This document shows positions 1 through 64,000 of a stretch of DNA of 64,000 bases, piece after piece. The DNA comes from an uncultured Litoreibacter sp. (lineage in GTDB: Bacteria; Pseudomonadota; Alphaproteobacteria; Rhodobacterales; Rhodobacteraceae). A program made the translations under genes and the position numbers. The notes beneath the pieces are model-generated. The model ran no database searches. It was given only the letters and a program-made list of their open reading frames with translations, and was not told the origin of the DNA. Location of the stretch: contig CANLOU010000003.1 of the NCBI GenBank assembly GCA_947492995.1, positions 62,001-126,000 of the forward strand, read 5' to 3'. The number at the start of each line of letters is the position of its first letter. Within the stretch, counting starts at the first letter, position 1.

Positions 1-1124
1 TGGTCCGCCAGATCGCGGAACGCGCCGGGGACCGCCTTGTCGCCTTGCAGGTAGCTGGTGTCGCGGCCCTTGATAAGCGCCACGATCGCCTCGTCAGAGC
101 TTGCCAGAAACTTCAGCGGGTTCACGTCCGAGTTGGCGATCAGGGTTTGCGCCACCCGCACCTTTTGCTTTTCCTGCGCCCGTGTGCGCAGCAGGAACAT
201 CGTGCCGTCCACCATGTCGCGGAACCGGGCGCCGACGGCCTCGACCTCTTCCAATGTCATGCCGTTCGGCATTTTGCGCTCCACACCTAAGCCGCGCATC
301 AGTGCGGCCAAGACGTCGCTGCCATCGGCGGGCGTTGTGGTGGTTTCGACCGGCGGGGTGGGGGTGATGACAGGCTCGTCAACCACCACTTCCGGCGCCT
401 CGCCTTCAATGTCCTTGATGACCTCAATCGGCGGCCAAGGACCGGTGTTGATCGGTGCGGTTTTCTCGGCCTCCGGTTCCCTGCGGGGAACCTCTTTCTG
501 CACCACGGGGTCGACTTTTGCGGGCGTGTCAAAGTAGCCGCCGCCGGGTGAGGTGGTCTCTTGGGAGGTCGAAACAGGGGGATCTTCAGGCGGCACCTCT
601 TTCTTCAGATCCAAGCCAAACGGGTCGTAGCTGCCGCGCGGTTTGCGCTCTTCTTCGGCGCGCACGCGTTGGGATTGTTCCTGCTTCTTGGACCCAAACG
701 CCTCCGGCAATCCTGCGGGGCGCTCGGTCTTTTCAAACACGGCAGGCTCGCCGAAATCATAGCTGCCACCCGCCGCTTCAACCGGCGCGATCTCTTCCAC
801 CGCTTCCGTTGCGACCATGTCCACGCGGATGACAAAGTCGCCAACCCGCAGTCGCATCTGGTGTTCCAGGACAGCAGAATTGCCCGCCCCAAGCGGATGC
901 GAGGCACCGTCAACAAACACCCCGTCCGTGCTGCTATCAATGATTGTGACCTCGCCGCTTTCATCGGTAATCATGCAATGGCGGCGCGAGACGTAGCGGT
1001 CAGGATCGTCCAACTGCCAGTCGCAATCATCATTGCGCCCAATGATGAACTGCCCGCCCGAATAGGTTTTGGCGGTTTCAATCTGCGCGTGAGGCGCGTG
1101 TTCCAGTATCAGTTGCAAACTCAC
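1..1124 (-). CDS. T6SS FHA-domain protein, TagH/ImpI type (3' end outside window)
   Basis: Forkhead-associated protein of the type VI secretion locus, expected to bind phosphothreonine and couple the local Ser/Thr kinase to apparatus assembly. The start is a GTG (VSLQLILEHA) whose first bases overlap the tssG stop as GTGA, so the two genes are translationally coupled. Residues about 1-95 form the FHA fold, with GRNDDC, SRRHC and a DSSTDGVFVDG strand. A proline- and acid-rich linker follows to about residue 260. The visible C-terminal part (ALMRGLGVE, then NPLKFLASSDEAI) matches the TagH C-terminal domain. About 374 codons are visible and the frame is still open at the left edge. Identification is firm; the full length is unknown. 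Confidence 0.9.
   Translation of the reverse strand, partial: MSLQLILEHAPHAQIETAKTYSGGQFIIGRNDDCDWQLDDPDRYVSRRHCMITDESGEVTIIDSSTDGVFVDGASHPLGAGNSAVLEHQMRLRVGDFVIRVDMVATEAVEEIAPVEAAGGSYDFGEPAVFEKTERPAGLPEAFGSKKQEQSQRVRAEEERKPRGSYDPFGLDLKKEVPPEDPPVSTSQETTSPGGGYFDTPAKVDPVVQKEVPRREPEAEKTAPINTGPWPPIEVIKDIEGEAPEVVVDEPVITPTPPVETTTTPADGSDVLAALMRGLGVERKMPNGMTLEEVEAVGARFRDMVDGTMFLLRTRAQEKQKVRVAQTLIANSDVNPLKFLASSDEAIVALIKGRDTSYLQGDKAVPGAFRDLAD
475..492. repeat. Palindromic repeat, copy A, inside the FHA gene
   Basis: GGTTCCCTGCGGGGAACC, a near-perfect palindrome with one mismatch near the centre. It lies in the proline-rich linker of the FHA protein, where it encodes part of EVPRREPE. It matches two further copies in tssG. 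Confidence 0.6.
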
Positions 1125-2182
1125 GCTGCTTCCTTTTCATCATCCATTGGGGCCCAGTCGCGGGTGATCCGCGTGAAGCACAAATCATCTGCATCGCGGT
1201 TCCCCGCGGGGTCCAACCATGCGGTGCGGCCAATCTGGCAACTGCCAATGCGGGCGGCGGGCACGTCCTCGGCCTTCAGGACCAACCGCAGGTCAAATTC
1301 CAACTCTTTGCCCGACGCAAAGATCACCGCATGGCGCATCTGGTCCCAGCGCTGGCGGTTCTTGAGGAACGCTGTGAAGTCTTCCAGCGATAGCGGCCCC
1401 ACGCGCAACTCCGCGCGCGATTGGCGGTCAAAGGCCCGCGCACCAACGACGGCACCACTGTTCAGACTGCAATGCTGGCCACCAATACGGGTCTGCAAAC
1501 TGTCAGGCAGGTCGACCCAGACGCCGACGAACTCTGTCAGGCTGACCGGCGCCTCGATCACCGTGGAGACAAACGCCGTCAGACGCTCCGGCCCGTGGGT
1601 GTCTTGCACCAAGCTGGTGGCGTGACGCAGCTTCGCCCCGTCGATGCGCGGGTCATCGGTCAAAGTGCCGGGCAAGCCCAGCCCCGCGAAGGCGCGCAGC
1701 ATCGCGGTGACGCGACCGCCATCATCATGGGCCAGCTGAATTTCCGGCCGCGCATCGGCCCATGCCCGCCAGTAGAAGGCCAGCATCCGGTGTTGCAGCA
1801 TGTTGACCAGATCAAGGAAGGACGTGTCAGCCAACGCGCCCGCGTCGTCGCCCGCAAACCAACGGTTCGACAGACGCTCCATCACCCAGCGGGTGATGTG
1901 CAGCGGCATGGGGCCTTCGGGGCCCAAAAGGCCCAGAACGTTGACCGCTACCTGCGGCTCGCGGTTCCCCGCGGGGAACCGTTGCAACGAGGCGAGGTCT
2001 TGCGCCGCAAATCCCAAACGCGCCGATTGGCCAAGGCGTGCAGGTTCGCGGTCCGGTCCGCCGGAGCGGCCAAAGCGTTGCCCTTCGCCTTCCAGCAGGG
2101 CGAGCATGCGGAAGAAGTCCATGCCTTCAATTTGGGTCTCACCCACTAGATCAGGGCGCGGGTGCCCGGCGTCATCGGCCAT
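1121..2182 (-). CDS. tssG: T6SS baseplate protein TssG (ImpH/VasB)
   Basis: Baseplate wedge component that pairs with TssF and TssE in the cytoplasm and docks the baseplate on the membrane complex. The 353-residue product has the family N-terminus (MDFFRMLALLEGEG at about residue 21) and the conserved middle section FLGLLGPEGPMPLHITRW-like, seen here as LGLLGPEGPMPLHIT. The ATG start overlaps the 3' end of tssF by 37 bp, and the stop overlaps the GTG of the FHA gene. Two palindromic repeats lie within the gene (1198-1214 and 1962-1981). A slightly later start is possible because the conserved region begins about 20 residues in. Confidence 0.92.
   Translation of the reverse strand: MADDAGHPRPDLVGETQIEGMDFFRMLALLEGEGQRFGRSGGPDREPARLGQSARLGFAAQDLASLQRFPAGNREPQVAVNVLGLLGPEGPMPLHITRWVMERLSNRWFAGDDAGALADTSFLDLVNMLQHRMLAFYWRAWADARPEIQLAHDDGGRVTAMLRAFAGLGLPGTLTDDPRIDGAKLRHATSLVQDTHGPERLTAFVSTVIEAPVSLTEFVGVWVDLPDSLQTRIGGQHCSLNSGAVVGARAFDRQSRAELRVGPLSLEDFTAFLKNRQRWDQMRHAVIFASGKELEFDLRLVLKAEDVPAARIGSCQIGRTAWLDPAGNRDADDLCFTRITRDWAPMDDEKEAA
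1198..1214. repeat. Palindromic repeat, copy B, inside tssG
   Basis: GGTTCCCCGCGGGGTCC. It shares 18 identical bases (TCGCGGTTCCCCGCGGGG) with copy C and encodes DPAGNRD of TssG. The right arm is altered relative to a perfect palindrome. Confidence 0.55.
1962..1981. repeat. Palindromic repeat, copy C, inside tssG
   Basis: CGGTTCCCCGCGGGGAACCG, a perfect 20-bp palindrome encoding RFPAGNR within TssG. It is the best-preserved of three related copies in 1.5 kb. Confidence 0.65.
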
Positions 2183-4023
2183 GTGATCTCCTGTTGTTTC
2201 TGGGTGAGGTTGCTGCGGGTGCGCACGAAGGAATTGATGCCGACATGCCGCGCGAACAGATGCGACAGCAGCGCCGACAGCATCAGGTTGCTGCCGCCCG
2301 CGAGAAGTGTTTCGTCAATATCGAGCGTGATCTCGACGCCGTGGCCGAAGCAAAGCGGGCCTTTGATGTCCAAGCGTTCGATCACGGCTTTCGATGTGAC
2401 CCGCGCGATGGACCGGCCATGGCGCTCCAGTTTCGGATCGCCTCGGTCCGCATAAAGCTGCAGCAGCGCGCGCAGCGGCTCGCTGTCTTTGCCTTCGGTG
2501 GCCAGCGACAGGTGGTTCAGCGAAAGCTGCGAAATCCAGCGCCATGTCAGGTCGTCCAGCTTGCGTTCCGAACCGGACCCCGTGGGTAACGCCGAGCGCA
2601 GGGAGGGGCGCGGGCGTTTGAAGGCGGACAGCAGGTCAACCTTCTGCACGGGGTCGCCGGTTTCCAATGTCAGCACGGGGCTGTCATCGAGAATGGGCAG
2701 GTCGCGGTTGGTGCACAGCGCGCGGATGTCGAGGCGTTTCAAATCGACATTCGCGGTCGCCCCACCCGGTTTGGCGACGGAGACAAACACGTCATCGCCG
2801 GTATAGCTGGTGCGGGTCTGGCCGCGCCGAATTTCGTCTTCGCCGGGACGCCGCGCGCGGCGTTCGACCGAATAGACCAGCCCGCTATCGGCGCGTTGCT
2901 CGACGGAGAAAAGCGGCGTGACCCGCGCCTGAGGGCCGCTGGTCTCGGCATCCTCAACCCTTAACAAACGGTAAATTTCGTAGTCGCGCGGACGGGTGCG
3001 GTCGGCGTGGACAATATGGGCTGAGCGCTGCGCATCAAGCTGCACGAGGTTGCATTCATGTTCGAACAGATTGACCAGCGGGGCGACCGACAGTTGAAAA
3101 TCGGTGGTCTTGATGTCGTTCAGGTCGGGTTGTTCGCGGTCGAACAGGATCACCATCTCGACGTTGTTTTCGCCCGCGGATGTCACCGATGAGGCAAGGC
3201 CTGAGACGCGGGCATATTGGAAGCGTTCGGGCATCAGGAAGTATTCGCGCAGCAGGCGGTAGCCCTCGAACGAGGAGCGCACTTTCGGGGTCAGCGCCTC
3301 GGTATCCGAGATGCCGACCATCTGCGGGGCGCCCGCGTTGCGGTAGCGCTGCTTGGGGTCAGTGGGGCGGGCCATCATCCGGTGGCCAGAGCCGAAGATC
3401 GCGTCGAAGATCGCGTTGCTGCGGCTGTTATTGCCGAAGTAGAGGTCCAACCCGTCGAGGGACAATTCGCTTAATGTGCCGGGGCCGGTGCGCTTGATCT
3501 CAATGCGCAACCCGGCGCGCGGGGTTGGGCCCGTGGGGTCCACCACGCCCGCCTCGCTTAGCGCGCCCGCGTCTTGCAGGTACTCGACCTTGTGGACCGC
3601 AACCGGCCATAGATGCACGTCCTGCGCCGTGGTGAAGGTGGAGCGGGTGCGCAAGCCGTCGCGGATGCCCGAGACCAACCGCGTGCCGCGCTTGACCACG
3701 TGGCCGCCGAGCATGCTATCGACCTGCGGGCCGGGGACCAGACAGGCCATCGACATGGCAGGCGAGGGGCCAGCGAGGTCAGGATACAAAGTGTCCAACA
3801 GGTTGCGCACATAGCGGCTGCTTTCGCCGTCTACTTTCAGTCGCGTGCGCGCGCCAAGATAGGCGACGCCTTCGAGCAGCCGTTCAACATAGGGGTCGGG
3901 GCAGGGGGTGGATTCAATGGACAGGTTGCGGGCCACGGCGGGGTGGATGGCGGCGAACTCGCCAGCCATTTCGCGAATGTGGGTCAGTTCTTCTTCGTAA
4001 TAGGCGAGGAATGCGCGGTCCAT
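2146..4023 (-). CDS. tssF: T6SS baseplate protein TssF (ImpG/VasA)
   Basis: Main structural subunit of the T6SS baseplate wedge, acting with TssG. At 625 residues it has the usual family length. The N-terminus (FLAYYEEELTHIREMAGEFA, then HPAVARNL) and the following DPYVERLLEGVAYL are diagnostic for TssF. The C-terminus carries FGHGVEITLDIDE and the NSFVRTRSNLTQ stretch typical of the family. Its ATG overlaps the TAA of tssE by one base (TAATG), and its end overlaps tssG. Part of the tight minus-strand T6SS operon. Confidence 0.96.
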   Translation of the reverse strand: MDRAFLAYYEEELTHIREMAGEFAAIHPAVARNLSIESTPCPDPYVERLLEGVAYLGARTRLKVDGESSRYVRNLLDTLYPDLAGPSPAMSMACLVPGPQVDSMLGGHVVKRGTRLVSGIRDGLRTRSTFTTAQDVHLWPVAVHKVEYLQDAGALSEAGVVDPTGPTPRAGLRIEIKRTGPGTLSELSLDGLDLYFGNNSRSNAIFDAIFGSGHRMMARPTDPKQRYRNAGAPQMVGISDTEALTPKVRSSFEGYRLLREYFLMPERFQYARVSGLASSVTSAGENNVEMVILFDREQPDLNDIKTTDFQLSVAPLVNLFEHECNLVQLDAQRSAHIVHADRTRPRDYEIYRLLRVEDAETSGPQARVTPLFSVEQRADSGLVYSVERRARRPGEDEIRRGQTRTSYTGDDVFVSVAKPGGATANVDLKRLDIRALCTNRDLPILDDSPVLTLETGDPVQKVDLLSAFKRPRPSLRSALPTGSGSERKLDDLTWRWISQLSLNHLSLATEGKDSEPLRALLQLYADRGDPKLERHGRSIARVTSKAVIERLDIKGPLCFGHGVEITLDIDETLLAGGSNLMLSALLSHLFARHVGINSFVRTRSNLTQKQQEITWPMTPGTRALI

Positions 4024-4742
4024 TATGCGTCCTCGATCGTGGTGGCGGCTTGGCCGTTATCAAGGTCAATCGCGGTGCTTAGTTTCAGCCGTTCCGGCAC
4101 GGGGGACAGCAGCAACACGCCGTCAATGTCGATCCGCATGCCGGTCTTCTCGCCGATGGAGACTTTGACGCGCACGGTGTTGCGCTTCAGGCGCGGCTCG
4201 TAGGTGTTGAGGACGTGGCGCAGCTCGCGTTCCAGATCGTCCTTGTTGAAATCGGAGCCGCGGCGGCCGGAAAAGGACGGCACGCCGTAGTTCAGCACGC
4301 TCGTGCGGACCTGCGGGAAGTCGCTCAGCTGTTGTTCGGTGGTTTGGGTGGTGCGGCGTTCATTGTCGGTCAGCAGGAAGTCGGCTTCCATGCGTTCGAT
4401 GTTGAACAGCATTTCGATGTCGCGGCGCACGGCCTCGCGCAGGGTGTCGCTGTCAACGACCACGCCGGATTGCTCCAGCTTGCGGCGGCGCTGCGATTTG
4501 GTAACGAGGAAGTGCAGCCGTTGGCGCGTTTCTTCGCTCAGGTCGGTATGGCGTTCCACGGCGCGGGTGCCGCCTTCGACAAGCTGGTCCAGATCGAAAT
4601 CCGGGCCAAGCTCTTTTTGCAATTCGGCATAAAGGCTGTCGGTTTCCGCCATGACGCCGGGCAGGTCGTTGACCAGCCGGTCCCAAAGGGACGGCTGCAC
4701 AAGTTCCTGCCGTGCGGCGATATGATTGACGGACCCCGACAT
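4023..4742 (-). CDS. tssE: T6SS baseplate protein TssE (gp25-like)
   Basis: Homologue of phage T4 gp25, the baseplate subunit that starts sheath polymerisation. The 239-residue protein is longer than typical TssE (about 140-180). The extra length is a charged central segment around residues 75-135. The gp25-like core is in the C-terminal half: VRTSVLNYGVPSFSG, then LERELRHVLNTYEPRL and the VKVSIGEKTGMRIDIDGVLL strand region. WDRL near the N-terminus is a usual TssE feature. It follows hcp after 9 bp and overlaps the tssF start by one base. Confidence 0.9.
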   Translation of the reverse strand: MSGSVNHIAARQELVQPSLWDRLVNDLPGVMAETDSLYAELQKELGPDFDLDQLVEGGTRAVERHTDLSEETRQRLHFLVTKSQRRRKLEQSGVVVDSDTLREAVRRDIEMLFNIERMEADFLLTDNERRTTQTTEQQLSDFPQVRTSVLNYGVPSFSGRRGSDFNKDDLERELRHVLNTYEPRLKRNTVRVKVSIGEKTGMRIDIDGVLLLSPVPERLKLSTAIDLDNGQAATTIEDA

Positions 4743-4751
4743 TGCGATGCC

Positions 4752-5234
4752 TTAGACGCCAGCCGCGATATCGTATTCGATCTCGTGCTCGTCGCCGGCG
4801 GAATGGTCGTCGGCCTGAACGGTGTAGACCACTTTGACCTTCTCGAAGGTGAGGGTGATTTTCTCTTCGATCACCAGCCCCTCGTCGGAGGTTTCCAGCA
4901 TCTCGTAGGACGACACCACGGCGTTGGTCATGGTGATGACAAGATAGTCCAGATGCGCCTCGCCGCTGTCCTTGCGGACCGCCAGCACACATTCGTCCAG
5001 CGACTTGCCCTGCATGGAGGCCAGTTGCAGATACGGGGTGGCCGCATCAACGAATTTGTTCATCGTGATGCCGCTGATCTGGGCGCGCGATTGCGACCGG
5101 CCACGGCCCACCTGGGCCGCCGCACCTTGCGCAATTTCCCATTGCATCGCGTGGATGTCGATTTCTTCCTCATGCTCGGCGCGCATGCTTTCGCCGGCAA
5201 TGTCCGGCAGTTTGAGGTAAGCTGTAAGTGCCAT
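4752..5234 (-). CDS. hcp: T6SS inner-tube protein Hcp (TssD)
   Basis: Hexameric ring protein that stacks into the inner tube expelled during firing. The 160-residue product matches the Hcp length. It opens with MALTAYLKLPDIAGES and ends with the strands ITLTFEKVKVVYTVQ. A strong ribosome-binding site (AAAGGA) sits eight bases before the ATG, fitting the high output needed for a tube subunit. It lies between tssC and tssE with a 22-bp gap upstream, the largest inside the tssB-to-tssG run. Confidence 0.95.
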   Translation of the reverse strand: MALTAYLKLPDIAGESMRAEHEEEIDIHAMQWEIAQGAAAQVGRGRSQSRAQISGITMNKFVDAATPYLQLASMQGKSLDECVLAVRKDSGEAHLDYLVITMTNAVVSSYEMLETSDEGLVIEEKITLTFEKVKVVYTVQADDHSAGDEHEIEYDIAAGV

Positions 5235-5256
5235 TTCAAAAGTCCTTTCTTAAATT

Positions 5257-6765
5257 TTACGATTTGACAGAGGGGAGTTCCGACACGAGCCGCAGGCTCG
5301 CGTTGATGCCTTCCAACTGGTAGTGGGGACGCAGGAAGAACCGGGCGGCGTAATAGCCGGGGCGCCCCTCTACGCTGTCGACCTGCACCTCTGCAGCGGC
5401 CAAGGGCCGTTTGGCTTTCGCCTTGTCGTCCGCCATTGCCGGGTTGGCCAAAACGTAGCGGTTGATCCACTCGCTGAGCCAGACCTGCATGTCGCCGCGT
5501 TCCTTGAACGTACCGACTTTGTCGCGGGCAATGGACTTGAGGTAATGCGCGAACCTGCTCACGGGGAAGAGGTAGGGCAGGTTCGCACTTAACCGCTCGT
5601 TGGCCTGGGCATCGGGATCTACCAAACGGCCTGCGCGGGTTTCGTCGTCTTGCAGTGAATGCGCCCCGATGAACGCCGCCAGATCGGTGTTCTTGCGGTG
5701 CAGGATCGGCATCATGCCGAGCTTGGCCAATTCGGCCTCGCGGCGGTCATCAATGGCGATCTCGGTCGGGCATTTCATGGCGATGGAGCCATCATCGGTG
5801 GGGAAGGTATGCACCGGCAGGTTGGTCACCGTGCCGCCGCTTTCCACGCCGCGAATTTGCGTGCCCCAACCGTAAAGCTTATGGCTGCGGTTGATGTTCA
5901 CGCCCATCGCAAAGGCCGCGTTCATCCACACGTAGTGGTCGTGCTGGCCGTCGATTTTCTCTTCGAAATCGAAGCCTTTGACCGGCACCGTTTCCGCCCC
6001 ATATGGCAGGCGACCCAGCACGCGGGGCATGGTCAGCCCGATATAGCGTGCATCCTCGGATTCGCGCAGCGACTGCCAGCTTGCGTAATCGGGCGAGGAC
6101 ACAATGCCTTCCAGATCTTGCGGGTTGGGCAGTTCCTGCCAGCTTTCCATTTTGAACAGCTGCGGTGCGGCAGCGGCGATAAACGGCGAATGCGCCGCGG
6201 CGCAGATGCCCGACAATTCGCGCAGCATCGCCACGTCTTTGGGTTTGTGGGAGAACTCATAAGCTCCCACGATTGCGCCGAACGGCTCGCCACCAAATTG
6301 CGAATACTCCGCCGCATAGATGTTTTTGTAGAGCGACGACATATCCCAGCTTTGGCCCTCGAAATCCTCAAGGGTCTCGGCCAGCTCGTCCTTGGTGATG
6401 TTCATCACCCGGATTTTGAGCTTCTGGTCGGTCTCGGTGTTGTTAATCATGTAGTGCAGACCGCGCCACGTGCCTTCCATTTCGCGCACTTCGTCGGAAT
6501 GGAGGACCTCGTTCATCTGGTCGGTCAGCATGCTATCAATGCCCGCAATCAGCGACTTGATCGACTTGATCGCGTTGCCGGAAATGGTGGCCGTGCCGGA
6601 GCGTTCCTTGGCGGCCAATGCGAGGTTGTGCACCAGCGACTGGATCTTCTCGCCTTCCTTGTCTTTGACGCGGAAGTCTTTCTCCAGCAGTTCGGAAAAT
6701 TCGCCCAGGTCAAGTGCTTCGGCCTCGGCGGCGGCGCCGCCTTCTTTTACTTCGGTCTCTGGCAT
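5257..6765 (-). CDS. tssC: T6SS contractile sheath large subunit TssC
   Basis: Large subunit of the contractile sheath, assembling with TssB around the Hcp tube in the cytoplasm. At 502 residues it has the normal length. Recognisable family blocks are EGTWRGLHYMINNTETD at about residue 96, FGAIVGAYEFSHKPKDV at about 160, and FIAAAAPQLFKM at about 195. The C-terminal half holds FPVSRFAHYLKSIARDKVG and RPLAAAEVQVDSVEGRPG. The ATG overlaps the tssB stop by one base (TAATG), so the two sheath subunits are translated together. Confidence 0.97.
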   Translation of the reverse strand: MPETEVKEGGAAAEAEALDLGEFSELLEKDFRVKDKEGEKIQSLVHNLALAAKERSGTATISGNAIKSIKSLIAGIDSMLTDQMNEVLHSDEVREMEGTWRGLHYMINNTETDQKLKIRVMNITKDELAETLEDFEGQSWDMSSLYKNIYAAEYSQFGGEPFGAIVGAYEFSHKPKDVAMLRELSGICAAAHSPFIAAAAPQLFKMESWQELPNPQDLEGIVSSPDYASWQSLRESEDARYIGLTMPRVLGRLPYGAETVPVKGFDFEEKIDGQHDHYVWMNAAFAMGVNINRSHKLYGWGTQIRGVESGGTVTNLPVHTFPTDDGSIAMKCPTEIAIDDRREAELAKLGMMPILHRKNTDLAAFIGAHSLQDDETRAGRLVDPDAQANERLSANLPYLFPVSRFAHYLKSIARDKVGTFKERGDMQVWLSEWINRYVLANPAMADDKAKAKRPLAAAEVQVDSVEGRPGYYAARFFLRPHYQLEGINASLRLVSELPSVKS

Positions 6766-7304
6766 TATGCGCCCTCCTCGTCGGTGTTGGCTTTCATCGC
6801 TTCTTCGGCGGCTTGCGCCAGAAGCGGTTCATTGTTCAGAAGTTGCGAGATGCGTTTTTCGGCGTCGACTTTGCCGTCCATGTAGCCAAGCAGTTCTTCC
6901 AGCTGGCCGCGCATCTCCAAAAGTTCGTTGAGGGCGGGAATTTGCGCCGCCATCTTGTCGGGAGAGAAATCACCCATGTTCTTGAAGCTCAGATCGACGA
7001 ACAGTTCCTCGTCGGCCTCTTCGCCTTCGGCCACGGGCAGCGTGTTTTTCACGCGGGTTTTGACGCGTGGCGCCAGCGCTTCCATGAATTTGGGGAAACG
7101 GCCTGCATCAGTTTCGACGAAGTTGCGCTCGCCCACAGGTTTGGACGCTTCATGCGTTTCTGATTTGCCGGCCAGATCGGCCATGACACCCATCACGAAG
7201 GGCAGTTCGATAGTGGTTGGGCTGCCGTAATGTTCGACGTCATATTCAATCTGGACCCGGGGGGTCCGATTGCGCCCGATGACTTTCTGTTTGCTGTCAC
7301 CCAT
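6765..7304 (-). CDS. tssB: T6SS contractile sheath small subunit TssB
   Basis: Small sheath subunit and partner of TssC. The 179-residue product has the family start (QKVIGRNRTPRVQIEYDVE) and the conserved ELPFVMGVMADLAGKS. FVDLSFKNMGDFSPD and the C-terminal LLGYMDGKVDAEK follow. It is preceded by TAAGGAG-like bases about eight upstream of the ATG and lies 26 bp after tssA. Its C-terminal helix would be the expected ClpV contact, and clpV is encoded upstream in the same locus. Confidence 0.96.
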   Translation of the reverse strand: MGDSKQKVIGRNRTPRVQIEYDVEHYGSPTTIELPFVMGVMADLAGKSETHEASKPVGERNFVETDAGRFPKFMEALAPRVKTRVKNTLPVAEGEEADEELFVDLSFKNMGDFSPDKMAAQIPALNELLEMRGQLEELLGYMDGKVDAEKRISQLLNNEPLLAQAAEEAMKANTDEEGA

Positions 7305-7330
7305 TGGTAAAACTCCTTAATAAAAATGGT

Positions 7331-8446
7331 CTATTTTTTCGCGGCGTCCTCCACGCCGGCAACGTTGCGAAATTCTTTCATTCCTGACGGTGCCACTTCC
7401 TCCATCAATTGGAGGAAATTCATGGGAACCATCCGCCGCATGCGCCGCGCCAAATGCGGGATGGGGCTGGAGGGCTCGGTTTTCTCGTAGAAGGCGATAA
7501 TGCCATCGAGCATTTTCTCGACGTCTTTGCGGGTCGAAATAGACCCGGGCGTCGAGGGTGATGTGGGGGTGGACGCGGCCGCAGGTTGGGCCGCTGCGTC
7601 TGTGGTCGGGGCGTCCGTTGTATCGCCGGTTTGGGACATTGCTTTCACCAGTGTTGCACGGACAAGTTGTAGAAATTCTGTGATCTCGGGCAGGGTCAGG
7701 CCCGCCTCGTCGCCGAAATTGCCGACCTCGCTGAGTGTGTCGCAAAGCGTCGTGATGGCGGCTTCGCAGGTTGTGATGCCGTCCAGCATGGCTTGCGCCC
7801 GCTCGGGTTCCTCGGCCGCCAAGGCGGCGGTGCCCGCGCGGACCTTGTTGAGCCGTTGCCCATGCGCCGCGCCTATCTCGGCAAGTTCGGCAGAGCTGAG
7901 CCCCGAGACGGCTTTGGCCTGCATCTCATGTTCGGAAAATGTGCCGACCGACAGGTCGTAGCCCATGATCGGGCCGATGCCTTTGGGGGTCAGCAAGGCG
8001 CTGAATTTCATGTCACCCAACAGGCCGTTTTCGTCGTTTTCAAGCTGGCGCAACGCGTTGATCCGGGGGGTGGCCGCGGCCTTTGCCGTGTCGCGGTCGC
8101 GCAGTTCCGGGTGCAGGCTGTCCCAGTAGGTCGCAAGCGTTTGGGTCAGCATATCGAGGCCCGTGGCCAAGCCATCAAAGCCGTCTGACGCGAATGCCGC
8201 ACGGACCAAAATCACCAGCAACCGAAGGTCGCGGCCGTCCTCGGCCAGCTCCATCCCGGTGGATGAAATTTCGTCCCAGCCGACAGGCGGAGCGCTCGGA
8301 TTGAACGCGCCTTCGGGGGTCACTCTTGCCTTCTTGTCCGCCGGTTCCAAAAGCCGCTCAATTGCGTGAAACCGGGCGTCATGCCTTAGCTCTGTACCAG
8401 AGGGGTTATCCCCCTCAACAGGCTTCAGGAGGATCTCAATATCCAT
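7331..8446 (-). CDS. tssA: T6SS baseplate/cap protein TssA (ImpA type)
   Basis: TssA coordinates priming and extension of the sheath and tube. The 371-residue product begins MDIEILLKPVEGDNPSGTEL, the hallmark ImpA N-terminal segment. WDSLHPELRDRD and RINALRQLE follow. A Pro/Ala/Thr-rich linker lies at about residues 265-300 before a C-terminal helical domain. An ATG nine codons further upstream (8473) is in frame, but the conserved family start is at 8446, so the shorter form is preferred. A 218-bp gap to clpV makes this the likely first gene of its own transcript. Confidence 0.9.
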   Translation of the reverse strand: MDIEILLKPVEGDNPSGTELRHDARFHAIERLLEPADKKARVTPEGAFNPSAPPVGWDEISSTGMELAEDGRDLRLLVILVRAAFASDGFDGLATGLDMLTQTLATYWDSLHPELRDRDTAKAAATPRINALRQLENDENGLLGDMKFSALLTPKGIGPIMGYDLSVGTFSEHEMQAKAVSGLSSAELAEIGAAHGQRLNKVRAGTAALAAEEPERAQAMLDGITTCEAAITTLCDTLSEVGNFGDEAGLTLPEITEFLQLVRATLVKAMSQTGDTTDAPTTDAAAQPAAASTPTSPSTPGSISTRKDVEKMLDGIIAFYEKTEPSSPIPHLARRMRRMVPMNFLQLMEEVAPSGMKEFRNVAGVEDAAKK

Positions 8447-8570
8447 ATCCCAGCCTAAAAATAAATTTTTCAAATCGTCTAAATCAAGTGAGGTTAGCAG
8501 ACCCTATCTTGCGGGCTGAATCAACAAAAATCGCAAATTTTCTGAATAAAACTCGTTTTCTTGAGGAAAC

Positions 8571-8586
8571 CGCGCAGTTTTGCGCG
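8571..8586 (-). terminator. Weak hairpin downstream of clpV
   Basis: CGCGCAGTTTTGCGCG gives a 6-bp stem with a four-base loop in the 218-bp space between clpV and tssA. The T-run after it on the minus strand is short (GTTTCC). It may partly end the clpV transcript; support is weak. Confidence 0.3.
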
Positions 8587-8664
8587 ATCCCGGGAATTCA
8601 TGATGCCGCGTCATTTGCGCAATTGCAAACGCACCGATTCTGCCCTGTGCGGCGGCGGGCCAAA

Positions 8665-11379
8665 TCAGGTGAATGCGTAGGCAAATCCTTCATCCGTGCC
8701 TGACACGGTGACCGCGCTCAATTCCGCGCCGTCCAAAGATCGGTTGAGGATTTGGCGGCTCAGTTCCGGCAACAAAGTGTTGGTCAAAATCGCGTCGATC
8801 ATGCGCCCGCCGCTTTCGATTTCGGTACAGCGCGCCTTTATCAAATCCATCGCGGTTGGGTCCACCGTCAGCTCCGCGCCGTAGCCTTCGCCAAGCCGTT
8901 TTGCGATGGACCGCAGCTTGTGGCCGGCAATGGCTTCGATCATTTTGTCCGACAGCGGATTGAACGGAATGGTCACCACCCGGCCCAGCAATGCGGCGGG
9001 GAAAACGTTCAACAGGGGCGCGCGCAAGGCGGCAGTCAGCTCGTCAATATCCGCCTCCTTGGTGCCGTCTTCGGTCATGGCCATGATCTCGTCTGATCCG
9101 ACATTCGACGTCAGCAGGATCAACGTGTTTTTGAAATCAATCCGGCGGCCCTCGCTGTCATCCATCATGCCCTTGTCGAAGACCTGGAAGAAGATTTCAT
9201 GCACGTCGGAATGGGCCTTTTCGACCTCGTCCAGCAGCACCACGGAATAGGGGCGGCGTCTGACGGCTTCGGTCAAAAGCCCGCCCTTGCCGTAGCCGAC
9301 ATAGCCGGGCGGCGCACCCTTCAACGTGGACACGGTATGCGCTTCCTGAAATTCCGACATGTTGATGGAGATCAGGTTGCCTTCGCCCCCATACATCAGG
9401 TCCGCAATCGCCAGCGCCGTTTCGGTTTTGCCGACGCCGGACGGGCCGCATAGCATGAAGACGCCCACGGGCTTTTCGGGGGCCCGCAGCCCTGCGGTGG
9501 CGGTCTGAATACGATTGGCGATCATGTCCATGGCGTGGTCCTGGCCCACGACGCGTTCGCCCATGCTGTCTGCCAGTGCCAGCGCCCGTTCCGTTTGGCT
9601 GGACATCATGCGCCCCATCGGGATGCCGGTCCAATCTTGCACCACCGAGGCCACGGCCATCTTGTCCACACTTGGCAGGATCAGCGGTGTTTCGCCTTGC
9701 GCCTCGGTCAGCTCAGTCATGCGGTCGCGCAGGTTTTTCAGCGCGGCGTCGCGGTCGAAAGGCGCGTCGGGGGTGGCCTGTTCTTCCGGGCCTTGGTCCT
9801 CGCCTTCGGGCAATTCGATTTCCGCCCCGGTGTCGTCTAACGCGGCACCCGCCTGACGCAATTGCGCGCGCAGATCGAGGATGTCTTTGACCAAGGTTTG
9901 TTCGGCTTCCCAGCGCGCCTTGGCCTCGTCCAATGCGGCCTTTGCGTCCGCAATTTCGGCCTCCACCTCGGTTTTGCGCGCGTCAATGTCGATGCCGATC
10001 TCGCCCTCGCGTTCGATGATCCGGGCCTCGATTTCCAGCGCCGATAGGCGGCGTTCGATGTCATCGACTTCGGCGGGCGTCGCATGTTGGGACACGGCGA
10101 CCCGCGCGCAGGCGGTGTCGAGAAGGGAGATGGATTTGTCCGGCAATTGACGGCTGGGGATGTAGCGATGCGACAGCTTTACCGATGCCTCGATGGCTTC
10201 ATCCAGCACCTCGACCTTGTGGTGTTTTTCCAAAACGCCGGTCACGCCGCGCGACATGAGGATCGCTTTTTCCTCGCTCGGCTCGTCGATTTTGACGACC
10301 TGAAAGCGCCGCGTCAGCGCGGGGTCAGGTTCGATATGTTGCTTGTATTCGGCCCATGTCGTGGCAGCGACGGTGCGCAGCTCGCCCCGCGCAAGTGCGG
10401 GTTTCAACAGGTTCGCAGCGTCGCCCGTGCCTGCCGCACCGCCCGCGCCGATCAGCGTATGCGCCTCGTCGATGAACAGGATGATCGGGGTATCGGACGA
10501 TTGCACCTCGTCGATCACGGATTTCAGGCGTTTTTCAAACTCGCCCTTCACCGACGCGCCCGCCTGCATCAACCCGATGTCCAGCATTTGCAGGTCCACA
10601 TTGCGCAGTTGCGGCGGCACGTCGCCCTTGGCCAGACGCTGCGCGAAACCTTCCACGACGGCGGTTTTGCCGACGCCGGCCTCGCCCGTCAGGATCGGGT
10701 TGTTTTGCTTACGGCGCAGCAGGATGTCGATGATTTGGCGGATTTCGGTGTCACGCCCGACCACCGGGTCCATCTTCCCGTCCTTGGCGCGTTGCGTCAG
10801 GTTGGTTGCGTATTTTTCCAGCGAGGACTGGCCCTTGGGGGTCTTCTTCTTGGGGGCGTCGCTGTCGATGTCTTCATCGGTGCGTTCCAGCGATCCAGCC
10901 AGCAAATCATCCAGCTGCGCGGCCATTGCGGCGGGGTCCAGCTTGTCGAATTCGAGGCTGATCTTGAACAACAGCCCCTCCAGCATCGGCAATTGCAACG
11001 CGCTCAGCAGCACGTAGGCTGACCGAACCGTGTCGTCGCCAAATTCCAGCGACCCGTAATTCCACGCCTCCTGGATCGCGCGGAAAATGTGGTCCGAGAA
11101 CTCCTCAACCGAGCCCGCGCCATGCGGAAGTGAGTCGGTCGCACGCAGCATGTCGCCGGTCAATTTATGCCGGTCGACGCCTGCGCTTTCCAACAGAATG
11201 TCGAAATCCGAGCGGTCGCTATCGGCCAGTTCGGTGATGAAATGTACCAGCTCGACATAGGGATTCCCGCGCCGTTTAGCGGCTTGGGCGGCTGCGGAAA
11301 AAGCCTGCAAACAGATGGGGTTAAGTTTACCAACAAGCTCTTTTCGCTTGACGGTTTCTTGCGAACCACGTGACGCCAT
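8665..11379 (-). CDS. clpV: T6SS sheath-disassembly AAA+ ATPase ClpV (TssH)
   Basis: Double-ring AAA+ ATPase that extracts and recycles contracted TssB/TssC sheath. The 904-residue product has a Clp N-terminal domain (to about 160). The first AAA domain has Walker A GEAGVGKT at 232-239 and Walker B LFIDEAH near 303. A coiled-coil M-domain with IERRLSALEIEARI covers about 440-520, and the second AAA domain has GPSGVGKT at 645-652. It is the first gene of the minus-strand T6SS block and diverges from the kinase gene across 147 bp. Confidence 0.96.
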   Translation of the reverse strand: MASRGSQETVKRKELVGKLNPICLQAFSAAAQAAKRRGNPYVELVHFITELADSDRSDFDILLESAGVDRHKLTGDMLRATDSLPHGAGSVEEFSDHIFRAIQEAWNYGSLEFGDDTVRSAYVLLSALQLPMLEGLLFKISLEFDKLDPAAMAAQLDDLLAGSLERTDEDIDSDAPKKKTPKGQSSLEKYATNLTQRAKDGKMDPVVGRDTEIRQIIDILLRRKQNNPILTGEAGVGKTAVVEGFAQRLAKGDVPPQLRNVDLQMLDIGLMQAGASVKGEFEKRLKSVIDEVQSSDTPIILFIDEAHTLIGAGGAAGTGDAANLLKPALARGELRTVAATTWAEYKQHIEPDPALTRRFQVVKIDEPSEEKAILMSRGVTGVLEKHHKVEVLDEAIEASVKLSHRYIPSRQLPDKSISLLDTACARVAVSQHATPAEVDDIERRLSALEIEARIIEREGEIGIDIDARKTEVEAEIADAKAALDEAKARWEAEQTLVKDILDLRAQLRQAGAALDDTGAEIELPEGEDQGPEEQATPDAPFDRDAALKNLRDRMTELTEAQGETPLILPSVDKMAVASVVQDWTGIPMGRMMSSQTERALALADSMGERVVGQDHAMDMIANRIQTATAGLRAPEKPVGVFMLCGPSGVGKTETALAIADLMYGGEGNLISINMSEFQEAHTVSTLKGAPPGYVGYGKGGLLTEAVRRRPYSVVLLDEVEKAHSDVHEIFFQVFDKGMMDDSEGRRIDFKNTLILLTSNVGSDEIMAMTEDGTKEADIDELTAALRAPLLNVFPAALLGRVVTIPFNPLSDKMIEAIAGHKLRSIAKRLGEGYGAELTVDPTAMDLIKARCTEIESGGRMIDAILTNTLLPELSRQILNRSLDGAELSAVTVSGTDEGFAYAFT

Positions 11380-11526
11380 AATGCGTGACCTCGTCTATGT
11401 AAAAAATGTGTTGTTCAAAAAAATCAGCAGAAAAATCTAAATCGTATAATATGCAAACTATAGACCCAAAGTTTTTGAAACGCGACACTTTTTGATGAGG
11501 AGCAATTCCCGCTCCGGAGAATTTAT
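11380..11526. promoter_or_regulatory. AT-rich divergent promoter region between clpV and the T6SS kinase
   Basis: 147 bp, visibly A/T-rich compared with the flanking genes. TATAAT at 11445-11450 is a good -10 match on the plus strand, but no clear -35 sits at 17 bp. GGAG at 11515-11518 precedes the kinase ATG. The region must hold both divergent promoters; exact starts cannot be read. Confidence 0.45.
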
Positions 11527-13629
11527 ATGATCGACCAGATGCCCGGCGATATTTTCACGGCTGGCCAAATCCTGAACAACACCTATGAAATTCTTGGCGT
11601 TTTGGGCCGTGGCGGGACCGGCGAAGTTTACCTTGCGCGCAACCAGATTGTGGGTCGCCAAGTTGCGATCAAGGCGCTGAATTCGCAGTTTTCCGACAAT
11701 GACGACTACCTTGAATTGATGAAGCGCGAGGAAGAAATGCGCGACATCGTGCATGACGCGGTGGTGCGCTATTCGGAATGTTCGCGCTCCGATCAGGGGC
11801 ATGTCTTTTTGGTGATGGAATTTGTCGACGGCGTGTCGCTGAACGATCTGATGATGGAACGTCGGCTCGACGAAAAAGAACTTCTGATTATTGCGCACCG
11901 CGTTCTGGAAGGGCTTGTTCCGGTCCACAAGCACCAGATTGTGCATCGTGATTTGTCGCCCGATAATATCATTTTGCGCGATGGCGACCCGGAACGGGCG
12001 ACGATTATTGACTTTGGCATTGCCAAAGACACCAGCGCGGGCGCGCGCACGATTGTGGGCAATGATTTCGCCGGAAAATATGAATATGCGGCGCCCGAGC
12101 AGCTGGATGGGCATTCGGAATACCGAACGGATCTATACGCGTTGGGCGCGTCGCTTTTGGCGGCGTATCGCCGCGAAATTCCATTTCTGGGGGCAACGCC
12201 CGGCGAGATTATCCGCCGCAAGCAAGAGCCGCTGGACACCGAAGGGGTACGGCCTCCGTTAAGGGAGTTTATTGATTGGTTATCGGCCCCGAAGCTGGAG
12301 GACCGCCCCCTGGATGCGGCCGACGCACTGCAGCGATTGAGCACCAGATACCTCAAAGCGCCGACCGTGCGGAAACGTCGGGACCGGCCCGATAACAAGA
12401 AGAAAGCCCGCGGGCTGAAATGGCTCGCTGTCCCGGTTCTTGCGTGTGCGGCGGGGGCGGGCCTGTGGGTCACGGGCCTGCTTGGGCCGCTGTTTCAGGA
12501 CCCGCTGCCCGTGGTCAGCCCATATGAATTCACAGCGCGTGTCGACCGCGATGGCACGGCCGAGCTGTCAGGTTTTATGCCAGACTTACAATCGGTTGAC
12601 CAAATTTCATCCGTCTTTGCCACCGTGGCAGATGGGTCAGACATCAACGCCGCGTTGGAGCTCGCCGATGGCGTGCCTTCACCGGACTGGCCGTCTTTGA
12701 TGCAGGACCTGCTTGGATTGGCACAGGGGTTGGAGGACTGGCAATTGGAGGTCTCCGACATGTCCGCAGAGTTCAGCGCCATCACGCAAAACGGTGCTGC
12801 GCGCGCGGAATTAGAGGCCGCGTTGGCCGCCTTCTCAGACGCAAACGGCCTTACGATCAAACAGAATTTAGTTGCAGGCCCGGCCGTGTTGCCGGTGCCT
12901 CAAGTGCAGGAGATGTTAACCAACTTAGCGACCTGTGGGCCGTTTTCTGTCACGCCGAACCCATCCGGCAGCTATGCGCTATATGACACCATCACTGTAA
13001 CAGGCGACATCGCCAATGCGGCGGACGAGGCCGCGTTACTGAACGCCTTGGCCCCGCAAATTGGCGACCGAAAGCTGCGGTTGGAAACGGTCACCCTGAA
13101 CGAAGATCTCTGCGCCATACGCAACGTGTTGCCTGACGCGCCATCGGCAAATCTGTCCATTTGGCTGGGCGATGGCGGCACTGGCGAGCCGGTGCTGTCG
13201 GGCATTTACACCACACATCAAAACCCGATTGTCGAGGTGCATGTCCCATCAACACTCAATGACGGCTCACTTTGGGTGATGGTCGTGGACAATACCGGCA
13301 AGGTCTTTCACGTCCTGCCAAATGTGAACAACGCAAAGCACGATATCGCCTCATTGGGGCAGGTCAAAAACGGGGTGCGGCAGGTGCGGGTTCTGCATTC
13401 GGTTGCGGAATTTCAGGCCGACAATTCCAAGTTGGCGATGCGTGTTGACCCCACCAGTTACGGCAAAAGCGAGGTGGTCGCCGTCTTGACCCGCAGCGAT
13501 TTATTTGACCTGCGCCGCCCACGCGATGAAAGCGTGACATCAGTCGCCGAAGCTTTGGCCGACGCATTTGTTGGCAAGGAAGATGACTTAATTGGTGTGG
13601 CGCGTCGCATCATTGATGCAAGGCCATGA
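11527..13629 (+). CDS. Membrane Ser/Thr protein kinase of the T6SS (PpkA-like)
   Basis: Probable T6SS regulator that phosphorylates the FHA protein encoded in the same locus. The 700-residue product has a cytoplasmic kinase domain (residues about 15-275). It carries a glycine loop LGRGGTGEVYLA, VAIK with Lys49, catalytic loop HRDLSPDN (140-147), DFG at 162-164 and APEQ near 189. The catalytic-loop Lys is replaced by Ser, as in a known subset of bacterial kinases. A Lys/Arg-rich stretch leads to one transmembrane helix (about 298-320) and a periplasmic region of about 375 residues. Its last 180 residues (LWVMVVDNTGKVFHVLPN) resemble DUF4384-type domains. Divergent from clpV. Confidence 0.88.
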   Translation: MIDQMPGDIFTAGQILNNTYEILGVLGRGGTGEVYLARNQIVGRQVAIKALNSQFSDNDDYLELMKREEEMRDIVHDAVVRYSECSRSDQGHVFLVMEFVDGVSLNDLMMERRLDEKELLIIAHRVLEGLVPVHKHQIVHRDLSPDNIILRDGDPERATIIDFGIAKDTSAGARTIVGNDFAGKYEYAAPEQLDGHSEYRTDLYALGASLLAAYRREIPFLGATPGEIIRRKQEPLDTEGVRPPLREFIDWLSAPKLEDRPLDAADALQRLSTRYLKAPTVRKRRDRPDNKKKARGLKWLAVPVLACAAGAGLWVTGLLGPLFQDPLPVVSPYEFTARVDRDGTAELSGFMPDLQSVDQISSVFATVADGSDINAALELADGVPSPDWPSLMQDLLGLAQGLEDWQLEVSDMSAEFSAITQNGAARAELEAALAAFSDANGLTIKQNLVAGPAVLPVPQVQEMLTNLATCGPFSVTPNPSGSYALYDTITVTGDIANAADEAALLNALAPQIGDRKLRLETVTLNEDLCAIRNVLPDAPSANLSIWLGDGGTGEPVLSGIYTTHQNPIVEVHVPSTLNDGSLWVMVVDNTGKVFHVLPNVNNAKHDIASLGQVKNGVRQVRVLHSVAEFQADNSKLAMRVDPTSYGKSEVVAVLTRSDLFDLRRPRDESVTSVAEALADAFVGKEDDLIGVARRIIDARP

Positions 13630-13845
13630 TTTGGGTGTCTTCTGTTACAAGAAAAACTAATTACACAGCAAGTAATTGCTCATTAAATTAGCAATGTAAT
13701 AGCAATGTGATTTGAAGTTATATGGTATTGCGGTAACGTGATTCTACATTTTCTTTAATGGCACTTTCTCATGAATTATATTTATGCTTAGTCGGTATTG
13801 CGGTAATTCCCGCCCTAATAGGGACCCACTGCGCGCCGCCAAAAG
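13630..13845. other. AT-rich non-coding stretch at the edge of the T6SS locus
   Basis: No credible gene. The base composition is far more A/T-rich than the surroundings. It contains GCAATGT twice (13691, 13702), an ATTGCT/AGCAAT inverted pair, and the direct repeat GGTATTGCGGTAA at 13724 and 13794. It looks like a rearrangement or insertion scar. Confidence 0.5.
13724..13806. repeat. Direct repeat pair GGTATTGCGGTAA
   Basis: The 13-mer occurs exactly at 13724-13736 and 13794-13806, 70 bp apart, flanking an AT-rich segment immediately before the gene remnant. Confidence 0.6.
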
Positions 13846-14139
13846 ATGGCCCGGCGCAATGCGGCGGACATGCAGGTGACCCTATCAGTGAATGAATGTG
13901 ACTTTCAGGCCGGGGCCCTTGTGGACCCTGACGGTGTCGGCATCACCCGAACATCCCAAGAGATAGAGCCGCAAGCGGCCCTAGAAGCCTGCGTCGCGTC
14001 CGTTGCGCGCGCCTCCGAGAATGGGCGTTTCCTTTACCAACTGGGGCGCGCCAACTTGGCGCGGCGCGATGTTGACGCGGCGCAGACTGGATTAGTCGTC
14101 AAAGCCCGAGGGTGGTGCCAAATTCAGACGGCAGCGTAA
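13846..14139 (+). pseudogene. Truncated remnant of a TPR/Sel1-type repeat protein
   Basis: A 97-codon open frame. Residues about 18-80 (CDFQAGALVDPDGV, then ALEACVASVA, GRFLYQLGRANLARRDVDAA) have the pattern C-D-x-x-A-...-A-x-x-A-C-...-R-F-x-x-Q-L-G-R-A. This pattern is common in TPR/Sel1 proteins, often attached to caspase-like domains, of alphaproteobacteria. The similarity stops at about 14090. The frame then runs antisense over the end of the next gene, and a TAG lies eight codons upstream of the ATG. The best reading is a fragment left by deletion. Translation is unproven. Confidence 0.5.
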
Positions 14140-15220
14140 CTTCGATCAATTCGCAGTCGGGGGAAGCATCGGTGTAACGCGTCTTCAGAAACGGTGGCAA
14201 AACGAAGGCGTCACCGACGCCAAGGGCGTGAACCGGATCACCGGTGCCGCTGACCTCAAGCGACAGCGCGCCTTGTTTGACGAAGGTGAACAAAATGTCG
14301 GTGTCGTGGCTGGCCCATGGCGTCTTGCCACCGGTTGGACGGCTGACCTGAACCCCCGCAACGCCGCCGGTCGCGGCGCCGATGCCAGTGTCTCGCGCCT
14401 CCCAGCCGGGGAGGCGCCAAGGCGACCAAGTGGCGTCTTCGCTGCGATGGTGCACGAATGTCGTGCCCTGCCAATCCCGGTCTTTGACCGCGGGGCCATT
14501 TGGCAGCTCCATCTCGTGGTCGATGGTGGTGATATGTTCGGCGGGCACGCCGATTTCTAGAACCTCGACATTGTCGGAGGCCTCCAGCACCCGGTGCCGG
14601 ATCTGCGGGGGCTGGATGACGCAGTTGCCCGCCTCAAGAATGAAGGGCGCGCCCTGATCCTCATAGACCAACCGCACCCAGCCATGCAGGCAAAATATCA
14701 GCTGAAAGCCGACCACATGGTAATGCACCATGTCCGGCACCGGCCCCCCGTCAGGGATGCGGATATGGGAGGCGATGATCGACCCACCAAGCCGGTCGGT
14801 GATAAGGTCACGGTACCGCATGCCAGCGCGGCCAATGACCCAGGCATCGCTGTCCTCAAGGCGGCGCACCATGAAGGAGTGGCGGGTCTCGGGGATCACG
14901 AGGGCGGGGTTGGCGTCGTCAATGTCAATGCGCGTGCCGCTGGGGCTGGTCAGATGCGCCGCCCCGTCGGCAACCTCTTTGGGCCGGGTGCAGCGAAGGC
15001 GCAGATGCGCGGGCGGCTGGGCGCTGTCACGGTCCAGGCGCAGCCGCAACCCGTGGCCCGAGATACGCGCCACGGCGGGGTCATCCGCGGGGTAGATTTC
15101 GTCTAACCGGAAGCCGAGCCTGTCCAGAAAGAACGGCAGTTCGATCTTCAGGTCCTGCGCGGGCAGCACCACCTCGGCGGAGGCGATCTGGGTTGGCTGT
15201 GTCTTGCGGTCGTCGGTCAT
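14099..15220 (-). CDS. Cupin protein with N-terminal VOC-like domain
   Basis: The 373-residue protein appears to have three parts. Residues about 12-110 resemble a glyoxalase/VOC half-domain (VVLPAQDLKIELPFFLDRLGF). A first cupin follows at about 150-235, with HYHVVGFQLIFCLHGWVRL and IQPPQIRHRVLEAS. A second cupin lies at about 280-365, with DILFTFVKQGALSLEV and DAFVLPPFLKTRY. Metal-binding His residues are visible in the first cupin only. The ATG overlaps the stop of the upstream CoA ligase by 4 bp, so both act together, next to kynureninase. The enzymatic role is unknown; an aromatic-acid step is inferred from context only. Confidence 0.75.
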   Translation of the reverse strand: MTDDRKTQPTQIASAEVVLPAQDLKIELPFFLDRLGFRLDEIYPADDPAVARISGHGLRLRLDRDSAQPPAHLRLRCTRPKEVADGAAHLTSPSGTRIDIDDANPALVIPETRHSFMVRRLEDSDAWVIGRAGMRYRDLITDRLGGSIIASHIRIPDGGPVPDMVHYHVVGFQLIFCLHGWVRLVYEDQGAPFILEAGNCVIQPPQIRHRVLEASDNVEVLEIGVPAEHITTIDHEMELPNGPAVKDRDWQGTTFVHHRSEDATWSPWRLPGWEARDTGIGAATGGVAGVQVSRPTGGKTPWASHDTDILFTFVKQGALSLEVSGTGDPVHALGVGDAFVLPPFLKTRYTDASPDCELIEVTLPSEFGTTLGL

Positions 15221-16890
15221 GGCGGGACGCCTTGGGTGGGGGGCATGTTGGCCTCCTTGGCGGCCTCTGTTTCGGCGCGGCGTCGCAGCTCTGCGCGGAT
15301 GATCTTGCCCGTGGTGGTCAGGGGCATGTCGGGCAAGAACCGCACAATGCGCGGGGCCTCATATGGGGCCAGCCGCTGGCGCACGTGGTCGGCGATTTCG
15401 GCGGCCAGCAGGTCGGATGGCTCAGTGCCATCCATCAGCTGAACATAGGCCGCGACCACGGTGCCGCGCAGGGCGTCCGGCTTGCCAACAACGCCCGCCA
15501 TCTGCACGGCGGGGTGGGCCAAAATGCAGTCTTCGATTTCGGCGGGGCCAATGCGGTATCCGGCAGAGCTGATGATGTCGTCGTCGCGCCCCACAAAGGC
15601 AATGCGCCCCGACGCGGTCTTGCGGCCCTGGTCGCCCGTCAGCAGCCATTTGGTGTCGCCCACGGTCAGGAACTTCTCTGCCGTGGCCGCAGGGTTGTTC
15701 CAGTAGTGCAGAAACATCACCGGGTTCGGCGCGCGCACCGCGATGGCGCCTTCGTCGCCAACACCCAGAGGCGCGCCTGACGGGATGTCCAGCACCTCCA
15801 CCTCATGCCCAGGCACGCCAAAGCCCATCACGCCGGGCTCGGCTGGTGCCAGCGCCATGCAGGAGGAAACGATCATGTTGCACTCCGTCTGGCCGTAAAA
15901 TTCGTTGATGGTGGTGCCAAAGGCCCGCTCGCCCCACGCGATCAGCTCGCGGCCCAGCGTTTCCCCGCCGCTGCCGACGGACCGCAGGGTCAGGGGCGGC
16001 ACGTCCGTGTCCTGCCGCATCATCTTCAACGCGGTCGGCGGCAGGAAGGCGTTGCGCACGCCGTGGTCCTGCATCAGCTGAAACGCGGCTTTGGCGGTGA
16101 ACTTTTTGAACCGGCAGGCGACCACCGGGACGCCGTGGTGCAAGGCGGGCATCAGCACGTCCAGCAGCCCGCCGATCCATGCCCAATCCGCAGGCGTCCA
16201 GATGCGGTCGCCGGGCTGCGGGAAGAAGTTGTGGCTCATCTCGACCCCTGGCAAATGGCCCAACAGCACCCGGTGCGCATGCAGTGCGCCCTTTGGTTTG
16301 CCGGTGGTCCCTGAGGTGTAAATCAAGATCGCGGGGTCGCAGGCCTTGCTGTCCACGGCGTCAAACGCGGTGGGCTGGGCCCGGCAAATGGCGGCAAAGC
16401 CCTGCGGGTCGGGGTCGTCTATATTGACCACATGGTGCAGCTCCGGCAGCGCGTCGCGCAGCCCTGCCAGCTTGGCCGCGCCTTCGTGGTTGCAGATCAC
16501 CATGGAGGCGCCTGAATCCTTCAGCCGGTGCAGCAACGCGTCGGGCCCGAACTGGGTGAACAATGGCAACGAAATCCGCCCCGCCTTCAGCGCGGCGATA
16601 TGGGTCAGCGCGGTCTCAACGCATTGCGGCAGCAGCACGCCCACGCGATCGCCCGGTTCGGTCATTGCGGCAATCGCGCCTGCCAGCTGGTTCGAGCGGT
16701 CGCGCAACGCGCCAAAGCTGACCTCGGCCGCTGACCCGTCTGCCGCCACGTCAATGATCGCCAGGGCCTCGGGGTCGCGCAGCGCAGGCCGGTCGCAAAT
16801 GTCGACGCCAATGTTGTAGCGCTCCGGGATGGTCCAGCGGAACGCGGCGCGGGTGGCCTCGATGGTGTCTTTTGCTTTCAGCATGCTCAT
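15217..16890 (-). CDS. AMP-forming acyl-CoA synthetase (medium-chain/aromatic acid type)
   Basis: Adenylate-forming ligase of the ACS family that makes an acyl-CoA from a free acid, ATP and CoA. The 557-residue product has the P-loop ILIYTSGTTGKPKGALHA at about residue 190, NEFYGQTECNMI as the A5 motif, and LLTGDQGRKTASGRIAFVGRDDDIISSAGYRIGP for A7-A8. The catalytic lysine is in TTTGKIIRAELR near the C-terminus. The overall pattern is closest to medium-chain/benzoate-type synthetases. It is coupled to the VOC-cupin gene by an ATGA overlap and diverges from kynU, which points to an aromatic amino acid product such as anthranilate as substrate. An alternative start is the Met two codons in. Confidence 0.82.
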   Translation of the reverse strand: MSMLKAKDTIEATRAAFRWTIPERYNIGVDICDRPALRDPEALAIIDVAADGSAAEVSFGALRDRSNQLAGAIAAMTEPGDRVGVLLPQCVETALTHIAALKAGRISLPLFTQFGPDALLHRLKDSGASMVICNHEGAAKLAGLRDALPELHHVVNIDDPDPQGFAAICRAQPTAFDAVDSKACDPAILIYTSGTTGKPKGALHAHRVLLGHLPGVEMSHNFFPQPGDRIWTPADWAWIGGLLDVLMPALHHGVPVVACRFKKFTAKAAFQLMQDHGVRNAFLPPTALKMMRQDTDVPPLTLRSVGSGGETLGRELIAWGERAFGTTINEFYGQTECNMIVSSCMALAPAEPGVMGFGVPGHEVEVLDIPSGAPLGVGDEGAIAVRAPNPVMFLHYWNNPAATAEKFLTVGDTKWLLTGDQGRKTASGRIAFVGRDDDIISSAGYRIGPAEIEDCILAHPAVQMAGVVGKPDALRGTVVAAYVQLMDGTEPSDLLAAEIADHVRQRLAPYEAPRIVRFLPDMPLTTTGKIIRAELRRRAETEAAKEANMPPTQGVPP

Positions 16891-16984
16891 CCCCTACACC
16901 GAAACACGGGCGATGGTGGACGTCCAGCCAAAGCTGTGGAACACCTGAAGCCGCATCAAACCCGCATCAAAAAGAGGCGCCCCG
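16891..16984. promoter_or_regulatory. Divergent promoter region, CoA ligase / kynU
   Basis: 94 bp separates the two divergent starts. It contains GTAGGGG just before the ligase start on the minus strand and AAAGAGG before kynU. No regulator gene is adjacent and no clear operator was recognised. Confidence 0.4.
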
Positions 16985-18172
16985 ATGAGTTTGCCGATCA
17001 AAGACCAATTCGTCCTCCCCGAGGGGATGATCTACCTCGATGGCAACTCGCTGGGGCCGCTGCCCAAATCGGTCAGCCAGCACCTGTCCCGGATGGTCAC
17101 GAACGAATGGGGCCAGCACCTTATCAAGGGCTGGAACCTTGACGAATGGATGGACCAGCCGTCGCGCGTCGGCGATCAGGTGGGCAAGCTGATCGGCGCG
17201 TCCGCAGGCTCCGTTGTCATGGGGGACACCCTGTCCATCAAGGTCTACCAAGCGCTGTCCGCCGCGCTTGAGATGCGCCCTGATCGCAAGGTGATCCTGT
17301 CCGACAGCGGCAACTTCCCGTCGGACCTGTACATGGCCCAAGGCCTGATCCGGCATCTGAACCGAGGCCACGAGTTGCGCATCGTGGACCCCGCGCAGGT
17401 CACCGACGCCGTTACCGAAGACGTCGCCGCTGTGATGATAACGCAGGTCGATTACCGCACGGGCCGGATGCACGACATGGCCACGATCACCCGGCAGGCC
17501 CACGCCAAGGGCGCGGTGATGATCTGGGACCTGGCCCATAGCGCAGGCGCGGTCCCCGTCGATCTGGCGGCGTCGAATTGCGAATTTGCCGTTGGCTGCA
17601 CCTATAAATATCTCAATGGCGGCCCCGGTGCGCCCGCCTTCATCTATGTGCGCCCCGACATCTTGGGCGGCATCGACCCCGCGCTCAGCGGCTGGCTTGG
17701 CCATGACGCGCCCTTCGCGTTTGAACAGGACTACCGCCCCGGCACGGGGATCGAGCGGATGCGCGTCGGCACGCCCCCCGTTTTGCAACTGGCGGCGTTG
17801 GAAGCCGCGCTCAAGGTCTGGGACACGGTCACAATGGCCGAGCTGCGCACAGCCTCGGTCCACTTGTGCGAAACCTTCATTGCCGAGGTCGAGGCCCGCT
17901 GCCCCGCGCTCACGCTCGCCAGCCCCCGTGATCCCGATCAACGCGGCTCTCAGGTGTCATTCACGTTTGAGCATGGCTACCCCGCCATGCAGGCGCTGAT
18001 CGCGCGCAATGTCATCGGCGATTACCGCGCGCCGCATATCATGCGCTTCGGCCTCACGCCGCTTTATGTCGACGAGGCGGACGTCCGCCGCGCGGTGGAT
18101 GTCTTGCAGGACGTGCTCGACAATCGGCTGTGGGACAATCCAGATTACCAGATGACCGGTCGGGTCACCTAA
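16985..18172 (+). CDS. kynU: Kynureninase
   Basis: PLP enzyme of tryptophan catabolism that splits L-kynurenine (or 3-hydroxykynurenine) to anthranilate (or 3-hydroxyanthranilate) and alanine. The 395-residue length fits bacterial KynU. Visible motifs are YLDGNSLGPLP at about 17, ILSDSGNFPSDLYMAQG at about 104, WDLAHSAGAVPVDL (PLP-binding Asp) at about 181, and CTYKYLNGGPGAPAF with the Schiff-base Lys208. The ATG has an AAAGAGG site about 8 bp upstream. The genes for the dioxygenase and formamidase steps are not in the window. Confidence 0.93.
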   Translation: MSLPIKDQFVLPEGMIYLDGNSLGPLPKSVSQHLSRMVTNEWGQHLIKGWNLDEWMDQPSRVGDQVGKLIGASAGSVVMGDTLSIKVYQALSAALEMRPDRKVILSDSGNFPSDLYMAQGLIRHLNRGHELRIVDPAQVTDAVTEDVAAVMITQVDYRTGRMHDMATITRQAHAKGAVMIWDLAHSAGAVPVDLAASNCEFAVGCTYKYLNGGPGAPAFIYVRPDILGGIDPALSGWLGHDAPFAFEQDYRPGTGIERMRVGTPPVLQLAALEAALKVWDTVTMAELRTASVHLCETFIAEVEARCPALTLASPRDPDQRGSQVSFTFEHGYPAMQALIARNVIGDYRAPHIMRFGLTPLYVDEADVRRAVDVLQDVLDNRLWDNPDYQMTGRVT

Positions 18173-18200
18173 GCGCGCAACATCGAATTGACCACGGCAT

Positions 18201-18216
18201 ATGTTAACGATAACAT
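18201..18216. promoter_or_regulatory. GntR-like operator upstream of gnd
   Basis: ATGTTAACGATAACAT has perfect 6-bp inverted arms (ATGTTA/TAACAT) around four bases, the layout of gluconate repressor GntR operators (ATGTTA-N4-TAACAT). It sits 30 bp before the gnd start, where a repressor would block transcription. Confidence 0.6.
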
Positions 18217-18246
18217 TTTGGTCGAACTGGGAAGGGATCCTCACAC

Positions 18247-19659
18247 ATGGCACAGTCTGACATCGGCCTGATCGGCCTCGGCACGATGGGGGCGATGCTG
18301 TCCCTGAACATCGCGGAGAACGGGTTTCCAATCTCGGTTTTCAACCGCACCACGGCGCGCACGACCGAATTCAAGGACAATGCGGGCGCGCTGTCCGACA
18401 AGGTCACGGCCTGCGACACGCTTGAGGATTTGGTCGCCTCCATCAAATCGCCGCGTGCCATTATCTTGATGGTCCCCGCCGGTGACCCCGTCGACGAACA
18501 AATCGCCGCCCTGCGCCCGCTCTTGGACGATGACGACATGATTATCGACGCGGGCAACGCCAATTTCCGCGACACCGAACGCCGCGCGGCGGAGGCCAAA
18601 GAACAAGGCGTGCCTTTCCTTGGCATCGGCGTCTCCGGCGGGGAAGAAGGCGCGCGCTTTGGCCCCTCCATCATGGGCGGCGGCCCGAAGGACGCGTGGG
18701 ACCGCGTGGCCCACATCCTGACCGCTATCTCTGCGAAATACGAAGGCGTCGCTTGTGCCACATGGATGGGCGAGGGCGGCGCGGGCCATTTTGTGAAGGC
18801 CGTGCATAACGGCATTGAATATGCCGACATGCAGATGATTGCCGAAACCTACGGCATCATGCGCGACGGGCAGGGCATGTCCGCCGCTGAATGTGGCGCC
18901 GTGTTTGATGCGTGGAATGACGGCGTGCTGGCCTCCTACCTCGTTGAGATTTCCGGCAAGGTCTCCGCCGCGACAGACGAGGGGCAGGCCCCGATGCTTG
19001 ACGTCATCATGGACAAGGCCGGCCAGAAAGGCACTGGCCGCTGGACCGTGATCGAGGCGCAGCATCTGGGCGCACCCGTCCCCGTGATCGAGGCCGCCGT
19101 GGCGGCCCGCAACCTGTCCGCCCTCAAAGACGAACGCCTGACGGGCGAGGTCGCCTTTGGCGCGGCCCCCGTCACCTTGCCCGAAGGGGCATTGGTCGAT
19201 GACGATCTGGAACACGCGCTGATCGTCGGGAAAATCATGTGCTACGCCCAAGGCTTCGCGCTGCTGAACGCGGCGTCAGCCGAGTTTGGCTGGGACCTGC
19301 CCATGCCCGAGATCGCCCGCGTCTGGCGCGAGGGCTGCATCATCCGCTCGTCGATGCTCAACGACATGGCCGACGCGCTGACCGAAGGGCCCAACGCCAA
19401 CCTGATGTTTGCGCCGTATTTCTCCGACCTCATCCGCGATAACGAGCCCGCCTTGCGCAAGACCGTCACCACCGCCATCGGCCACGGGCTGCAGGCGCCC
19501 GCGCTCGCGGCGGGCCTGGCCTATTTCGACGCCATGCGCACGGGGCGGTCCACCGCCAACATGATCCAGGCGCAACGCGACTTCTTCGGGGCACACGGGT
19601 TTGAGCGGGTCGACAAGGACGGCAAGGGCTTCCACGGCCCATGGGGCGGCCAGCTTTAA
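18247..19659 (+). CDS. gnd: 6-phosphogluconate dehydrogenase, decarboxylating
   Basis: Cytosolic oxidative pentose-phosphate enzyme: 6-phosphogluconate plus NADP+ gives ribulose 5-phosphate, CO2 and NADPH. At 470 residues it is the long (E. coli-type) form. It has the Rossmann start IGLIGLGTMGAMLSLNIA and NRTTART cofactor loop. The substrate-site signature GVSGGEEGARFGPSIMGGG lies near residue 128 and FVKAVHNGIEYADMQ carries the catalytic Lys. The C-terminus keeps AQRDFFGAHGFERVD. A GntR-like operator lies just upstream, suggesting gluconate-responsive control. The stop overlaps the end of tag by 4 bp, tail to tail. Confidence 0.96.
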   Translation: MAQSDIGLIGLGTMGAMLSLNIAENGFPISVFNRTTARTTEFKDNAGALSDKVTACDTLEDLVASIKSPRAIILMVPAGDPVDEQIAALRPLLDDDDMIIDAGNANFRDTERRAAEAKEQGVPFLGIGVSGGEEGARFGPSIMGGGPKDAWDRVAHILTAISAKYEGVACATWMGEGGAGHFVKAVHNGIEYADMQMIAETYGIMRDGQGMSAAECGAVFDAWNDGVLASYLVEISGKVSAATDEGQAPMLDVIMDKAGQKGTGRWTVIEAQHLGAPVPVIEAAVAARNLSALKDERLTGEVAFGAAPVTLPEGALVDDDLEHALIVGKIMCYAQGFALLNAASAEFGWDLPMPEIARVWREGCIIRSSMLNDMADALTEGPNANLMFAPYFSDLIRDNEPALRKTVTTAIGHGLQAPALAAGLAYFDAMRTGRSTANMIQAQRDFFGAHGFERVDKDGKGFHGPWGGQL

Positions 19660-20228
19660 CGGGCCAGCTTCGCCACGGCGTCATGGCGCGGGCAGGTGAC
19701 CAGATGGTCGTTCACCAGCCCCGTCGCCTCCATGAAGGCGTAGACGATGGTCGGCCCGCAAAAGCGGAAGCCCTCCTTCTTCAGGTCTTTTGAGGCCCGC
19801 GCGCTCATCTCCGTCTGCGGCGGCACGTCGGCCTGCGCGGCAAACCGGTTCTGCAGCGGCGCCCCGTCCACGTATTTCCACAGGAACTGGTCAAAGCCTT
19901 CGCGCTGCTCGATCCGCTGCCATGCCCGCGCGTTGCCAATCGTGGCCTCAATCTTGCCTCGGTGCCGGATAATCCCCGCGTCCCCCAGCAGCCGCTGCAC
20001 GTCGGCCTCTCCCCATTCCGCGATCACGTTGGGGTTGAACCCCTCAAAGGCGGCGCGGAAGTTGTCGCGCTTTTTGAGGATGGTGATCCAGCTCAATCCG
20101 GCCTGAAACCCGTCGAGAATCAGCTTCTCCCAAAGGGTGCGGCTGTCGTATTCGGGCACCCCCCATTCGGTGTCATGGTAGTCCACGTAAATCGGCTCAA
20201 GGCCGCACCAGCCGCAGCGTTCGGTCAT
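19656..20228 (-). CDS. tag: DNA-3-methyladenine glycosylase I
   Basis: Base-excision repair glycosylase that removes 3-methyladenine from alkylated DNA. The 190-residue product begins with RCGWCG (zinc-binding Cys) and YVDYHDTEWGVP. It has the core FQAGLSWITILKKRDNFRAAF and ends with the zinc-site histidines in GLVNDHLVTCPRH. These are all the Tag landmarks. It diverges from the EAL gene and converges on gnd with a 4-bp overlap. Confidence 0.95.
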   Translation of the reverse strand: MTERCGWCGLEPIYVDYHDTEWGVPEYDSRTLWEKLILDGFQAGLSWITILKKRDNFRAAFEGFNPNVIAEWGEADVQRLLGDAGIIRHRGKIEATIGNARAWQRIEQREGFDQFLWKYVDGAPLQNRFAAQADVPPQTEMSARASKDLKKEGFRFCGPTIVYAFMEATGLVNDHLVTCPRHDAVAKLAR

Positions 20229-20242
20229 TTGCGTTGCCTTTC

Positions 20243-20256
20243 AATGGGTTGCGCAT
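20243..20256. repeat. 14-bp repeat AATGGGTTGCGCAT (copy 1)
   Basis: Lies 15 bp upstream of tag in the divergent tag/EAL region. The identical 14-mer recurs at 22581-22594 in the phaA-phaB gap, where it forms the left arm of a hairpin. The TTGCGCAT core is a near-palindrome. Confidence 0.45.
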
Positions 20257-20355
20257 TTATGGATAAGTTTAGTCAAATGGGAACAAAATTGGAACATTAA
20301 CGCATCCTTAGGGTCCTTGCCGATACACAGGCCTATCGTATTGGGGAGTCTCATT

Positions 20356-21180
20356 GTGGCGAATGAAATGGATTGGGCGATTGCTGACAACCCGCTTGCG
20401 GCGGCGATCCAGCAGCGGGACATGGATGTTTTGCAGTTGGTGCGCGACGCGTTGCAGTCGCGCAATGTCTTGTTGGCGTTCCAGCCGATTGTCTACGCCG
20501 CCAACCCGAACCTTCCGGCCTTCTACGAAGGGCTGATCCGCGTCATGGACGAGACGGGCAGGGTGATCCCGGCGCGTGATTTCATCAACACAATCGAACC
20601 CTTGCCCGAAGGCCGGATCATTGACGCCTTGGCGCTTGAGATGGGCTGCAATGCGTTGTCAGCCGATCCGGCGCTGCGCTTGTCAATCAACCTGTCGCCC
20701 CGCACCATTGGCAACCCAAGGTGGGAACAGGTGTTGGAAGACGCCTTGTCGCGGGACGCGACGCTTGGCGAGCGCCTGATATTGGAGATCACGGAAAGCT
20801 CTGCGATGACAATGCCCGATCAGGTCGTTGATTTCATGGACCGGATACACAGTCAGGGCGTCAGCTTTGCGTTGGACGATTTCGGGGCCGGGTATACGGC
20901 GTTCCGGCATTTCAAGGACTTCTATTTTGACTTCGTCAAAATTGATTGCGGCTTCATTCGTGACATCCACCGCGACCGCGACAATCAAATCCTGACGGAA
21001 GCCTTGGTTTCGATTGCCCGCCACTTCGACATGTTCACCGTGGCCGAAGGGATCGAGGCCCCGCAAGAAGCGGAATACCTGATCGGCGCGAATGTGGATT
21101 GCCTCCAAGGGTACCTGTTCGGCGCGCCTCAGCTTCGGCTGCCCCAGCAGCCAACGAAGGACATCATGCGCTCCGCCTGA
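20356..21180 (+). CDS. EAL-domain cyclic-di-GMP phosphodiesterase
   Basis: Stand-alone EAL protein expected to hydrolyse c-di-GMP to pGpG. The preferred start is the GTG at 20356 (VANEMDWA), with GGGGAG seven bases before it. A TTG at 20342 or 20317 would only add residues without a ribosome site. The 274 residues hold the EAL signature as YEGLIRV, then SINLSPRT (metal Asn), [21 protein letters not shown] and VAEGIE, so the metal and catalytic residues look intact. No GGDEF, PAS or transmembrane segment is present. What signal drives it cannot be seen. Confidence 0.9.
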
Positions 21181-21395
21181 TGTCTTTGGGGCAGGGGGCA
21201 TGCGCGGTCTTGCCCGCATCTCAAAGCCCGCTTTCTTTCCAGAACCTCTCCTTACCGTTGCGTCATGCAAATGGCGGCTATGTCGAACCGGTTATTTGCG
21301 TCGCTGGTGACGCGCTGATACGACAGTGGTGTATCCGCGGACCACCGCGCACTCATAGAATCGTTCATCGATGCATATCGTCGGAAAGGAAATCC
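21181..21395. other. Intergenic region before phaA
   Basis: 215 bp between the EAL gene and phaA. No small gene was found. GGAAAGGA at 21383-21390 is the phaA ribosome-binding site. The region should contain the pha promoter, but no convincing -35/-10 pair was recognised. Confidence 0.4.
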
Positions 21396-22571
21396 ATGAC
21401 TAATGTTGTAATCGCCTCCGCAGCCCGTACCGCTGTTGGCAGCTTCCTCGGTTCATTTGCAAACACGCCCGCGCATGATCTGGGCAAGACCGTTTTGGAA
21501 GCCGTGGTTGATCGCGCTGGCATTGACAAGGCTGAGGTCTCCGAAACCATCATGGGTCAGGTTCTGACCGGTGGCCAAGGCCAAAACCCGGCGCGTCAGG
21601 CGCATGTCAATGCAGGGCTGCCCATCGAAAGTGCGGCTTGGGGCATCAACCAAGTGTGCGGCTCCGGCCTGCGCGCCGTGGCACTGGGCGCCCAACATAT
21701 TCAATTGGGCGACGCGTCCATCGTGGCCGCTGGCGGTCAGGAAAACATGTCCATGTCGCCCCACGTGGCGAACCTGCGCCAAGGCCAGAAAATGGGCGAC
21801 ATGAAATATATCGACTCGATGATCCGCGACGGGTTGTGGGACGCCTTCAACGGCTACCACATGGGCCAAACCGCTGAAAACGTTGCCGAAAAATGGCAGA
21901 TCAGCCGCGAGCAGCAGGACGAATTTGCCGTCGCGTCGCAAAACAAGGCCGAGGCCGCGCAAAAGGCAGGCAAATTTGCCGACGAGATCACGCCCTTCAT
22001 CGTCTCCACCCGCAAGGGCGACATCACGGTCGACGCCGATGAATACATCCGCCACGGCGCGACAATGGAAGCCATGCAAAAGCTGCGCCCGGCCTTCACC
22101 AAGGACGGCTCGGTCACGGCTGCCAACGCATCCGGCCTGAATGACGGTGCCGCCGCCACCTTGTTGATGAGCGCCGATGACGCCGAAAAACGCGGCATCC
22201 AGCCGCTAGCCCGCATCGCGTCCTACGCAACAGCCGGTCTGGACCCGTCCATCATGGGAGTTGGCCCGATCTACGCGTCGCGCAAGGCGCTGGAAAAAGC
22301 GGGCTGGAAAGCCGAAGATCTTGATCTGGTCGAGGCCAACGAGGCCTTCGCCGCGCAAGCCTGCGCCGTGAACAAAGACATGGGTTGGGACCCATCCATC
22401 GTGAACGTCAACGGTGGGGCCATCGCAATCGGCCACCCGATCGGCGCGTCGGGCTGCCGCGTGCTGAACACGCTGCTGTTCGAAATGGTCCGTCGTGACG
22501 CCAAGAAAGGCCTCGCCACGCTCTGCATCGGTGGCGGCATGGGCGTCGCCATGTGCCTTGAGCGCGACTAA
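21396..22571 (+). CDS. phaA: Acetyl-CoA acetyltransferase (beta-ketothiolase)
   Basis: Condenses two acetyl-CoA to acetoacetyl-CoA, the first step of polyhydroxybutyrate synthesis and also of the ethylmalonyl-CoA pathway. The 391-residue product starts [15 protein letters not shown], with GGAAAGGA upstream; longer in-frame extensions have no family similarity. Active-site residues are the nucleophilic Cys in [11 protein letters not shown] (about 89), His in [14 protein letters not shown] (about 348) and Cys in [11 protein letters not shown] (about 378). phaB follows after 88 bp. Confidence 0.96.
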
Positions 22572-22582
22572 TCACGCCTGAA

Positions 22583-22611
22583 TGGGTTGCGCATGAAAAT
22601 TGCGCAACCTA
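22583..22611 (+). terminator. Hairpin in the phaA-phaB gap
   Basis: GGTTGCGCA (22585-22593) pairs with TGCGCAACC (22601-22609), with further flanking pairs and a seven-base loop. No strong T-run follows, so it may be an attenuator or RNA-processing element rather than a full terminator. The left arm is copy 2 of AATGGGTTGCGCAT. Confidence 0.55.
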
Positions 22612-22659
22612 TAGGTTTACTGAAATATAATTACTTTCACTGATTCTGGAGGAATCTCT

Positions 22660-23385
22660 ATGTCCCGTGTTGCTCTTGTCACTGGTGGTTCGCGCGGTAT
22701 CGGCGCGGCAATCGCCTCCACGCTGCAAGCCGCAGGCTGCAAAGTTGCCGCGACTTACGCTGGCAATGATGAAAAGGCCGCAGCCTTCACCGCCGAAACC
22801 GGCATCAAAACCTACAAATGGAACGTGGCCGATTACGACGCCTGCAAAGCCGGCATCGCGCAGATCGAAGCGGATCTCGGTGGCGTCGACATTCTTGTCA
22901 ACAACGCGGGCATCACCCGCGACGCGCCATTCCACAAAATGACGCCCGAGCAATGGCACGAATGTATCGACACCAACCTGAACGGTGTGTTCAACATGAC
23001 CCACAATGTGTGGGGCGGCATGCGCGAGCGCAAGTTTGGCCGCATCGTCACCATCAGCTCGATCAACGGTCAGAAAGGCCAGTTCGCGCAAGCCAACTAT
23101 GCCGCGACCAAAGCCGGTGACATCGGCTTCACCAAATCGCTGGCCCAGGAAGGCGCGCGCGCTGGCATCACGGTGAACATCGTGGCACCGGGCTACATCA
23201 ACACCGAAATGATGAGCACCATTCCTGAAAAAGTGATGAACGAAGTCATCCTGCCACAGATCCCCGTCGGCCGCCTCGGCGAAGCCGACGAGATCGCGCG
23301 CACAGTTGCTTTTCTGACATCCGACGACGCGGGCTTCATCACCGGCTCGACAATTTCCGCCAATGGCGGACAATATATGTCCTAA
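22660..23385 (+). CDS. phaB: NADPH-dependent acetoacetyl-CoA reductase
   Basis: Short-chain dehydrogenase that reduces acetoacetyl-CoA to (R)-3-hydroxybutyryl-CoA for polyhydroxybutyrate. The 241-residue product has the cofactor motif GGSRGIGAAIA, NNAGITRDAPFHKM, catalytic Ser in TISSINGQKGQ, and YAATKAG with the Tyr/Lys pair. It ends in the family-typical TISANGGQYM. A very good ribosome site (TGGAGGAAT) precedes the ATG. The paired phaA makes the function secure; the polymerase phaC is not in the window. Confidence 0.96.
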   Translation: MSRVALVTGGSRGIGAAIASTLQAAGCKVAATYAGNDEKAAAFTAETGIKTYKWNVADYDACKAGIAQIEADLGGVDILVNNAGITRDAPFHKMTPEQWHECIDTNLNGVFNMTHNVWGGMRERKFGRIVTISSINGQKGQFAQANYAATKAGDIGFTKSLAQEGARAGITVNIVAPGYINTEMMSTIPEKVMNEVILPQIPVGRLGEADEIARTVAFLTSDDAGFITGSTISANGGQYMS

Positions 23386-23398
23386 CGGACACCTAAAA

Positions 23399-23453
23399 GT
23401 TTTGTACAAATTGGGTTTTGACCCTCTCAGAGTGTCCCCAATTTGTACAAAAC
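23399..23453. terminator. 17-bp perfect inverted repeat between phaB and a small minus-strand gene
   Basis: GTTTTGTACAAATTGGG (23399-23415) and its exact reverse complement (23437-23453) are separated by 21 bases. Position between convergent genes suggests a shared terminator; on the minus strand TTTT follows the stem. Each arm also contains TTTGTACAAA, itself a 10-bp palindrome, so a protein-binding role is possible. Confidence 0.65.
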
Positions 23454-23471
23454 GACCTCCAAACCCCTCAT

Positions 23472-23603
23472 TCAGGCGCGGTGCCGCAAAGAAGAGACGA
23501 TCTTCGGCAAGGCCCTGAAGAAAGATGCGAAGGCATCCGCACGTTCTTGGTGTGCGATCTTTTGTGCATCATGGATGCGGCGGCTGTGATGTGTCTCGAT
23601 CAT
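23472..23603 (-). CDS. Small basic protein, 43 residues
   Basis: An unrecognised short gene. The frame opens MIETHHSRRIHDAQ and ends SSLRHRA before a TGA. An excellent ribosome site (AAGGAG) sits seven bases upstream of the ATG, and a strong inverted repeat lies just past the stop. The protein is basic and helical, with the pattern ERADAFASFFRAL. This resembles short Rhodobacteraceae proteins of the RSP_7527/DUF1127 kind (Arg-Ala-rich helix with RAxAFxxFFRAL), an impression from memory and not a search. It is convergent with phaB and divergent from the LysR gene. The function is unknown. Confidence 0.6.
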   Translation of the reverse strand: MIETHHSRRIHDAQKIAHQERADAFASFFRALPKIVSSLRHRA

Positions 23604-23717
23604 GGGTGCTGCTCCTTACAAGCATTTGTTTTTCTGAACTGACCTTAATATGTGCCCTTGTATTGCTGGGTACAAACGAGACTTTTCATCTGTTCAGTTA
23701 AGTATTACTTATGTGAA

Positions 23718-24647
23718 ATGAATGACCGTCTTCCGCCCCTGACAGCACTTCGTGCCTTTGAGGCCGCCGCTCGGCATATGAGCTTTGCCATGGCCGCCGA
23801 CGAGCTGAATGTGACCCCCGCAGCGCTGAGTTTTCAGATAAAATCTCTGGAACAGCACCTTGGAGTCCCTGTTTTTAAACGATTAAATCGCGCTGTCGAG
23901 CTGACCGAGGAAGGCGCATTGCTGCGCCCCGGCGTCTCCGAAGGCTTTGCCGCGCTGCAATCGTCGTGGCGCGGCGTACAGCGCCGTCTGAACAGCGCCA
24001 CCCTGACAGTCACCGCCGGCCCCGGCTTCACTGCCAAGTGGTTGGCACCCCGATTGTTCAAATTCGCTCAAGCGAACCCAGAGATCGAATTGCGCTTTTC
24101 CGCCAGCCTACAGGTGATGGATTTTGCGCGGGACGACATTGATCTGGCCATTCGGTTTGGTCAGGGGGATGACACTGATCTGTTCTCGAAACATGTGATC
24201 GACGAATGGGCAGCCCCCATGGCATCCCCTGGCTTGGCCCAAAAAATGAAGTCCTTAGAAGACCTTAGGCATCTTCCACTGCTGCATGACGACCACGTCT
24301 CGTTCCTGGACCCCACCCCGGATTGGGCCAGATTTTTCGATCTTGCCGGATTGGCACCGATCGAACAGCACGGGCCAAAGTTCAGTCAATCGGACCATGC
24401 GATTGATGTGGCATTGTCGGGCGCAGGCGTGGTTCTGGGCCGCATTTCCATGACCGAGGCACATCTTCGCGAGGGCAGTTTGGTGATGCCCTTTAACACC
24501 GGCTTGAAGCTGAGGGGGTCCTACCGATTGGTCTGCCCCCATGGCCACGAGACCCGCCCGCAGATGGCAACATTCATTGACTGGGTCAGCAAAGAAACTG
24601 CCTGTATTCAGGAGTTTACGGAGAAAATGCGCTTCGTTGGCGACTGA
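23718..24647 (+). CDS. LysR-family transcriptional regulator, GcvA-like
   Basis: DNA-binding regulator. The start is placed at MNDRLPPLTALRAFEAAARH because this is where LysR similarity begins; in-frame codons upstream have none. The winged helix covers residues about 6-65 (MAADELNVTPAALSFQIKSLEQHLG). The substrate-binding domain starts near 92 with LTVTAGPGFTAKWLAPRL, a phrase typical of the GcvA/AmpR-like branch. It also has DIDLAIRFG. The target is not evident: its divergent neighbour is the 43-residue protein gene, with phaB beyond it. Confidence 0.88.
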   Translation: MNDRLPPLTALRAFEAAARHMSFAMAADELNVTPAALSFQIKSLEQHLGVPVFKRLNRAVELTEEGALLRPGVSEGFAALQSSWRGVQRRLNSATLTVTAGPGFTAKWLAPRLFKFAQANPEIELRFSASLQVMDFARDDIDLAIRFGQGDDTDLFSKHVIDEWAAPMASPGLAQKMKSLEDLRHLPLLHDDHVSFLDPTPDWARFFDLAGLAPIEQHGPKFSQSDHAIDVALSGAGVVLGRISMTEAHLREGSLVMPFNTGLKLRGSYRLVCPHGHETRPQMATFIDWVSKETACIQEFTEKMRFVGD

Positions 24648-24655
24648 GTGGCAAC

Positions 24656-24692
24656 AAAAAAGGCCACGACCGATTTCTCACCGGTCGAGGCC
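24656..24692 (-). terminator. Rho-independent terminator of the YdcH-like gene
   Basis: GGCCACGACCG (24662) pairs with CGGTCGAGGCC (24682-24692) with one mismatch. On the minus strand a run of six T follows (24656-24661). It lies 40 bp after the small gene's stop and also borders the end of the LysR gene. Confidence 0.75.
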
Positions 24693-24731
24693 CAAACATC
24701 GCGCACATACGGCGCGTTCCAGACTTGAAAA

Positions 24732-24896
24732 TTAGTGCGTCAGGCGGGAAATCTCTTCCTTCAGACGTAATTTCCGTTTCTTCAGTTCGACAATAGAAAG
24801 GTCTTCGGCTCCAGGGCTCCGTTGTGCGGCTTCCACTTCTTGGGAAAGGGCATCGTGCTTCCGTTTCAGCTCCGACAGATGCGAACTGATGGTCAT
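24732..24896 (-). CDS. YdcH family (DUF465) small coiled-coil protein
   Basis: A 54-residue protein too short for usual cut-offs: MTISSHLSELKRKHD at the start and LKEEISRLTH at the end. This is the DUF465/YdcH pattern of an amphipathic helical hairpin, with HLSELKRKHDAL and IVELKKRKLRLKEEI as the two helices. AGGAGG lies seven bases before the chosen ATG; another ATG two codons upstream is too close to that site. A clear hairpin with six T's follows. Family members are cytoplasmic and of unknown function. Confidence 0.85.
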   Translation of the reverse strand: MTISSHLSELKRKHDALSQEVEAAQRSPGAEDLSIVELKKRKLRLKEEISRLTH

Positions 24897-24990
24897 GGGC
24901 ATTCCTCCTATTTGGGGTTACGTAGGGTTAGTGCAGCATATCTTGTGCGATCTGTCACGAAATTTAGTCGCGGCAGCGCGGCGTAAATGC

Positions 24991-25740
24991 CTAAAATTTG
25001 AGCGGTTCGCCGTCCCGCAGAATGGCCTTGGCCGCGTCCGTGTAATCGTCGGCATCCCCTGTGTGACTGTCGCCAGCGTGCAATATCAGCGGGTTAGAGA
25101 GCAGTGCGTTTGCCCTCGACCCTTTCATGGCCCGGATCACAAAGCGGGTCGCCGGCCGATGCGCGCGCGGCGAGAGCGGCTTAATTTCTAACCCACCTGC
25201 ACGTCCATTGAGCGCTACAACAACGTTGGGCAGCCATTCGATGGTTTGAATTAACGTAAGCCAGCCGCGTGGCCGCAGCCTGCGCAGTCCGGCATCGACC
25301 CAATCCCCTATCCCGGTATTGGCCTGACGCGCGATGGCTCGCCCTTTATCTGGCGACCTAGCGCCCGGCCCAAAAAAGGGCGGGTTCATAATGACGTGAT
25401 CGAATGTCCGTTCTTTCAGAGCCATTGGCATCTGCGCGAGGTCGTCGCACAGCACCTCCATTTCGAAACCGTTCTCTTCCGCGTTTTTGTTGGCGAGCTG
25501 TGCGTAGTCCGGTTGCAGCTCCAAGCCGGTCAGCCGGACCGGGACGCGGGTGGCCAGACAAAACGAGGCGGTCCCTACGCCGCAGCCGATGTCCAGGACA
25601 GTTTCGCCTTGTTTCGCAGGGCAGGCGGCGGCCAGTAGAACGGGATCGGTGGCGGCGCGGTACCCTGCTTTGGGCTGGTAGAGGTGCAGCTTTCCACCCA
25701 GAAATTTGTCGCAGGTCAGCTGGGCCTCGGTGAAGGGCAC
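24991..25740 (-). CDS. SAM-dependent methyltransferase, TrmN6-like
   Basis: N6-adenine type methyltransferase of the COG4123 group, whose characterised member modifies A37 of tRNA-Val. The 249-residue protein (GTG start) opens with a family-typical substrate-binding segment, FLGGKLHLYQPKAGYRAATD. It then has the SAM motif DIGCGVGTAS at about 49 and catalytic MNPPFFGPG at about 120 (the NPPF/Y tetrad of N6-adenine enzymes). It follows the DUF2007 gene by 6 bp. The exact tRNA target is inferred from family only. Confidence 0.82.
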   Translation of the reverse strand: MPFTEAQLTCDKFLGGKLHLYQPKAGYRAATDPVLLAAACPAKQGETVLDIGCGVGTASFCLATRVPVRLTGLELQPDYAQLANKNAEENGFEMEVLCDDLAQMPMALKERTFDHVIMNPPFFGPGARSPDKGRAIARQANTGIGDWVDAGLRRLRPRGWLTLIQTIEWLPNVVVALNGRAGGLEIKPLSPRAHRPATRFVIRAMKGSRANALLSNPLILHAGDSHTGDADDYTDAAKAILRDGEPLKF

Positions 25741-25746
25741 GCGTGC

Positions 25747-25962
25747 TTAGCCTTCCAGCTCGATGTCATTGTCGCGCAGCACGGCGCGCGCCATGAACAA
25801 ATCGCGGTCCACGACCATCAGTCGGCGCGGCATTATGCCTATGCTGCCTTCAAGCGCACTCATATGGACGTCCAATTCAAACACGCCTATATCCTCCCCC
25901 TGAAGAAGGGCTTTTGCAAAGGCTATAACGGTGGGGTCGTTGCTGCGCAGGAGTTCTTTCAT
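25747..25962 (-). CDS. DUF2007 domain protein
   Basis: A 71-residue protein starting MKELLRSNDPTVIAFAKALLQGEDIG, which is the usual DUF2007 start; a longer in-frame extension upstream would overlap the divergent prenyltransferase and lacks similarity. It ends MVVDRDLFMARAVLRDNDIELEG. Family members are small cytoplasmic proteins sometimes labelled putative signal-transducing; no reaction is known. It is co-transcribed with the methyltransferase. Confidence 0.85.
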   Translation of the reverse strand: MKELLRSNDPTVIAFAKALLQGEDIGVFELDVHMSALEGSIGIMPRRLMVVDRDLFMARAVLRDNDIELEG

Positions 25963-26012
25963 ATCCGGGAGATAACGGCAGGCCGCGAGGATTGTCGAGA
26001 GGTGAGGCAGAC

Positions 26013-27017
26013 GTGACCATTCAGACCGAATTGAGTGTGAAACCACATGACCGGCTTTCGGCGGCTTTGCAGGGCGACCTGGTCGCCGTGAACACCTTGA
26101 TCCGGGAGCGCATGGCGTCCGAGAACGCGCCGCGCATTCCTGAGGTGACAGCGCATCTGGTCGATGCTGGCGGCAAGCGCGTGCGGCCTATGCTGACGTT
26201 GGCGGCTGCGGGCATCTGCGGCTACGATGGGCCCTACCATGTGCATCTGGCGGCGACGGTGGAATTTATTCACACCGCGACCTTGTTGCATGACGATGTG
26301 GTGGACGAGTCCGATCAGCGGCGGGGGCGGCCCTCGGCGAACCTGCTGTGGGACAACCAGTCCAGCGTTTTGGTGGGCGACTACCTGTTTGCCCGCGCGT
26401 TCCAGCTGATGACGGAGCCGGGGCGGATGGACGTGTTGCGGGTGCTCTCAAATGCGGCGGCGACGATTGCCGAGGGGGAGGTTCTTCAGCTGAGCGCGGC
26501 GCAGAACCTGGCGACCACCGAGGAGACCTATTTGAAGGTCGTGCGCGGGAAGACGGCGGCGCTGTTCTCTGCGGCCACGGAAGTGGGTGGCATGATTGCC
26601 GACGCCGATGAGGCGGTCGTGCGGGCGCTGTTCACCTATGGGGACGCGCTGGGGATCAGCTTTCAGATTGCCGATGACATCCTGGACTTCGGAGGGGTGT
26701 CGGCCCAGACGGGCAAGAATGTGGGCGACGACTTCCGGGAGAAGAAACTGACGCTGCCTTTGATTAAGGCGATTTCGAAGGCGGACGAGGGGGAGCGGGC
26801 CTTCTGGAAGCGGACGATCGAGCAGGGCAAACAAGGGGACGGGGACCTTGAGGAGTGCTTGTCCTTGCTGGCCAAACACGGGGCGCTGGAGGAGGCGCGT
26901 ACAGAGGCTTTGGAGTGGTCCGCGAAGGCGAAGGCTGCCCTGGAGGCGGTGCCTAAGCACGCGATGACGGGGATGCTGGCGGACCTGTCAGACTATGTGG
27001 TTGAGCGTATAAACTGA
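26013..27017 (+). CDS. ispB: Polyprenyl diphosphate synthase (octa-/decaprenyl)
   Basis: Trans-prenyltransferase that builds the long isoprenoid tail of ubiquinone from isopentenyl diphosphate. The GTG at 26013 with GAGG seven bases upstream is preferred over an in-frame TTG at 25992. The 334 residues contain GGKRVRPML, the first Asp-rich motif LLHDDVVDESD at about 90, GDYLFARAF, and the second motif FQIADDILDFGG at about 216. Product chain length cannot be read reliably; decaprenyl is usual in this group. The supply of precursor comes through the MEP pathway, of which ispE and ispH also lie in this window. Confidence 0.92.
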   Translation: MTIQTELSVKPHDRLSAALQGDLVAVNTLIRERMASENAPRIPEVTAHLVDAGGKRVRPMLTLAAAGICGYDGPYHVHLAATVEFIHTATLLHDDVVDESDQRRGRPSANLLWDNQSSVLVGDYLFARAFQLMTEPGRMDVLRVLSNAAATIAEGEVLQLSAAQNLATTEETYLKVVRGKTAALFSAATEVGGMIADADEAVVRALFTYGDALGISFQIADDILDFGGVSAQTGKNVGDDFREKKLTLPLIKAISKADEGERAFWKRTIEQGKQGDGDLEECLSLLAKHGALEEARTEALEWSAKAKAALEAVPKHAMTGMLADLSDYVVERIN

Positions 27018-27089
27018 TCCGCGACGCATGCGTCGTTTTCCGTAACGCACTGATTCAAAACAGATAAATAATTTCTGTTAACCACTTAT

Positions 27090-27989
27090 TTACCCACCCA
27101 AAACGCAAGATTTGACCCACCAATCGGGGTGGAGTTGCGTCAGCCGCGTGGCGGCGGCTTGGGCGAAACGCTCGTTTTCGTAGAGACCAAAACAGGTGGC
27201 CCCTGAGCCGGACATACGGGACAGTTTGCAGCCGTTTGAAAACTCCAAAGCGCGCAGCACGTAACCGATTTCGGGAAAGAGCGTGACGGCAGGGCGTTGC
27301 AGGTCGTTGCGTTGATCCGCGACCCACGCAATCAAATCCTTGGTGCGCCCGAAATGTTGGGGGGGTGTCGGCATGGGGCCGTTCTTCTTGGATTTGAGTT
27401 CTTTGAAAACGGCAGGGGTCGAGACCGCAATGCCCGGATTCACCAAGACCGCATTGAGGGATGGAAGACTGCGGTAGAAGGACAGTTTTTCGCCGATCCC
27501 TTGCATCCGGGCTGTCCGTGAGAAGAGGCAGACGGGAACATCAGCGCCGAGGTCTTTCAGCTGCGCCGAGATTTTGGACGTCTCTTCCGCAGACAGTTCT
27601 GCCGGGTCAAAGCCCTTGTGAAACAACGTCTCCGGTGCCTTTGGGCCCCAGTGATCCAAGAGCCCACGAAAGGCGGCGGCCGCATCGGCAGAGCCGCCAC
27701 CGATCCCCGCTGAGGCGGGCAGGTTCTTGGTCAGCAAAAAAGCAGCGCCATCGTCCTGAGGCTTAAAGAGCTGCGCACATTTCAGGATTGAATTGGCCAT
27801 GTCCGCGGGCACGCCGTCCGCCATCGGGCCCTCTACAGTGAGCGAAAGCGTGTTGGCGCTGAAGATGTCGAGACGGTCCCTGACATCGGCGAACATCACC
27901 AAGCTGTCGAGCAGGTGGTAGCCGTCCTCGCGCTGGCCTGTGACGTGGAGGGTCAGGTTGACCTTGGCAGGCGCAAATTCTGTGGTCAT
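27090..27989 (-). CDS. ispE: 4-diphosphocytidyl-2-C-methyl-D-erythritol kinase
   Basis: GHMP kinase of the MEP isoprenoid pathway: phosphorylates the 2-hydroxyl of CDP-methylerythritol. The 299-residue product starts MTTEFAPAKVNLTLHVTG with GGAGG upstream; 12 earlier codons are in frame but outside the family. It has the ATP-binding loop LPASAGIGGGSADAAAAFR at about 90 and the C-terminal SRMSGSGATCFGLY glycine motif. It converges on ispB with 72 bp between. It is the last minus-strand gene after the TPR gene, but a 428-bp gap separates the two. Confidence 0.93.
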   Translation of the reverse strand: MTTEFAPAKVNLTLHVTGQREDGYHLLDSLVMFADVRDRLDIFSANTLSLTVEGPMADGVPADMANSILKCAQLFKPQDDGAAFLLTKNLPASAGIGGGSADAAAAFRGLLDHWGPKAPETLFHKGFDPAELSAEETSKISAQLKDLGADVPVCLFSRTARMQGIGEKLSFYRSLPSLNAVLVNPGIAVSTPAVFKELKSKKNGPMPTPPQHFGRTKDLIAWVADQRNDLQRPAVTLFPEIGYVLRALEFSNGCKLSRMSGSGATCFGLYENERFAQAAATRLTQLHPDWWVKSCVLGG

Positions 27990-28417
27990 TCCGCTGGTCC
28001 CTCCGGTTTCGATCCAGTTTTGCATTATTTTAGCAAACAGAGCGCAGCAAAAATGATTTAATTCAAGCTTTGTTCATGCAGGTTCAGTTCGCTTTGAGAT
28101 CACCCTTGCCCGAAACGCGGCTCGCCGTTGACAGAATGCGGTGGGAGTTCACGTTCAATGCTCCCAGCGTGAGAGATGTCTGCTGTGCGGACGACGCGGT
28201 CGTTCGGGTCTGGAAAAATCCGCTTCGAAGCGGATTGGGGCAAACGTCTTCGAAGACGTTTTTGAGCACGAATTGCAATTCGTGCGTACAAGGCCGTTCG
28301 AACGGCCTTGTCCCGCTACGGGCTCAGAGCGGACGTTCGCTATGATCGAGCGCATAGAACCGCTTGGGGCATCGTGCTTGCGGTTAGAGTGGGCGCACGG
28401 ACACCTGTTGACCGCCT
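27990..28417. other. 428-bp intergenic region holding a palindrome array
   Basis: No credible coding sequence on either strand; short frames run through the palindromes and lack ribosome sites. The middle (28217-28311) is a regular array of four perfect palindromes. The rest should hold the ispE promoter near 27990-28060, where the sequence is A/T-rich. Confidence 0.6.
28217..28311. repeat. Array of four perfect palindromes with 24-25 bp pitch
   Basis: Palindromes: AATCCGCTTCGAAGCGGATT (28217-28236), AAACGTCTTCGAAGACGTTT (28242-28261), GCACGAATTGCAATTCGTGC (28266-28285), and a 24-bp one at 28288-28311 with core GGCCGTTCGAACGGCC. Centres are at 28226.5, 28251.5, 28275.5 and 28299.5. Three share the core TTCGAA but the arms differ completely. 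Each would give a hairpin in RNA or a cruciform in DNA. The array sits in the gap between the TPR gene and ispE. Confidence 0.9.
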
Positions 28418-30106
28418 TTAATTGTCTGCGGTTTCGGTTTCGCCGTTTGCGGCTTCTTCCTCAAGAACAACGTCGAGACCCACTTCGAGCTTGCGGCGAA
28501 TGCGGGCTGCGTCTTCCTCTTCCGGCTCGAAGGACAAAGCGCGTTTCCATTGGAATTCCGCTTCGCGGATCCGGTCCACTTTCCAGTACACATCGCCGAG
28601 GTGGTCATTGACGATCGGGTCCACGGGCAACAGTGAAACGGCGCGTTCCATCGGGGCCACGGCTTCCTCGTAACGGCCCAACCGGTAGAAAATCCAGCCA
28701 AGCGAGTCAGTGATGTAGCCGCTGTCAGGACGTTCTGCCACGGCGGTTTCAATCATGCCGAGGGCTTCATCCAGTTTGATCTGCTGCTCGACCAGCGCGT
28801 AGCCGAGATAGTTCAGAATGTCGGGGTGATTGGGCTGCAGTTCCAGCGCCTTGCGGAAATCTTCTTCCATGCCGACAAAGTCTTTGTTGCGCTCTTTCAC
28901 GATGCCACGCGCGTAAAAGACGGGCCATGACGCGCGGTTGTCTTCGCCGCGCAGCTCGATGGATTTGGTATAGGCGGCGATGGCTTCGGCGTCGCGGTCT
29001 GCCCTGCCAAGGAAGTCACCCAAAGACGCATGGACCATTGCGATGTCGGGATGGCTTTTGGCCAAGGCCGACAAAACTTCGGTCGCTGCATCCTTGCGAT
29101 CATCGGCATATAGCGCGTTGGCGCGCCCCATCTCGGCCAGAAAGAAAGCCGGGTGGGTGTTTGGCACGGTGCCATAGGCTTCTTCGGCCAGCGTGAATTG
29201 GTTAAGGTCTTCCAACATCTCCGCGCTCATGAGGGCCGCTTGCGCATGATCGGGGCGCAGGTAGCTGGCCAGCCGCGTGTAGATCAACACATGTTCCGGC
29301 GCAGCCCGGCCCTGAAGGATCGCGGCCAGCGTGAACAGGACCTCTGCGACGCCTTCCTGCGGCGTGGTGACGAAGGTGTAGTCGGTGCCGCCACCGGCCT
29401 CGATCAAGGCCTTCAATGCATCGAGTTCCGGGCTGAAAGCGGCGTCCGCGGCCAAGGTCAGCAATCCAAGCGCATCGTCCTTGCGTTCCAACTGCATGAG
29501 CACCTGCACATGGCTTGAGATGCCACGCTCGCTGAGGGTCAGGGGGCCGTAGCGCTCGCCCGAGAGGATGTTGTCGGCCCCTTCGAAGTCCCCGACCTGC
29601 GCCAGCGCCAGCGCCTCGTGGTAGTAGGCCAGCGGCGCGAAATCAGGGTCATTGGCGACCGTCGAAAAGGCCGTTGTTGCCTCGGACATTTTGCCTTCGC
29701 CCAGCAAGGCCCAGCCGCGCAGCAGCCCGTCGAGCAACGGCGCCAGCCCGGTGGTTTCGTCGGTTGGCACAGCGGTTTCGGCGAAAGAGCCTTCTTTCAG
29801 GGCGGCGGCCTTCAGGACCAGCGACACGATCTGGTTGGTCCCGCCAGCGGCGGCATAGCTGCGCCCGATGCGCGCGGCGGTGGGGACATCCCCCTCGCCC
29901 AGATTGGCGACCACCGCGCTTTCAAGCAGCGGCAGATTAGAGGGGTCCTGCACGATTGCGCGGGCATAATACTGCACGGCCTCGGCGTAATCGAAGGACA
30001 GGCTGGCCTGCCGCGCCGCCAGATAGGGGCCAGACACCTCCGCCTTGAGGGGGGCGGCCAGCGTGACCGCTGCCAGCAAGAGTGCCGTGGTACGAGAGAG
30101 GTTCAT
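28418..30106 (-). CDS. Secreted TPR-repeat protein
   Basis: The 562-residue protein starts MNLSRTTALLLAAVTLAAPLKA, a signal peptide with a likely cleavage near residue 22, so it is probably periplasmic or envelope-attached. In-frame codons upstream of this start are not signal-like and are rejected. Tetratricopeptide repeats fill most of the chain: SFDYAEAVQYYARAIVQDPSN near 35, AIAAYTKSIELRGEDN near 390, and a strong run from KALELQPNHPDILNYLGYA to EFQWKRALSFEPEEEDA at the end. TPRs serve in protein assembly; the partner is unknown. It follows the ETF-QO gene after 118 bp. Confidence 0.85.
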   Translation of the reverse strand: MNLSRTTALLLAAVTLAAPLKAEVSGPYLAARQASLSFDYAEAVQYYARAIVQDPSNLPLLESAVVANLGEGDVPTAARIGRSYAAAGGTNQIVSLVLKAAALKEGSFAETAVPTDETTGLAPLLDGLLRGWALLGEGKMSEATTAFSTVANDPDFAPLAYYHEALALAQVGDFEGADNILSGERYGPLTLSERGISSHVQVLMQLERKDDALGLLTLAADAAFSPELDALKALIEAGGGTDYTFVTTPQEGVAEVLFTLAAILQGRAAPEHVLIYTRLASYLRPDHAQAALMSAEMLEDLNQFTLAEEAYGTVPNTHPAFFLAEMGRANALYADDRKDAATEVLSALAKSHPDIAMVHASLGDFLGRADRDAEAIAAYTKSIELRGEDNRASWPVFYARGIVKERNKDFVGMEEDFRKALELQPNHPDILNYLGYALVEQQIKLDEALGMIETAVAERPDSGYITDSLGWIFYRLGRYEEAVAPMERAVSLLPVDPIVNDHLGDVYWKVDRIREAEFQWKRALSFEPEEEDAARIRRKLEVGLDVVLEEEAANGETETADN

Positions 30107-30224
30107 GTGGTGCGCCCGCTTTTGCTTATCCGTTGGACAGAAAGCTAGGGCGCGGGCCGGCGCTTGTCCATGCGTTGCGCGGTCACAGCAGCGTGCGACC
30201 GCGCGTATTTGCCGACAAATTTGC

Positions 30225-31859
30225 CTACATATTCGGGTAGTTTGGCCCGTCGCCGCCCTGAGGCACCGTCCAGACGATGTTTTGCGACGGGTCCTTGATG
30301 TCGCAGGTTTTGCAATGCACGCAGTTTTGGAAGTTGATGACGAATTTCTCGTCGACGACCTCGTAGACGCCTGCGGGGCAGTAACGCTGCGCGGGCTCCG
30401 CGTATTTGGGCAGGTTGACCGAGATCGGTATGGATGCGTCCTTGAGGTGGAGGTGGGCCGGCTGGCTTTCCTCGTGGTTGGTGGCGGAGAAGCTGACATT
30501 GGTCAGCCGGTCAAAGCTGAGCGTGCCATCGGGTTTCGGGTAGTCGATCTCTTTGTGATCCGCCGCCGGTTCCGTGCTGTCGGCGTCGTTCTTCTTGTGG
30601 CTGAGTGTGCCCAGCAGCGAGAAGCCCAGCGTGTTGGTCCACATGTCGAACCCGCCCAGGACGAGGCTGGCGGTGAAGCCGTAGTTCGACCACAGCGGCT
30701 TGACGTTGCGCACCTTCTTGAGGTCCTTGCCGATGGGGCCGGTTTTGACTTCGTCATTGTAGTCGACCAGCGTGTCGCCGCTGCGGCCGTCCTGGATGGC
30801 CTTGTAGGCGTGTTCCGCGGCGGCCTTACCCGACAGCATGGCGTTGTGGTTGCCCTTGATGCGCGGGACGTTGACCATGCCAGCCGAACAGCCCAGAAGC
30901 GCGCCGCCCGGGAAGGCGGTGTTGGGCATGGACTGGTACCCGCCCTCGGTGATGGCGCGGGCGCCATAGGCCACGCGTTTGCCGCCCTTGAGCAGGTCGG
31001 CCACCAACGGGTGATGCTTGAAGCGCTGGAATTCCATGTAGGGGAAGAGGTGCGGGTTGCGGTAGTTCAGGTGGACCACGAAGCCCACATAGACCTGATT
31101 GTTGTCGAGGTGGTAGATGAACGACCCGCCGCCGGCGTTCTTGCCAAGCGGCCAGCCGGAGGTGTGGGTGACGGTGCCCTCGGAATGCTTCTCGGGGTCG
31201 ATTTCCCAGATTTCCTTCATGCCGAGGCCGTATTTCTGCGGGCTGGCGTCTTTGGCGAGGTCGTATTTCTCGATCACTTGTTTGGACAGGGAGCCGCGCA
31301 CGCCTTCGGACAGGAATACGTATTTGCCGTGCAGCTCCATGCCGGGCTCAGAGTTTTCGCCGATGGAGCCATCCGCTTCGAGACCGAAGACGCCGGCGAC
31401 GACGCCTTTGACCTCGTCATTGTCGCCGAAGACCAGATCGGAGCAGGCCATGCCGGGAAAGATTTCCACGCCCAAACCTTCGGCGATCTCGCCCATCCAG
31501 CGGCAAACATTGGCCATGGAGACGATGTAGTTGCCGTGGTTGTTCATCAGGGGCGGCATGGGGAAGTTGGGGATGCGGACCTGACCGGCCTCGCCCAGAA
31601 TGTAGAAGTTATCTTTCTTGACGGGCACTTTGATGGGGGAGCCCATGTCGCGCCAATCGGGCAGCAGGGCGTCCAGACCGCAAGGGTCCAGAACCGCGCC
31701 GGACAGGATATGCGCGCCGACCTCGGAGCCTTTTTCGAGGACCACGACGTTCAGGTCGGCATCAAGCTGCTTGAGGCGAATGGCGGCGGACAGACCTGCG
31801 GGACCTGCGCCCACAATAACCACGTCATATTCCATGCTTTCGCGTTCGATTTCGGCCAT
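30225..31859 (-). CDS. Electron transfer flavoprotein-ubiquinone oxidoreductase
   Basis: Inner-membrane enzyme passing electrons from ETF (fatty acid and amino acid oxidation) to ubiquinone, with FAD and one 4Fe-4S cluster. The 544-residue product has the FAD fold YDVVIVGAGPAGLSAAIRLK near the start and a second substrate-side region GGFDMWTN. The C-terminal cluster domain has CPAGVYEVV and NCVHCKTCDIKDP, giving four Cys. The start at MAEIERES is favoured because AAGG lies nine bases before it; a Met three codons upstream (31868) is also possible. Confidence 0.94.
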   Translation of the reverse strand: MAEIERESMEYDVVIVGAGPAGLSAAIRLKQLDADLNVVVLEKGSEVGAHILSGAVLDPCGLDALLPDWRDMGSPIKVPVKKDNFYILGEAGQVRIPNFPMPPLMNNHGNYIVSMANVCRWMGEIAEGLGVEIFPGMACSDLVFGDNDEVKGVVAGVFGLEADGSIGENSEPGMELHGKYVFLSEGVRGSLSKQVIEKYDLAKDASPQKYGLGMKEIWEIDPEKHSEGTVTHTSGWPLGKNAGGGSFIYHLDNNQVYVGFVVHLNYRNPHLFPYMEFQRFKHHPLVADLLKGGKRVAYGARAITEGGYQSMPNTAFPGGALLGCSAGMVNVPRIKGNHNAMLSGKAAAEHAYKAIQDGRSGDTLVDYNDEVKTGPIGKDLKKVRNVKPLWSNYGFTASLVLGGFDMWTNTLGFSLLGTLSHKKNDADSTEPAADHKEIDYPKPDGTLSFDRLTNVSFSATNHEESQPAHLHLKDASIPISVNLPKYAEPAQRYCPAGVYEVVDEKFVINFQNCVHCKTCDIKDPSQNIVWTVPQGGDGPNYPNM

Positions 31860-31985
31860 GTCATCCATCCTTCAAAACCAGCCCATAGGGGCGCTCTTCA
31901 CTTTTTAACGGCGTGAGTGGTTGAAGCAAGGATGATTGTCTGACGCAAATGCGACGTTGCGTCGCCGAACGCAGTTGGCCTGGCG

Positions 31986-32996
31986 CTATTCTGCCGGAAT
32001 TGGGGAGGTTGACCCCGGCGCGTCCCATGCTGGGCTGGCGGGTTGCACCGCCTTGCGCGCGTTCCACTTGCGCAGCCCCCACCATGCGCCACCCACTGCG
32101 AGGATCGAGAAATAGCCATCAATTGCGTAATGCCAGCCGACATAGACAGAGCAGAACAGGATTGCGAAGCAAAAGATCACGCCGATCGGGGCCAGCCATT
32201 TGGACCGGTCGAACAGGTAGAACATTATCAATGCGGCGACACCGTTATGCACCGACGGGAAGGCGGAGATGCCAGACCCCACCATCTGCGAATGGTTGGA
32301 GAACACATGCCACAGCCCGTTTTGCACGATGCCGATTTTGGTGTCCGCCAAACCACTGGATTGCACGGCCCCCAGAAGGTCCGCAAACCGGTCACCACCC
32401 AACAGGCGGTCGTAATAGATTGGGCCAACAGACGCGCCAGCATAGGCCGTAAAGTTGCCAAGGCCGATCCAAACGAAGGCGAACAGGATCAGGTACGTTT
32501 TCTTGCGCTGCTCGTCGCTGTCGGTGACAGCCAGCAGGAACGGGAAAAACGCGGCGGGCAGCCCCCAAATGACGAAATAAAGCGTGCTGACGGCATTGGC
32601 CGGAATGTAGGGGGCCAGCTTATGCGTCAGAACCCATGGGTCCACGCCGCCATGCATGGCCTTGTCGATATCCGCGAAAAGCGGGTCAGCAAAGAAAGGC
32701 ACGATATAGGGCAGGGAGGTTTTCATGAAGGTGAAGGAGATCGAGAAGACCAAGCAGCCCGCCAACGCCCATGCGCCTTCGGTTGCAACTTTTTTGCCGG
32801 CAAAGCTGCGGGTGACCATAAAGATTGCCACCAGAACGCCCAAAATGAACGGCAGATATTTTGCAAAGGCCTTGAGGGTCGCAATCGTGCGGGTCAGCGC
32901 GTCATAGATCTGAATCGCCGGATTTTCTCGGAAAATATGCAAAACGACCATCGCGACAGCCAGATATAGCAAAGAAAATATGAAAAACCGCTTCAT
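31986..32996 (-). CDS. PAP2-family integral membrane phosphatase/transferase (AUR1-like)
   Basis: The 336-residue protein has about seven hydrophobic helices. The start MKRFFIFSLLYLAVAMVVLHIF has GGAGGG upstream. The C-terminal half holds phosphatase-superfamily motifs: GSGISAFPSVHNG (C2-like with His) and GWHYAIDGYFSI (C3-like with His and Asp). This arrangement is closest to the PAP2_3 / inositol-phosphorylceramide-synthase-like branch, which acts on lipid phosphates or transfers phospho-head groups at the membrane. The substrate is not deducible. It precedes ETF-QO on the same strand with 126 bp between. Confidence 0.78.
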   Translation of the reverse strand: MKRFFIFSLLYLAVAMVVLHIFRENPAIQIYDALTRTIATLKAFAKYLPFILGVLVAIFMVTRSFAGKKVATEGAWALAGCLVFSISFTFMKTSLPYIVPFFADPLFADIDKAMHGGVDPWVLTHKLAPYIPANAVSTLYFVIWGLPAAFFPFLLAVTDSDEQRKKTYLILFAFVWIGLGNFTAYAGASVGPIYYDRLLGGDRFADLLGAVQSSGLADTKIGIVQNGLWHVFSNHSQMVGSGISAFPSVHNGVAALIMFYLFDRSKWLAPIGVIFCFAILFCSVYVGWHYAIDGYFSILAVGGAWWGLRKWNARKAVQPASPAWDAPGSTSPIPAE

Positions 32997-33125
32997 TCCG
33001 GTCGCCCTCCAACACAAGTCTTGCGGGGTTGATACGGGCCGATTTGGGCTAGTTTATGGCGGGTTTTCGGCGGTTTTGTTTTCCTTTAAAGGAACAGAGC
33101 GCCCCATCTGCCAAGGTTTTTGCCC

Positions 33126-33440
33126 ATGTCCATGCTTCGCATGATCTATCTCGCCCTCGCCGTCTGGGGGGCCATCCACCCGATGAGCTGGTTCATCGCG
33201 TGGTTCAACGAGAACGGCTACTCGCTGGCCGGCATGGTTGAGGCGTGGCACGTCAACGCCGCGACCAGCGGGCTGGTGTGGGACCTGACCATTGCCGCGA
33301 TTGCCCTGACCGTCTGGATTTGCGCCGAGACCTGGGTGCGCAAAAACTGGATCGCATTGGTCGCCATCCCGGCGACGTTCTGCATTGGCGTCAGCTGCGG
33401 CTTGCCGCTGTATTTATTCCTGAGAACAAGGCCGGTTTAA
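33126..33440 (+). CDS. DUF2834 small membrane protein
   Basis: A 104-residue protein with three hydrophobic segments: IYLALAVWGAIHPMSWFIAWF, LTIAAIALTVWICAET and WIALVAIPATFCIGVSCGLPLYLFL. The final CGLPLYLFLR is characteristic of DUF2834. The ATG at 33126 has AAGG upstream; a TTG two codons before it is less likely. It ends one base before lysA, so the two are probably co-transcribed. No function is known. Confidence 0.8.
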   Translation: MSMLRMIYLALAVWGAIHPMSWFIAWFNENGYSLAGMVEAWHVNAATSGLVWDLTIAAIALTVWICAETWVRKNWIALVAIPATFCIGVSCGLPLYLFLRTRPV

Positions 33441-33441
33441 C

Positions 33442-34707
33442 ATGGACCACTTTCTGTACCGCGACGGCGAGCTGTTCGCCGAAGACGTCCCCCTGCGCGA
33501 CATTGCGGCCAGCGTTGGCGCGCCGTTCTATTGCTATTCCAGCGCCACATTGACCCGGCATTACAAGCTGCTGGACGAGGCTTTGGACGGCATGGAGCAT
33601 CTGGTGTGCTACGCCATGAAGGCCAATTCCAACCAAGCCGTGCTGAAGCTGCTGGGCGATCTGGGCGCGGGCATGGACGTGGTGTCGGGCGGCGAATACC
33701 GCCGTGCGCGGGCCGCCGGCGTGCCGGGCGAGCGGATCGTGTTTTCGGGCGTTGGCAAGACCGAGGCCGAGATGCGGCTGGCGATTGAGGGCGGCATCCG
33801 CCAGTTCAACATCGAAAGCGAGCCGGAGATGGCCCGCCTGTCCGGCGTCGCCGTGTCCCTGGGGGCCGAGGTGCCCGTGACCATCCGGGTGAACCCCGAT
33901 GTGGACGCCAAGACCCATGAAAAGATTTCGACGGGCCGCAAGGCCGACAAGTTTGGCATCCCGATTTCGCGGGCCCGCGAGGTCTATGCGCAGGCCGCGG
34001 CCTTGCCGGGGCTGAAGGTGATCGGCATCGACGTGCATATCGGCAGCCAGATGGTGGATTTTGAGCCGTTCCGGCTGGCCTTCCGCAAGGTGGCCGAACT
34101 GACCGACGTGCTGCGCGCGGACGGGCATGACATTTCGCGCCTTGATCTGGGCGGCGGCATGGGCATCCCCTACGCCCGGTCCAACGCCGAGCCGCCCCTG
34201 CCGCGCGACTTTGGCCAGATTGTGCGCGAAGAGGTCGGCCATCTGGGGTGCGAGATCGAGATTGAACCGGGGCGGCTGATTTCAGGCAACGCCGGCGTGC
34301 TGGTGTCCGAGGTGATCTATGTGAAGTCCGGCGAGGACCGCGAGTTCCTGATTCTTGACGCCGCCATGAATGATTTGATCCGACCGGCAATGTATGGCGC
34401 ACATCACGACATCATCCCGGTCAAAGAGCCAGCCCCGGGCGACATGCCCGCCGTCTACGACGTGGTTGGCCCGGTCTGCGAAAGCGGCGACACCTTTGCA
34501 AAACAACGCGAAATGGCGCGGATGAAGGCGGGCGACCTTGTGGCGTTCCGCTCGGCCGGGGCCTACGGGGCGGTGATGGCGTCGGAATACAACTCGCGCC
34601 CGATGATACCGGAAGTTTTGGTGCATGGGGATCAATTTGCCGTCATTCGCGCACGTCCCACCTTTGACGAGATGATAAATCGAGATACCATCCCCCAGTG
34701 GCTGTAG
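33442..34707 (+). CDS. lysA: Diaminopimelate decarboxylase
   Basis: PLP enzyme that decarboxylates meso-diaminopimelate to L-lysine, the last lysine step. The 421-residue product has the PLP lysine in CYAMKANSNQAVL at about residue 57. HIGSQM is at about 198, GGGMGIPY at about 237, and EPGRLISGNAGVL at about 275. It ends with substrate-site VGPVCESGDTFA and SAGAYGAVMASEYNSRP. These are complete fold-type III decarboxylase motifs. It sits between DUF2834 and a large TIGR02302-type gene, an arrangement common in roseobacters. Confidence 0.96.
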   Translation: MDHFLYRDGELFAEDVPLRDIAASVGAPFYCYSSATLTRHYKLLDEALDGMEHLVCYAMKANSNQAVLKLLGDLGAGMDVVSGGEYRRARAAGVPGERIVFSGVGKTEAEMRLAIEGGIRQFNIESEPEMARLSGVAVSLGAEVPVTIRVNPDVDAKTHEKISTGRKADKFGIPISRAREVYAQAAALPGLKVIGIDVHIGSQMVDFEPFRLAFRKVAELTDVLRADGHDISRLDLGGGMGIPYARSNAEPPLPRDFGQIVREEVGHLGCEIEIEPGRLISGNAGVLVSEVIYVKSGEDREFLILDAAMNDLIRPAMYGAHHDIIPVKEPAPGDMPAVYDVVGPVCESGDTFAKQREMARMKAGDLVAFRSAGAYGAVMASEYNSRPMIPEVLVHGDQFAVIRARPTFDEMINRDTIPQWL

Positions 34708-34740
34708 CGCTATGGTGCGCTGCCGCGTCGGGATGAGCCG

Positions 34741-37329
34741 TTGAACAAGCACGACCGCCAGATAGCTTTGCACGAATTGAGCGGGCCCTTGAGCCTGACC
34801 CGTCTGGGCATGCTTGCCGAACAGGCGGTGCGCGGATTTTGGCCGTTATGGTCGGTGCTGCTGGCGCTGTTTGTGGTGCTGTCCTTTGGGATACACAGCT
34901 CCGTCCCGGTGGAGGCGTTCTGGATTGGCTCGGCCGCGTTCTTGGCGGGCATTGGCTACGGGCTGTGGCACGCGCTGCGGCATTTCCGCTGGGTCAGCCA
35001 GGCAGATGCCATTGACCGGCTGGACCGGTCGATGCCCGGCCGGCCCCTGACGGCGACCTTTGACGACATGGCGATTGGCGAGGACGACGAAGCGTCCCGC
35101 ACCGTCTGGCAGGCGCATATCCTGCGCACCCGCAAGCGGCTGGCGGAGGCGAAGGCGGTTGAGCCGGACCTGACCCTGTCGGACCGCGACCCCTATGCGC
35201 TGCGATACGCGGCGCTGCTGTTTTTCGCGGTGGCGGTGATGTTCGGGTCCATCTGGCGGCTGGGCGCGCCAGAGATTTCCCTTCCCGGCACGCCGGGCGA
35301 GGCGGTGATCGCGGGCCCAAGCTGGGAAGCCTGGGTGGAGCCTCCAGCCTATACGGGCAAACCTACGATTTACATGAATGACGTGCGGGCGGACCAGTTG
35401 ACTGTGCCGGTGGGCAGCCAGATCACCATGCGGCTTTATGGTCAGGTTGGCTCAATTGCATGGTCCGAAACGCTGTCGGGGCAGCCCGCGCCACAAGAGG
35501 CGCAATCGGCGTTCTCCATTGAGGTGGCGCAAAGCGGCAGCTTGGCCGTGGCGGACCGTGTTTGGGAGATCACCGCGCGCGCGGACGCGCCGCCCAAGGT
35601 CTGGTTCCAAGGCGCGATTGAACGCGCCGTGAATGGCGACATGAAGATGCCGTTCAACGCATCAGACGATTACGGCGTCGAAGCGGGGACCACCACAATC
35701 ACGCTGGATCTGGCCGAGGTGGATCGCCGCCACGGGCTGGCAGTCGAACCCGAGCCGCGCGACGCGGTCGTGCTTGACCTGCCGATGCCGATTAGCGGGA
35801 ACCGCGACAATTTCTCGGAGCTGTTGATAGAAAACCTGTCTGAGCACCCTTGGGCTGGCCTGAACGTGCGTTTCAGCCTTGATGTGCTGGATGCGGCCGG
35901 GCAGGACAGCGAAGACGAGTTTGTGAACACCACGTTGCCCGGTCGCCGGTTCTTCCAGCCGATTGCGGCGGCGGTTATTGAGCAGCGGCGCGATTTGTTG
36001 TGGTCGCGCGAAAATTCAAAACGGGTCAGCCAAATCCTGCGGACCATCAGCTACAAACCCGACGGGTTTTTCCCCAATGAGACCGCCTACCTGATGATCC
36101 GCCGGGCGATGACGCAGCTGGAATTTCATACGAAATACGGGCTGAGCCCTGAAATGCAGAGCCAGATTGCCGAGCTTTTGTGGCGCGCGGCGGTGCGGCT
36201 TGAAGAAGGGCGGCTTGCGGATGCGCTGGCGCGACTTCGCGAGGCGCAGGAGCGGCTGAACCAAGCGATGCAGGACGGCGCCTCGGACGAGGAAATCAGC
36301 GAGCTGATGCAAGAGCTGTCGGAAGCCATGCGTCAATATATGGAGCAGCTGGCGCAAAACCCCGAAGGCGGCGGAGAACAACAGCAAGGCCAGCAGGGCG
36401 AAGGTCAAGAGATCACGCAAGACCAGTTGCAAGAGATGCTGGACGAGATCGAGCGCCTGATGAAGGAAGGCCGCACCGCCGAGGCGGAGCAGCTGTTGCA
36501 ACAGCTGATGGAAATGATGGAGAACATGCAGGTCACCGAAGGCCAGCAAGGGGAAGGCCAGCAAAGCCAAGGCGACCAAGCTATGGAAGGTCTGGGCGAG
36601 ACGTTGCGCGAGCAACAGGGCCTGAGCGACGAAGCCTTCCGCGACCTGCAAGAACAGTTCAACCCCGGCGCACAAGCCGGCGAAAGCCAAGGCAATGAGG
36701 GCCGCAATGGCGGTCAGGGCCGCGGCGAAAGCCATGAAGGTGGCGGCGGTCAGGGGCAAGCCCAAAACCAAGGCGAAGGTGGCGAGCAGCAAGAGGGCGA
36801 AGGCCAATCTGGAGCGGGCGAGGGCGAAGAGCAGGGGCAAGGGTCCCTGGCCGAGCGGCAGCAGCGGCTTCGCGATGAGCTGGCGCGCCAGCGCGGGCGT
36901 CCATTGCCCGGCGAAGGCACCGAAGCGGGTGAAGCCGCGCGCGAGGCATTGGACCGTGCCGATGAAGCCATGGGCCGCGCCGAAGAGGCTTTGCGCAACG
37001 ATCAAACGGCGGAGGCGCTGGGCGCCCAATCAGACGCGATGGAGGCCTTGCGCGAAGGCATGCGCAATCTGGGCGAGGCGATGGCGCAGAACGAACAACA
37101 GGGCCAGCAAGGCAACAGCGACGGCCAGTTTGCCGAACAAAACCGCGACCCATTGGGGCGCGAGCAGGGCGAAAGTGGCTCTGTCGGGACCGACGAAGGG
37201 CTGCTGGGCAGCGAGCTGGCACAGCGACGCTCAAAAGAGTTGCTGGACGAGATCCGGCGTCGGTCGGGCGAACAGCAACGCCCCGAAATCGAGCGCGACT
37301 ACCTCAAACGGCTACTTGACCAGTTTTAA
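34741..37329 (+). CDS. TIGR02302-type membrane protein with Gln/Gly/Glu-rich tail
   Basis: The 862-residue protein starts at a TTG (NKHDRQIALHELSGPLS). It has N-terminal hydrophobic helices (about 35-80) and one at about 155-172. An extracytoplasmic domain follows (about 190-410, SWEAWVEPPAYTGKPTIYM). Long amphipathic helices rich in Glu and Gln lead to a low-complexity Gln/Gly/Glu region (about 540-720), and it ends EIERDYLKRLLDQF. This layout matches a hypothetical family (TIGR02302) of alphaproteobacteria with no assigned function, although one can guess at an envelope role. The end overlaps the convergent zinc-ribbon gene by 4 bp. Confidence 0.8.
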   Translation: MNKHDRQIALHELSGPLSLTRLGMLAEQAVRGFWPLWSVLLALFVVLSFGIHSSVPVEAFWIGSAAFLAGIGYGLWHALRHFRWVSQADAIDRLDRSMPGRPLTATFDDMAIGEDDEASRTVWQAHILRTRKRLAEAKAVEPDLTLSDRDPYALRYAALLFFAVAVMFGSIWRLGAPEISLPGTPGEAVIAGPSWEAWVEPPAYTGKPTIYMNDVRADQLTVPVGSQITMRLYGQVGSIAWSETLSGQPAPQEAQSAFSIEVAQSGSLAVADRVWEITARADAPPKVWFQGAIERAVNGDMKMPFNASDDYGVEAGTTTITLDLAEVDRRHGLAVEPEPRDAVVLDLPMPISGNRDNFSELLIENLSEHPWAGLNVRFSLDVLDAAGQDSEDEFVNTTLPGRRFFQPIAAAVIEQRRDLLWSRENSKRVSQILRTISYKPDGFFPNETAYLMIRRAMTQLEFHTKYGLSPEMQSQIAELLWRAAVRLEEGRLADALARLREAQERLNQAMQDGASDEEISELMQELSEAMRQYMEQLAQNPEGGGEQQQGQQGEGQEITQDQLQEMLDEIERLMKEGRTAEAEQLLQQLMEMMENMQVTEGQQGEGQQSQGDQAMEGLGETLREQQGLSDEAFRDLQEQFNPGAQAGESQGNEGRNGGQGRGESHEGGGGQGQAQNQGEGGEQQEGEGQSGAGEGEEQGQGSLAERQQRLRDELARQRGRPLPGEGTEAGEAAREALDRADEAMGRAEEALRNDQTAEALGAQSDAMEALREGMRNLGEAMAQNEQQGQQGNSDGQFAEQNRDPLGREQGESGSVGTDEGLLGSELAQRRSKELLDEIRRRSGEQQRPEIERDYLKRLLDQF

Positions 37330-38066
37330 GAAGAGTTTCCGACCTGTTCGGTCAGCGCGGTAACCTTTGCCAGCAACCATTGCGCGCCTGCGTCGAGCGC
37401 CGCGCGCAGCCCGTCAATCATCGACACATACCACATCAGCGCACCGGACAATGACGGGAATCGTTCCGCGAGGTCGGGGGCGTAGACATAGAGCGCCAGC
37501 AGGGCCGCGGTGAGCATCAGCATCAACCCGAACCCGATGCGGAACCCGCTGCGGCGGTTGGTCTGGCTCGCGGGAACCTCTGCGCCGTCCTCGTCATAGA
37601 CCGGGTCTGGCGCGGAGGCGAGCGTGGAATTGATTTCCTCGATGTCGGGGAAAAGTTCTTTCTTGGCGCTTTCGGTCCGCCGCGGAGCGGGGGCCAGTGC
37701 GACATCGTCGGACGGCACCGCTTGCGCATCTGCGGACGGATCGGGCTGGCGTCGGGGCGTGTCCGCATCAGCAAGGCCAAGATCGGGCTGCGTTTCAATG
37801 CCGCCCGCCTCTGTCTTGCGCGCCTGCGTTTCGCGGGCGACTTCCTCGTGGATGATGCCCAACGCGTCGGGATCGGTGACGGGGCGCTGCGGCGTCAGCC
37901 CGCTGGCCGCCGGTGGCGGCGTTAAATCGAGGGCTTCCTCGTCCACATCGGGGCGCTGGAACCACGTGTTATTGCAGTTTGAACATTGCACGTCGCGACC
38001 CTCGGGGGGCAGCAGGCTGCCATCCACCTCGTATTCAGCATCGCAATTTGGGCAAATCAGCCGCAT
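37326..38066 (-). CDS. MJ0042-type zinc-ribbon membrane protein
   Basis: The 246-residue protein has an N-terminal zinc ribbon, MRLICPNCDAEYEV then CSNCNNTWF (CxxC...CxxC). An acidic, Pro-rich linker covers about 45-175. One transmembrane helix follows at about 180-202 (GFGLMLMLTAALLALYVYAP) and then a short extracytoplasmic tail. The ATG at 38066 is the natural start; the preceding TTG adds only one residue. The same architecture is common next to ftsE in this bacterial group. Function unknown, possibly a redox- or metal-sensing membrane protein. Confidence 0.82.
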   Translation of the reverse strand: MRLICPNCDAEYEVDGSLLPPEGRDVQCSNCNNTWFQRPDVDEEALDLTPPPAASGLTPQRPVTDPDALGIIHEEVARETQARKTEAGGIETQPDLGLADADTPRRQPDPSADAQAVPSDDVALAPAPRRTESAKKELFPDIEEINSTLASAPDPVYDEDGAEVPASQTNRRSGFRIGFGLMLMLTAALLALYVYAPDLAERFPSLSGALMWYVSMIDGLRAALDAGAQWLLAKVTALTEQVGNSS

Positions 38067-38231
38067 CAATGTCCCTTGGCTCAGCCGTAAGTGACTGGCG
38101 CTCCCCGTTTTCGTCCCCGAGTCATACCCCGCAAAAATCGCTATTCCAAGCGTTTGTGTTTCTGATTGATTGCAAGTGTGTCCCGCTATGGCCTAATTGT
38201 CTTGAAAACGTAAACCGGAGCAGGCCCTCGC

Positions 38232-38909
38232 GTGATAGAACTTGAGAACGTTGCGTACTCTTATGGCGGGGGCGATTTGCTAAGCGACATCTCGTTGCGA
38301 CTGCAGCCGGGGTCCTTTCATTTCCTGACCGGCCCGTCTGGCGCAGGCAAATCCACATTTCTGAAATTGTGCTACATGGAGCTGACCGCCAGCGCGGGAA
38401 TGGTGCAGGTGTTTGGCCAAGACGTGCGATCGCTGGAGCGCGACCAGGTTGCTTTGGCACGGCGGCGGATTGGCGTGGTGCATCAGGACTGCAAGTTTCT
38501 GGACCACCTGACGGTGGCCGAAAACATCGCCCTGCCGCTGACCGTCGCGGGACGGGACGTGGCGGCCGAGATGGAGAACCTGACCTCCCTGATTGACTGG
38601 GTCGGCCTGAAGCGCCAACAAAACCAGCTGCCGCCAGAACTGTCCGGCGGGGAACGCCAGCGCGCGGCCCTGGCGCGGGCGGTGATTATGGGGCCGGACG
38701 TCATTTTGGCGGATGAACCCACCGGAAACGTGGATTGGGAGATGTCGCAGCGGCTTTTGTCGCTGCTCATTGAGCTGAACAAGATGGGCAAATCGGTGCT
38801 GGTGGCGACGCATGACCTGAATTTGATCCGTACCGCCAAAAGCCAGATCTCGGCGCGGGTGCTGCGGATTGCGAACCGCAAGCTGCAACTGGCGGGGGCG
38901 GACCTATGA
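38232..38909 (+). CDS. ftsE: Cell-division ABC transporter ATP-binding protein FtsE
   Basis: ATPase that pairs with FtsX at the divisome to control peptidoglycan hydrolases. The 225-residue product uses a GTG start (VIELENVAYSYGGG). It has Walker A GPSGAGKST near residue 36, Q-loop VVHQDCKFLDHLTVAENIALP, signature LSGGERQRAALARA near 140, Walker B VILADEPTGN, and the switch His in ATHDL. The next gene overlaps its stop by 4 bp. Confidence 0.95.
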   Translation: MIELENVAYSYGGGDLLSDISLRLQPGSFHFLTGPSGAGKSTFLKLCYMELTASAGMVQVFGQDVRSLERDQVALARRRIGVVHQDCKFLDHLTVAENIALPLTVAGRDVAAEMENLTSLIDWVGLKRQQNQLPPELSGGERQRAALARAVIMGPDVILADEPTGNVDWEMSQRLLSLLIELNKMGKSVLVATHDLNLIRTAKSQISARVLRIANRKLQLAGADL

Positions 38910-39811
38910 AGAATGTTCTGGCCATGCTGCGCGGGCTTTTGGGGGGTGACAGCCAGGCGGACCGCGTTGTCCCGCCGACCGGGTTTACCGCGACGCTGAC
39001 CACGTTTACCGCCGCATCAATGGCGTTTCTGGCGGTGTTTGCGATGGCCCTGTCGCTTGCGACGGGGCGGTTGGCGGACCGGTGGGCCTCGGAATTGGCG
39101 CGGTCTTCGACCGTGCGCATCTCGGCGCCTCAAGCCGAGTTGGACGCGCAGACACGCGCGGCACAAGAGGTGCTGCGGCTGACGCCGGGCGTGGACACCA
39201 CGCGCATCCTGGGCGACGAGGAGCAGCGCTTGCTGCTGGAGCCATGGTTTGGGCCAGACCTGCCGATTGACAGCCTGCCGATCCCGCGCCTGATCGAGGT
39301 CATCGAGGAGGGTGCGGGCTATGACAGTGAGGGGCTGCGGCTGCGGCTTGCGGCGGAGGCCCCGGGCGCTGTGCTGGACGACCACACGCGGTGGCGCAGG
39401 CCGTTGGTGACGGCGGCGAACCGGCTTCGCACGCTTGGCTGGGTGGCCATCGGGCTTATTGCCCTGTCCACGGCGGCGATGATTACGCTGGCGGCGCGCG
39501 CGGCCTTGGCCGCGAATGCGCAGGTGATCCAAGTGACGCGGCTGGTTGGCGCGCGCGACATCTACATTGCCCGCGCCTTTGTGCGGCGGTTCACGCTCAG
39601 GGCGCTGATTGGCGGGGCCGTGGGCACCGCCCTTGGCATGATCGCCGTGGCGCTGCTGCCGAGCGCGGCTGAGGAAGGCGCGTTCCTGACGGGCCTCGGC
39701 TTTCAAGGCTGGCATTGGCTGTGGCCATTGGTGATCCCGCTTTTGGGCGCTATCGTGGCCTTCTGGGCGACGCGCGGCGCTGCCCTGTCGGTTTTGAAAG
39801 AGGTGAAGTGA
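38906..39811 (+). CDS. ftsX: Cell-division membrane protein FtsX
   Basis: Membrane partner of FtsE. The 301-residue product has an N-terminal helix (FTAASMAFLAVFAMALSLA, about 32-52) and an extracytoplasmic loop of roughly 110 residues with LTPGVDTTRILGDEEQ. Three C-terminal helices follow (WVAIGLIALSTAAMITLAA; the segment with LIGGAVGTALGMIAVALL; and WLWPLVIPLLGAIVAFWAT). VTRLVGARDIYIARAFVRRF is the conserved coupling loop of this transporter class. It overlaps ftsE by 4 bp and plsC by one base. Confidence 0.93.
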   Translation: MKNVLAMLRGLLGGDSQADRVVPPTGFTATLTTFTAASMAFLAVFAMALSLATGRLADRWASELARSSTVRISAPQAELDAQTRAAQEVLRLTPGVDTTRILGDEEQRLLLEPWFGPDLPIDSLPIPRLIEVIEEGAGYDSEGLRLRLAAEAPGAVLDDHTRWRRPLVTAANRLRTLGWVAIGLIALSTAAMITLAARAALAANAQVIQVTRLVGARDIYIARAFVRRFTLRALIGGAVGTALGMIAVALLPSAAEEGAFLTGLGFQGWHWLWPLVIPLLGAIVAFWATRGAALSVLKEVK

Positions 39812-40545
39812 TGGGCTACTGGGTTCAGTGGATACGCTCGCTGGCGTTTATCATCTTGATGTATATCGGCATGCCCATCTATGCGCTGCTTTACCTGCCC
39901 TGGACCATTTTCAGCCCGCATGGCGCGGTTGCGGCCTGCCATGCCTATAGCCGTTATGTGAAATGGCTGGCCTCTTGGATGATAAACCTGAAATGCGAGG
40001 TGCGTGGCACCCCGCCCACGGACCAAGTGCTGGTTGCGGCCAAACACCAGTCGTTTCTCGACATCATCATGATTTTCGACGCGATCCCGCATGGCAAATT
40101 CATCATGAAGCAGCAGCTGCTTTACGCGCCCATTCTGGGGCAATTTGCCTACCGGCTTGGCTGCGTTCCGGTGAACCGTGGCAAGAAGGGCAAGGCGATT
40201 GCCAAGATGCTGGACGACGTGAAGCGGGGCGAGCAGCTGCCGGGGCAGCTGGTGATTTATAGCCAAGGCACGCGTTTGGCGCCGGGGGTGAAGAAGCCCT
40301 ACAAGGTCGGCACGGCGGTGCTGTACGAGCAGATGGGAACCGACTGCTACCCGGTCTCGACCAATGCGGGGGTCTTCTGGCCGCGTCACGGGATTTACCG
40401 AAAACCCGGCACTGCGGTGGTGGATTTCCTGCCGCCAATACCTGCGGGTCTGGAAAAAGAGGCGTTCTTGGAGCGTCTTGAGCACGAGGTGGAAACCTCG
40501 TCCGAGGCGTTGCTGGATGAGGCGGGATTTGTCCGAAAGGGGTAG
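39811..40545 (+). CDS. plsC: 1-acyl-sn-glycerol-3-phosphate acyltransferase
   Basis: Membrane acyltransferase that converts lysophosphatidate to phosphatidate. The 244-residue product starts MGYWVQWIRSLAFIILMYIG with an N-terminal helix. It has the catalytic HX4D motif KHQSFLDIIMI near residue 77 and GCVPVNRGKKGKA, then a YSQGTRLAPG block in place of the usual FPEGTR, and YPVSTNAGVFWPR. The ATG overlaps the ftsX stop by one base (TGATG). A longer in-frame upstream frame belongs to the ftsX shadow and is discarded. Confidence 0.92.
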   Translation: MGYWVQWIRSLAFIILMYIGMPIYALLYLPWTIFSPHGAVAACHAYSRYVKWLASWMINLKCEVRGTPPTDQVLVAAKHQSFLDIIMIFDAIPHGKFIMKQQLLYAPILGQFAYRLGCVPVNRGKKGKAIAKMLDDVKRGEQLPGQLVIYSQGTRLAPGVKKPYKVGTAVLYEQMGTDCYPVSTNAGVFWPRHGIYRKPGTAVVDFLPPIPAGLEKEAFLERLEHEVETSSEALLDEAGFVRKG

Positions 40546-40548
40546 GCG

Positions 40549-41154
40549 GTGACCTATATCAAAGACGTATCTGAGTTGGAGGCCATCTACGGCACACCGG
40601 GGGAGGCGTCTTTGTTGAAGGTTGCCGGCCAGATGACGCCGACCTACCGGAAATGGATTATGGCGTCTCGGCTGTGCATGTTGTCGACGGTCGGCGCTGA
40701 CGGCACCGATTGCAGCCCGCGCGGCGATGACGGGCCGGTGGTGCGCGAGATTGATGAGCACACATTGGCGATGCCGGACTGGCGCGGGAACAACCGCATG
40801 GATTCCTTGCGCAATATCGTGACCGACGGGCGTGTGTCGCTGCTGTTTGTCGTGCCGGGGTCACATAATGTGGTGCGGATCAACGGGCAGGCGCGGGTGA
40901 CGACGGATGCCGACCTGCTGGGATCATTCGAGCAGAATGGCCGGCATCCCCGCTCTGTTATCGTCATCAAGATTGGTGAAATTTACAGCCAATGCGCGCG
41001 GGCGCTGATGCGTGCGGAGATATGGGCCGGCGAGGACCTGAGCCGCGATCTGCCGAGCGTCGGGGACATGCTGCGCGAGATGAGCGAAGGGTCATTTGAT
41101 GGGGCTGGCTATGACAACGCATGGGGCGCGCGTGCTGCGGAGACGATGTGGTAG
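40549..41154 (+). CDS. FMN-binding pyridoxamine-oxidase-fold protein (MSMEG_1061-like)
   Basis: The 201-residue protein (GTG start) has the split-barrel FMN-binding fold: MASRLCMLSTVGADGTDCSPRGDDGPVV near residue 37, LAMPDWRGNNRMDSLRNIV, and RVSLLFVVPGSHNVVRINGQA. The pattern RGDxxG...WRGNNRxDSxxNI matches the MSMEG_1061 branch of pyridoxamine 5'-phosphate oxidase-like flavoproteins. The substrate is unknown. It follows plsC after 3 bp and converges on the esterase gene with 2 bp between stops. Confidence 0.85.
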   Translation: MTYIKDVSELEAIYGTPGEASLLKVAGQMTPTYRKWIMASRLCMLSTVGADGTDCSPRGDDGPVVREIDEHTLAMPDWRGNNRMDSLRNIVTDGRVSLLFVVPGSHNVVRINGQARVTTDADLLGSFEQNGRHPRSVIVIKIGEIYSQCARALMRAEIWAGEDLSRDLPSVGDMLREMSEGSFDGAGYDNAWGARAAETMW

Positions 41155-41156
41155 GC

Positions 41157-42017
41157 TCAGAGCTTGCTGAAAAAGGCCCAGCTTAGGGCGGCGGCGTTGA
41201 CTTCCTGGGTGGCGGGACCTTGCACGCGGCGCAGCCTTGGCCCAGCGCCCGGCCAGCCGTGGCCATGGCCCTCGATCAGGACATAGGCCAGCGGCGCCTT
41301 CCTGCAGTTGGTGTATCGAAATATCTTGGCGGCGGTGCCGTCTGACAGCCGGTCAATGGTTTGCGCCTGAACGGGTCTGCCGCATGCATTGCGGGCGGCC
41401 CAAATCGCCAAAGTGCTTTTGGCCGACAGCGCCCCGCCTAGACGACTGTCCGCGTTGCGCCCGCCATGCGGGGACACCGGGTCCAACGTCCCGTGCATGA
41501 AGATTGCTGGACTGGCCGCGCCGCTTTGGCAGCGGTAGTTCAGCGCCGATTTGGTGGCGACGACGGAGATCCCGGCAACGAGATTGGGCCGGTCACAGGC
41601 CATGCGCATCGCCATGCCGCCACCATTGGAATGGCCCGCAAGATAGACGCGTTTCGGATCGGCAACGCCGTTGGCCACAAAGGTTGAAATGAGCGCCGCC
41701 AAATAGGCGACATCGTCCGTCTTGCTGGACGGGCTGCGCCCATCGTTCCAACGCCGCCCCAGACCTTTGGGATACAGCACCGTGAAGCCGTGTGTGCGGG
41801 CCAGCGCATCGAAGCTGGTCTTTTGCTGCATGCTTCTTGGGGTGCCAAGGAAGCCATGCATTGCGACCACCAATGGCGCTGCGAATTGTGGATCAGTGCG
41901 GCCATCGGTGATGGTGAGCTTGCGGCCTTTGAACGTCTCGGACGTGGCGTGACCGGCGGAGGCGGCGAGCGTCAGGCAGACCAGCAACGTGGCTATGCAA
42001 AACCGCCCTGACCACAT
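41157..42017 (-). CDS. Secreted PHB-depolymerase-like (LpqC-type) esterase
   Basis: Alpha/beta hydrolase, 286 residues, with a signal peptide (RFCIATLLVCLTLAASAGHA, cleavage near 25) that targets the periplasm or outside. VVAMHGFLGTPRSM is the oxyanion region. The nucleophile elbow is LAGHSNGGGMA near 136, the acid in MHGTLDPVSPHGG, and the His in EGHGHGWPG. Sequence features fit the poly(3-hydroxybutyrate) depolymerase / feruloyl-esterase-like family. The real substrate is open; an intracellular PHB role is unlikely given the signal peptide. It follows accA by 6 bp. Confidence 0.85.
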   Translation of the reverse strand: MWSGRFCIATLLVCLTLAASAGHATSETFKGRKLTITDGRTDPQFAAPLVVAMHGFLGTPRSMQQKTSFDALARTHGFTVLYPKGLGRRWNDGRSPSSKTDDVAYLAALISTFVANGVADPKRVYLAGHSNGGGMAMRMACDRPNLVAGISVVATKSALNYRCQSGAASPAIFMHGTLDPVSPHGGRNADSRLGGALSAKSTLAIWAARNACGRPVQAQTIDRLSDGTAAKIFRYTNCRKAPLAYVLIEGHGHGWPGAGPRLRRVQGPATQEVNAAALSWAFFSKL

Positions 42018-42023
42018 GGCGGG

Positions 42024-42986
42024 CTAGGCCGCGAGGCCTTTGGAGCCAAGCTCCAGATACTTTTTGCGCCGATCTGCCTTCAACGCGGCGCTGTCGAGCT
42101 TGGACAATTCCTCAAGCATGGAGCTGATCTGCCGCCCCACCCTTTCAATGGTGCCTTTGGTGTCGCGCTGCGCGCCGCCCATGGGTTCGCCGATGATGAC
42201 GTCGCAAACGCCAAGATTTTGAAGGTCTTGTGCGGTGAGGCGCAGGGCCTCGGCGGCCTCGCGCATCTTTTCGGCGTCTTTCCACAGGATGGAGGCGCAG
42301 CCCTCGGGGGAGATGACGGAATAGATGGAATGCTCCAGCATCGCCACGCGATTTGCGGTCGCAAATGCCACGGCCCCACCGGACCCGCCCTCGCCAATGA
42401 TGACAGAGATCAGCGGCACCCCAAGCTCCAGACATTTCTGGGTGGAGCGCGCGATGGCCTCGGACTGGCCGCGTTCTTCCGCGCCCTTGCCGGGGTAGGC
42501 GCCGGGTGTGTCGACCAGCGTCACGACGGGCAGGTTGAAGCGATGCGCGAGGTCCATAAGCCGGATGGCCTTGCGGTACCCTTCAGGGCGGGCCATGCCG
42601 AAATTGCGTTCGATCCGGGTCTTGGTGTCGTGGCCCTTTTCGTGGCCGATGACCACCAGCGGAGTTCCGTTCAGCCGCGCAAGGCCGCCCATGACGGCAT
42701 GGTCGTCGGCAAAGTTCCGGTCACCGGCCAGTGGGGTGTATTCGTCAAACAAGGCCTCGATATAGTCCTTGCAATGCGGCCTGTCGGGGTGCCGGGCCAC
42801 CTGACATTTGCGCCACGGCGTCAGGTCTTTGTAGAGGTCGGACAGCAGCTTGGCGGCCTTGTCATCCAGGGCAGCGGCTTCCTTTTCGACGTCCATATCC
42901 TCGTTCTGGCGGGCCATGGCGCGCAGTTCTTCGGCTTTGCCTTCGATGTCGGCAAGGGGCTTTTCGAAGTCGAGGTAGTTGGTCAT
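42024..42986 (-). CDS. accA: Acetyl-CoA carboxylase carboxyltransferase subunit alpha
   Basis: Transfers the carboxyl group from biotin carrier to acetyl-CoA, giving malonyl-CoA for fatty acid synthesis; works with AccD, encoded elsewhere. The 320-residue product starts [22 protein letters not shown]. It has [52 protein letters not shown] and [15 protein letters not shown], all AccA signatures. A GGAGAG ribosome site precedes the ATG. It is divergent from the AraC/GyrI gene. Confidence 0.97.
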
Positions 42987-43100
42987 GAGGCTCTCCGGCT
43001 TTTGTTGTCCCTATATGGCGTTTTGGGCGGCGTGATACAACTCCGCAAGATTTGTGAATTGGGGGCATGGCATGTCAGTGTTGGAACGAAACGAAGGACA

Positions 43101-43943
43101 ATGCCTGTGACCAACTCCTACGAAAAGCGCCTGCTGCGTGTGCTGGCCTATATCCATGACAATCCCGGCGGGGACCTGTCGCTGGACACGCTGGCGGATG
43201 TGGCGGCGATGAGCCGTTTTCACTGGCACCGCGTGTTTACCGGCATGATGGGCAAAACGGCCGCGCAGGTGACACGCGAGATCCGCATGCACCGCGCGGC
43301 CTGTTGGCTGGTGCAGCAAGACTGGAGTGTCGCCGATATCGCGGCGCGTGTGGGCTACCCGAATGTGGGCAGCTTTACGCGGGTCTTTGGCGAAGAATAC
43401 GGGCTGTCCCCCGTGGCGTTCCGCAACCGTGGCGACCTGACCGGGTCGCTGCCTGAACCCCATGAAGGAGACCACCCCATGTACCCTGTTGACCTTGAAA
43501 CCCATCCCGACCGCCCGTTGGCGGCCTTGCACCACCGCGGCAGCTATCTGGAAATTGGTGAGCAATTTCAGAAGGCTGGCACGATTATGGCGACGCGCGG
43601 CCTGTCGCCTGCAATACGCGGGATGGTGGGGCTGTATCATGACGACCCGAACGCGGTTCCGGAGCCTGAGCTGCGGTCTGTGGCGGGCGTTGTGCTGGCT
43701 GAGGGCACCGAGGTGCCTGACGTGATGGAAGAGATGACGGCAGATGGCGGGCGGTTTGCGGTGCTGCATTTCACCGGGCCCTATGCGGGCCTGAAGGCCG
43801 CGTATGACTACCTGTATGGCCGCTACATTCCCGAGAAAGGGCTTGAATTGCGGGACGCGCCCGCGATGGAGATTTACCTGAACGGGCCGCAAGACACCGC
43901 GCCGGATCAGTTGAAAACCGAGGTCTGCGCGCCGATTGTCTGA
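43101..43943 (+). CDS. AraC-family regulator with GyrI-like effector domain
   Basis: The 280-residue protein has an N-terminal AraC double helix-turn-helix (about 5-110: LDTLADVAAMSRFHWHRVFTGMMG and WSVADIAARVGYPNVGSFTRVFGEEYG). A GyrI-like small-molecule-binding domain follows (about 128-280: YPVDLETHPDRPLAALHHRGSYLEIG ending TEVCAPI). This Rob/SoxS-like layout often responds to small hydrophobic compounds. The ATG has GAAGGA just upstream; a much longer in-frame extension overlaps accA antisense and is rejected. The target is not evident. Confidence 0.9.
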   Translation: MPVTNSYEKRLLRVLAYIHDNPGGDLSLDTLADVAAMSRFHWHRVFTGMMGKTAAQVTREIRMHRAACWLVQQDWSVADIAARVGYPNVGSFTRVFGEEYGLSPVAFRNRGDLTGSLPEPHEGDHPMYPVDLETHPDRPLAALHHRGSYLEIGEQFQKAGTIMATRGLSPAIRGMVGLYHDDPNAVPEPELRSVAGVVLAEGTEVPDVMEEMTADGGRFAVLHFTGPYAGLKAAYDYLYGRYIPEKGLELRDAPAMEIYLNGPQDTAPDQLKTEVCAPIV

Positions 43944-43974
43944 GGCTTTGCGCCGCGCTGTCGCGCGTCGCTAC

Positions 43975-44014
43975 GCGGGGGCTCTGCCCCCGCACCCCCG
44001 GGATATTTATGAAC
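43975..44014. repeat. Dispersed hairpin element, copy 1
   Basis: GCGGGGGC-TCT-GCCCCCGC (43975-43993) is a perfect 8-bp stem, followed by CCCCCGGGATATTTATGAAC (43995-44014). The same two parts occur at 52226-52273 after another gene. It lies between the convergent AraC/GyrI and mcl1 genes and may also end transcription. Confidence 0.7.
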
Positions 44015-44021
44015 GAAGGAA

Positions 44022-44039
44022 AGGGACCGTCAGGTCCTT
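44022..44039 (-). terminator. Hairpin at the end of mcl1
   Basis: AGGGACC (44022-44028) pairs with GGTCCTT (44033-44039) around GTCA, with one G-T pair. On the minus strand the stem is followed by CTTTCCTTCG. Located just past the mcl1 stop codon at 44042. Confidence 0.5.
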
Positions 44040-44041
44040 AA

Positions 44042-44998
44042 TTATCCGTTAATCATTTCGAATTGTTTAACGATGACTTCGGCCTGTTTGATCGACGCGA
44101 TGTCCACAAGGCGGCCTTTGTAGACGGTGGCGCCTTCGCCATTTGCTTTTGCTTGCTGCATTGCGGCGAGAATTTCGCGGGCCTCGGTGACTTGTACCTC
44201 GGAGGGGGTGAAGACTTCGTTAGCGAGCGTGATTTGTTTGGGGTGGATGGCCCATTTGCCAACCATGCCCAAAGTGGCGGAGCGGCGGGCCTGGGCGCAG
44301 AAGCCCTCGTCATCGGAGAAATCGCCGAAAGGGCCGTCGACCGGCAGCACGCCGTGGGTCCGACAGGCGGCCACGATTGCGGCCTGCGCCCAGTGCCACG
44401 GGTCGGACCAGTGCTTGGTATCCCCTTGCAACATATAGTAATTTTCTTGGGTGCCGCCGATCCCGGTGGTTTGCATGCCCATAGAGGCGGCGAAATCTGC
44501 GGCGCCCAGGCTCATGGCTTGCAGGCGGGGGGAGGCTGCGGCGATCTCTTCAACATGGGCGATGCCGGCAGCGGATTCGATGATGACTTCGAGCGCGATT
44601 GGCTTGGTGCGGCCCTTTGCGGCCTCGATCGCGGTGACCAGCGCGTCGACGGCGTAGATGTCGCCCGCGCAGCCCACTTTCGGGATCATGATCTGGTCGA
44701 TCCTGTCGCCCGCCTGTTCGAGAATATCGACCACGTCGCGGTACCAATAGGGCGTGTCCAGCCCGTTGATGCGTACGGATAAGTGCTTGTTTTTCCAGTC
44801 AATATCGTTGATCGCCTCGATGATGTTGGCACGCGCCTGGGGCTTGTCGTCCGGGGCCACGCTGTCTTCGAGATCAAGGTTGATGACGTCGGCGGCGGAG
44901 GCGGCCATCTTCTCGAACAACGCGGTGCGGGAGCCCGGGCCGAACAGCTGGCAACGGTTGGGACGGGCAGGGGGTGTGGGTTGCAGGCGGAAGCTCAT
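44042..44998 (-). CDS. mcl1: L-malyl-CoA/beta-methylmalyl-CoA lyase
   Basis: CitE-like lyase of the ethylmalonyl-CoA pathway; cleaves beta-methylmalyl-CoA to glyoxylate and propionyl-CoA and reversibly makes malyl-CoA. The 318 residues match Rhodobacter Mcl1 in length and start (MSFRLQPTPPARPNRCQLFGPGSR). Active-site parts are INLDLEDSVAPDDK (Mg-binding Asp), IMIPKVGCAGDIYAVD, LEVIIESAAGIAHVEEI (metal Glu), and LGAADFAASMGMQTTGIGG. With phaA and phaB nearby, it supports acetyl-CoA assimilation without isocitrate lyase. Its upstream region has an 11-bp-phased repeat. Confidence 0.93.
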   Translation of the reverse strand: MSFRLQPTPPARPNRCQLFGPGSRTALFEKMAASAADVINLDLEDSVAPDDKPQARANIIEAINDIDWKNKHLSVRINGLDTPYWYRDVVDILEQAGDRIDQIMIPKVGCAGDIYAVDALVTAIEAAKGRTKPIALEVIIESAAGIAHVEEIAAASPRLQAMSLGAADFAASMGMQTTGIGGTQENYYMLQGDTKHWSDPWHWAQAAIVAACRTHGVLPVDGPFGDFSDDEGFCAQARRSATLGMVGKWAIHPKQITLANEVFTPSEVQVTEAREILAAMQQAKANGEGATVYKGRLVDIASIKQAEVIVKQFEMING

Positions 44999-45119
44999 TT
45001 TGCGCGGACCTTCTGGGTAAGGAAATTACGAATTTGTTTGAAATACGGTTATGATATTGCGTGAAGGGATGCAAGCGCTGCGCTGCGGCATAGGCGCATT
45101 AACCAAGAAATCGGTCATA

Positions 45120-45148
45120 TGTATTTTATGTGTATTTCGTATGTATTT
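45120..45148. promoter_or_regulatory. Three TGTATTT repeats in 11-bp phase upstream of mcl1
   Basis: TGTATTT starts at 45120, 45131 and 45142, exactly 11 bp apart (one helical turn), about 120-150 bp before the mcl1 start codon (mcl1 is on the minus strand) and 25 bp after the CoA ligase stop. The phasing suggests binding sites on one face of the DNA. Confidence 0.5.
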
Positions 45149-45172
45149 GGGACATACGATTTGCCGCAGTGG

Positions 45173-46663
45173 CTATTTGGTTAATTCCGACAGCTTCATG
45201 CGCTGGATTTTACCGGACGGCCCTTTTGGAAGTTCGTTAAGGAAATGTACATGATCGGGTGCTTTAAAGGCCCCGACTTTGCTGGTGCAGATCTGGATCA
45301 ACTCGCGGGCCGACAGGCTTGATCCGCTGCGCAGCTTCACCGCTGCTTCCACCCGTTCGCCATAACTGGCGCAAGGGCGGGCGAAGGCGGCTGCTTCGAC
45401 CACATCTGCGTGGGAATACAGGGCCTCGTCAATCTCGCGGGGCGCGATATTCTCGCCGCCCTTGATGATGAGTTCTTTGAGCCGACCCGTGACGTAGACA
45501 TACCCGTCCGCGTCTTTGCGGCCCAGATCGCCTGTGCGGAGCCAATCGCCTGCAAAGGTCGACTGCGTCGCCTCCGGGTTGTGGAAATATTCGAGCATGA
45601 CATTGGGGCCGCGAATGGCGATTTCGCCTTCGGTGTCCGGCGGGCAGGGTTGCAGATCAGCGGCGAGGATGGCGACATCATTTCCGTAGGGAATGCCGGG
45701 CGAGCCGATCTTGCGTGTGCCGGGAGGCAAGGGGTTCGACAGGATTTGCGCCGCGGTTTCGGTGAGACCCATGGTTTCAACGATCGGCACGCCAAAGCGC
45801 GTCTCAAACGCAGTCTGCACATCCGGCGACAGCGCGGAGGACGCAGAGCGGCCGAACCGCAGACGCTTTTTGGTGTCCGCGTCAGGATCGTTCGGGCCGT
45901 GCAGCAGGTGGCTGATGATCGTCGGAACGACAGAGAACCAGGTGGCCTCTGTTGCGGCGATATGGTCCCAGAAGGTGGAGGCCGAAAATTTCGGGCACAT
46001 GGTCAGAGAGCCGCCGGAGACGAGAGCGCCCATCACCGTCACGCACAGCCCGTTGATGTGGTAGATCGGCAGAACGCAGACGCCACGGTCGCTTGGGCTG
46101 AGCGCGTGGGCGATGGTGGTTGTCCAGCCGCCAGCCAGCAGGCTTGCCTGCGTGTGAATGACGCCTTTGGGCCGACCGGTGGTGCCGGATGTGTACATCA
46201 GCAGCGCGTGGTCTTGCGGGTCAACATGATGCAGGATGGTGAACAGCGTGCTTTCGGGCGGCGTGACGCGGTCCAGCCCGTCGGGGCGGGTGAGGGCGAA
46301 CAGCTCCGCCGCGTCGTCATGCACGAAAGCGGCGCGGGCCTGTGAATGATCCAGCGCATACGCGATGGCGTCGCGGCCGGCGGCGAGGTTTATCATGGTG
46401 GCGCGGAACCCGCCGTAAAGCACCCCGTAAAGTGCCACGATGCCAGCGCGCCCGTTGGGGTGCATGATGGCGATGCTTTCGCCTTTTTGATGCCCGGCGC
46501 TGGTCAGCTGGGAGGCTATGAGCGTGGCCTCCGATTGCAGCTCGGACCAGCTGAGGGTGGACCAGTCCTCGGGGAAAACGAAGGCGGTGCCGCCCTGCAT
46601 GGCGCGGTGGTCCAGCCAGTCGCGGATGGTGCCGGCGGGCGGGGTATCGGGGTGCAGCATCAT
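45173..46663 (-). CDS. AMP-forming CoA ligase, candidate sulfoacetate-CoA ligase (SauT-like)
   Basis: Adenylate-forming ligase of 496 residues. Core motifs are LLMYTSGTTGRPKGVIHT (about 138), VETMGLTETAAQI (A5), LRTGDLGRKDADGYVYVTGRLKELIIKGGENIAP (A7-A8), and the catalytic Lys in GPSGKIQRMKL at the end. ATG at 46663 overlaps the stop of the aldehyde dehydrogenase gene (ATGA). Ligase, acylating aldehyde dehydrogenase, transporter and LacI regulator together match the sauRST logic known from Cupriavidus necator, where sulfoacetate is activated to sulfoacetyl-CoA. Enzyme class is sure; substrate is inference. Confidence 0.8.
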   Translation of the reverse strand: MMLHPDTPPAGTIRDWLDHRAMQGGTAFVFPEDWSTLSWSELQSEATLIASQLTSAGHQKGESIAIMHPNGRAGIVALYGVLYGGFRATMINLAAGRDAIAYALDHSQARAAFVHDDAAELFALTRPDGLDRVTPPESTLFTILHHVDPQDHALLMYTSGTTGRPKGVIHTQASLLAGGWTTTIAHALSPSDRGVCVLPIYHINGLCVTVMGALVSGGSLTMCPKFSASTFWDHIAATEATWFSVVPTIISHLLHGPNDPDADTKKRLRFGRSASSALSPDVQTAFETRFGVPIVETMGLTETAAQILSNPLPPGTRKIGSPGIPYGNDVAILAADLQPCPPDTEGEIAIRGPNVMLEYFHNPEATQSTFAGDWLRTGDLGRKDADGYVYVTGRLKELIIKGGENIAPREIDEALYSHADVVEAAAFARPCASYGERVEAAVKLRSGSSLSARELIQICTSKVGAFKAPDHVHFLNELPKGPSGKIQRMKLSELTK

Positions 46664-48054
46664 GTGCCGGCATCCGCCCAGTAACCTGCGAAAATATCTT
46701 CGAGCGCGGGCTCGTTGGCGGGGATTTCGCGGATGATCTTGGTGGTCTGCATGAAATGCCGCCAGTGCAGGTTGTCGTCGATGGAATTGCCGCCCCACGT
46801 CCCGCAGCCCATGGACAGCGAGAACGGCATGCCGTTGGTGAAGGACCCGCCGGTGGCAAAGGTGTGGGCCTGGTTGACGATGACGCGGCAGGTGGGCACG
46901 GCGGTGGCCAGCACCTCCGCCCGGGCGGCGTCGGTGGAATGCAGGCCGACGGAGTGGCCTGCACCTTGGTGCGAAAGGATTTTTCTCGTCGTCGCGACAG
47001 CGTCGGCAAAATCCTTGGCCCGATAAAGGGCGGCGACGCGGGAAAGCTTTTCGCCAGACAGGGGATGGTCGGGGCCGATGCCGGTGGTTTCCACGGCGAG
47101 GAACTTGGTGTCGGCGGGGACCTGGTTTTCCATGCCCAAAGCGACCAGCATCTTGTCGGCATCCTGCGCGATGACGGAGCGGTTGAGGTGGTCATCGGGC
47201 CAGAGCTTGGCGACGATTGGGGCCTCGTCTTTGACGTGGGCCCCGCCCGCTTTGGCGAGTTCCGCCATGAATTGATCGTGGATCGCGTCGACGGTGACGA
47301 TGGCGTTTTCGGAACTGCAGGACGTGGCGTTGTCGAAGGTTTTGGACGCGGTGATCTTTTCGGCGGCGGCCTTCAGGTCGGCGGTCTCGTCCACGATGAC
47401 GGTGACGTTGCCCGCGCCAACGGCAAGCGCGGGGGTGCCGGAGGTGTAGGCCCGTTTGACATTATTCTGGCTGCCGGTGACCACGATCAGGTCGCTGATT
47501 TCCAGCAGGCGTTGGGTTTTGTCCTTGCTGCCGGGGGCGGGGACCATTTGCACCAGCGCCTTGTCCTCGCCGATTTTGTCGAATTCAGCGTGGATATAGC
47601 CCAGCAGGGTCTCGCAGGCGGGGACGCCTTTGGGGGACGGGGACAGCACAATGGCGTTACCGCATTTCAGCGCGTTGATGATGTTGTTGGCCGGCGTGGC
47701 GGCCGGGTTGGTGGAGGGGACCACGGCGCCGATGACGCCCATGGCGCGGGCGATTTGGGTGATGCCTGTGGCGGGGTCGTCGGAGATGACGCCGAAGGTC
47801 TTGGCATCCGCGATGTCGCGCATCAGGCCCAGCGTCTTGCGATGGTTTTTGGTGATCTTGTCGGGGACGTTGCCGAGGCCCGTTGTCTGCACGGCAAGTT
47901 CCGCCAGATGGCGGTTGCGGGACGGCTCCATGATGGCCCATGCGGCGGCTTGGGCCGCGCGGTCATAGCGGGTTTGGGACCCGTTGCCCTCGTATGCCGC
48001 TTGTGCCGTGCGGGCGCTGGCGACGATGGCGTCTACTTGGGCGAGGTCATTCAT
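46660..48054 (-). CDS. CoA-acylating aldehyde dehydrogenase, candidate sulfoacetaldehyde dehydrogenase (SauS-like)
   Basis: The 464-residue protein belongs to the acylating branch of the aldehyde dehydrogenase superfamily (AdhE N-terminal/EutE-like). Visible parts are the NAD fold VIGAVVPSTNPAATPANNIINALKCGNAIVLSPSP and the catalytic Cys in FDNATSCSSENAIV at about residue 245. GMPFSLSMGCGTWGGNSIDDN lies near the end. The start MNDLAQVDAIV has AAAGGA upstream. In the proposed pathway it reduces sulfoacetyl-CoA to sulfoacetaldehyde; an alternative is another short acyl-CoA. Coupled to the ligase gene by an overlap. Confidence 0.82.
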   Translation of the reverse strand: MNDLAQVDAIVASARTAQAAYEGNGSQTRYDRAAQAAAWAIMEPSRNRHLAELAVQTTGLGNVPDKITKNHRKTLGLMRDIADAKTFGVISDDPATGITQIARAMGVIGAVVPSTNPAATPANNIINALKCGNAIVLSPSPKGVPACETLLGYIHAEFDKIGEDKALVQMVPAPGSKDKTQRLLEISDLIVVTGSQNNVKRAYTSGTPALAVGAGNVTVIVDETADLKAAAEKITASKTFDNATSCSSENAIVTVDAIHDQFMAELAKAGGAHVKDEAPIVAKLWPDDHLNRSVIAQDADKMLVALGMENQVPADTKFLAVETTGIGPDHPLSGEKLSRVAALYRAKDFADAVATTRKILSHQGAGHSVGLHSTDAARAEVLATAVPTCRVIVNQAHTFATGGSFTNGMPFSLSMGCGTWGGNSIDDNLHWRHFMQTTKIIREIPANEPALEDIFAGYWADAGT

Positions 48055-48112
48055 GGGGGCGTCCTTTGGTGGGGTGAAACCCCGCCCTGCGGGAGGGCGG
48101 GGCCGTGGTTTA

Positions 48113-49081
48113 TCAGAGCCCTGCAAGCAGCTCTTTGAGGGTTTGCTCGCGCTGTTCCCACATTGCGAGGACCTCGTCACGGGTCATGATGTGCATGGGG
48201 CTTCCGCCTGCTTTCATCTTGCCGGTGACGCGGGAGTTTTCGAACATGGTGGGGACCGTGGCGGCCAGCTTGTCGATGATGCCTTTCGGCGTGCCTTTGG
48301 GCACCATCACGCCGCGGAAGTTTACGGAGGAATTGTCCACGTCGAGCCCTGCTTCCATCATGGTGGGGACGTCGGGCAGGAAGTCGTTGCGCTCCAGATC
48401 GGCGACGCCGAGGATTTTGACGTTGCCGGCTTCTCGCGCGCGGAACGCATCGGACAGGTTGTTGATGCCCGCCATCACGTCGCCCGCGATCACGGCCTTC
48501 ATGGCCGCAGCGCCACCACCTTTGGTGGGGATGTAGGCCATTTTGCATTCACAGGCTTTTTCCATTTGCAGCGCTGCGATGTGGTGACCCACGAAGAGGC
48601 CCGCGCCGGAGGTGGTCAGCTTGCCGGGGTTTTCCTTGGCGAAGGCGACGACGTCCTCCATCGAGTTGAACTCGCTGTCCGCGCCGACGACCAGCACGGC
48701 CGGGTCGGCGCCCCAGTTGGCGATGGGCTCGAAGCTGTCGCGGGAATAGTCCACGCCGCCTTTGATGGATTGCGCGATGAAATGCGGGATGTTGTAGGCG
48801 CCCAGCGTGTAGCCGTCAGCCTCCGCCTGACCGGCGAGCCAGTTCCAGCCGACGCGGCCACCCGCGCCGGGTTTGTTGAGGATGGCGATGGGCATGCCCA
48901 ACGCGTCCTCGTTGCCTGCGGTCATGGTGACGATGCGGGCCTGAAAATCGGTGGCCCCGCCTGCGCCGTAGCTGACCATCATCATGATCGGGCGCTCGGG
49001 GTAGTTGGCGTGACCGTCAGCAAAGCTGGACCCGGTCATGGCCGTCAGGGCAATTGCGGCCCCTGCAAGTAGTTTTTTCAT
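48113..49081 (-). CDS. TTT transporter substrate-binding protein (TctC/Bug family)
   Basis: Periplasmic receptor of a tripartite tricarboxylate transporter. The 322-residue precursor has a signal peptide MKKLLAGAAIALTAMTGSSFA (cleaved near 21). The Bug fold follows: YPERPIMMMVSYGAGGATDFQARIV, LNKPGAGGRVGWNWLA, TTSGAGLFVGHHIA, and VNFRGVMVPKGTPKGIIDKL. The ligand of Bug proteins is a small carboxylate; the neighbouring genes suggest sulfoacetate or a relative. It lies 45 bp after tctB and 58 bp before the dehydrogenase gene. Confidence 0.88.
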   Translation of the reverse strand: MKKLLAGAAIALTAMTGSSFADGHANYPERPIMMMVSYGAGGATDFQARIVTMTAGNEDALGMPIAILNKPGAGGRVGWNWLAGQAEADGYTLGAYNIPHFIAQSIKGGVDYSRDSFEPIANWGADPAVLVVGADSEFNSMEDVVAFAKENPGKLTTSGAGLFVGHHIAALQMEKACECKMAYIPTKGGGAAAMKAVIAGDVMAGINNLSDAFRAREAGNVKILGVADLERNDFLPDVPTMMEAGLDVDNSSVNFRGVMVPKGTPKGIIDKLAATVPTMFENSRVTGKMKAGGSPMHIMTRDEVLAMWEQREQTLKELLAGL

Positions 49082-49126
49082 TGGTAGTTCCTCCCTAGGA
49101 TGGTGAAGTTCTGCCGCTGTTGCGGT

Positions 49127-49591
49127 TCAGAAGAAAATCTCTCGCGGTGTGTAAACCGTCAGCAGTTTTGCGAAGAGACCGTACATGACGGCCATGAAGA
49201 CCGCCGTGATTGCGAGGCGCTTGAGCCATGATTTCAGCTGCCCGTGGGGCGCGGGGTCATAGAGGCTCAAGAGGATGAAAAAGGCGATGGCGGTGGCGGT
49301 GTAGAAGCCGAGGGCTTTGGCCGCCCAGAAGATATAGACCAGTGCGACGATCAGGCCGGGGGCGAGGTTTTTGACTTGCGTGGGCGTGATCCCGTTTCCA
49401 ACTTTGGTCCAGCCAAGACAGGCTTTGGCGAAGGTCCAAAGGGCGAGGACCACGAAAACGGTGGCGATCAGGCGGGGGAAGAGAAACGCCTCCGACGGGG
49501 TGGCGGTGTAGCTGATATAGGTGACCCAGACGCCCACGGCGGCGACGATGCCGGAGCCGATCATGTGCTGGAAACGGGGCAGGGTGGTCAT
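49127..49591 (-). CDS. TTT transporter small membrane subunit (TctB family)
   Basis: A 154-residue protein with four hydrophobic helices: MIGSGIVAAVGVWVTYISY, FPRLIATVFVVLALWTFA, LAPGLIVALVYIFWAA plus LGFYTATAIAFFILLSL, and LAITAVFMAVMYGLFA. It ends TVYTPREIFF, a usual TctB tail. The ATG overlaps the tctA stop by 4 bp. A longer in-frame frame upstream is an antisense shadow of tctA and is ignored. Confidence 0.88.
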   Translation of the reverse strand: MTTLPRFQHMIGSGIVAAVGVWVTYISYTATPSEAFLFPRLIATVFVVLALWTFAKACLGWTKVGNGITPTQVKNLAPGLIVALVYIFWAAKALGFYTATAIAFFILLSLYDPAPHGQLKSWLKRLAITAVFMAVMYGLFAKLLTVYTPREIFF

Positions 49592-51099
49592 CCGAGGATC
49601 TCCTCTTTCGAGGTGTAGCGCCGCTTGCGCAGCTCCATATAGGCGGAGTAGAGGATCGACGCGATGACGACGGAGATCAGGAAGATGTTCAGCGTGCCGC
49701 CAAGGAAATAGGGGCCGAGCCCGTCGGTGGCATTGGCGATCATGGAGCCTTGGATGAAGTTGGCCTCCGCTATGGGGCCGAGGATCAGGCCCAGCACCAA
49801 AGGTGCGGCGGAGAAGCCGAAGCGTTCGAGGAAATACATCATCACGCCGAGGCTCGCCATGACGTAGACATCGCCCATGGAGCTTTGCACGGAGTAACTG
49901 CCGAAGACGGCAAGGCCGAGGACGACGGCGGCCATGACGGATTGCGGCACTTGGGCCACTTTGGCGGCGAGGCCTGCCACGTAAAGCCCGAAGATACACA
50001 TCAGGACCTGCCCGATGAGCATGGAGTTGATGAAGGTCCAAGCGACGTCAGGGTGGTTGTCGAAGAGATCGGTGCCGGGGAAAATGCCGTGGATCAGCAG
50101 GCCTCCGAGCAGCACGGCGGCGGTGGGGGAGCCGGGGATGGAGAGGGTCAGCAGCGGGACGAGGCTGGGACCGACCATGGCGTTATTGGCGGATTCGGCG
50201 GCGATGACGCCCTCCGGGTGGCCGGTGCCGAATTTCTCTCGCTCGGGGCTGAACTTCTTGGATTGGTCATAGGCCACGAGCCCCGCGATCTGCCCGCCGA
50301 CGCCGGGGATCAGGCCGATGATGGAGCCGATGGCCGTCCCGATGGAAAGCGCGCGCTTGTTGCGGAAGAGCTCGCGGAACGCGCTGGAGATGGGATGCTT
50401 CTGGACTGTCAGGACTTCCGCGCCGTCGCCTTTGCGGCCTTTGGCGAACATGGTGATGACCTGCGGGATGGCAAAGAGGCCGATCAGCGCCGCGATGATG
50501 TTGATGCCGCCGCCAAGCGCGGGGTGGAAGATGAAGCGCTGCGCGCCCATGATGTCGTCAAAGCCGATGGTGGCCAGCCACAGCCCGATGCAGCCTGAAA
50601 GCAGGCCTTTGACCACGGATTTGCTGTCGAGGGACCCGATGACGGTGACGCCAAGGATCGCGAGCCAGAAGAGGTGGCTGGGCCCGAAGGCCAGCGCCCA
50701 TTGCGCCAGCACCGGCGTCAGGAAAATGAGGAGCAGCACGCCGAAGACGCCACCGATGGCAGAGGCGAGGAAGCTGAGTTGCAACGCCTTTGCGCCCTCG
50801 CCTTTTTGCGCCATCGTGTGGCCGTCCAGCGTGGTGGCGATGTTGGCGGGCGCGCCGGGGATTTTGAGCAAGATAGCCGACACCGCGCCGCCCGCCACGG
50901 TTGATGTGTAGGCCGCGCCCAGCAGGATCAGGCCTTGGGCGGCTTGTAATTGAAACGTGAACGGGATCAGCAGCGCCACTGCCATTGTGGGCGACAGCCC
51001 CGGCGTGGCACCCAGGATCAATCCACCTATTGTTCCGAGCAACAGCAACCCAAAGTTGATGGGCGTGAACACGTCACCGAAATAATAGAGAAATTCCAT
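49588..51099 (-). CDS. TTT transporter large membrane subunit (TctA family)
   Basis: Large permease subunit, 503 residues with about twelve hydrophobic helices. Hallmarks are LGTIGGLILGATPGLSPTMAVALLIPFTF near the start and GAAYTSTVAGGAVSAILLKIPGAPANIATTLDGH. IGLIPGVGGQIAGLVAYDQSKK and LLTLSIPGSPTAAVLLGGLLIHG follow. Start MEFLYYFGD is preferred because GGGAGG sits six bases upstream; an in-frame Met ten codons earlier is possible. It is first in the operon, divergent from the LacI-type regulator. Confidence 0.93.
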   Translation of the reverse strand: MEFLYYFGDVFTPINFGLLLLGTIGGLILGATPGLSPTMAVALLIPFTFQLQAAQGLILLGAAYTSTVAGGAVSAILLKIPGAPANIATTLDGHTMAQKGEGAKALQLSFLASAIGGVFGVLLLIFLTPVLAQWALAFGPSHLFWLAILGVTVIGSLDSKSVVKGLLSGCIGLWLATIGFDDIMGAQRFIFHPALGGGINIIAALIGLFAIPQVITMFAKGRKGDGAEVLTVQKHPISSAFRELFRNKRALSIGTAIGSIIGLIPGVGGQIAGLVAYDQSKKFSPEREKFGTGHPEGVIAAESANNAMVGPSLVPLLTLSIPGSPTAAVLLGGLLIHGIFPGTDLFDNHPDVAWTFINSMLIGQVLMCIFGLYVAGLAAKVAQVPQSVMAAVVLGLAVFGSYSVQSSMGDVYVMASLGVMMYFLERFGFSAAPLVLGLILGPIAEANFIQGSMIANATDGLGPYFLGGTLNIFLISVVIASILYSAYMELRKRRYTSKEEILG

Positions 51100-51147
51100 C
51101 AGGTCCTCCCAAACCTTTTGGCCGTTCATTGACTTTCAGGCTAGGGA

Positions 51148-51175
51148 ATGAAAATAGTTTTGCAAATGTTTTCAT
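51148..51175. promoter_or_regulatory. Candidate LacI-type operator in the divergent region
   Basis: ATGAAAA (51148-51154) and TTTTCAT (51169-51175) form a 7-bp inverted repeat around 14 bases that contain the small palindrome TTTGCAAA. It lies between the divergent tctA and LacI-family genes, placed to control both. Confidence 0.55.
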
Positions 51176-51200
51176 AAAGTGACGAGTTGAGGCCGGTATT

Positions 51201-52226
51201 ATGTCTCTAAAACAGTCTGGTAAGGCCGATATTGTGGACGTGGCGCGGGCCGCGAAAGTGTCGGCGTCGACGGTCTCGCGCTGCTTCAATCACCCCGATC
51301 TGGTCAATCCCGCGACTCGCAAGAAGATCGACCGCGCAGTGGCGCGGTTGGGCTACATCCGCAACCGCGCGGCGCAGGCGATGCATGGCAAGCGGTCGGG
51401 CACCATCGGGCTGATCGTGCCGACGATCAACCACGCCATTTTTGCCGAGGTGGTGCAGAGCTTTTCGGACTCGGTGGAGGCGGCCGGGTTTACGATTTTG
51501 ATGACCTCCCACGGCTATGACCTGGACCGCGAATACAGCGTGCTGCGCAAATTGCTGGAGCACCGCGTGGACGCCATTGCGCTGATCGGGCTGGAACATA
51601 GCGAGGAGACGTTTCAGCTGATCGACCAGCAGAAGATGCCTTGCGTGGCGATCTGGAACCATGACGCGGCGTCGCGCGTGCCCTGCGTCGGGGCGGAGAA
51701 CTTTGCCGCCGGGCGCATGGCCGCGGAACATATCGTGGGGTTGGGGCATCGCCGCATCGGCATGATTTTCCCCCGCACCGAAGGCAATGACCGCGCGCAA
51801 GACCGGCTGGACGGGGCGCGGTCGGTGCTGGAGGATGCAGGGATCGCGGTGCCGCCGCGCTGGCAGATGACGTCGCCCTATTCCATCGCCCATGCCAAGG
51901 ACGCGGTAGAGGCGTTATTGTCATCGAAAGACGTGCCCAGCGCGCTGATCTGCGGCAACGACGTCATCGCGCAGGGCGCGGTTTACGCGGCCCTGAAGCT
52001 GGGCGTGCGGGTGCCCGACGATTTGTCGGTGGTGGGCATCGGCAACTTCAAAGGCTCCATGGAGATGGAGCCGGGGCTGACCACGGTGCATATCCCGGCG
52101 CAAGACATCGGGCGCGTCGCGGGGGAGCAGATTGTGGCCGCCGTGGCGGCGCAGACCCAGCAGCTGGCGCGCGTCAAATGCGACGTTGATCTGGTTGTGC
52201 GTGGCACCACGCGCAGGTTTTCGTAG
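51201..52226 (+). CDS. LacI-family regulator of the TTT/CoA-ligase module (SauR-like)
   Basis: The 341-residue protein has an N-terminal LacI helix-turn-helix (DIVDVARAAKVSASTVSRCFNHPDLVNPATRKKIDRAV). The hinge motif is RAAQAMHGKRSGTIGLIVPTI and a periplasmic-binding-protein-like ligand domain fills the rest, with LGHRRIGMIFPRTEGNDRAQDRLDG and PSALICGNDVIAQGAV. It is divergent from the transporter operon, with an inverted repeat between, so it is probably the local regulator. In the known sulfoacetate cluster the regulator SauR is also reported as LacI-type; the ligand here is unverified. Confidence 0.88.
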   Translation: MSLKQSGKADIVDVARAAKVSASTVSRCFNHPDLVNPATRKKIDRAVARLGYIRNRAAQAMHGKRSGTIGLIVPTINHAIFAEVVQSFSDSVEAAGFTILMTSHGYDLDREYSVLRKLLEHRVDAIALIGLEHSEETFQLIDQQKMPCVAIWNHDAASRVPCVGAENFAAGRMAAEHIVGLGHRRIGMIFPRTEGNDRAQDRLDGARSVLEDAGIAVPPRWQMTSPYSIAHAKDAVEALLSSKDVPSALICGNDVIAQGAVYAALKLGVRVPDDLSVVGIGNFKGSMEMEPGLTTVHIPAQDIGRVAGEQIVAAVAAQTQQLARVKCDVDLVVRGTTRRFS

Positions 52227-52273
52227 GGGCTCTGCCCCCGTCGCTTTGCTCCTCCCCCGGGATATTTTTGAAC
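52226..52273. repeat. Dispersed hairpin element, copy 2
   Basis: GGGGC-TCT-GCCCC (52226-52238) followed by CCCCCGGGATATTTTTGAAC (52254-52273), which matches 19 of 20 bases of copy 1. Located between the convergent LacI-type and PatB genes, a terminator-like position. Confidence 0.7.
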
Positions 52274-52283
52274 ATGGGAAGGT

Positions 52284-53453
52284 CTATTGCAGGTCGCCGA
52301 AAGCCTTTTGCATGCGTTGGACAGCGTCTTCGATTTGCGCGCGGGGGGCGGCGATGTTGAAGCGCAGGAAGGCTTCGCCGCCTTTGCCGAAAGTGGGGCC
52401 GGCGTTGACCGCGATCTTGGCGTCGCGGGCGACGCGGGTTGTGAATTCTTCCTTGCTCATGCCAGTGCCAGAGAAATCGACCCATGCAAGATACGTGGCC
52501 TCCAGGTTCATGGATGTCAGGCCGGGGATGGCGTTGATGCCGTCGTCAAAGACCTTCTTGTTGCCTTCGATATAGGCGACGCAATCGTCGACCCACGCGG
52601 CCCCTTCGGGCGAGTAAGCGGCGGTGGCCATGAACAGCCCAAACGAGTTGGGCGACATGCCAAGCGCCGCCATGCGCGCGCCGAACGTGGCGCGCAGATC
52701 GGGGTCGGCAATGATGACATTGCCGGAATGGGACCCTGCAATGTTGAAGGTCTTGGTGGTGGCCGTCATCATCACCAGCCGATCGGCGATGCCCGCGATA
52801 TTGGCCATGGGGATGTGTTTTTCGCCCGAGAAGACCAGATCGTGGTGAATTTCGTCAGAGACCAGCACCAGATCGTGGCGCTTGGCAAAAGCCGCGACGG
52901 CTTGCAACTCGCCCTTGGTCCAGACGCGGCCGCCGGGATTGTGCGGCGAGCACAAGATAACCATCGTCTCATTGCCGGTCATTTGCGCGTCATAGGCGTC
53001 GAAATCCATCTCGTAGCGACCGCTTTCCAGCGTCATCTCGCATTCAACCACGCCGCGCCCGGCAGCTTTGATAACCTTGGCGAAGGCGTGATAAACCGGC
53101 GTGAACAGCACCACCCCGTCGCCGGGTTTGGTGAAGGCGTCGACGCACATGGCGGTGCCGTTGACCAGCCCGTGGGTGGTGAAAATCCACTCAGGCTTCA
53201 CATGCCAGCCGTGGCGGTTTTCCATCCACCAACAGATGGCGGCGGTGTATTTGCTGTCATCGCCGAAATAGCCGTAGACGCCGTGATCGACCATGCCCTG
53301 TATGGCCTTCTGGATCACGGGTGCGGCTTCGAATTCCATGTCTGCGACCCACATCGAGATGCCCTCGGACGGGGATACGCCGTAGAGCGCCTCCATCTTG
53401 TCCCATTTCACGCAATGGGTGCCGCGGCGGTCGGGTGGGGTGTCAAAGCTCAT
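52284..53453 (-). CDS. PatB/MalY-type PLP C-S lyase (cystathionine beta-lyase)
   Basis: Fold-type I PLP enzyme, 389 residues, of the MalY/PatB class that splits C-S bonds (cystathionine, cysteine conjugates) or acts as an aminotransferase. Start MSFDTPPDRRGTHCVKWD has AAGGAG upstream and the class marker MWVADMEF. Other parts are THGLVNGTAMCVDAF, LCSPHNPGGRVW, LVSDEIHHDLVFSG (PLP Asp), and the Schiff-base Lys in TATTKTFNIAG. Its neighbours do not define a substrate, though a sulfur role would fit next to a possible sulfonate module. Confidence 0.88.
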   Translation of the reverse strand: MSFDTPPDRRGTHCVKWDKMEALYGVSPSEGISMWVADMEFEAAPVIQKAIQGMVDHGVYGYFGDDSKYTAAICWWMENRHGWHVKPEWIFTTHGLVNGTAMCVDAFTKPGDGVVLFTPVYHAFAKVIKAAGRGVVECEMTLESGRYEMDFDAYDAQMTGNETMVILCSPHNPGGRVWTKGELQAVAAFAKRHDLVLVSDEIHHDLVFSGEKHIPMANIAGIADRLVMMTATTKTFNIAGSHSGNVIIADPDLRATFGARMAALGMSPNSFGLFMATAAYSPEGAAWVDDCVAYIEGNKKVFDDGINAIPGLTSMNLEATYLAWVDFSGTGMSKEEFTTRVARDAKIAVNAGPTFGKGGEAFLRFNIAAPRAQIEDAVQRMQKAFGDLQ

Positions 53454-53545
53454 CGGTGATCTCCTTGGTTGCGGGTAACCTAACCCGCGCAGCACTGGCC
53501 GCAAGAGAGATTGCGAAACGGGCCAGTGTCGCCTAAATGGGGCAT

Positions 53546-54064
53546 ATGAAATTGCCTATTCTCCTGCACCCAGACCCGCGCCTGAAAAAGGTGGCCGCCC
53601 CCATTGAAGACAGCTCTGACGCGTTGCGTCAGTTAGGCGACGATATGCTGGCATCCATGTACGAGGCGCCGGGCATCGGGTTGGCGGCCCCGCAGGTTGG
53701 CATCCTGAAACGGATGATCGTGCTGGATTGCGTCAAGGAAGAGGGCCAGCCCCCGCGCCCGATGGTGATGCTGAACCCGGAGGTCATCGAGGCCTCGGAT
53801 ACGCTAAACACCTATGAGGAAGGGTGTTTGTCCATCCCCGAGCAATTTGCCGACGTGACGCGGCCAGCGGAGGTTACCGTGGCGTGGATGGATCTGGACG
53901 GCAACGCACAGCGCGAGACCTTTGACGGGCTGTGGGCCACCTGCGTGCAGCACGAGATTGACCATTTGGAGGGCAAGCTGTTCATCGACTACCTCAAGCC
54001 GCTGAAGCGCCAGATGATCACCCGCAAAATGGTCAAACTGAAACGCGAGCTGGCGCGCAGTTGA
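53546..54064 (+). CDS. def: Peptide deformylase (first of three)
   Basis: Metalloenzyme that removes the formyl group from the N-terminal Met of new proteins. 172 residues from MKLPILLHPDPRLKKVAAP; an ATG three codons upstream is possible. All three motifs are intact: GIGLAAPQVG, EEGCLSIP (metal Cys) and QHEIDHLEG (metal His pair and catalytic Glu). This is the likely housekeeping enzyme. The stop overlaps the TTG start of the second copy. Confidence 0.95.
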   Translation: MKLPILLHPDPRLKKVAAPIEDSSDALRQLGDDMLASMYEAPGIGLAAPQVGILKRMIVLDCVKEEGQPPRPMVMLNPEVIEASDTLNTYEEGCLSIPEQFADVTRPAEVTVAWMDLDGNAQRETFDGLWATCVQHEIDHLEGKLFIDYLKPLKRQMITRKMVKLKRELARS

Positions 54065-54519
54065 TCCGGCCCATTGTCATGCATCCCGACGACAGGCTGC
54101 GCCAGCTTTGCGCGCCGGTTTTGGGTGTGGACGATGCGGTGATGGGGCTTGTCGCGGACATGTTTGAGACGATGTACGCGGCATCCGGCCGCGGGCTGGC
54201 GGCCCCTCAGGTGGGGGTCTTGTCCCGCGTGTTCGTGATGGACGCCACATGGAAAGCGGGGGAGCCCACGCCCATGGCCTTCATCAACCCCGAGATTTTA
54301 TGGGCCTCGCCCGAGATGCAGCGCAACGAGGAAGGGTGTTTGTCGATCCCTCATACGCCGGTTTTTGTCGACCGCCCGGAGCGGGTCGAAGTGATGTGGC
54401 TGGACGCAGGCGGCGCGCAACAGCGCGGGGCCTTTGAAGGGTTTGAGGCGGCCTGCATTTGCCATGAGACCGACCATCTGGACGGCGTCTTGATTTTGGA
54501 CCACGAGGCCGCCGCATGA
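54061..54519 (+). CDS. Peptide deformylase-like protein (second of three)
   Basis: 152 residues from a TTG start that overlaps the stop of the first copy. Motifs are GRGLAAPQVG at 43-52, EEGCLSIP at 90-97 and CHETDHLDG at 134-142. The metal Cys, both His and the catalytic Glu remain, so it may be active. It lacks the C-terminal helix seen in the first copy and ends soon after motif III. Coupled to the third copy by another 4-bp overlap. Confidence 0.9.
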   Translation: MIRPIVMHPDDRLRQLCAPVLGVDDAVMGLVADMFETMYAASGRGLAAPQVGVLSRVFVMDATWKAGEPTPMAFINPEILWASPEMQRNEEGCLSIPHTPVFVDRPERVEVMWLDAGGAQQRGAFEGFEAACICHETDHLDGVLILDHEAAA

Positions 54520-55007
54520 GGGATTTTGTGATGTGGCCCGACAAGCGGCTGAAAACTGTGGCCGCCGATGTGGGTGAGATCACGGATGAGGTCCGCGCCA
54601 TTTGGGAAGAGATGATCTTTGCCATGGACACGATGCCCGGCGTGGGGCTGGCGGCGGTGCAATTGGGGATCATGCAGAGGCTGGCGGTTGTGGACGCATC
54701 CGATGTCCGCGGCCAGGCGGTGCGGATGGCCAACCCCGAGGTGATCCATGCCAGCGCGCAGCTGCGCGCGCATAGCGAGGGCAGCCCGAACCTGCCGGAT
54801 GTGCGGGCCACGATTTCAAGGCCCCGTGCGGTTACAGTGCGGTTTTTGAACGCCGCGGGCGAGGTGGAGGAGCGGGATTTTGTGGGCCTGTGGGCCACAT
54901 CCGTGCAGCACCAGATCGACCATTTGGCGGGCAAAATGTATTTTGACCATCTCAGCAAAACCAAGCGGGACATGCTGATTAAGAAGGCGAGGAAGATGGG
55001 GCGATGA
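54516..55007 (+). CDS. Degenerate peptide deformylase homologue (third of three, probably inactive)
   Basis: 163 residues, clearly of the deformylase family: [20 protein letters not shown] at the start, then [10 protein letters not shown] at 42-51. The second motif reads EGSPNLP at 88-94, where the metal-binding Cys has become Ser. The third reads QHQIDHLAG at 131-139, where the catalytic Glu of HExDH has become Gln. Without these it cannot perform normal metal-dependent deformylation. The frame is intact and tightly coupled to the second copy, so it is probably a maintained non-catalytic protein rather than a decaying one. Confidence 0.9.
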
Positions 55008-55009
55008 CA

Positions 55010-55061
55010 CGAATTTTCGACGAAAATTCGCGGGCCGGCCTAAAATTTTCGTCGAAAATTT
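55010..55061. repeat. Inverted pair of palindromes between def-like gene and fmt
   Basis: A 21-bp palindrome at 55010-55030 (core AATTTTCGACGAAAATT) and a 19-bp palindrome at 55043-55061 (core AATTTTCGTCGAAAATT). The 17-bp cores are exact reverse complements, with GGCCGGCC at 55033-55040 between. The whole can fold in several ways. It lies between the stop of the third deformylase and the fmt ribosome site. Confidence 0.85.
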
Positions 55062-55074
55062 GTGGGGCCAAAAG

Positions 55075-55974
55075 ATGAAGATTGTGTTTATGGGCACGCC
55101 GGCGTTCTCCGTATCTGCGCTTGATGCGCTGGTGGAGGCGGGGCACGACATCTGCGCCGTTTATACCCAACCGCCGCGTCCGGCGGGGCGAGGCAAAAAG
55201 CTGCGGGCCAGCGCCGTCCACGCCCGCGCGGACGTGTTGGGGCTGGAGGTGCGCCATCCGGTCAGTTTGAAAGACCCGTTGGTGCAATCTGAATTCGCGG
55301 CGTTAGAGGCGGATGTGGCGGTGGTGGTGGCCTACGGGCTGTTGTTGCCGCAGGCAGTTCTGGACGCGCCTGCGCGGGGGTGTTTGAACATTCACGCCTC
55401 TTTGCTGCCGCGCTGGCGCGGGGCCGCGCCGATCCACCGCGCGATCATGGCGGGCGACGCGGAAACTGGCGTGTGCATCATGCAGATGGAGGCAGGGCTG
55501 GACACCGGCCCTGTGTTGACGCGGCGCCGCGTGACGATTGAGAGGACAGAAACGACCGGTTCATTGCATGACCGTCTGGCAGCTTTGGGCGCGGCACAGA
55601 TTGTAGAGACTTTGGCCGCGCTGGATGATTTGACCCCGGAGCCCCAGCCTGAGGACGGGGTGACCTACGCCGCCAAGATCGACAAGGCGGAGGCAAAGGT
55701 GGACTGGTCAAAACCTGCCGTTGAGGTGGACGCGTTGATCCGTGGGCTGTCGCCGTTCCCCGGCGCATGGACCAGAGTGAACGGCGAGCGTGTGAAGCTG
55801 CTGGGCAGCTACGTTGTTGATGAAGAGGGGCTGCACGGCGCAGTGTTGGGCGGGTTTCGGATCGCCTGCGGCACGGGCGCGGTGCAGGTCACGCGGGCGC
55901 AGCGCGAGGGCAAGAAACCGATGGATATGGGCGAGTTTCTGAAGGGGTTTGGATTTCCCAAACGGATTTCGTGA
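55075..55974 (+). CDS. fmt: Methionyl-tRNA formyltransferase
   Basis: Formylates initiator Met-tRNA, creating the substrate that deformylase later removes, so its place after three def genes is logical. 299 residues from [24 protein letters not shown]. It has [25 protein letters not shown] with the catalytic Asn-His-Asp framework and [11 protein letters not shown]. The C-terminal tRNA-binding domain holds [22 protein letters not shown]. The gap before it carries a palindrome pair. Confidence 0.96.
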
Positions 55975-56069
55975 TACAGAGCGGCGGGTTCAGGTATTTT
56001 TGCCAAGATGAAACGGGGATTGTGTCTTCCAAGCGGCGCGTTAACCTTAATGAAAGATTGAGGTAGAGC

Positions 56070-56309
56070 ATGGCTTTCTTTGCATTTTTCGGCGCGATCA
56101 TGATTGCGGGCATCATTGGCTACGCGTCCGAGAAGTCGGGGTTTACCCATAACGGATATGTGCCGTCGATTATCATCGCTGTGGGCGGGGCGGTGCTGTT
56201 TTTCATGGTGCGGGTGATGTTCGGGATCAGCTTCGGGCCACCGGGCATTGATGCGGCGATCAGCGCCGTTGGGGCGTTGATCCTGGTGCCCACGCATTAC
56301 CGCAAGTGA
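56070..56309 (+). CDS. Small membrane protein, GlsB/YeaQ-like
   Basis: A 79-residue protein with three hydrophobic segments: AFFAFFGAIMIAGIIGYASE, VPSIIIAVGGAVLFFMVRVMF, and [20 protein letters not shown]. The glycine-rich pattern and the G-x-x-G-x-D-A turn resemble transglycosylase-associated/YeaQ-like proteins of the inner membrane. GAGGTAGAGC precedes the ATG. Its end overlaps the convergent Nudix gene by 13 bp. Function unknown. Confidence 0.7.
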   Translation: MAFFAFFGAIMIAGIIGYASEKSGFTHNGYVPSIIIAVGGAVLFFMVRVMFGISFGPPGIDAAISAVGALILVPTHYRK

Positions 56310-56698
56310 TCTGCGATCCAGCCGAGGGCATTTTGAAAAGGTGGGGCGAAGCCTTCGGGTGAGCCGTCGAGCGGGTGCCAGAAGAATTTGAACAGATGCC
56401 CGCCGTCATCTTTGCAGAAATGCTGCCAGTGGTCGCGGACCGGCGGGGCGATGCGGCACAGAGCGAAATGCCAATGTTGGTTGTCAGCGATGTCTGGGCT
56501 GTCGCCGATTACGATGGCGGATTTGGTTTCCAGCCCGCTTTCCTCGAACAGTTCACGCGCAGCGGCGCGGGCGGGGTTTTCGCCTGGCTCAATTGTGCCT
56601 TTGACGATTTGCAGCCCCGCATGGGGGTGCTTGAAGGCTGCGATGCGTAGGGGCGCGCCATCGGGGTGCAGCGCGATGGGGCAGGCCTTGAGGATCAC
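56297..56698 (-). CDS. Nudix hydrolase
   Basis: 133 residues from a GTG ([14 protein letters not shown]) that overlaps the rnhA stop (GTGA); the longer in-frame form would lie inside rnhA. The Nudix box [23 protein letters not shown] is complete (GX5EX7REUXEEXGU), so Mg-dependent hydrolysis of a nucleoside diphosphate linked to another group is expected. The substrate is unknown; cell-cleaning of damaged nucleotides is a family role. Last gene of the ispH operon. Confidence 0.88.
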
Positions 56699-57144
56699 GG
56701 CTTGAAGGGGGCCATGCCCGCGCGGGCCAATTCGTCTGCGCGCTCGTTTTCGGGATGGCCTGCATGGCCCTTGACCCATTCCCATGTCACGTCATGGCGG
56801 TCGCGGGCGGCGTCGAGGCGCTTCCACAGGTCGATATTCTTGATCTCCCCGCCCTTCTTTTTCCAGCCTTTGGCCTTCCAGCCGTAAATCCATTTGGTGA
56901 TGCCGTCTTTGACGTAAGCGCTGTCGGTGACCACAGTCAGGGTGGACGGCTTGGCCAGCGTTTCCAGCGCATTGATGGCGGCCAGCAGTTCCATGCGGTT
57001 GTTGGTGGTCTGCGCCTCGCCGCCCTTCAGTTCGCGTTCCTTGACCACCGTGTCGCCCTCCCGCGCAATCAGGATTGCGCCCCAGCCGCCGGGTCCGGGA
57101 TTGCCGGAGCAGGCACCATCCGTGTAGGCGAACAGCTCAGCCAT
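56695..57144 (-). CDS. rnhA: Ribonuclease HI
   Basis: Cuts the RNA strand of RNA-DNA hybrids, removing primers and R-loops. The 149 residues include the four catalytic acids: [16 protein letters not shown] (Asp), [12 protein letters not shown] (Glu), [11 protein letters not shown] (Asp) and NERADELAR (Asp). The basic handle [16 protein letters not shown] is also present. The start overlaps the methyltransferase end by 8 bp and the stop overlaps the Nudix start. Confidence 0.97.
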
Positions 57145-57727
57145 CGGACAAGATAATCACGAAAGAAGCCATTTCGCCCGACAGCCCCTTATCAACACCT
57201 TCGCGGTGGCTGTGCGGAGTGAAACCGGCGGCCTGCAACAGCCCGTCCAGCTCGGGCACGGTGTAGTAGCTATACATCCGGCCAATGCTGTCGCGCAGCT
57301 CATCAGTGCCGGTTTTGACGCCGATATGGAAGACGCCGCCGGGTTTCAGCGCGCGTTTGATCGCCGCCAAGTGGCGCGGCATGTCCGCCTTGGATGCGTG
57401 CAGCAGCGAGAAATTGGCCCAGATGCCATCGTAGCGTCCGACGGCGGCCAAGTCGTCAAACGTGGCAACTTGTGCGTCGACGCCGTAGGTGTCGCGGGCG
57501 ATCTTCACCATCTCATGGGAGGCGTCGCTTGCCTCGACCACCAGCCCCGCGGCGGCCATCATTGCCGCTGAATTGCCCGGACCGCAGCCCAGATCCAAGA
57601 CCAAGCCCCCCGGTGGCACCGCGTCGATAAAGGCCCGCAGATCAGCGTCAGGCGTGCTGCGTGACACGAGTGTGTCGTAGCTGGCCGCGCGAGCGTTGTA
57701 AACGTCGATGGTTTCGCGATCGCTCAT
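57137..57727 (-). CDS. Class I SAM-dependent methyltransferase
   Basis: 196 residues, [21 protein letters not shown] at the start (a common start in small-molecule methyltransferases). It has the SAM site [18 protein letters not shown] at about 43, [11 protein letters not shown] as motif II, and [13 protein letters not shown]. The C-terminal [16 protein letters not shown] closes the fold. No specific target motif is visible; it belongs to the UbiE/Tam-like general group. Overlaps both neighbours, so it is part of the ispH operon. Confidence 0.85.
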
Positions 57728-58167
57728 GCAATTAATCCGATGCACAGGCAGGCCAGCACCACCGCCGTCAGCAGCGCGCGCAGCTTGACCCACCACGGCG
57801 GGGTGAGCTTCCAGACCGCGAATTGCAGATCGAAGAGGAACACCAAGATGAAGCCGACCAGCACGGCGGATGTCGCCTGACGCTCGCCGCCGCCGATGGT
57901 GAAGAAGGCCCAAAGGGCGGGCAAGGTGGACAGCACATAGGGCAGCAGCCGGTCCGATTTGGTGGCAAACCCCCACAGCACGCCGGACATGAAACACATG
58001 ATGACGGTGCCGTATGAGATTAGCATGTAAGGCGCGTTGAACCGCGCCCCCAAGGTTGCGACCGTAAGGTCGGAAACCGATGGAACCAACACGCCGAGCG
58101 CTGCCCATATGAACGGCAGCAGGCCTGCAAGGCCGAGCAGTAGGGCGGGTCTGGGGATCGTTGTCAT
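57724..58167 (-). CDS. DUF3429 membrane protein
   Basis: 147 residues with five hydrophobic helices: [81 protein letters not shown], and [18 protein letters not shown]. The set [17 protein letters not shown] is characteristic of DUF3429. It overlaps ispH and the methyltransferase by 4 bp on each side. Function unknown. Confidence 0.85.
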
Positions 58168-59114
58168 GCGGGTTCGCGCAGCACGCGCGGGACCTTGAAT
58201 TCGACGTTTTCGACGGCGGTCTCGACCATCTCGACTTTGGTGTCATAGCGGTCTTTGAAGGCGTCCACGACCTCGTTGATAAGCACCTCGGGGGCGGAGG
58301 CGCCCGCGGTGATGCCGATAGAACTGATGCCGTCCAGCGCCCGCCAGTCAATCTCGGTGGCGCGTTGCACCAGCTGAGCGTAGCTGCAGCCGGCTTTGGC
58401 GCCGACCTCGACCAGCCGTTTGGAGTTGGACGAGTTTGGCGCGCCGATCACCAGCATGGCGGAGGTTTTGGCGGCCATGGCTTTGACCGCCTCCTGGCGA
58501 TTGGTGGTGGCGTAGCAGATGTCTTCCTTGTGGGGGCCGACGATGTTGGGGAAGCGCGCCTGCAAGGCGGCCACGATGTCGGCGGTGTCGTCCACCGACA
58601 GGGTGGTTTGGGTGATGAAGGCCAGCTTGCCCGCGTCGCGCGGGGTGATCTTGGCCACGTCTTCGGGGGTTTCGACCAGCAGCACCTCGCCCTCGGGCAA
58701 TTGGCCCATGGTGCCCACGGTTTCGGGGTGGCCCTCATGGCCGATCATCACCATTTGCAGCCCGGCATCATGATGGCGGGCGGCTTCGATATGGACTTTG
58801 GAGACAAGCGGGCAGGTGGCGTCGACATAGACCATCTCGCGTTTGGCGGCGGCGGCGGGCACCGCTTTGGGCACCCCGTGGGCGGAAAAGATGACGGGGC
58901 GGTCGTCGGGGCATTCCTCAAGCTCTTCGACGAAGATCGCGCCCTTGTCGCGCAGCCCGTCCACGACGAATTTGTTGTGCACAATCTCGTGGCGCACATA
59001 GACCGGCGCGCCCCATTTCTCCAACGCCATTTCAACGATCTTGATGGCGCGGTCCACGCCGGCGCAAAAGCCGCGCGGGGCGGCCAGATACAGGGTGAGG
59101 GGGGGCTTGGTCAT
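58164..59114 (-). CDS. ispH: 4-hydroxy-3-methylbut-2-enyl diphosphate reductase
   Basis: Iron-sulfur enzyme of the last MEP-pathway step, giving isopentenyl and dimethylallyl diphosphate. 316 residues from [24 protein letters not shown], with AAGGAACG upstream; the in-frame extension before this has no similarity. Cluster Cys lie in [20 protein letters not shown] and AGCSYAQL-like regions. [22 protein letters not shown] and [16 protein letters not shown] are further IspH blocks. First gene of a tightly overlapped operon with DUF3429, methyltransferase, rnhA and Nudix. Confidence 0.96.
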
Positions 59115-59208
59115 GGCAGATCGTTCCTTGGTTGGGCGGAGGGTACTGCGCCTCAGCAGTAGGGTCCAGTGTGCAACGCTGCCGCAGCGCCAACTGCGCA
59201 TAGATGGA

Positions 59209-59226
59209 CCGAGCCCGCGGGCTCGG
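59209..59226. repeat. 18-bp perfect palindrome
   Basis: CCGAGCCCGCGGGCTCGG in the 148-bp divergent region between ispH and the glycosyltransferase gene, 37 bp before the latter's start. It could be an operator or a member of the small palindrome class seen elsewhere in the window. Confidence 0.6.
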
Positions 59227-59262
59227 CTACATCTGACGCGGATATAGCCAACGAGGGCCGTC

Positions 59263-60312
59263 ATGTCGCGACCGCTTAAACGTCACCACCGGATGTCGAT
59301 CAACCGCGCCGCCCGCAAGGGGCGGTTCGAGGAGCTTGACGCGACGCTGACCCGCCTTTCAGAGAAAGGCTTTGACGTTGCCGGCGTGCCGTTTCGGTTG
59401 CTGGACGAGGCGCTTTTTGACGGGGATGGCGCGGGCATTGCCGGCCTTGGCCGCGTGGCGGATCACACGTTTGGCGGGCAGCCGCGCTTGCTGCGGGCGG
59501 CGGTGGACGATCTTCAACATGGTGGGCCGGACCATCTTCATGATTTGATCCGCGACACCGACGCGCACCCAATGACCTGCTTTGAGGCGATGGGCTGGGC
59601 GAATGTCGCGGCCCACCGGGCTTTGCTTGGCCAGCAACAGGCCCCCGTGCGCGATGTGTTTCAGTTTTGGGACAGCAAAGACCCGCCGCCCGAAATTGCG
59701 AAGGCCTGCGCGGATTGGGCGGCCATAGGCCCGTCCCATCGCCTTTACTGCGAGGAGGAGGCGCATGCCTTTATCGACACTAATTTTGGGGCCATTGCGG
59801 CAGAAGATTTCGCCGCGCTTTGGCACCCGGCGGTGAAATCTGACCTGTTTCGGCTTTATCGGCTGGCCCAGCAGGGTGGGCTATATGTTGACGCGGACAG
59901 CGTGCCACAGGGCCAAATTGCCCAGTTTCTGAACAAGGGCGGTGGGCAGGTGTGGATGTCGTCGATGACCAATATGCCCAATTGCGTGGTCAATAACTGG
60001 TTCATTGCGGCTCCGGCGCAAAGCCCGTTCATACTGGCGCTGCTGGACCATGTTCTGGGCAATCTCGCAGCGCCGCGGGAACGCGGCATCTTTTGGCTGT
60101 CGGGGCCCGGCGCCTACACCAGCTTTCTGTATCAAAACCTAGGTCAATTTGAGGTGGGGTTGCTGCCAAATGCGGCGCTGAAGACCTGCTACTTTCGGCA
60201 ATTCGATGCGCCGTACAAGCACACCCCGCAGAATTGGCGGGTGTATGAGCATCAACGCGGTTTGGATAACGAGGCCGGTTTGGCCATCGGGTTGCAGCAG
60301 GTGCAATCCTAA
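59263..60312 (+). CDS. DXD-type sugar glycosyltransferase (OCH1-like)
   Basis: 349 residues. The central part has the sugar-binding DXD region of GT32-type enzymes: [13 protein letters not shown] (about 131), [41 protein letters not shown] (about 190-217, with the DAD triad), and [29 protein letters not shown] follows. Such enzymes add a sugar to a polysaccharide or lipid. The ATG at 59263 has GAGGG upstream; a Met at codon 11 is an alternative. No polysaccharide cluster is nearby, so the acceptor is unknown. Confidence 0.8.
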
Positions 60313-60319
60313 GTGAGGT

Positions 60320-60355
60320 CCATGCCCCGACGTACCCAGTAACATCGGAGCATGG
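60320..60355. terminator. Bidirectional hairpin terminator
   Basis: CCATGCCCCGA (60320-60330) pairs with TCGGAGCATGG (60345-60355) with one mismatch and a 14-base loop. It lies in the 49-bp gap between the convergent glycosyltransferase and NYN genes. Confidence 0.65.
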
Positions 60356-60361
60356 GAGAGT

Positions 60362-60943
60362 TTATTCGGTGGTTTCAGTGACGACGGGCGCACGGGGGGG
60401 GATCGTCTGATCCTCCCGCGGTGGCCGGCCGATCACATCACGCAGCTCGTCGAGCTCGATGAAGTTGTCCGCCTGACGCCGCAGATCATCAGAGATCATG
60501 GGCGGGTTCGACCGGATGGTCGACACGACAGAAACCCGAACGCCTTTGCGTTGGATCGACTCGAGCATTGGCCGGAAATCCCCATCTCCGGAAAATAGCA
60601 CGATGTGATCAACATGGGGCGCAAGCTCCATGGCGTCGACGCAAAGTTCGATATCCATGTTGCCCTTCACTTTCCGGCGTCCTTCGCGGTCAGTGTATTC
60701 TTTGGCGGGTTTGGTCACCATTGTGAAACCGTTGTAATTCAGCCAGTCCACAAGCGGGCGGATGGGTGAATAGTCATCGTTTTCCAACAGGGCCGTGTAG
60801 TAGAATGCGCGCAGCAATTTGCCACGTCGCATGAACTCGTGTCTCAGGAGCTTGTAATCAATATCAAACCCCAAAGACTTGGCGGCAGCGTATAAATTGC
60901 TCCCGTCAATGAACAGCGCAAGCCGCTCGTCTTTGTAAAACAT
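60362..60943 (-). CDS. NYN-domain protein (LabA/DUF88-like)
   Basis: PIN-like nuclease-fold protein, 193 residues from MFYKDERLALFIDGSNLYAAAKSLG. The conserved acids are in LFIDGSNLY (about 11), GNMDIELCVDAME (about 93) and VLFSGDGDFRPML (about 112). GVRVSVVS completes the fold. Related proteins may act as RNases, but activity here is not shown. The preceding TTG would add only one residue. Divergent from folK over 98 bp. Confidence 0.88.
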   Translation of the reverse strand: MFYKDERLALFIDGSNLYAAAKSLGFDIDYKLLRHEFMRRGKLLRAFYYTALLENDDYSPIRPLVDWLNYNGFTMVTKPAKEYTDREGRRKVKGNMDIELCVDAMELAPHVDHIVLFSGDGDFRPMLESIQRKGVRVSVVSTIRSNPPMISDDLRRQADNFIELDELRDVIGRPPREDQTIPPRAPVVTETTE

Positions 60944-61041
60944 CAAATGTCCTTCCGATGTGGGCCCTGCCGGAATATGAACCGTGAGTGTGAGTGGTTA
61001 AGAAATGACAAGGCCGCGGGCGAAAATAGGGAAATTTAGTT

Positions 61042-61641
61042 ATGCCGCAACCCACGACGCATCACAATAAGGTCGTTTCCGCCTATATTGCGTTGGGAGG
61101 TAACGTAACGTCACTCTATGGGCCGCCGAAATTAACCCTGTTGGACGCGCTAAGGCGGATAGAAACCGATTCGGTTGTGATGGGCGAAAGAAGCGACCTT
61201 TACGCGACGCCGGCGTTCCCGGCGGGTAGCGGCCCTGATTTTGTGAATGCCGTGGTCTCCGTGCGCACGACGCTTTCGCCCGAAGCCCTGCTTGCCCATT
61301 TGCATGATGTGGAACGCCAGCTTGGCCGAGACCGCAAAAAACGTTGGGCCGCGCGCACCATTGATCTGGATCTTATCGCCTATGGCGATGCCATTCACCC
61401 AAGCCTCGACGCCTATATGGGGTGGCACGATTTGCCGCTTGAAGAACAGCAACGCGTGGCGCCTGACGGGCTGATCCTGCCGCATCCGCGTATTCAGGAC
61501 CGTTCCTTCGTGCTGGGGCCGCTATGTGATGTCGCGCCCGACTGGATGCATCCGGTGCTGAACCAAACGGCAAGGGCGCTTTTTGACGCCTTGCCGCAGG
61601 TTGAACGCAGGAGCTTAAAGCCGCTCACAAACGGCACTTAA
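61042..61641 (+). CDS. folK: 6-hydroxymethyl-7,8-dihydropterin pyrophosphokinase
   Basis: Folate-pathway kinase that transfers pyrophosphate to the pterin. 199 residues with a short N-terminal extension, then AYIALGGNVTSLYG at about 14. RSDLYATPAFPAGSGPDFVNAVV is the substrate loop, and LGRDRKKRWAARTIDLDLIAYGD carries the diagnostic R-x-x-R...R-T-x-D-L-D-L motif. It ends LPHPRIQDRSFVLGPLCDVAPDW. Upstream of rpoZ with 82 bp between. Confidence 0.95.
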   Translation: MPQPTTHHNKVVSAYIALGGNVTSLYGPPKLTLLDALRRIETDSVVMGERSDLYATPAFPAGSGPDFVNAVVSVRTTLSPEALLAHLHDVERQLGRDRKKRWAARTIDLDLIAYGDAIHPSLDAYMGWHDLPLEEQQRVAPDGLILPHPRIQDRSFVLGPLCDVAPDWMHPVLNQTARALFDALPQVERRSLKPLTNGT

Positions 61642-61643
61642 CT

Positions 61644-61677
61644 GCGTCTTTCCGCTTGTAAATCCGCAAAAAGACGC
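61644..61677 (+). terminator. Hairpin between folK and rpoZ
   Basis: GCGTCTTT (61644-61651) pairs with AAAGACGC (61670-61677) across an 18-base loop that starts two bases past the folK stop. No T-run follows, so termination strength is doubtful. Confidence 0.4.
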
Positions 61678-61723
61678 CTATCTGCACGGTCTGATATTCC
61701 CATAAAGATGTGTGGAGAGCCCC

Positions 61724-62077
61724 ATGGCCCGCGTAACCGTCGAAGATTGCGTTGATAAAGTCCCGAACCGTTTTGATCTGGTGATGCTTGCGTCGCACCG
61801 CGCGCGTGAAATCGCGTCCGGCTCCGCGCCGACCGTGGATCGCGACAACGACAAGAACCCTGTTGTGTCCCTGCGTGAGATCGCGGACGAGACCCAAAGC
61901 GCCGAAGACCTGCGCGAGCGGATGATCGAAAGCAACCAGACGCAGATCGAAGTCGACGAGCCAGAAGAAGACGCAATGGCGCTTCTCATGGGGGTCGAGC
62001 AGGACAAGCCAGCCGACGACGACATGTCCGAGGAAAAACTGCTGCGCGCGTTGATGGAAGCTCAAGAACCCAAGTAA
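61724..62077 (+). CDS. rpoZ: RNA polymerase omega subunit
   Basis: Small RNA polymerase subunit that aids beta-prime folding and forms part of a ppGpp-binding site. 117 residues from [33 protein letters not shown], the standard omega start. [10 protein letters not shown] is at about 47. A long acidic C-terminal tail ([15 protein letters not shown]) is typical of alphaproteobacteria. It is 27 bp before the RelA/SpoT gene, a functional pairing because the latter makes ppGpp. Confidence 0.96.
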
Positions 62078-62104
62078 CCGCTTAATCGGGACCACCGTAG
62101 GACC

Positions 62105-64000
62105 ATGCTGGACGCCGCCGACCTGATCGACCTGATCCGCGCCTACAACCCGAAGACAGATGAAACTCTTATCAAGGCCGCCTATGACTATGGCGGCCTT
62201 ATGCATGAGGGGCAGACCCGCCAGTCTGGCGAGCCGTACTTTACCCACCCCATCGAGGTTGCCGCCCTGTTGACCGAACAGCGGTTGGATGATGCCACAA
62301 TCGTCACCGCGCTGCTGCATGACACCGTGGAAGACACACGCTCAACCTATAGCGATGTGGTCGCCAGGTTTGGCGAGGAAATCGCAGAACTGGTGGACGG
62401 CGTCACCAAGCTGACCAACCTGCAGCTCAGCTCCACCGAGACCAAGCAGGCCGAAAACTTCCGCAAGCTGTTCATGGCCATGTCCAAGGACCTGCGGGTC
62501 ATCTTGGTCAAGCTCGCCGACCGGCTGCACAACATGCGCACCATCCGGCACATGAAGCCTGAAAAGCAGGTGCAGAAGTCGCGCGAAACCATGGACATCT
62601 ACGCGCCGCTTGCCGGCCGCATGGGCATGCACTGGATGCGCGAAGAGCTGGAGGACCTGGCCTTCCGCGTTTTGAACCCCGAAGCCCGCGCCTCGATTAT
62701 CCGCCGCTTCATCACGCTGCAAAAAGAAACCGGCAACGTGGTGCCGAAGATCACCGAAGATATTCGCACCGAGCTGTCCGCCGCAGGCATCGAGGCCGAG
62801 GTGTCAGGCCGCGCCAAGAAGCCCCATTCCATCTGGCGCAAGATGGAGGAGAAGAAGCAGGGCTTCTCCCGCCTGTCCGACATCTACGGCTTCCGCGTCA
62901 TCTGCCGCACCGAAGACGATTGCTACCGGGTGCTGGGCGTGATCCACCGCCGCTGGTCGTCGGTGCCGGGTCGGTTCAAAGACTACATCTCGCAGCCCAA
63001 ATCGAACGGCTACCGGTCGATCCACACCACCGTGTCGGGCCGCGACGGCAAACGGGTGGAGGTGCAAATCCGCACCAGGCAGATGCACGAGGTCGCGGAA
63101 TCCGGGGTGGCCGCCCATTGGTCCTACCGCGACGGCGAACGCGCCGCGAACCCGTTTGCCGTGGACCCGACGAAATGGGTGAACCAGCTGACCGAACGCT
63201 TCGGCACGGTCGATGACGAGGACCACGAGGAATTCTTGGAGCATGTGAAGCTCGAGATGTATTCGGATCAGGTCTTCTGCTTCACCCCCAAAGGCGACGT
63301 CATCAAGCTGCCGCGCGGGGCGACGCCGCTCGATTACGCCTACGCCATCCACACCCGCATCGGCCATTCCTGCGTCGGGGCGAAGGTGGACGGGCTGCGC
63401 GTGCCGCTGTGGACGCGGCTGCGCAACGGTCAGTCGGTGGACATTATCACCGCCGAAGGCCAAAAGCCGCAGCCCACTTGGATCGACATTGCGGTCACGG
63501 GGCGCGCCAAAGCCGCAATCCGCAAATCGCTCAAGGAAGAACACCGCGACCGCTTCATCAAGCTGGGCCGGGAGCTGACCCGCGCCGCGTTCGAACATGT
63601 GGGCAAGAAGGCCACCGATAAGGCGCTGGCGACAGCGGCCAAGGAATTGAGCCTGACGGACGCGTCTCAGCTGCTGGAGTTTGTGGGCTCGACCGAGCTG
63701 TCCGCCCGCGAGGTGGTGCAGGCCATCTATCCTGATCTGGCTGAAAAGAAGCAGCAGCCGCGCGTGGACCCCAACCGCTCGGTTGCGGGGCTGCCTGCGG
63801 GGGTTTCCATCAAGCGTGCTCGGTGTTGCCAGCCAGTGCCGGGGGAGCGGATCGTCGGCATCAAGCACAAAGGGCAGGGCGTCTATGTCCATGCCATCGC
63901 CTGTGAGGCGCTGGCCGCCTTGGAAGACGAGCTGGACCGCTGGGTGGACCTGCATTGGCACGAAGGGCTGCACCCTGCCGGAAACGCTGTCACACTAAAT
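62105..64000 (+). CDS. Bifunctional (p)ppGpp synthetase/hydrolase, RelA/SpoT type (3' end outside window)
   Basis: Stringent-response enzyme making and degrading (p)ppGpp. 632 residues are visible of a usual 700-750. Start MLDAADLIDLIRAYNPKTDE. The HD hydrolase domain has FTHPIEVAALL and ALLHDTVEDT (metal residues present) and NMRTIRHMKPEKQ. The synthetase domain has SDIYGFRVICRTEDDCYRVLGV and FKDYISQPKSNGYRSIHTTV. The TGS domain (FCFTPKGDVIKLPRGATPLDYAYAIHT) and a zinc-finger region (KRARCCQPVPGERIVG) follow, with the ACT domain expected beyond the edge. Both catalytic halves look intact. Confidence 0.96.
   Translation, partial: MLDAADLIDLIRAYNPKTDETLIKAAYDYGGLMHEGQTRQSGEPYFTHPIEVAALLTEQRLDDATIVTALLHDTVEDTRSTYSDVVARFGEEIAELVDGVTKLTNLQLSSTETKQAENFRKLFMAMSKDLRVILVKLADRLHNMRTIRHMKPEKQVQKSRETMDIYAPLAGRMGMHWMREELEDLAFRVLNPEARASIIRRFITLQKETGNVVPKITEDIRTELSAAGIEAEVSGRAKKPHSIWRKMEEKKQGFSRLSDIYGFRVICRTEDDCYRVLGVIHRRWSSVPGRFKDYISQPKSNGYRSIHTTVSGRDGKRVEVQIRTRQMHEVAESGVAAHWSYRDGERAANPFAVDPTKWVNQLTERFGTVDDEDHEEFLEHVKLEMYSDQVFCFTPKGDVIKLPRGATPLDYAYAIHTRIGHSCVGAKVDGLRVPLWTRLRNGQSVDIITAEGQKPQPTWIDIAVTGRAKAAIRKSLKEEHRDRFIKLGRELTRAAFEHVGKKATDKALATAAKELSLTDASQLLEFVGSTELSAREVVQAIYPDLAEKKQQPRVDPNRSVAGLPAGVSIKRARCCQPVPGERIVGIKHKGQGVYVHAIACEALAALEDELDRWVDLHWHEGLHPAGNAVTLN

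Follow-up and report, generated by a model that had tools for sequence, protein, structure and literature searches.

The window analysed here, a 64-kb stretch of the host genome, carries an array of four perfect palindromes in the gap between a gene for a TPR-repeat protein and ispE (Table 1), with palindrome centres 25, 24 and 24 bp apart. A recount confirmed the original prediction as to the lengths of the palindromes (20, 20, 20 and 24 bp), their spacing and the TTCGAA centre of three of them, the third in order (H3) being centred on TTGCAA. The best named relatives of ispE were found in Mameliella, Fluviibacterium, Roseovarius and Phaeobacter, at 46–51% identity, which would place the host in the Rhodobacteraceae.

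Table 1. Features of the TPR-ispE locus, in window coordinates.
Feature	Position	Strand	Description
ispE	27090..27989	-	downstream gene; homology begins at 27989, the probable start; listed ORF reaches 28025
Whole dispersed repeat element	28173..28340	+	about 165 bp; 17 copies in host genome including this one; ends degenerate
Element left flank	28177..28212	.	inverted-repeat-like to right flank (by eye); copies vary
H1 hairpin	28217..28236	.	20 bp, perfect, AATCCGCTTCGAAGCGGATT, TTCGAA centre
H2 hairpin	28242..28261	.	20 bp, perfect, AAACGTCTTCGAAGACGTTT, TTCGAA centre
H3 hairpin	28266..28285	.	20 bp, perfect, GCACGAATTGCAATTCGTGC, TTGCAA centre
H4 hairpin	28288..28311	.	24 bp, perfect, ACAAGGCCGTTCGAACGGCCTTGT, TTCGAA centre
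Element right flank	28314..28340	.	...AGCGGACRTTCG; copies vary
TPR-repeat protein gene	28418..30499	-	3' end toward array, stop 106 nt from H4; real start probably further in

Palindromes with arms of at least 10 bases occurred five times in the window, four of them inside the array, compared with 0.1 per 64 kb in 20 Markov-simulated windows matched in dinucleotide composition. When loops of up to 4 nt were also permitted, the rest of the window showed no second cluster of two or more hairpins.

The predicted RNA fold of the array reached -49.5 kcal/mol (z -5.4), and the DNA fold gave a z value of -6.8. The terminator scan made no call at the array, and the promoter scan found no promoter in the TPR-ispE gap. 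Rfam 15 yielded no match in window positions 27900-28700 at E<=1 and none among 10 array loci at the gathering score. Plasmid and phage collections contained no match to the host TPR-ispE locus or its array, and the plasmid collections none to one array each from three other genomes (G045, G055 and G205).

Two other palindromic features were observed in the window. A lone 20-bp palindrome, CGGTTCCCCGCGGGGAACCG, lies at positions 1962-1981, and its 18-base core was found twice in 400 kb of the congener G019. Positions 55010-55061 hold two related AT-rich hairpins, CGAATTTTCGACGAAAATTCG and AAATTTTCGTCGAAAATTT, whose starts are 33 nt apart.

Copies in the host genome and relatives in the family

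A search of the host genome (3.84 Mb) with a 151-base query revealed 17 near-full copies of an element of about 165 bp, the TPR-ispE copy included, at 91-100% identity, as well as one further partial relative. The earlier claim that the array did not arise by simple duplication thus stands for the four hairpins within it and falls for the array as a whole, which is one of the 17 copies. Beyond the element, the remainder of the TPR-ispE gap is single-copy in the host genome. The ends of the copies appeared by eye as degenerate inverted repeats, and no target-site duplication was recognised by eye around them, the ends being too fuzzy.

The TPR-ispE gap measures 428 bp in the host genome and 3 bp in G019. 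Of the further host array loci with matches in 400 kb of G019, four gave a clear comparison (L142 and L152 did not). Two of the four corresponded to short, array-free gaps (41 vs 350 bases and 37 vs 452, G019 first), at a third the G019 gap was longer and unrelated (1752 vs 166 bases), and at a fourth it was unrelated and of similar length (164 vs 172 bases).

Three host copies (L145, L146 and L140) share extra downstream sequence to the right of the array. Sequence flanking L145, L146 and L150 was met with again at several places in the 400 kb of G019 and represents another dispersed repeat. In G019 contig C1, over 400 kb starting at position 1950001, the motif TGTCCGCTTTG, resembling the host element ends, had 4 occurrences where 0.2 were expected. 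The flank motif was rejected as a separate repeat, as only a small excess was seen, in G019.

By BLAST, divergent relatives of the array were detected in 2 of 20 congeners (G007 and G011), and the loci fetched from these two genomes had two to four hairpins of this kind, their arms being different. A first covariance model (A1) was built from ten arrays, namely two host copies and 8 of the 12 BLAST-found G007 and G011 loci, the four others having two or three hairpins only. With this model, 3 of the 21 genomes from the genus and, at E<=1e-3, 22 of 198 family genomes proved to carry arrays.

A second model (A3), built from 47 arrays, detected them in 34 of 395 sampled family genomes, or 31 of 351 genera, at E<=1e-6. 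In a 386-genome sample of the class it matched the host genome and, weakly, one genome outside the family. The array is dispensable, with no match in 361 of the 395 family genomes under the strict filter; absences are less certain than presences, because the large searches used strict filters, scored few candidates per genome and relied on models built from positive genomes. Absence of such clusters elsewhere, which would have spoken against the original prediction, was not what was found, as they recur in the host genome, in congeners and in genomes across the family.

With 150 candidates scored per genome, matches at E<=1e-5, both strands summed, numbered 95 in G045 and 59 in G007. In a model-free census of a 1.02-Mb contig of G007, hairpins were grouped in fours at five places, in threes at two and in pairs at fifteen, compared with one or two pairs and nothing larger in two simulations. 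The model marked 12 places on this contig at E<=0.1, of which 11 fell on census hairpins and one (C2:1013031) did not. The weaker G007 matches were mostly shorter arrays of intact hairpins, with arms unbroken.

A second stem class accounts for one triple and a share of the pairs in the census. It consists of two- and three-hairpin arrays with CAAA...TTTG or CAGA...TCTG stems, mostly 3-nt loops and a pitch of about 25 nt, and was seen at G007:C2 39815, 138546, 262644, 396136 and 550190 and at G019:C1 1989070, 2057096 and 2065651. Several of these sites lie, by eye, shortly after stop codons; the class occurs also in G019, in which the model search found no four-hairpin array.

The 17 dispersed copies with inverted-repeat-like ends, the three G019 sites with shorter, array-free gaps and the patchy distribution across family genomes would be consistent with a selfish miniature mobile element, whose palindromes serve its own movement and for which gene ends are tolerated sites. 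This reading was nevertheless judged quite improbable. Besides the fuzzy ends and the lack of a target duplication recognisable by eye, the flanks vary while the stems stay intact, inverted-repeat-like ends are missing from the flank consensus of other genomes, and the arms are locus-specific. TnpA-REP/RAYT (Y1_Tnp, PF01797) was present in 2 of 12 array-bearing genomes and in 0 of 15 array-less congeners, so that mobilisation by RAYT is unsupported.

Architecture and position at gene ends

Eighty arrays from eight genomes were studied (20 each from G000, G007 and G045; 5 each from G200, G162 and G055; 4 from G205; 1 from G107), mostly top-scoring model matches, which biases the set toward intact arrays. 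In arrays with all four hairpins seen, the successive centres were 24-26, 22-24 and 23-25 nt apart.

With hairpin centres placed to maximise pairing, as also in the pairing, T-tract, substitution-type and tag counts, the centre of H1 was TCGA in 79/79 arrays and that of H4 in 75/78. H2 and H3 were centred on TGCA or TCGA in 60/78 arrays each and on other bases in the rest, their central two bases being unpaired in 16/78 and 17/78, respectively. The stem bases are AAG...CTT. A fifth hairpin was not a rule, 7 or 8 of 8 pairs being found on 4 of 158 outer sides. T-tracts were scarce, with at least 5 T in 8 at 1-18 of 78-79 sites per hairpin and strand. One locus consisting of two hairpins and a terminator (L159) was omitted from the pairing, location, T-tract and substitution-type counts.

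According to a home-made codon-usage gene caller, 46 of 79 arrays lie in tandem gaps, 32 in convergent gaps and 1 in a divergent gap; an earlier, cruder caller had assigned 40, 34 and 2 of 80, respectively, with 4 unassigned. Flanking gene 3' ends (n=110) lay at a median of 17 nt from the array, 70 of them within 30 nt, as against a median of 131 nt for 5' ends (n=48), 3 of which were within 30 nt. For several convergent pairs, little of the gap is left besides the array. The arrays thus have the broad traits of REP-like 3'-end palindromes, namely many intergenic copies, rarity in divergent gaps and proximity to gene 3' ends.

No polarity relative to the preceding gene was detected. In 45 of the 46 tandem arrays (L208 omitted, orientations entered by hand), 17 had the same and 20 the opposite orientation, with 4 vs 4 among the amplified host copies; L207 scored equally in both orientations. 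A shared neighbouring gene as carrier was also considered and rejected, since none was general, although a few neighbours were orthologous. The TPR-ispE locus is nothing special among these sites.

Arrays between convergent stops, the AAG...CTT stem bases and the very stable folds would suit tandem bidirectional intrinsic terminators, whose chief job would be to stop RNA polymerase, with four in a row offsetting the missing T-tracts. Such terminators likewise place GC-rich hairpins between convergent stops, but differ from the arrays, which mostly have no T-tracts (no more than 18/79 sites per hairpin and strand reached the above limit) and set four hairpins at a fixed pitch. The window array went unflagged in the terminator scan, and the five four-hairpin arrays in 1.02 Mb of G007 are few for such a role. 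In addition, G007 possesses conventional A/T-tract hairpins, one of which adjoins a two-hairpin pair (C2:345508), and a classical terminator likewise adjoins the two hairpins of L159. Termination as the chief role was accordingly considered rather unlikely, and the scarcity of T-tracts together with these neighbouring terminators would favour sealing of 3' ends over plain termination.

Covariation of the arms

In the ten-sequence alignment, 40 cells were changed on both sides and 0 on one side, with 10/320 unpaired, whereas shuffles gave 10.1 both-sided cells. The 47-sequence alignment contained 224 both-sided cells compared with 51.7 in shuffles, 5 one-sided cells and 29/1503 unpaired, and sliding the partner abolished the signal.

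Pairing in the stem core, positions 3-8 counted outward from the centre, was scored in 313 hairpins, three hairpins below the pairing threshold being omitted. Watson-Crick pairs accounted for 1871/1878, the rest being 3 G-T, 0 A-C and 4 other combinations. For comparison, MFE folds of 14 tRNAs (G007 and the window) gave 31 G-U among 333 predicted pairs, and those of whole arrays 65 G-U out of 3019, a total that also takes in pairings outside the four stems.

Comparison of the sequences therefore indicates that it is the folding, not the sequence, that is conserved, as the hairpins vary, between loci and between genera, almost only in matched pairs. Strong support for the original proposal, in which symmetry itself is the target of selection or of some mechanism, comes from the 0 and 5 one-sided cells and from the 7/1878 core pairs that are non-Watson-Crick or unpaired, the 3 G-T included. 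Decay of the arms without compensatory changes was not observed; compensatory changes are abundant.

Relative to the commonest pair, 287 paired differences were recorded in 64 arrays, comprising 167 flips, 64 transversion pairs and 56 wobble-passable changes, so that 231/287 are of kinds for which no wobble intermediate exists. Orthology between genomes seems likely at three sites, namely the trp region, where the genes on either side are shared, and the preA and ccoP 3' ends, with one shared gene each. At these sites, with the mis-centred H2 of L166 (odd loop) excluded, 42 of 66 cells were the same, 23 coupled and 1 unpaired, some of the coupled cells representing a one-base shift of the stem. 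The arms had changed in pairs, and one-sided change was not seen.

Among the 17 host copies, departures from the majority affected 2/1360 stem cells, 18/221 spacer cells and 5-39% of the in-element flanks. Purifying selection on pairing would most simply account for this stem constancy, the alternatives being conversion among the copies or recent spread.

Symmetry might also be kept mainly by mutation, through template switching at replication that copies one arm onto the other. Such switching is reported both to form hairpins and to repair them in a single step (PMC8794818), and the 231 differences that bypass a wobble intermediate would be consistent with it. However, unselected arm copying should have left many symmetric changes in the stems of the host copies, whose spacers vary; their near-invariant stems argue against it, and this explanation appears very improbable.

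Proposed function at transcript 3' ends and comparison with known elements

The nearest published relative found was Br-REP1, described (PMC5082802) as an element of Bradyrhizobium and Rhodopseudomonas with three stem-loops in overlapping 3' UTRs of convergent genes. Its central palindrome, a perfect 20-mer with a TCGA centre, occurs there at about 200 sites (PMC5082802). Br-REP1 and the arrays are alike in being alphaproteobacterial and intergenic, with several adjacent palindromes at gene 3' ends. Br-REP1 is described by a fixed consensus, whereas the arrays have four hairpins at a fixed pitch with arms covarying between loci. The Br-REP1 palindrome, CCGGAATCTCGAGATTCCGG, matched the 80 arrays at best with 6 mismatches of 20. 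The original statement that no feature type covers the array was thus too strong, as REP-like 3'-UTR palindromes of this kind come close.

Classical REPs are linked to TnpA-REP and a conserved tetranucleotide, most often GTAG (PMC8266576). REP/BIME elements resemble the arrays as intergenic hairpin-forming palindromes in many, often clustered copies. They differ from them in the tag, GTAG (on the opposite side, its complement) standing beside 0/306 hairpins and the CGTC variant beside 20/306, and in PF01797, which was not found in 10/12 array genomes.

Caulobacter and other alphaproteobacterial CIR/IRU repeats are long, dispersed and intergenic with an inverted-repeat organisation, and in these respects would resemble the arrays. 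The literature search found no description of four-hairpin arrays, with the subscription literature, mostly outside its range, possibly holding one. To our knowledge, few natural elements keep four perfect palindromes at a fixed pitch despite sequence turnover. The word Rhodobacter is absent from the main text of a REP survey (PMC12306157).

The favoured reading, on which our judgement is evenly balanced, is that the arrays are REP-like, strand-symmetric RNA hairpin arrays that would seal the 3' ends of transcripts arriving from either side, or terminate them, and be kept by selection for pairing. Strand symmetry, 3'-end placement, the stable RNA fold and the paucity of wobble pairs are in keeping with an RNA element read both ways, and Br-REP1, a three-palindrome element with cDNA reads in convergent 3' UTRs (PMC5082802), serves as a precedent. 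Of the roles originally offered, a chain of RNA hairpins for the TPR-ispE transcript has the best support, at the transcript 3' end, without the locus being special; a relic of a palindrome-generating element is not needed.

Throughout this family of elements the layout is four short hairpins at a pitch of about 24-25 nt, with linkers of a few nt, close to stop codons. An array transcribed from either side might slow or stop RNA polymerase at adjacent hairpins, and the main role of these hairpins would be to seal the mRNA 3' end. Short linkers would give 3' exonucleases little single-stranded foothold between hairpins. If transcripts from both sides use the array, a G-U pair on one strand is an A-C mismatch on the other, so that double-arm Watson-Crick changes would be the ones to survive. 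In the host genome, one array has in addition spread to 17 sites within the element of about 165 bp.

Several points count against sealing or termination of transcripts, among them the dispensability of the array, the alternatives to selection for the constant stems of the host copies, the bias of the set toward intact arrays and the G-U pairs in whole-array folds. Tandem arrays make up 46/79, and at least one of them (TPR-ispE) interrupts what was once an operon; strong termination there would do harm if no promoter came next, and the promoter scan found none. Furthermore, a DNA-level function predicts an equal Watson-Crick rule. Cruciforms or a chromosomal protein-binding site (a supercoiling sink, or a site of the gyrase or nucleoid-protein type that has been suggested for REPs) would agree with the almost Watson-Crick-only covariation, the absence of polarity, the constant pitch and the DNA fold. 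A dimer site, however, would predict conserved half-sites rather than covarying arms, and the 3'-end placement is better accounted for by RNA. Convergent gene ends are also expected to collect positive, not negative, supercoils, which counts against the DNA-level reading. Overall, a DNA-level element was regarded as improbable.

A further, tentative reading, possible though unlikely, combines sealing at the RNA level with template switching. The arrays would act as strand-symmetric locks on 3' ends, each stem changing in a single template-switching step before selection screens the outcome, giving compensatory evolution almost without intermediates. The two- and three-hairpin arrays of the second stem class may suggest that the family makes general use of hairpins set about 25 nt apart at gene ends.

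If the RNA reading holds, converging transcripts would be ended from both sides by hairpins mostly without T-tracts. If the strand-symmetric lock reading is true, the arrays would amount to a naturally occurring system for compensatory evolution, dozens of loci being present in each genome. Whether paired stem changes pass through weak intermediates or arise in one template-switch event is a long-standing question; with tens of loci in some genomes and orthologous-looking sites between genera, stepwise and single-switch stem change become testable in this family.
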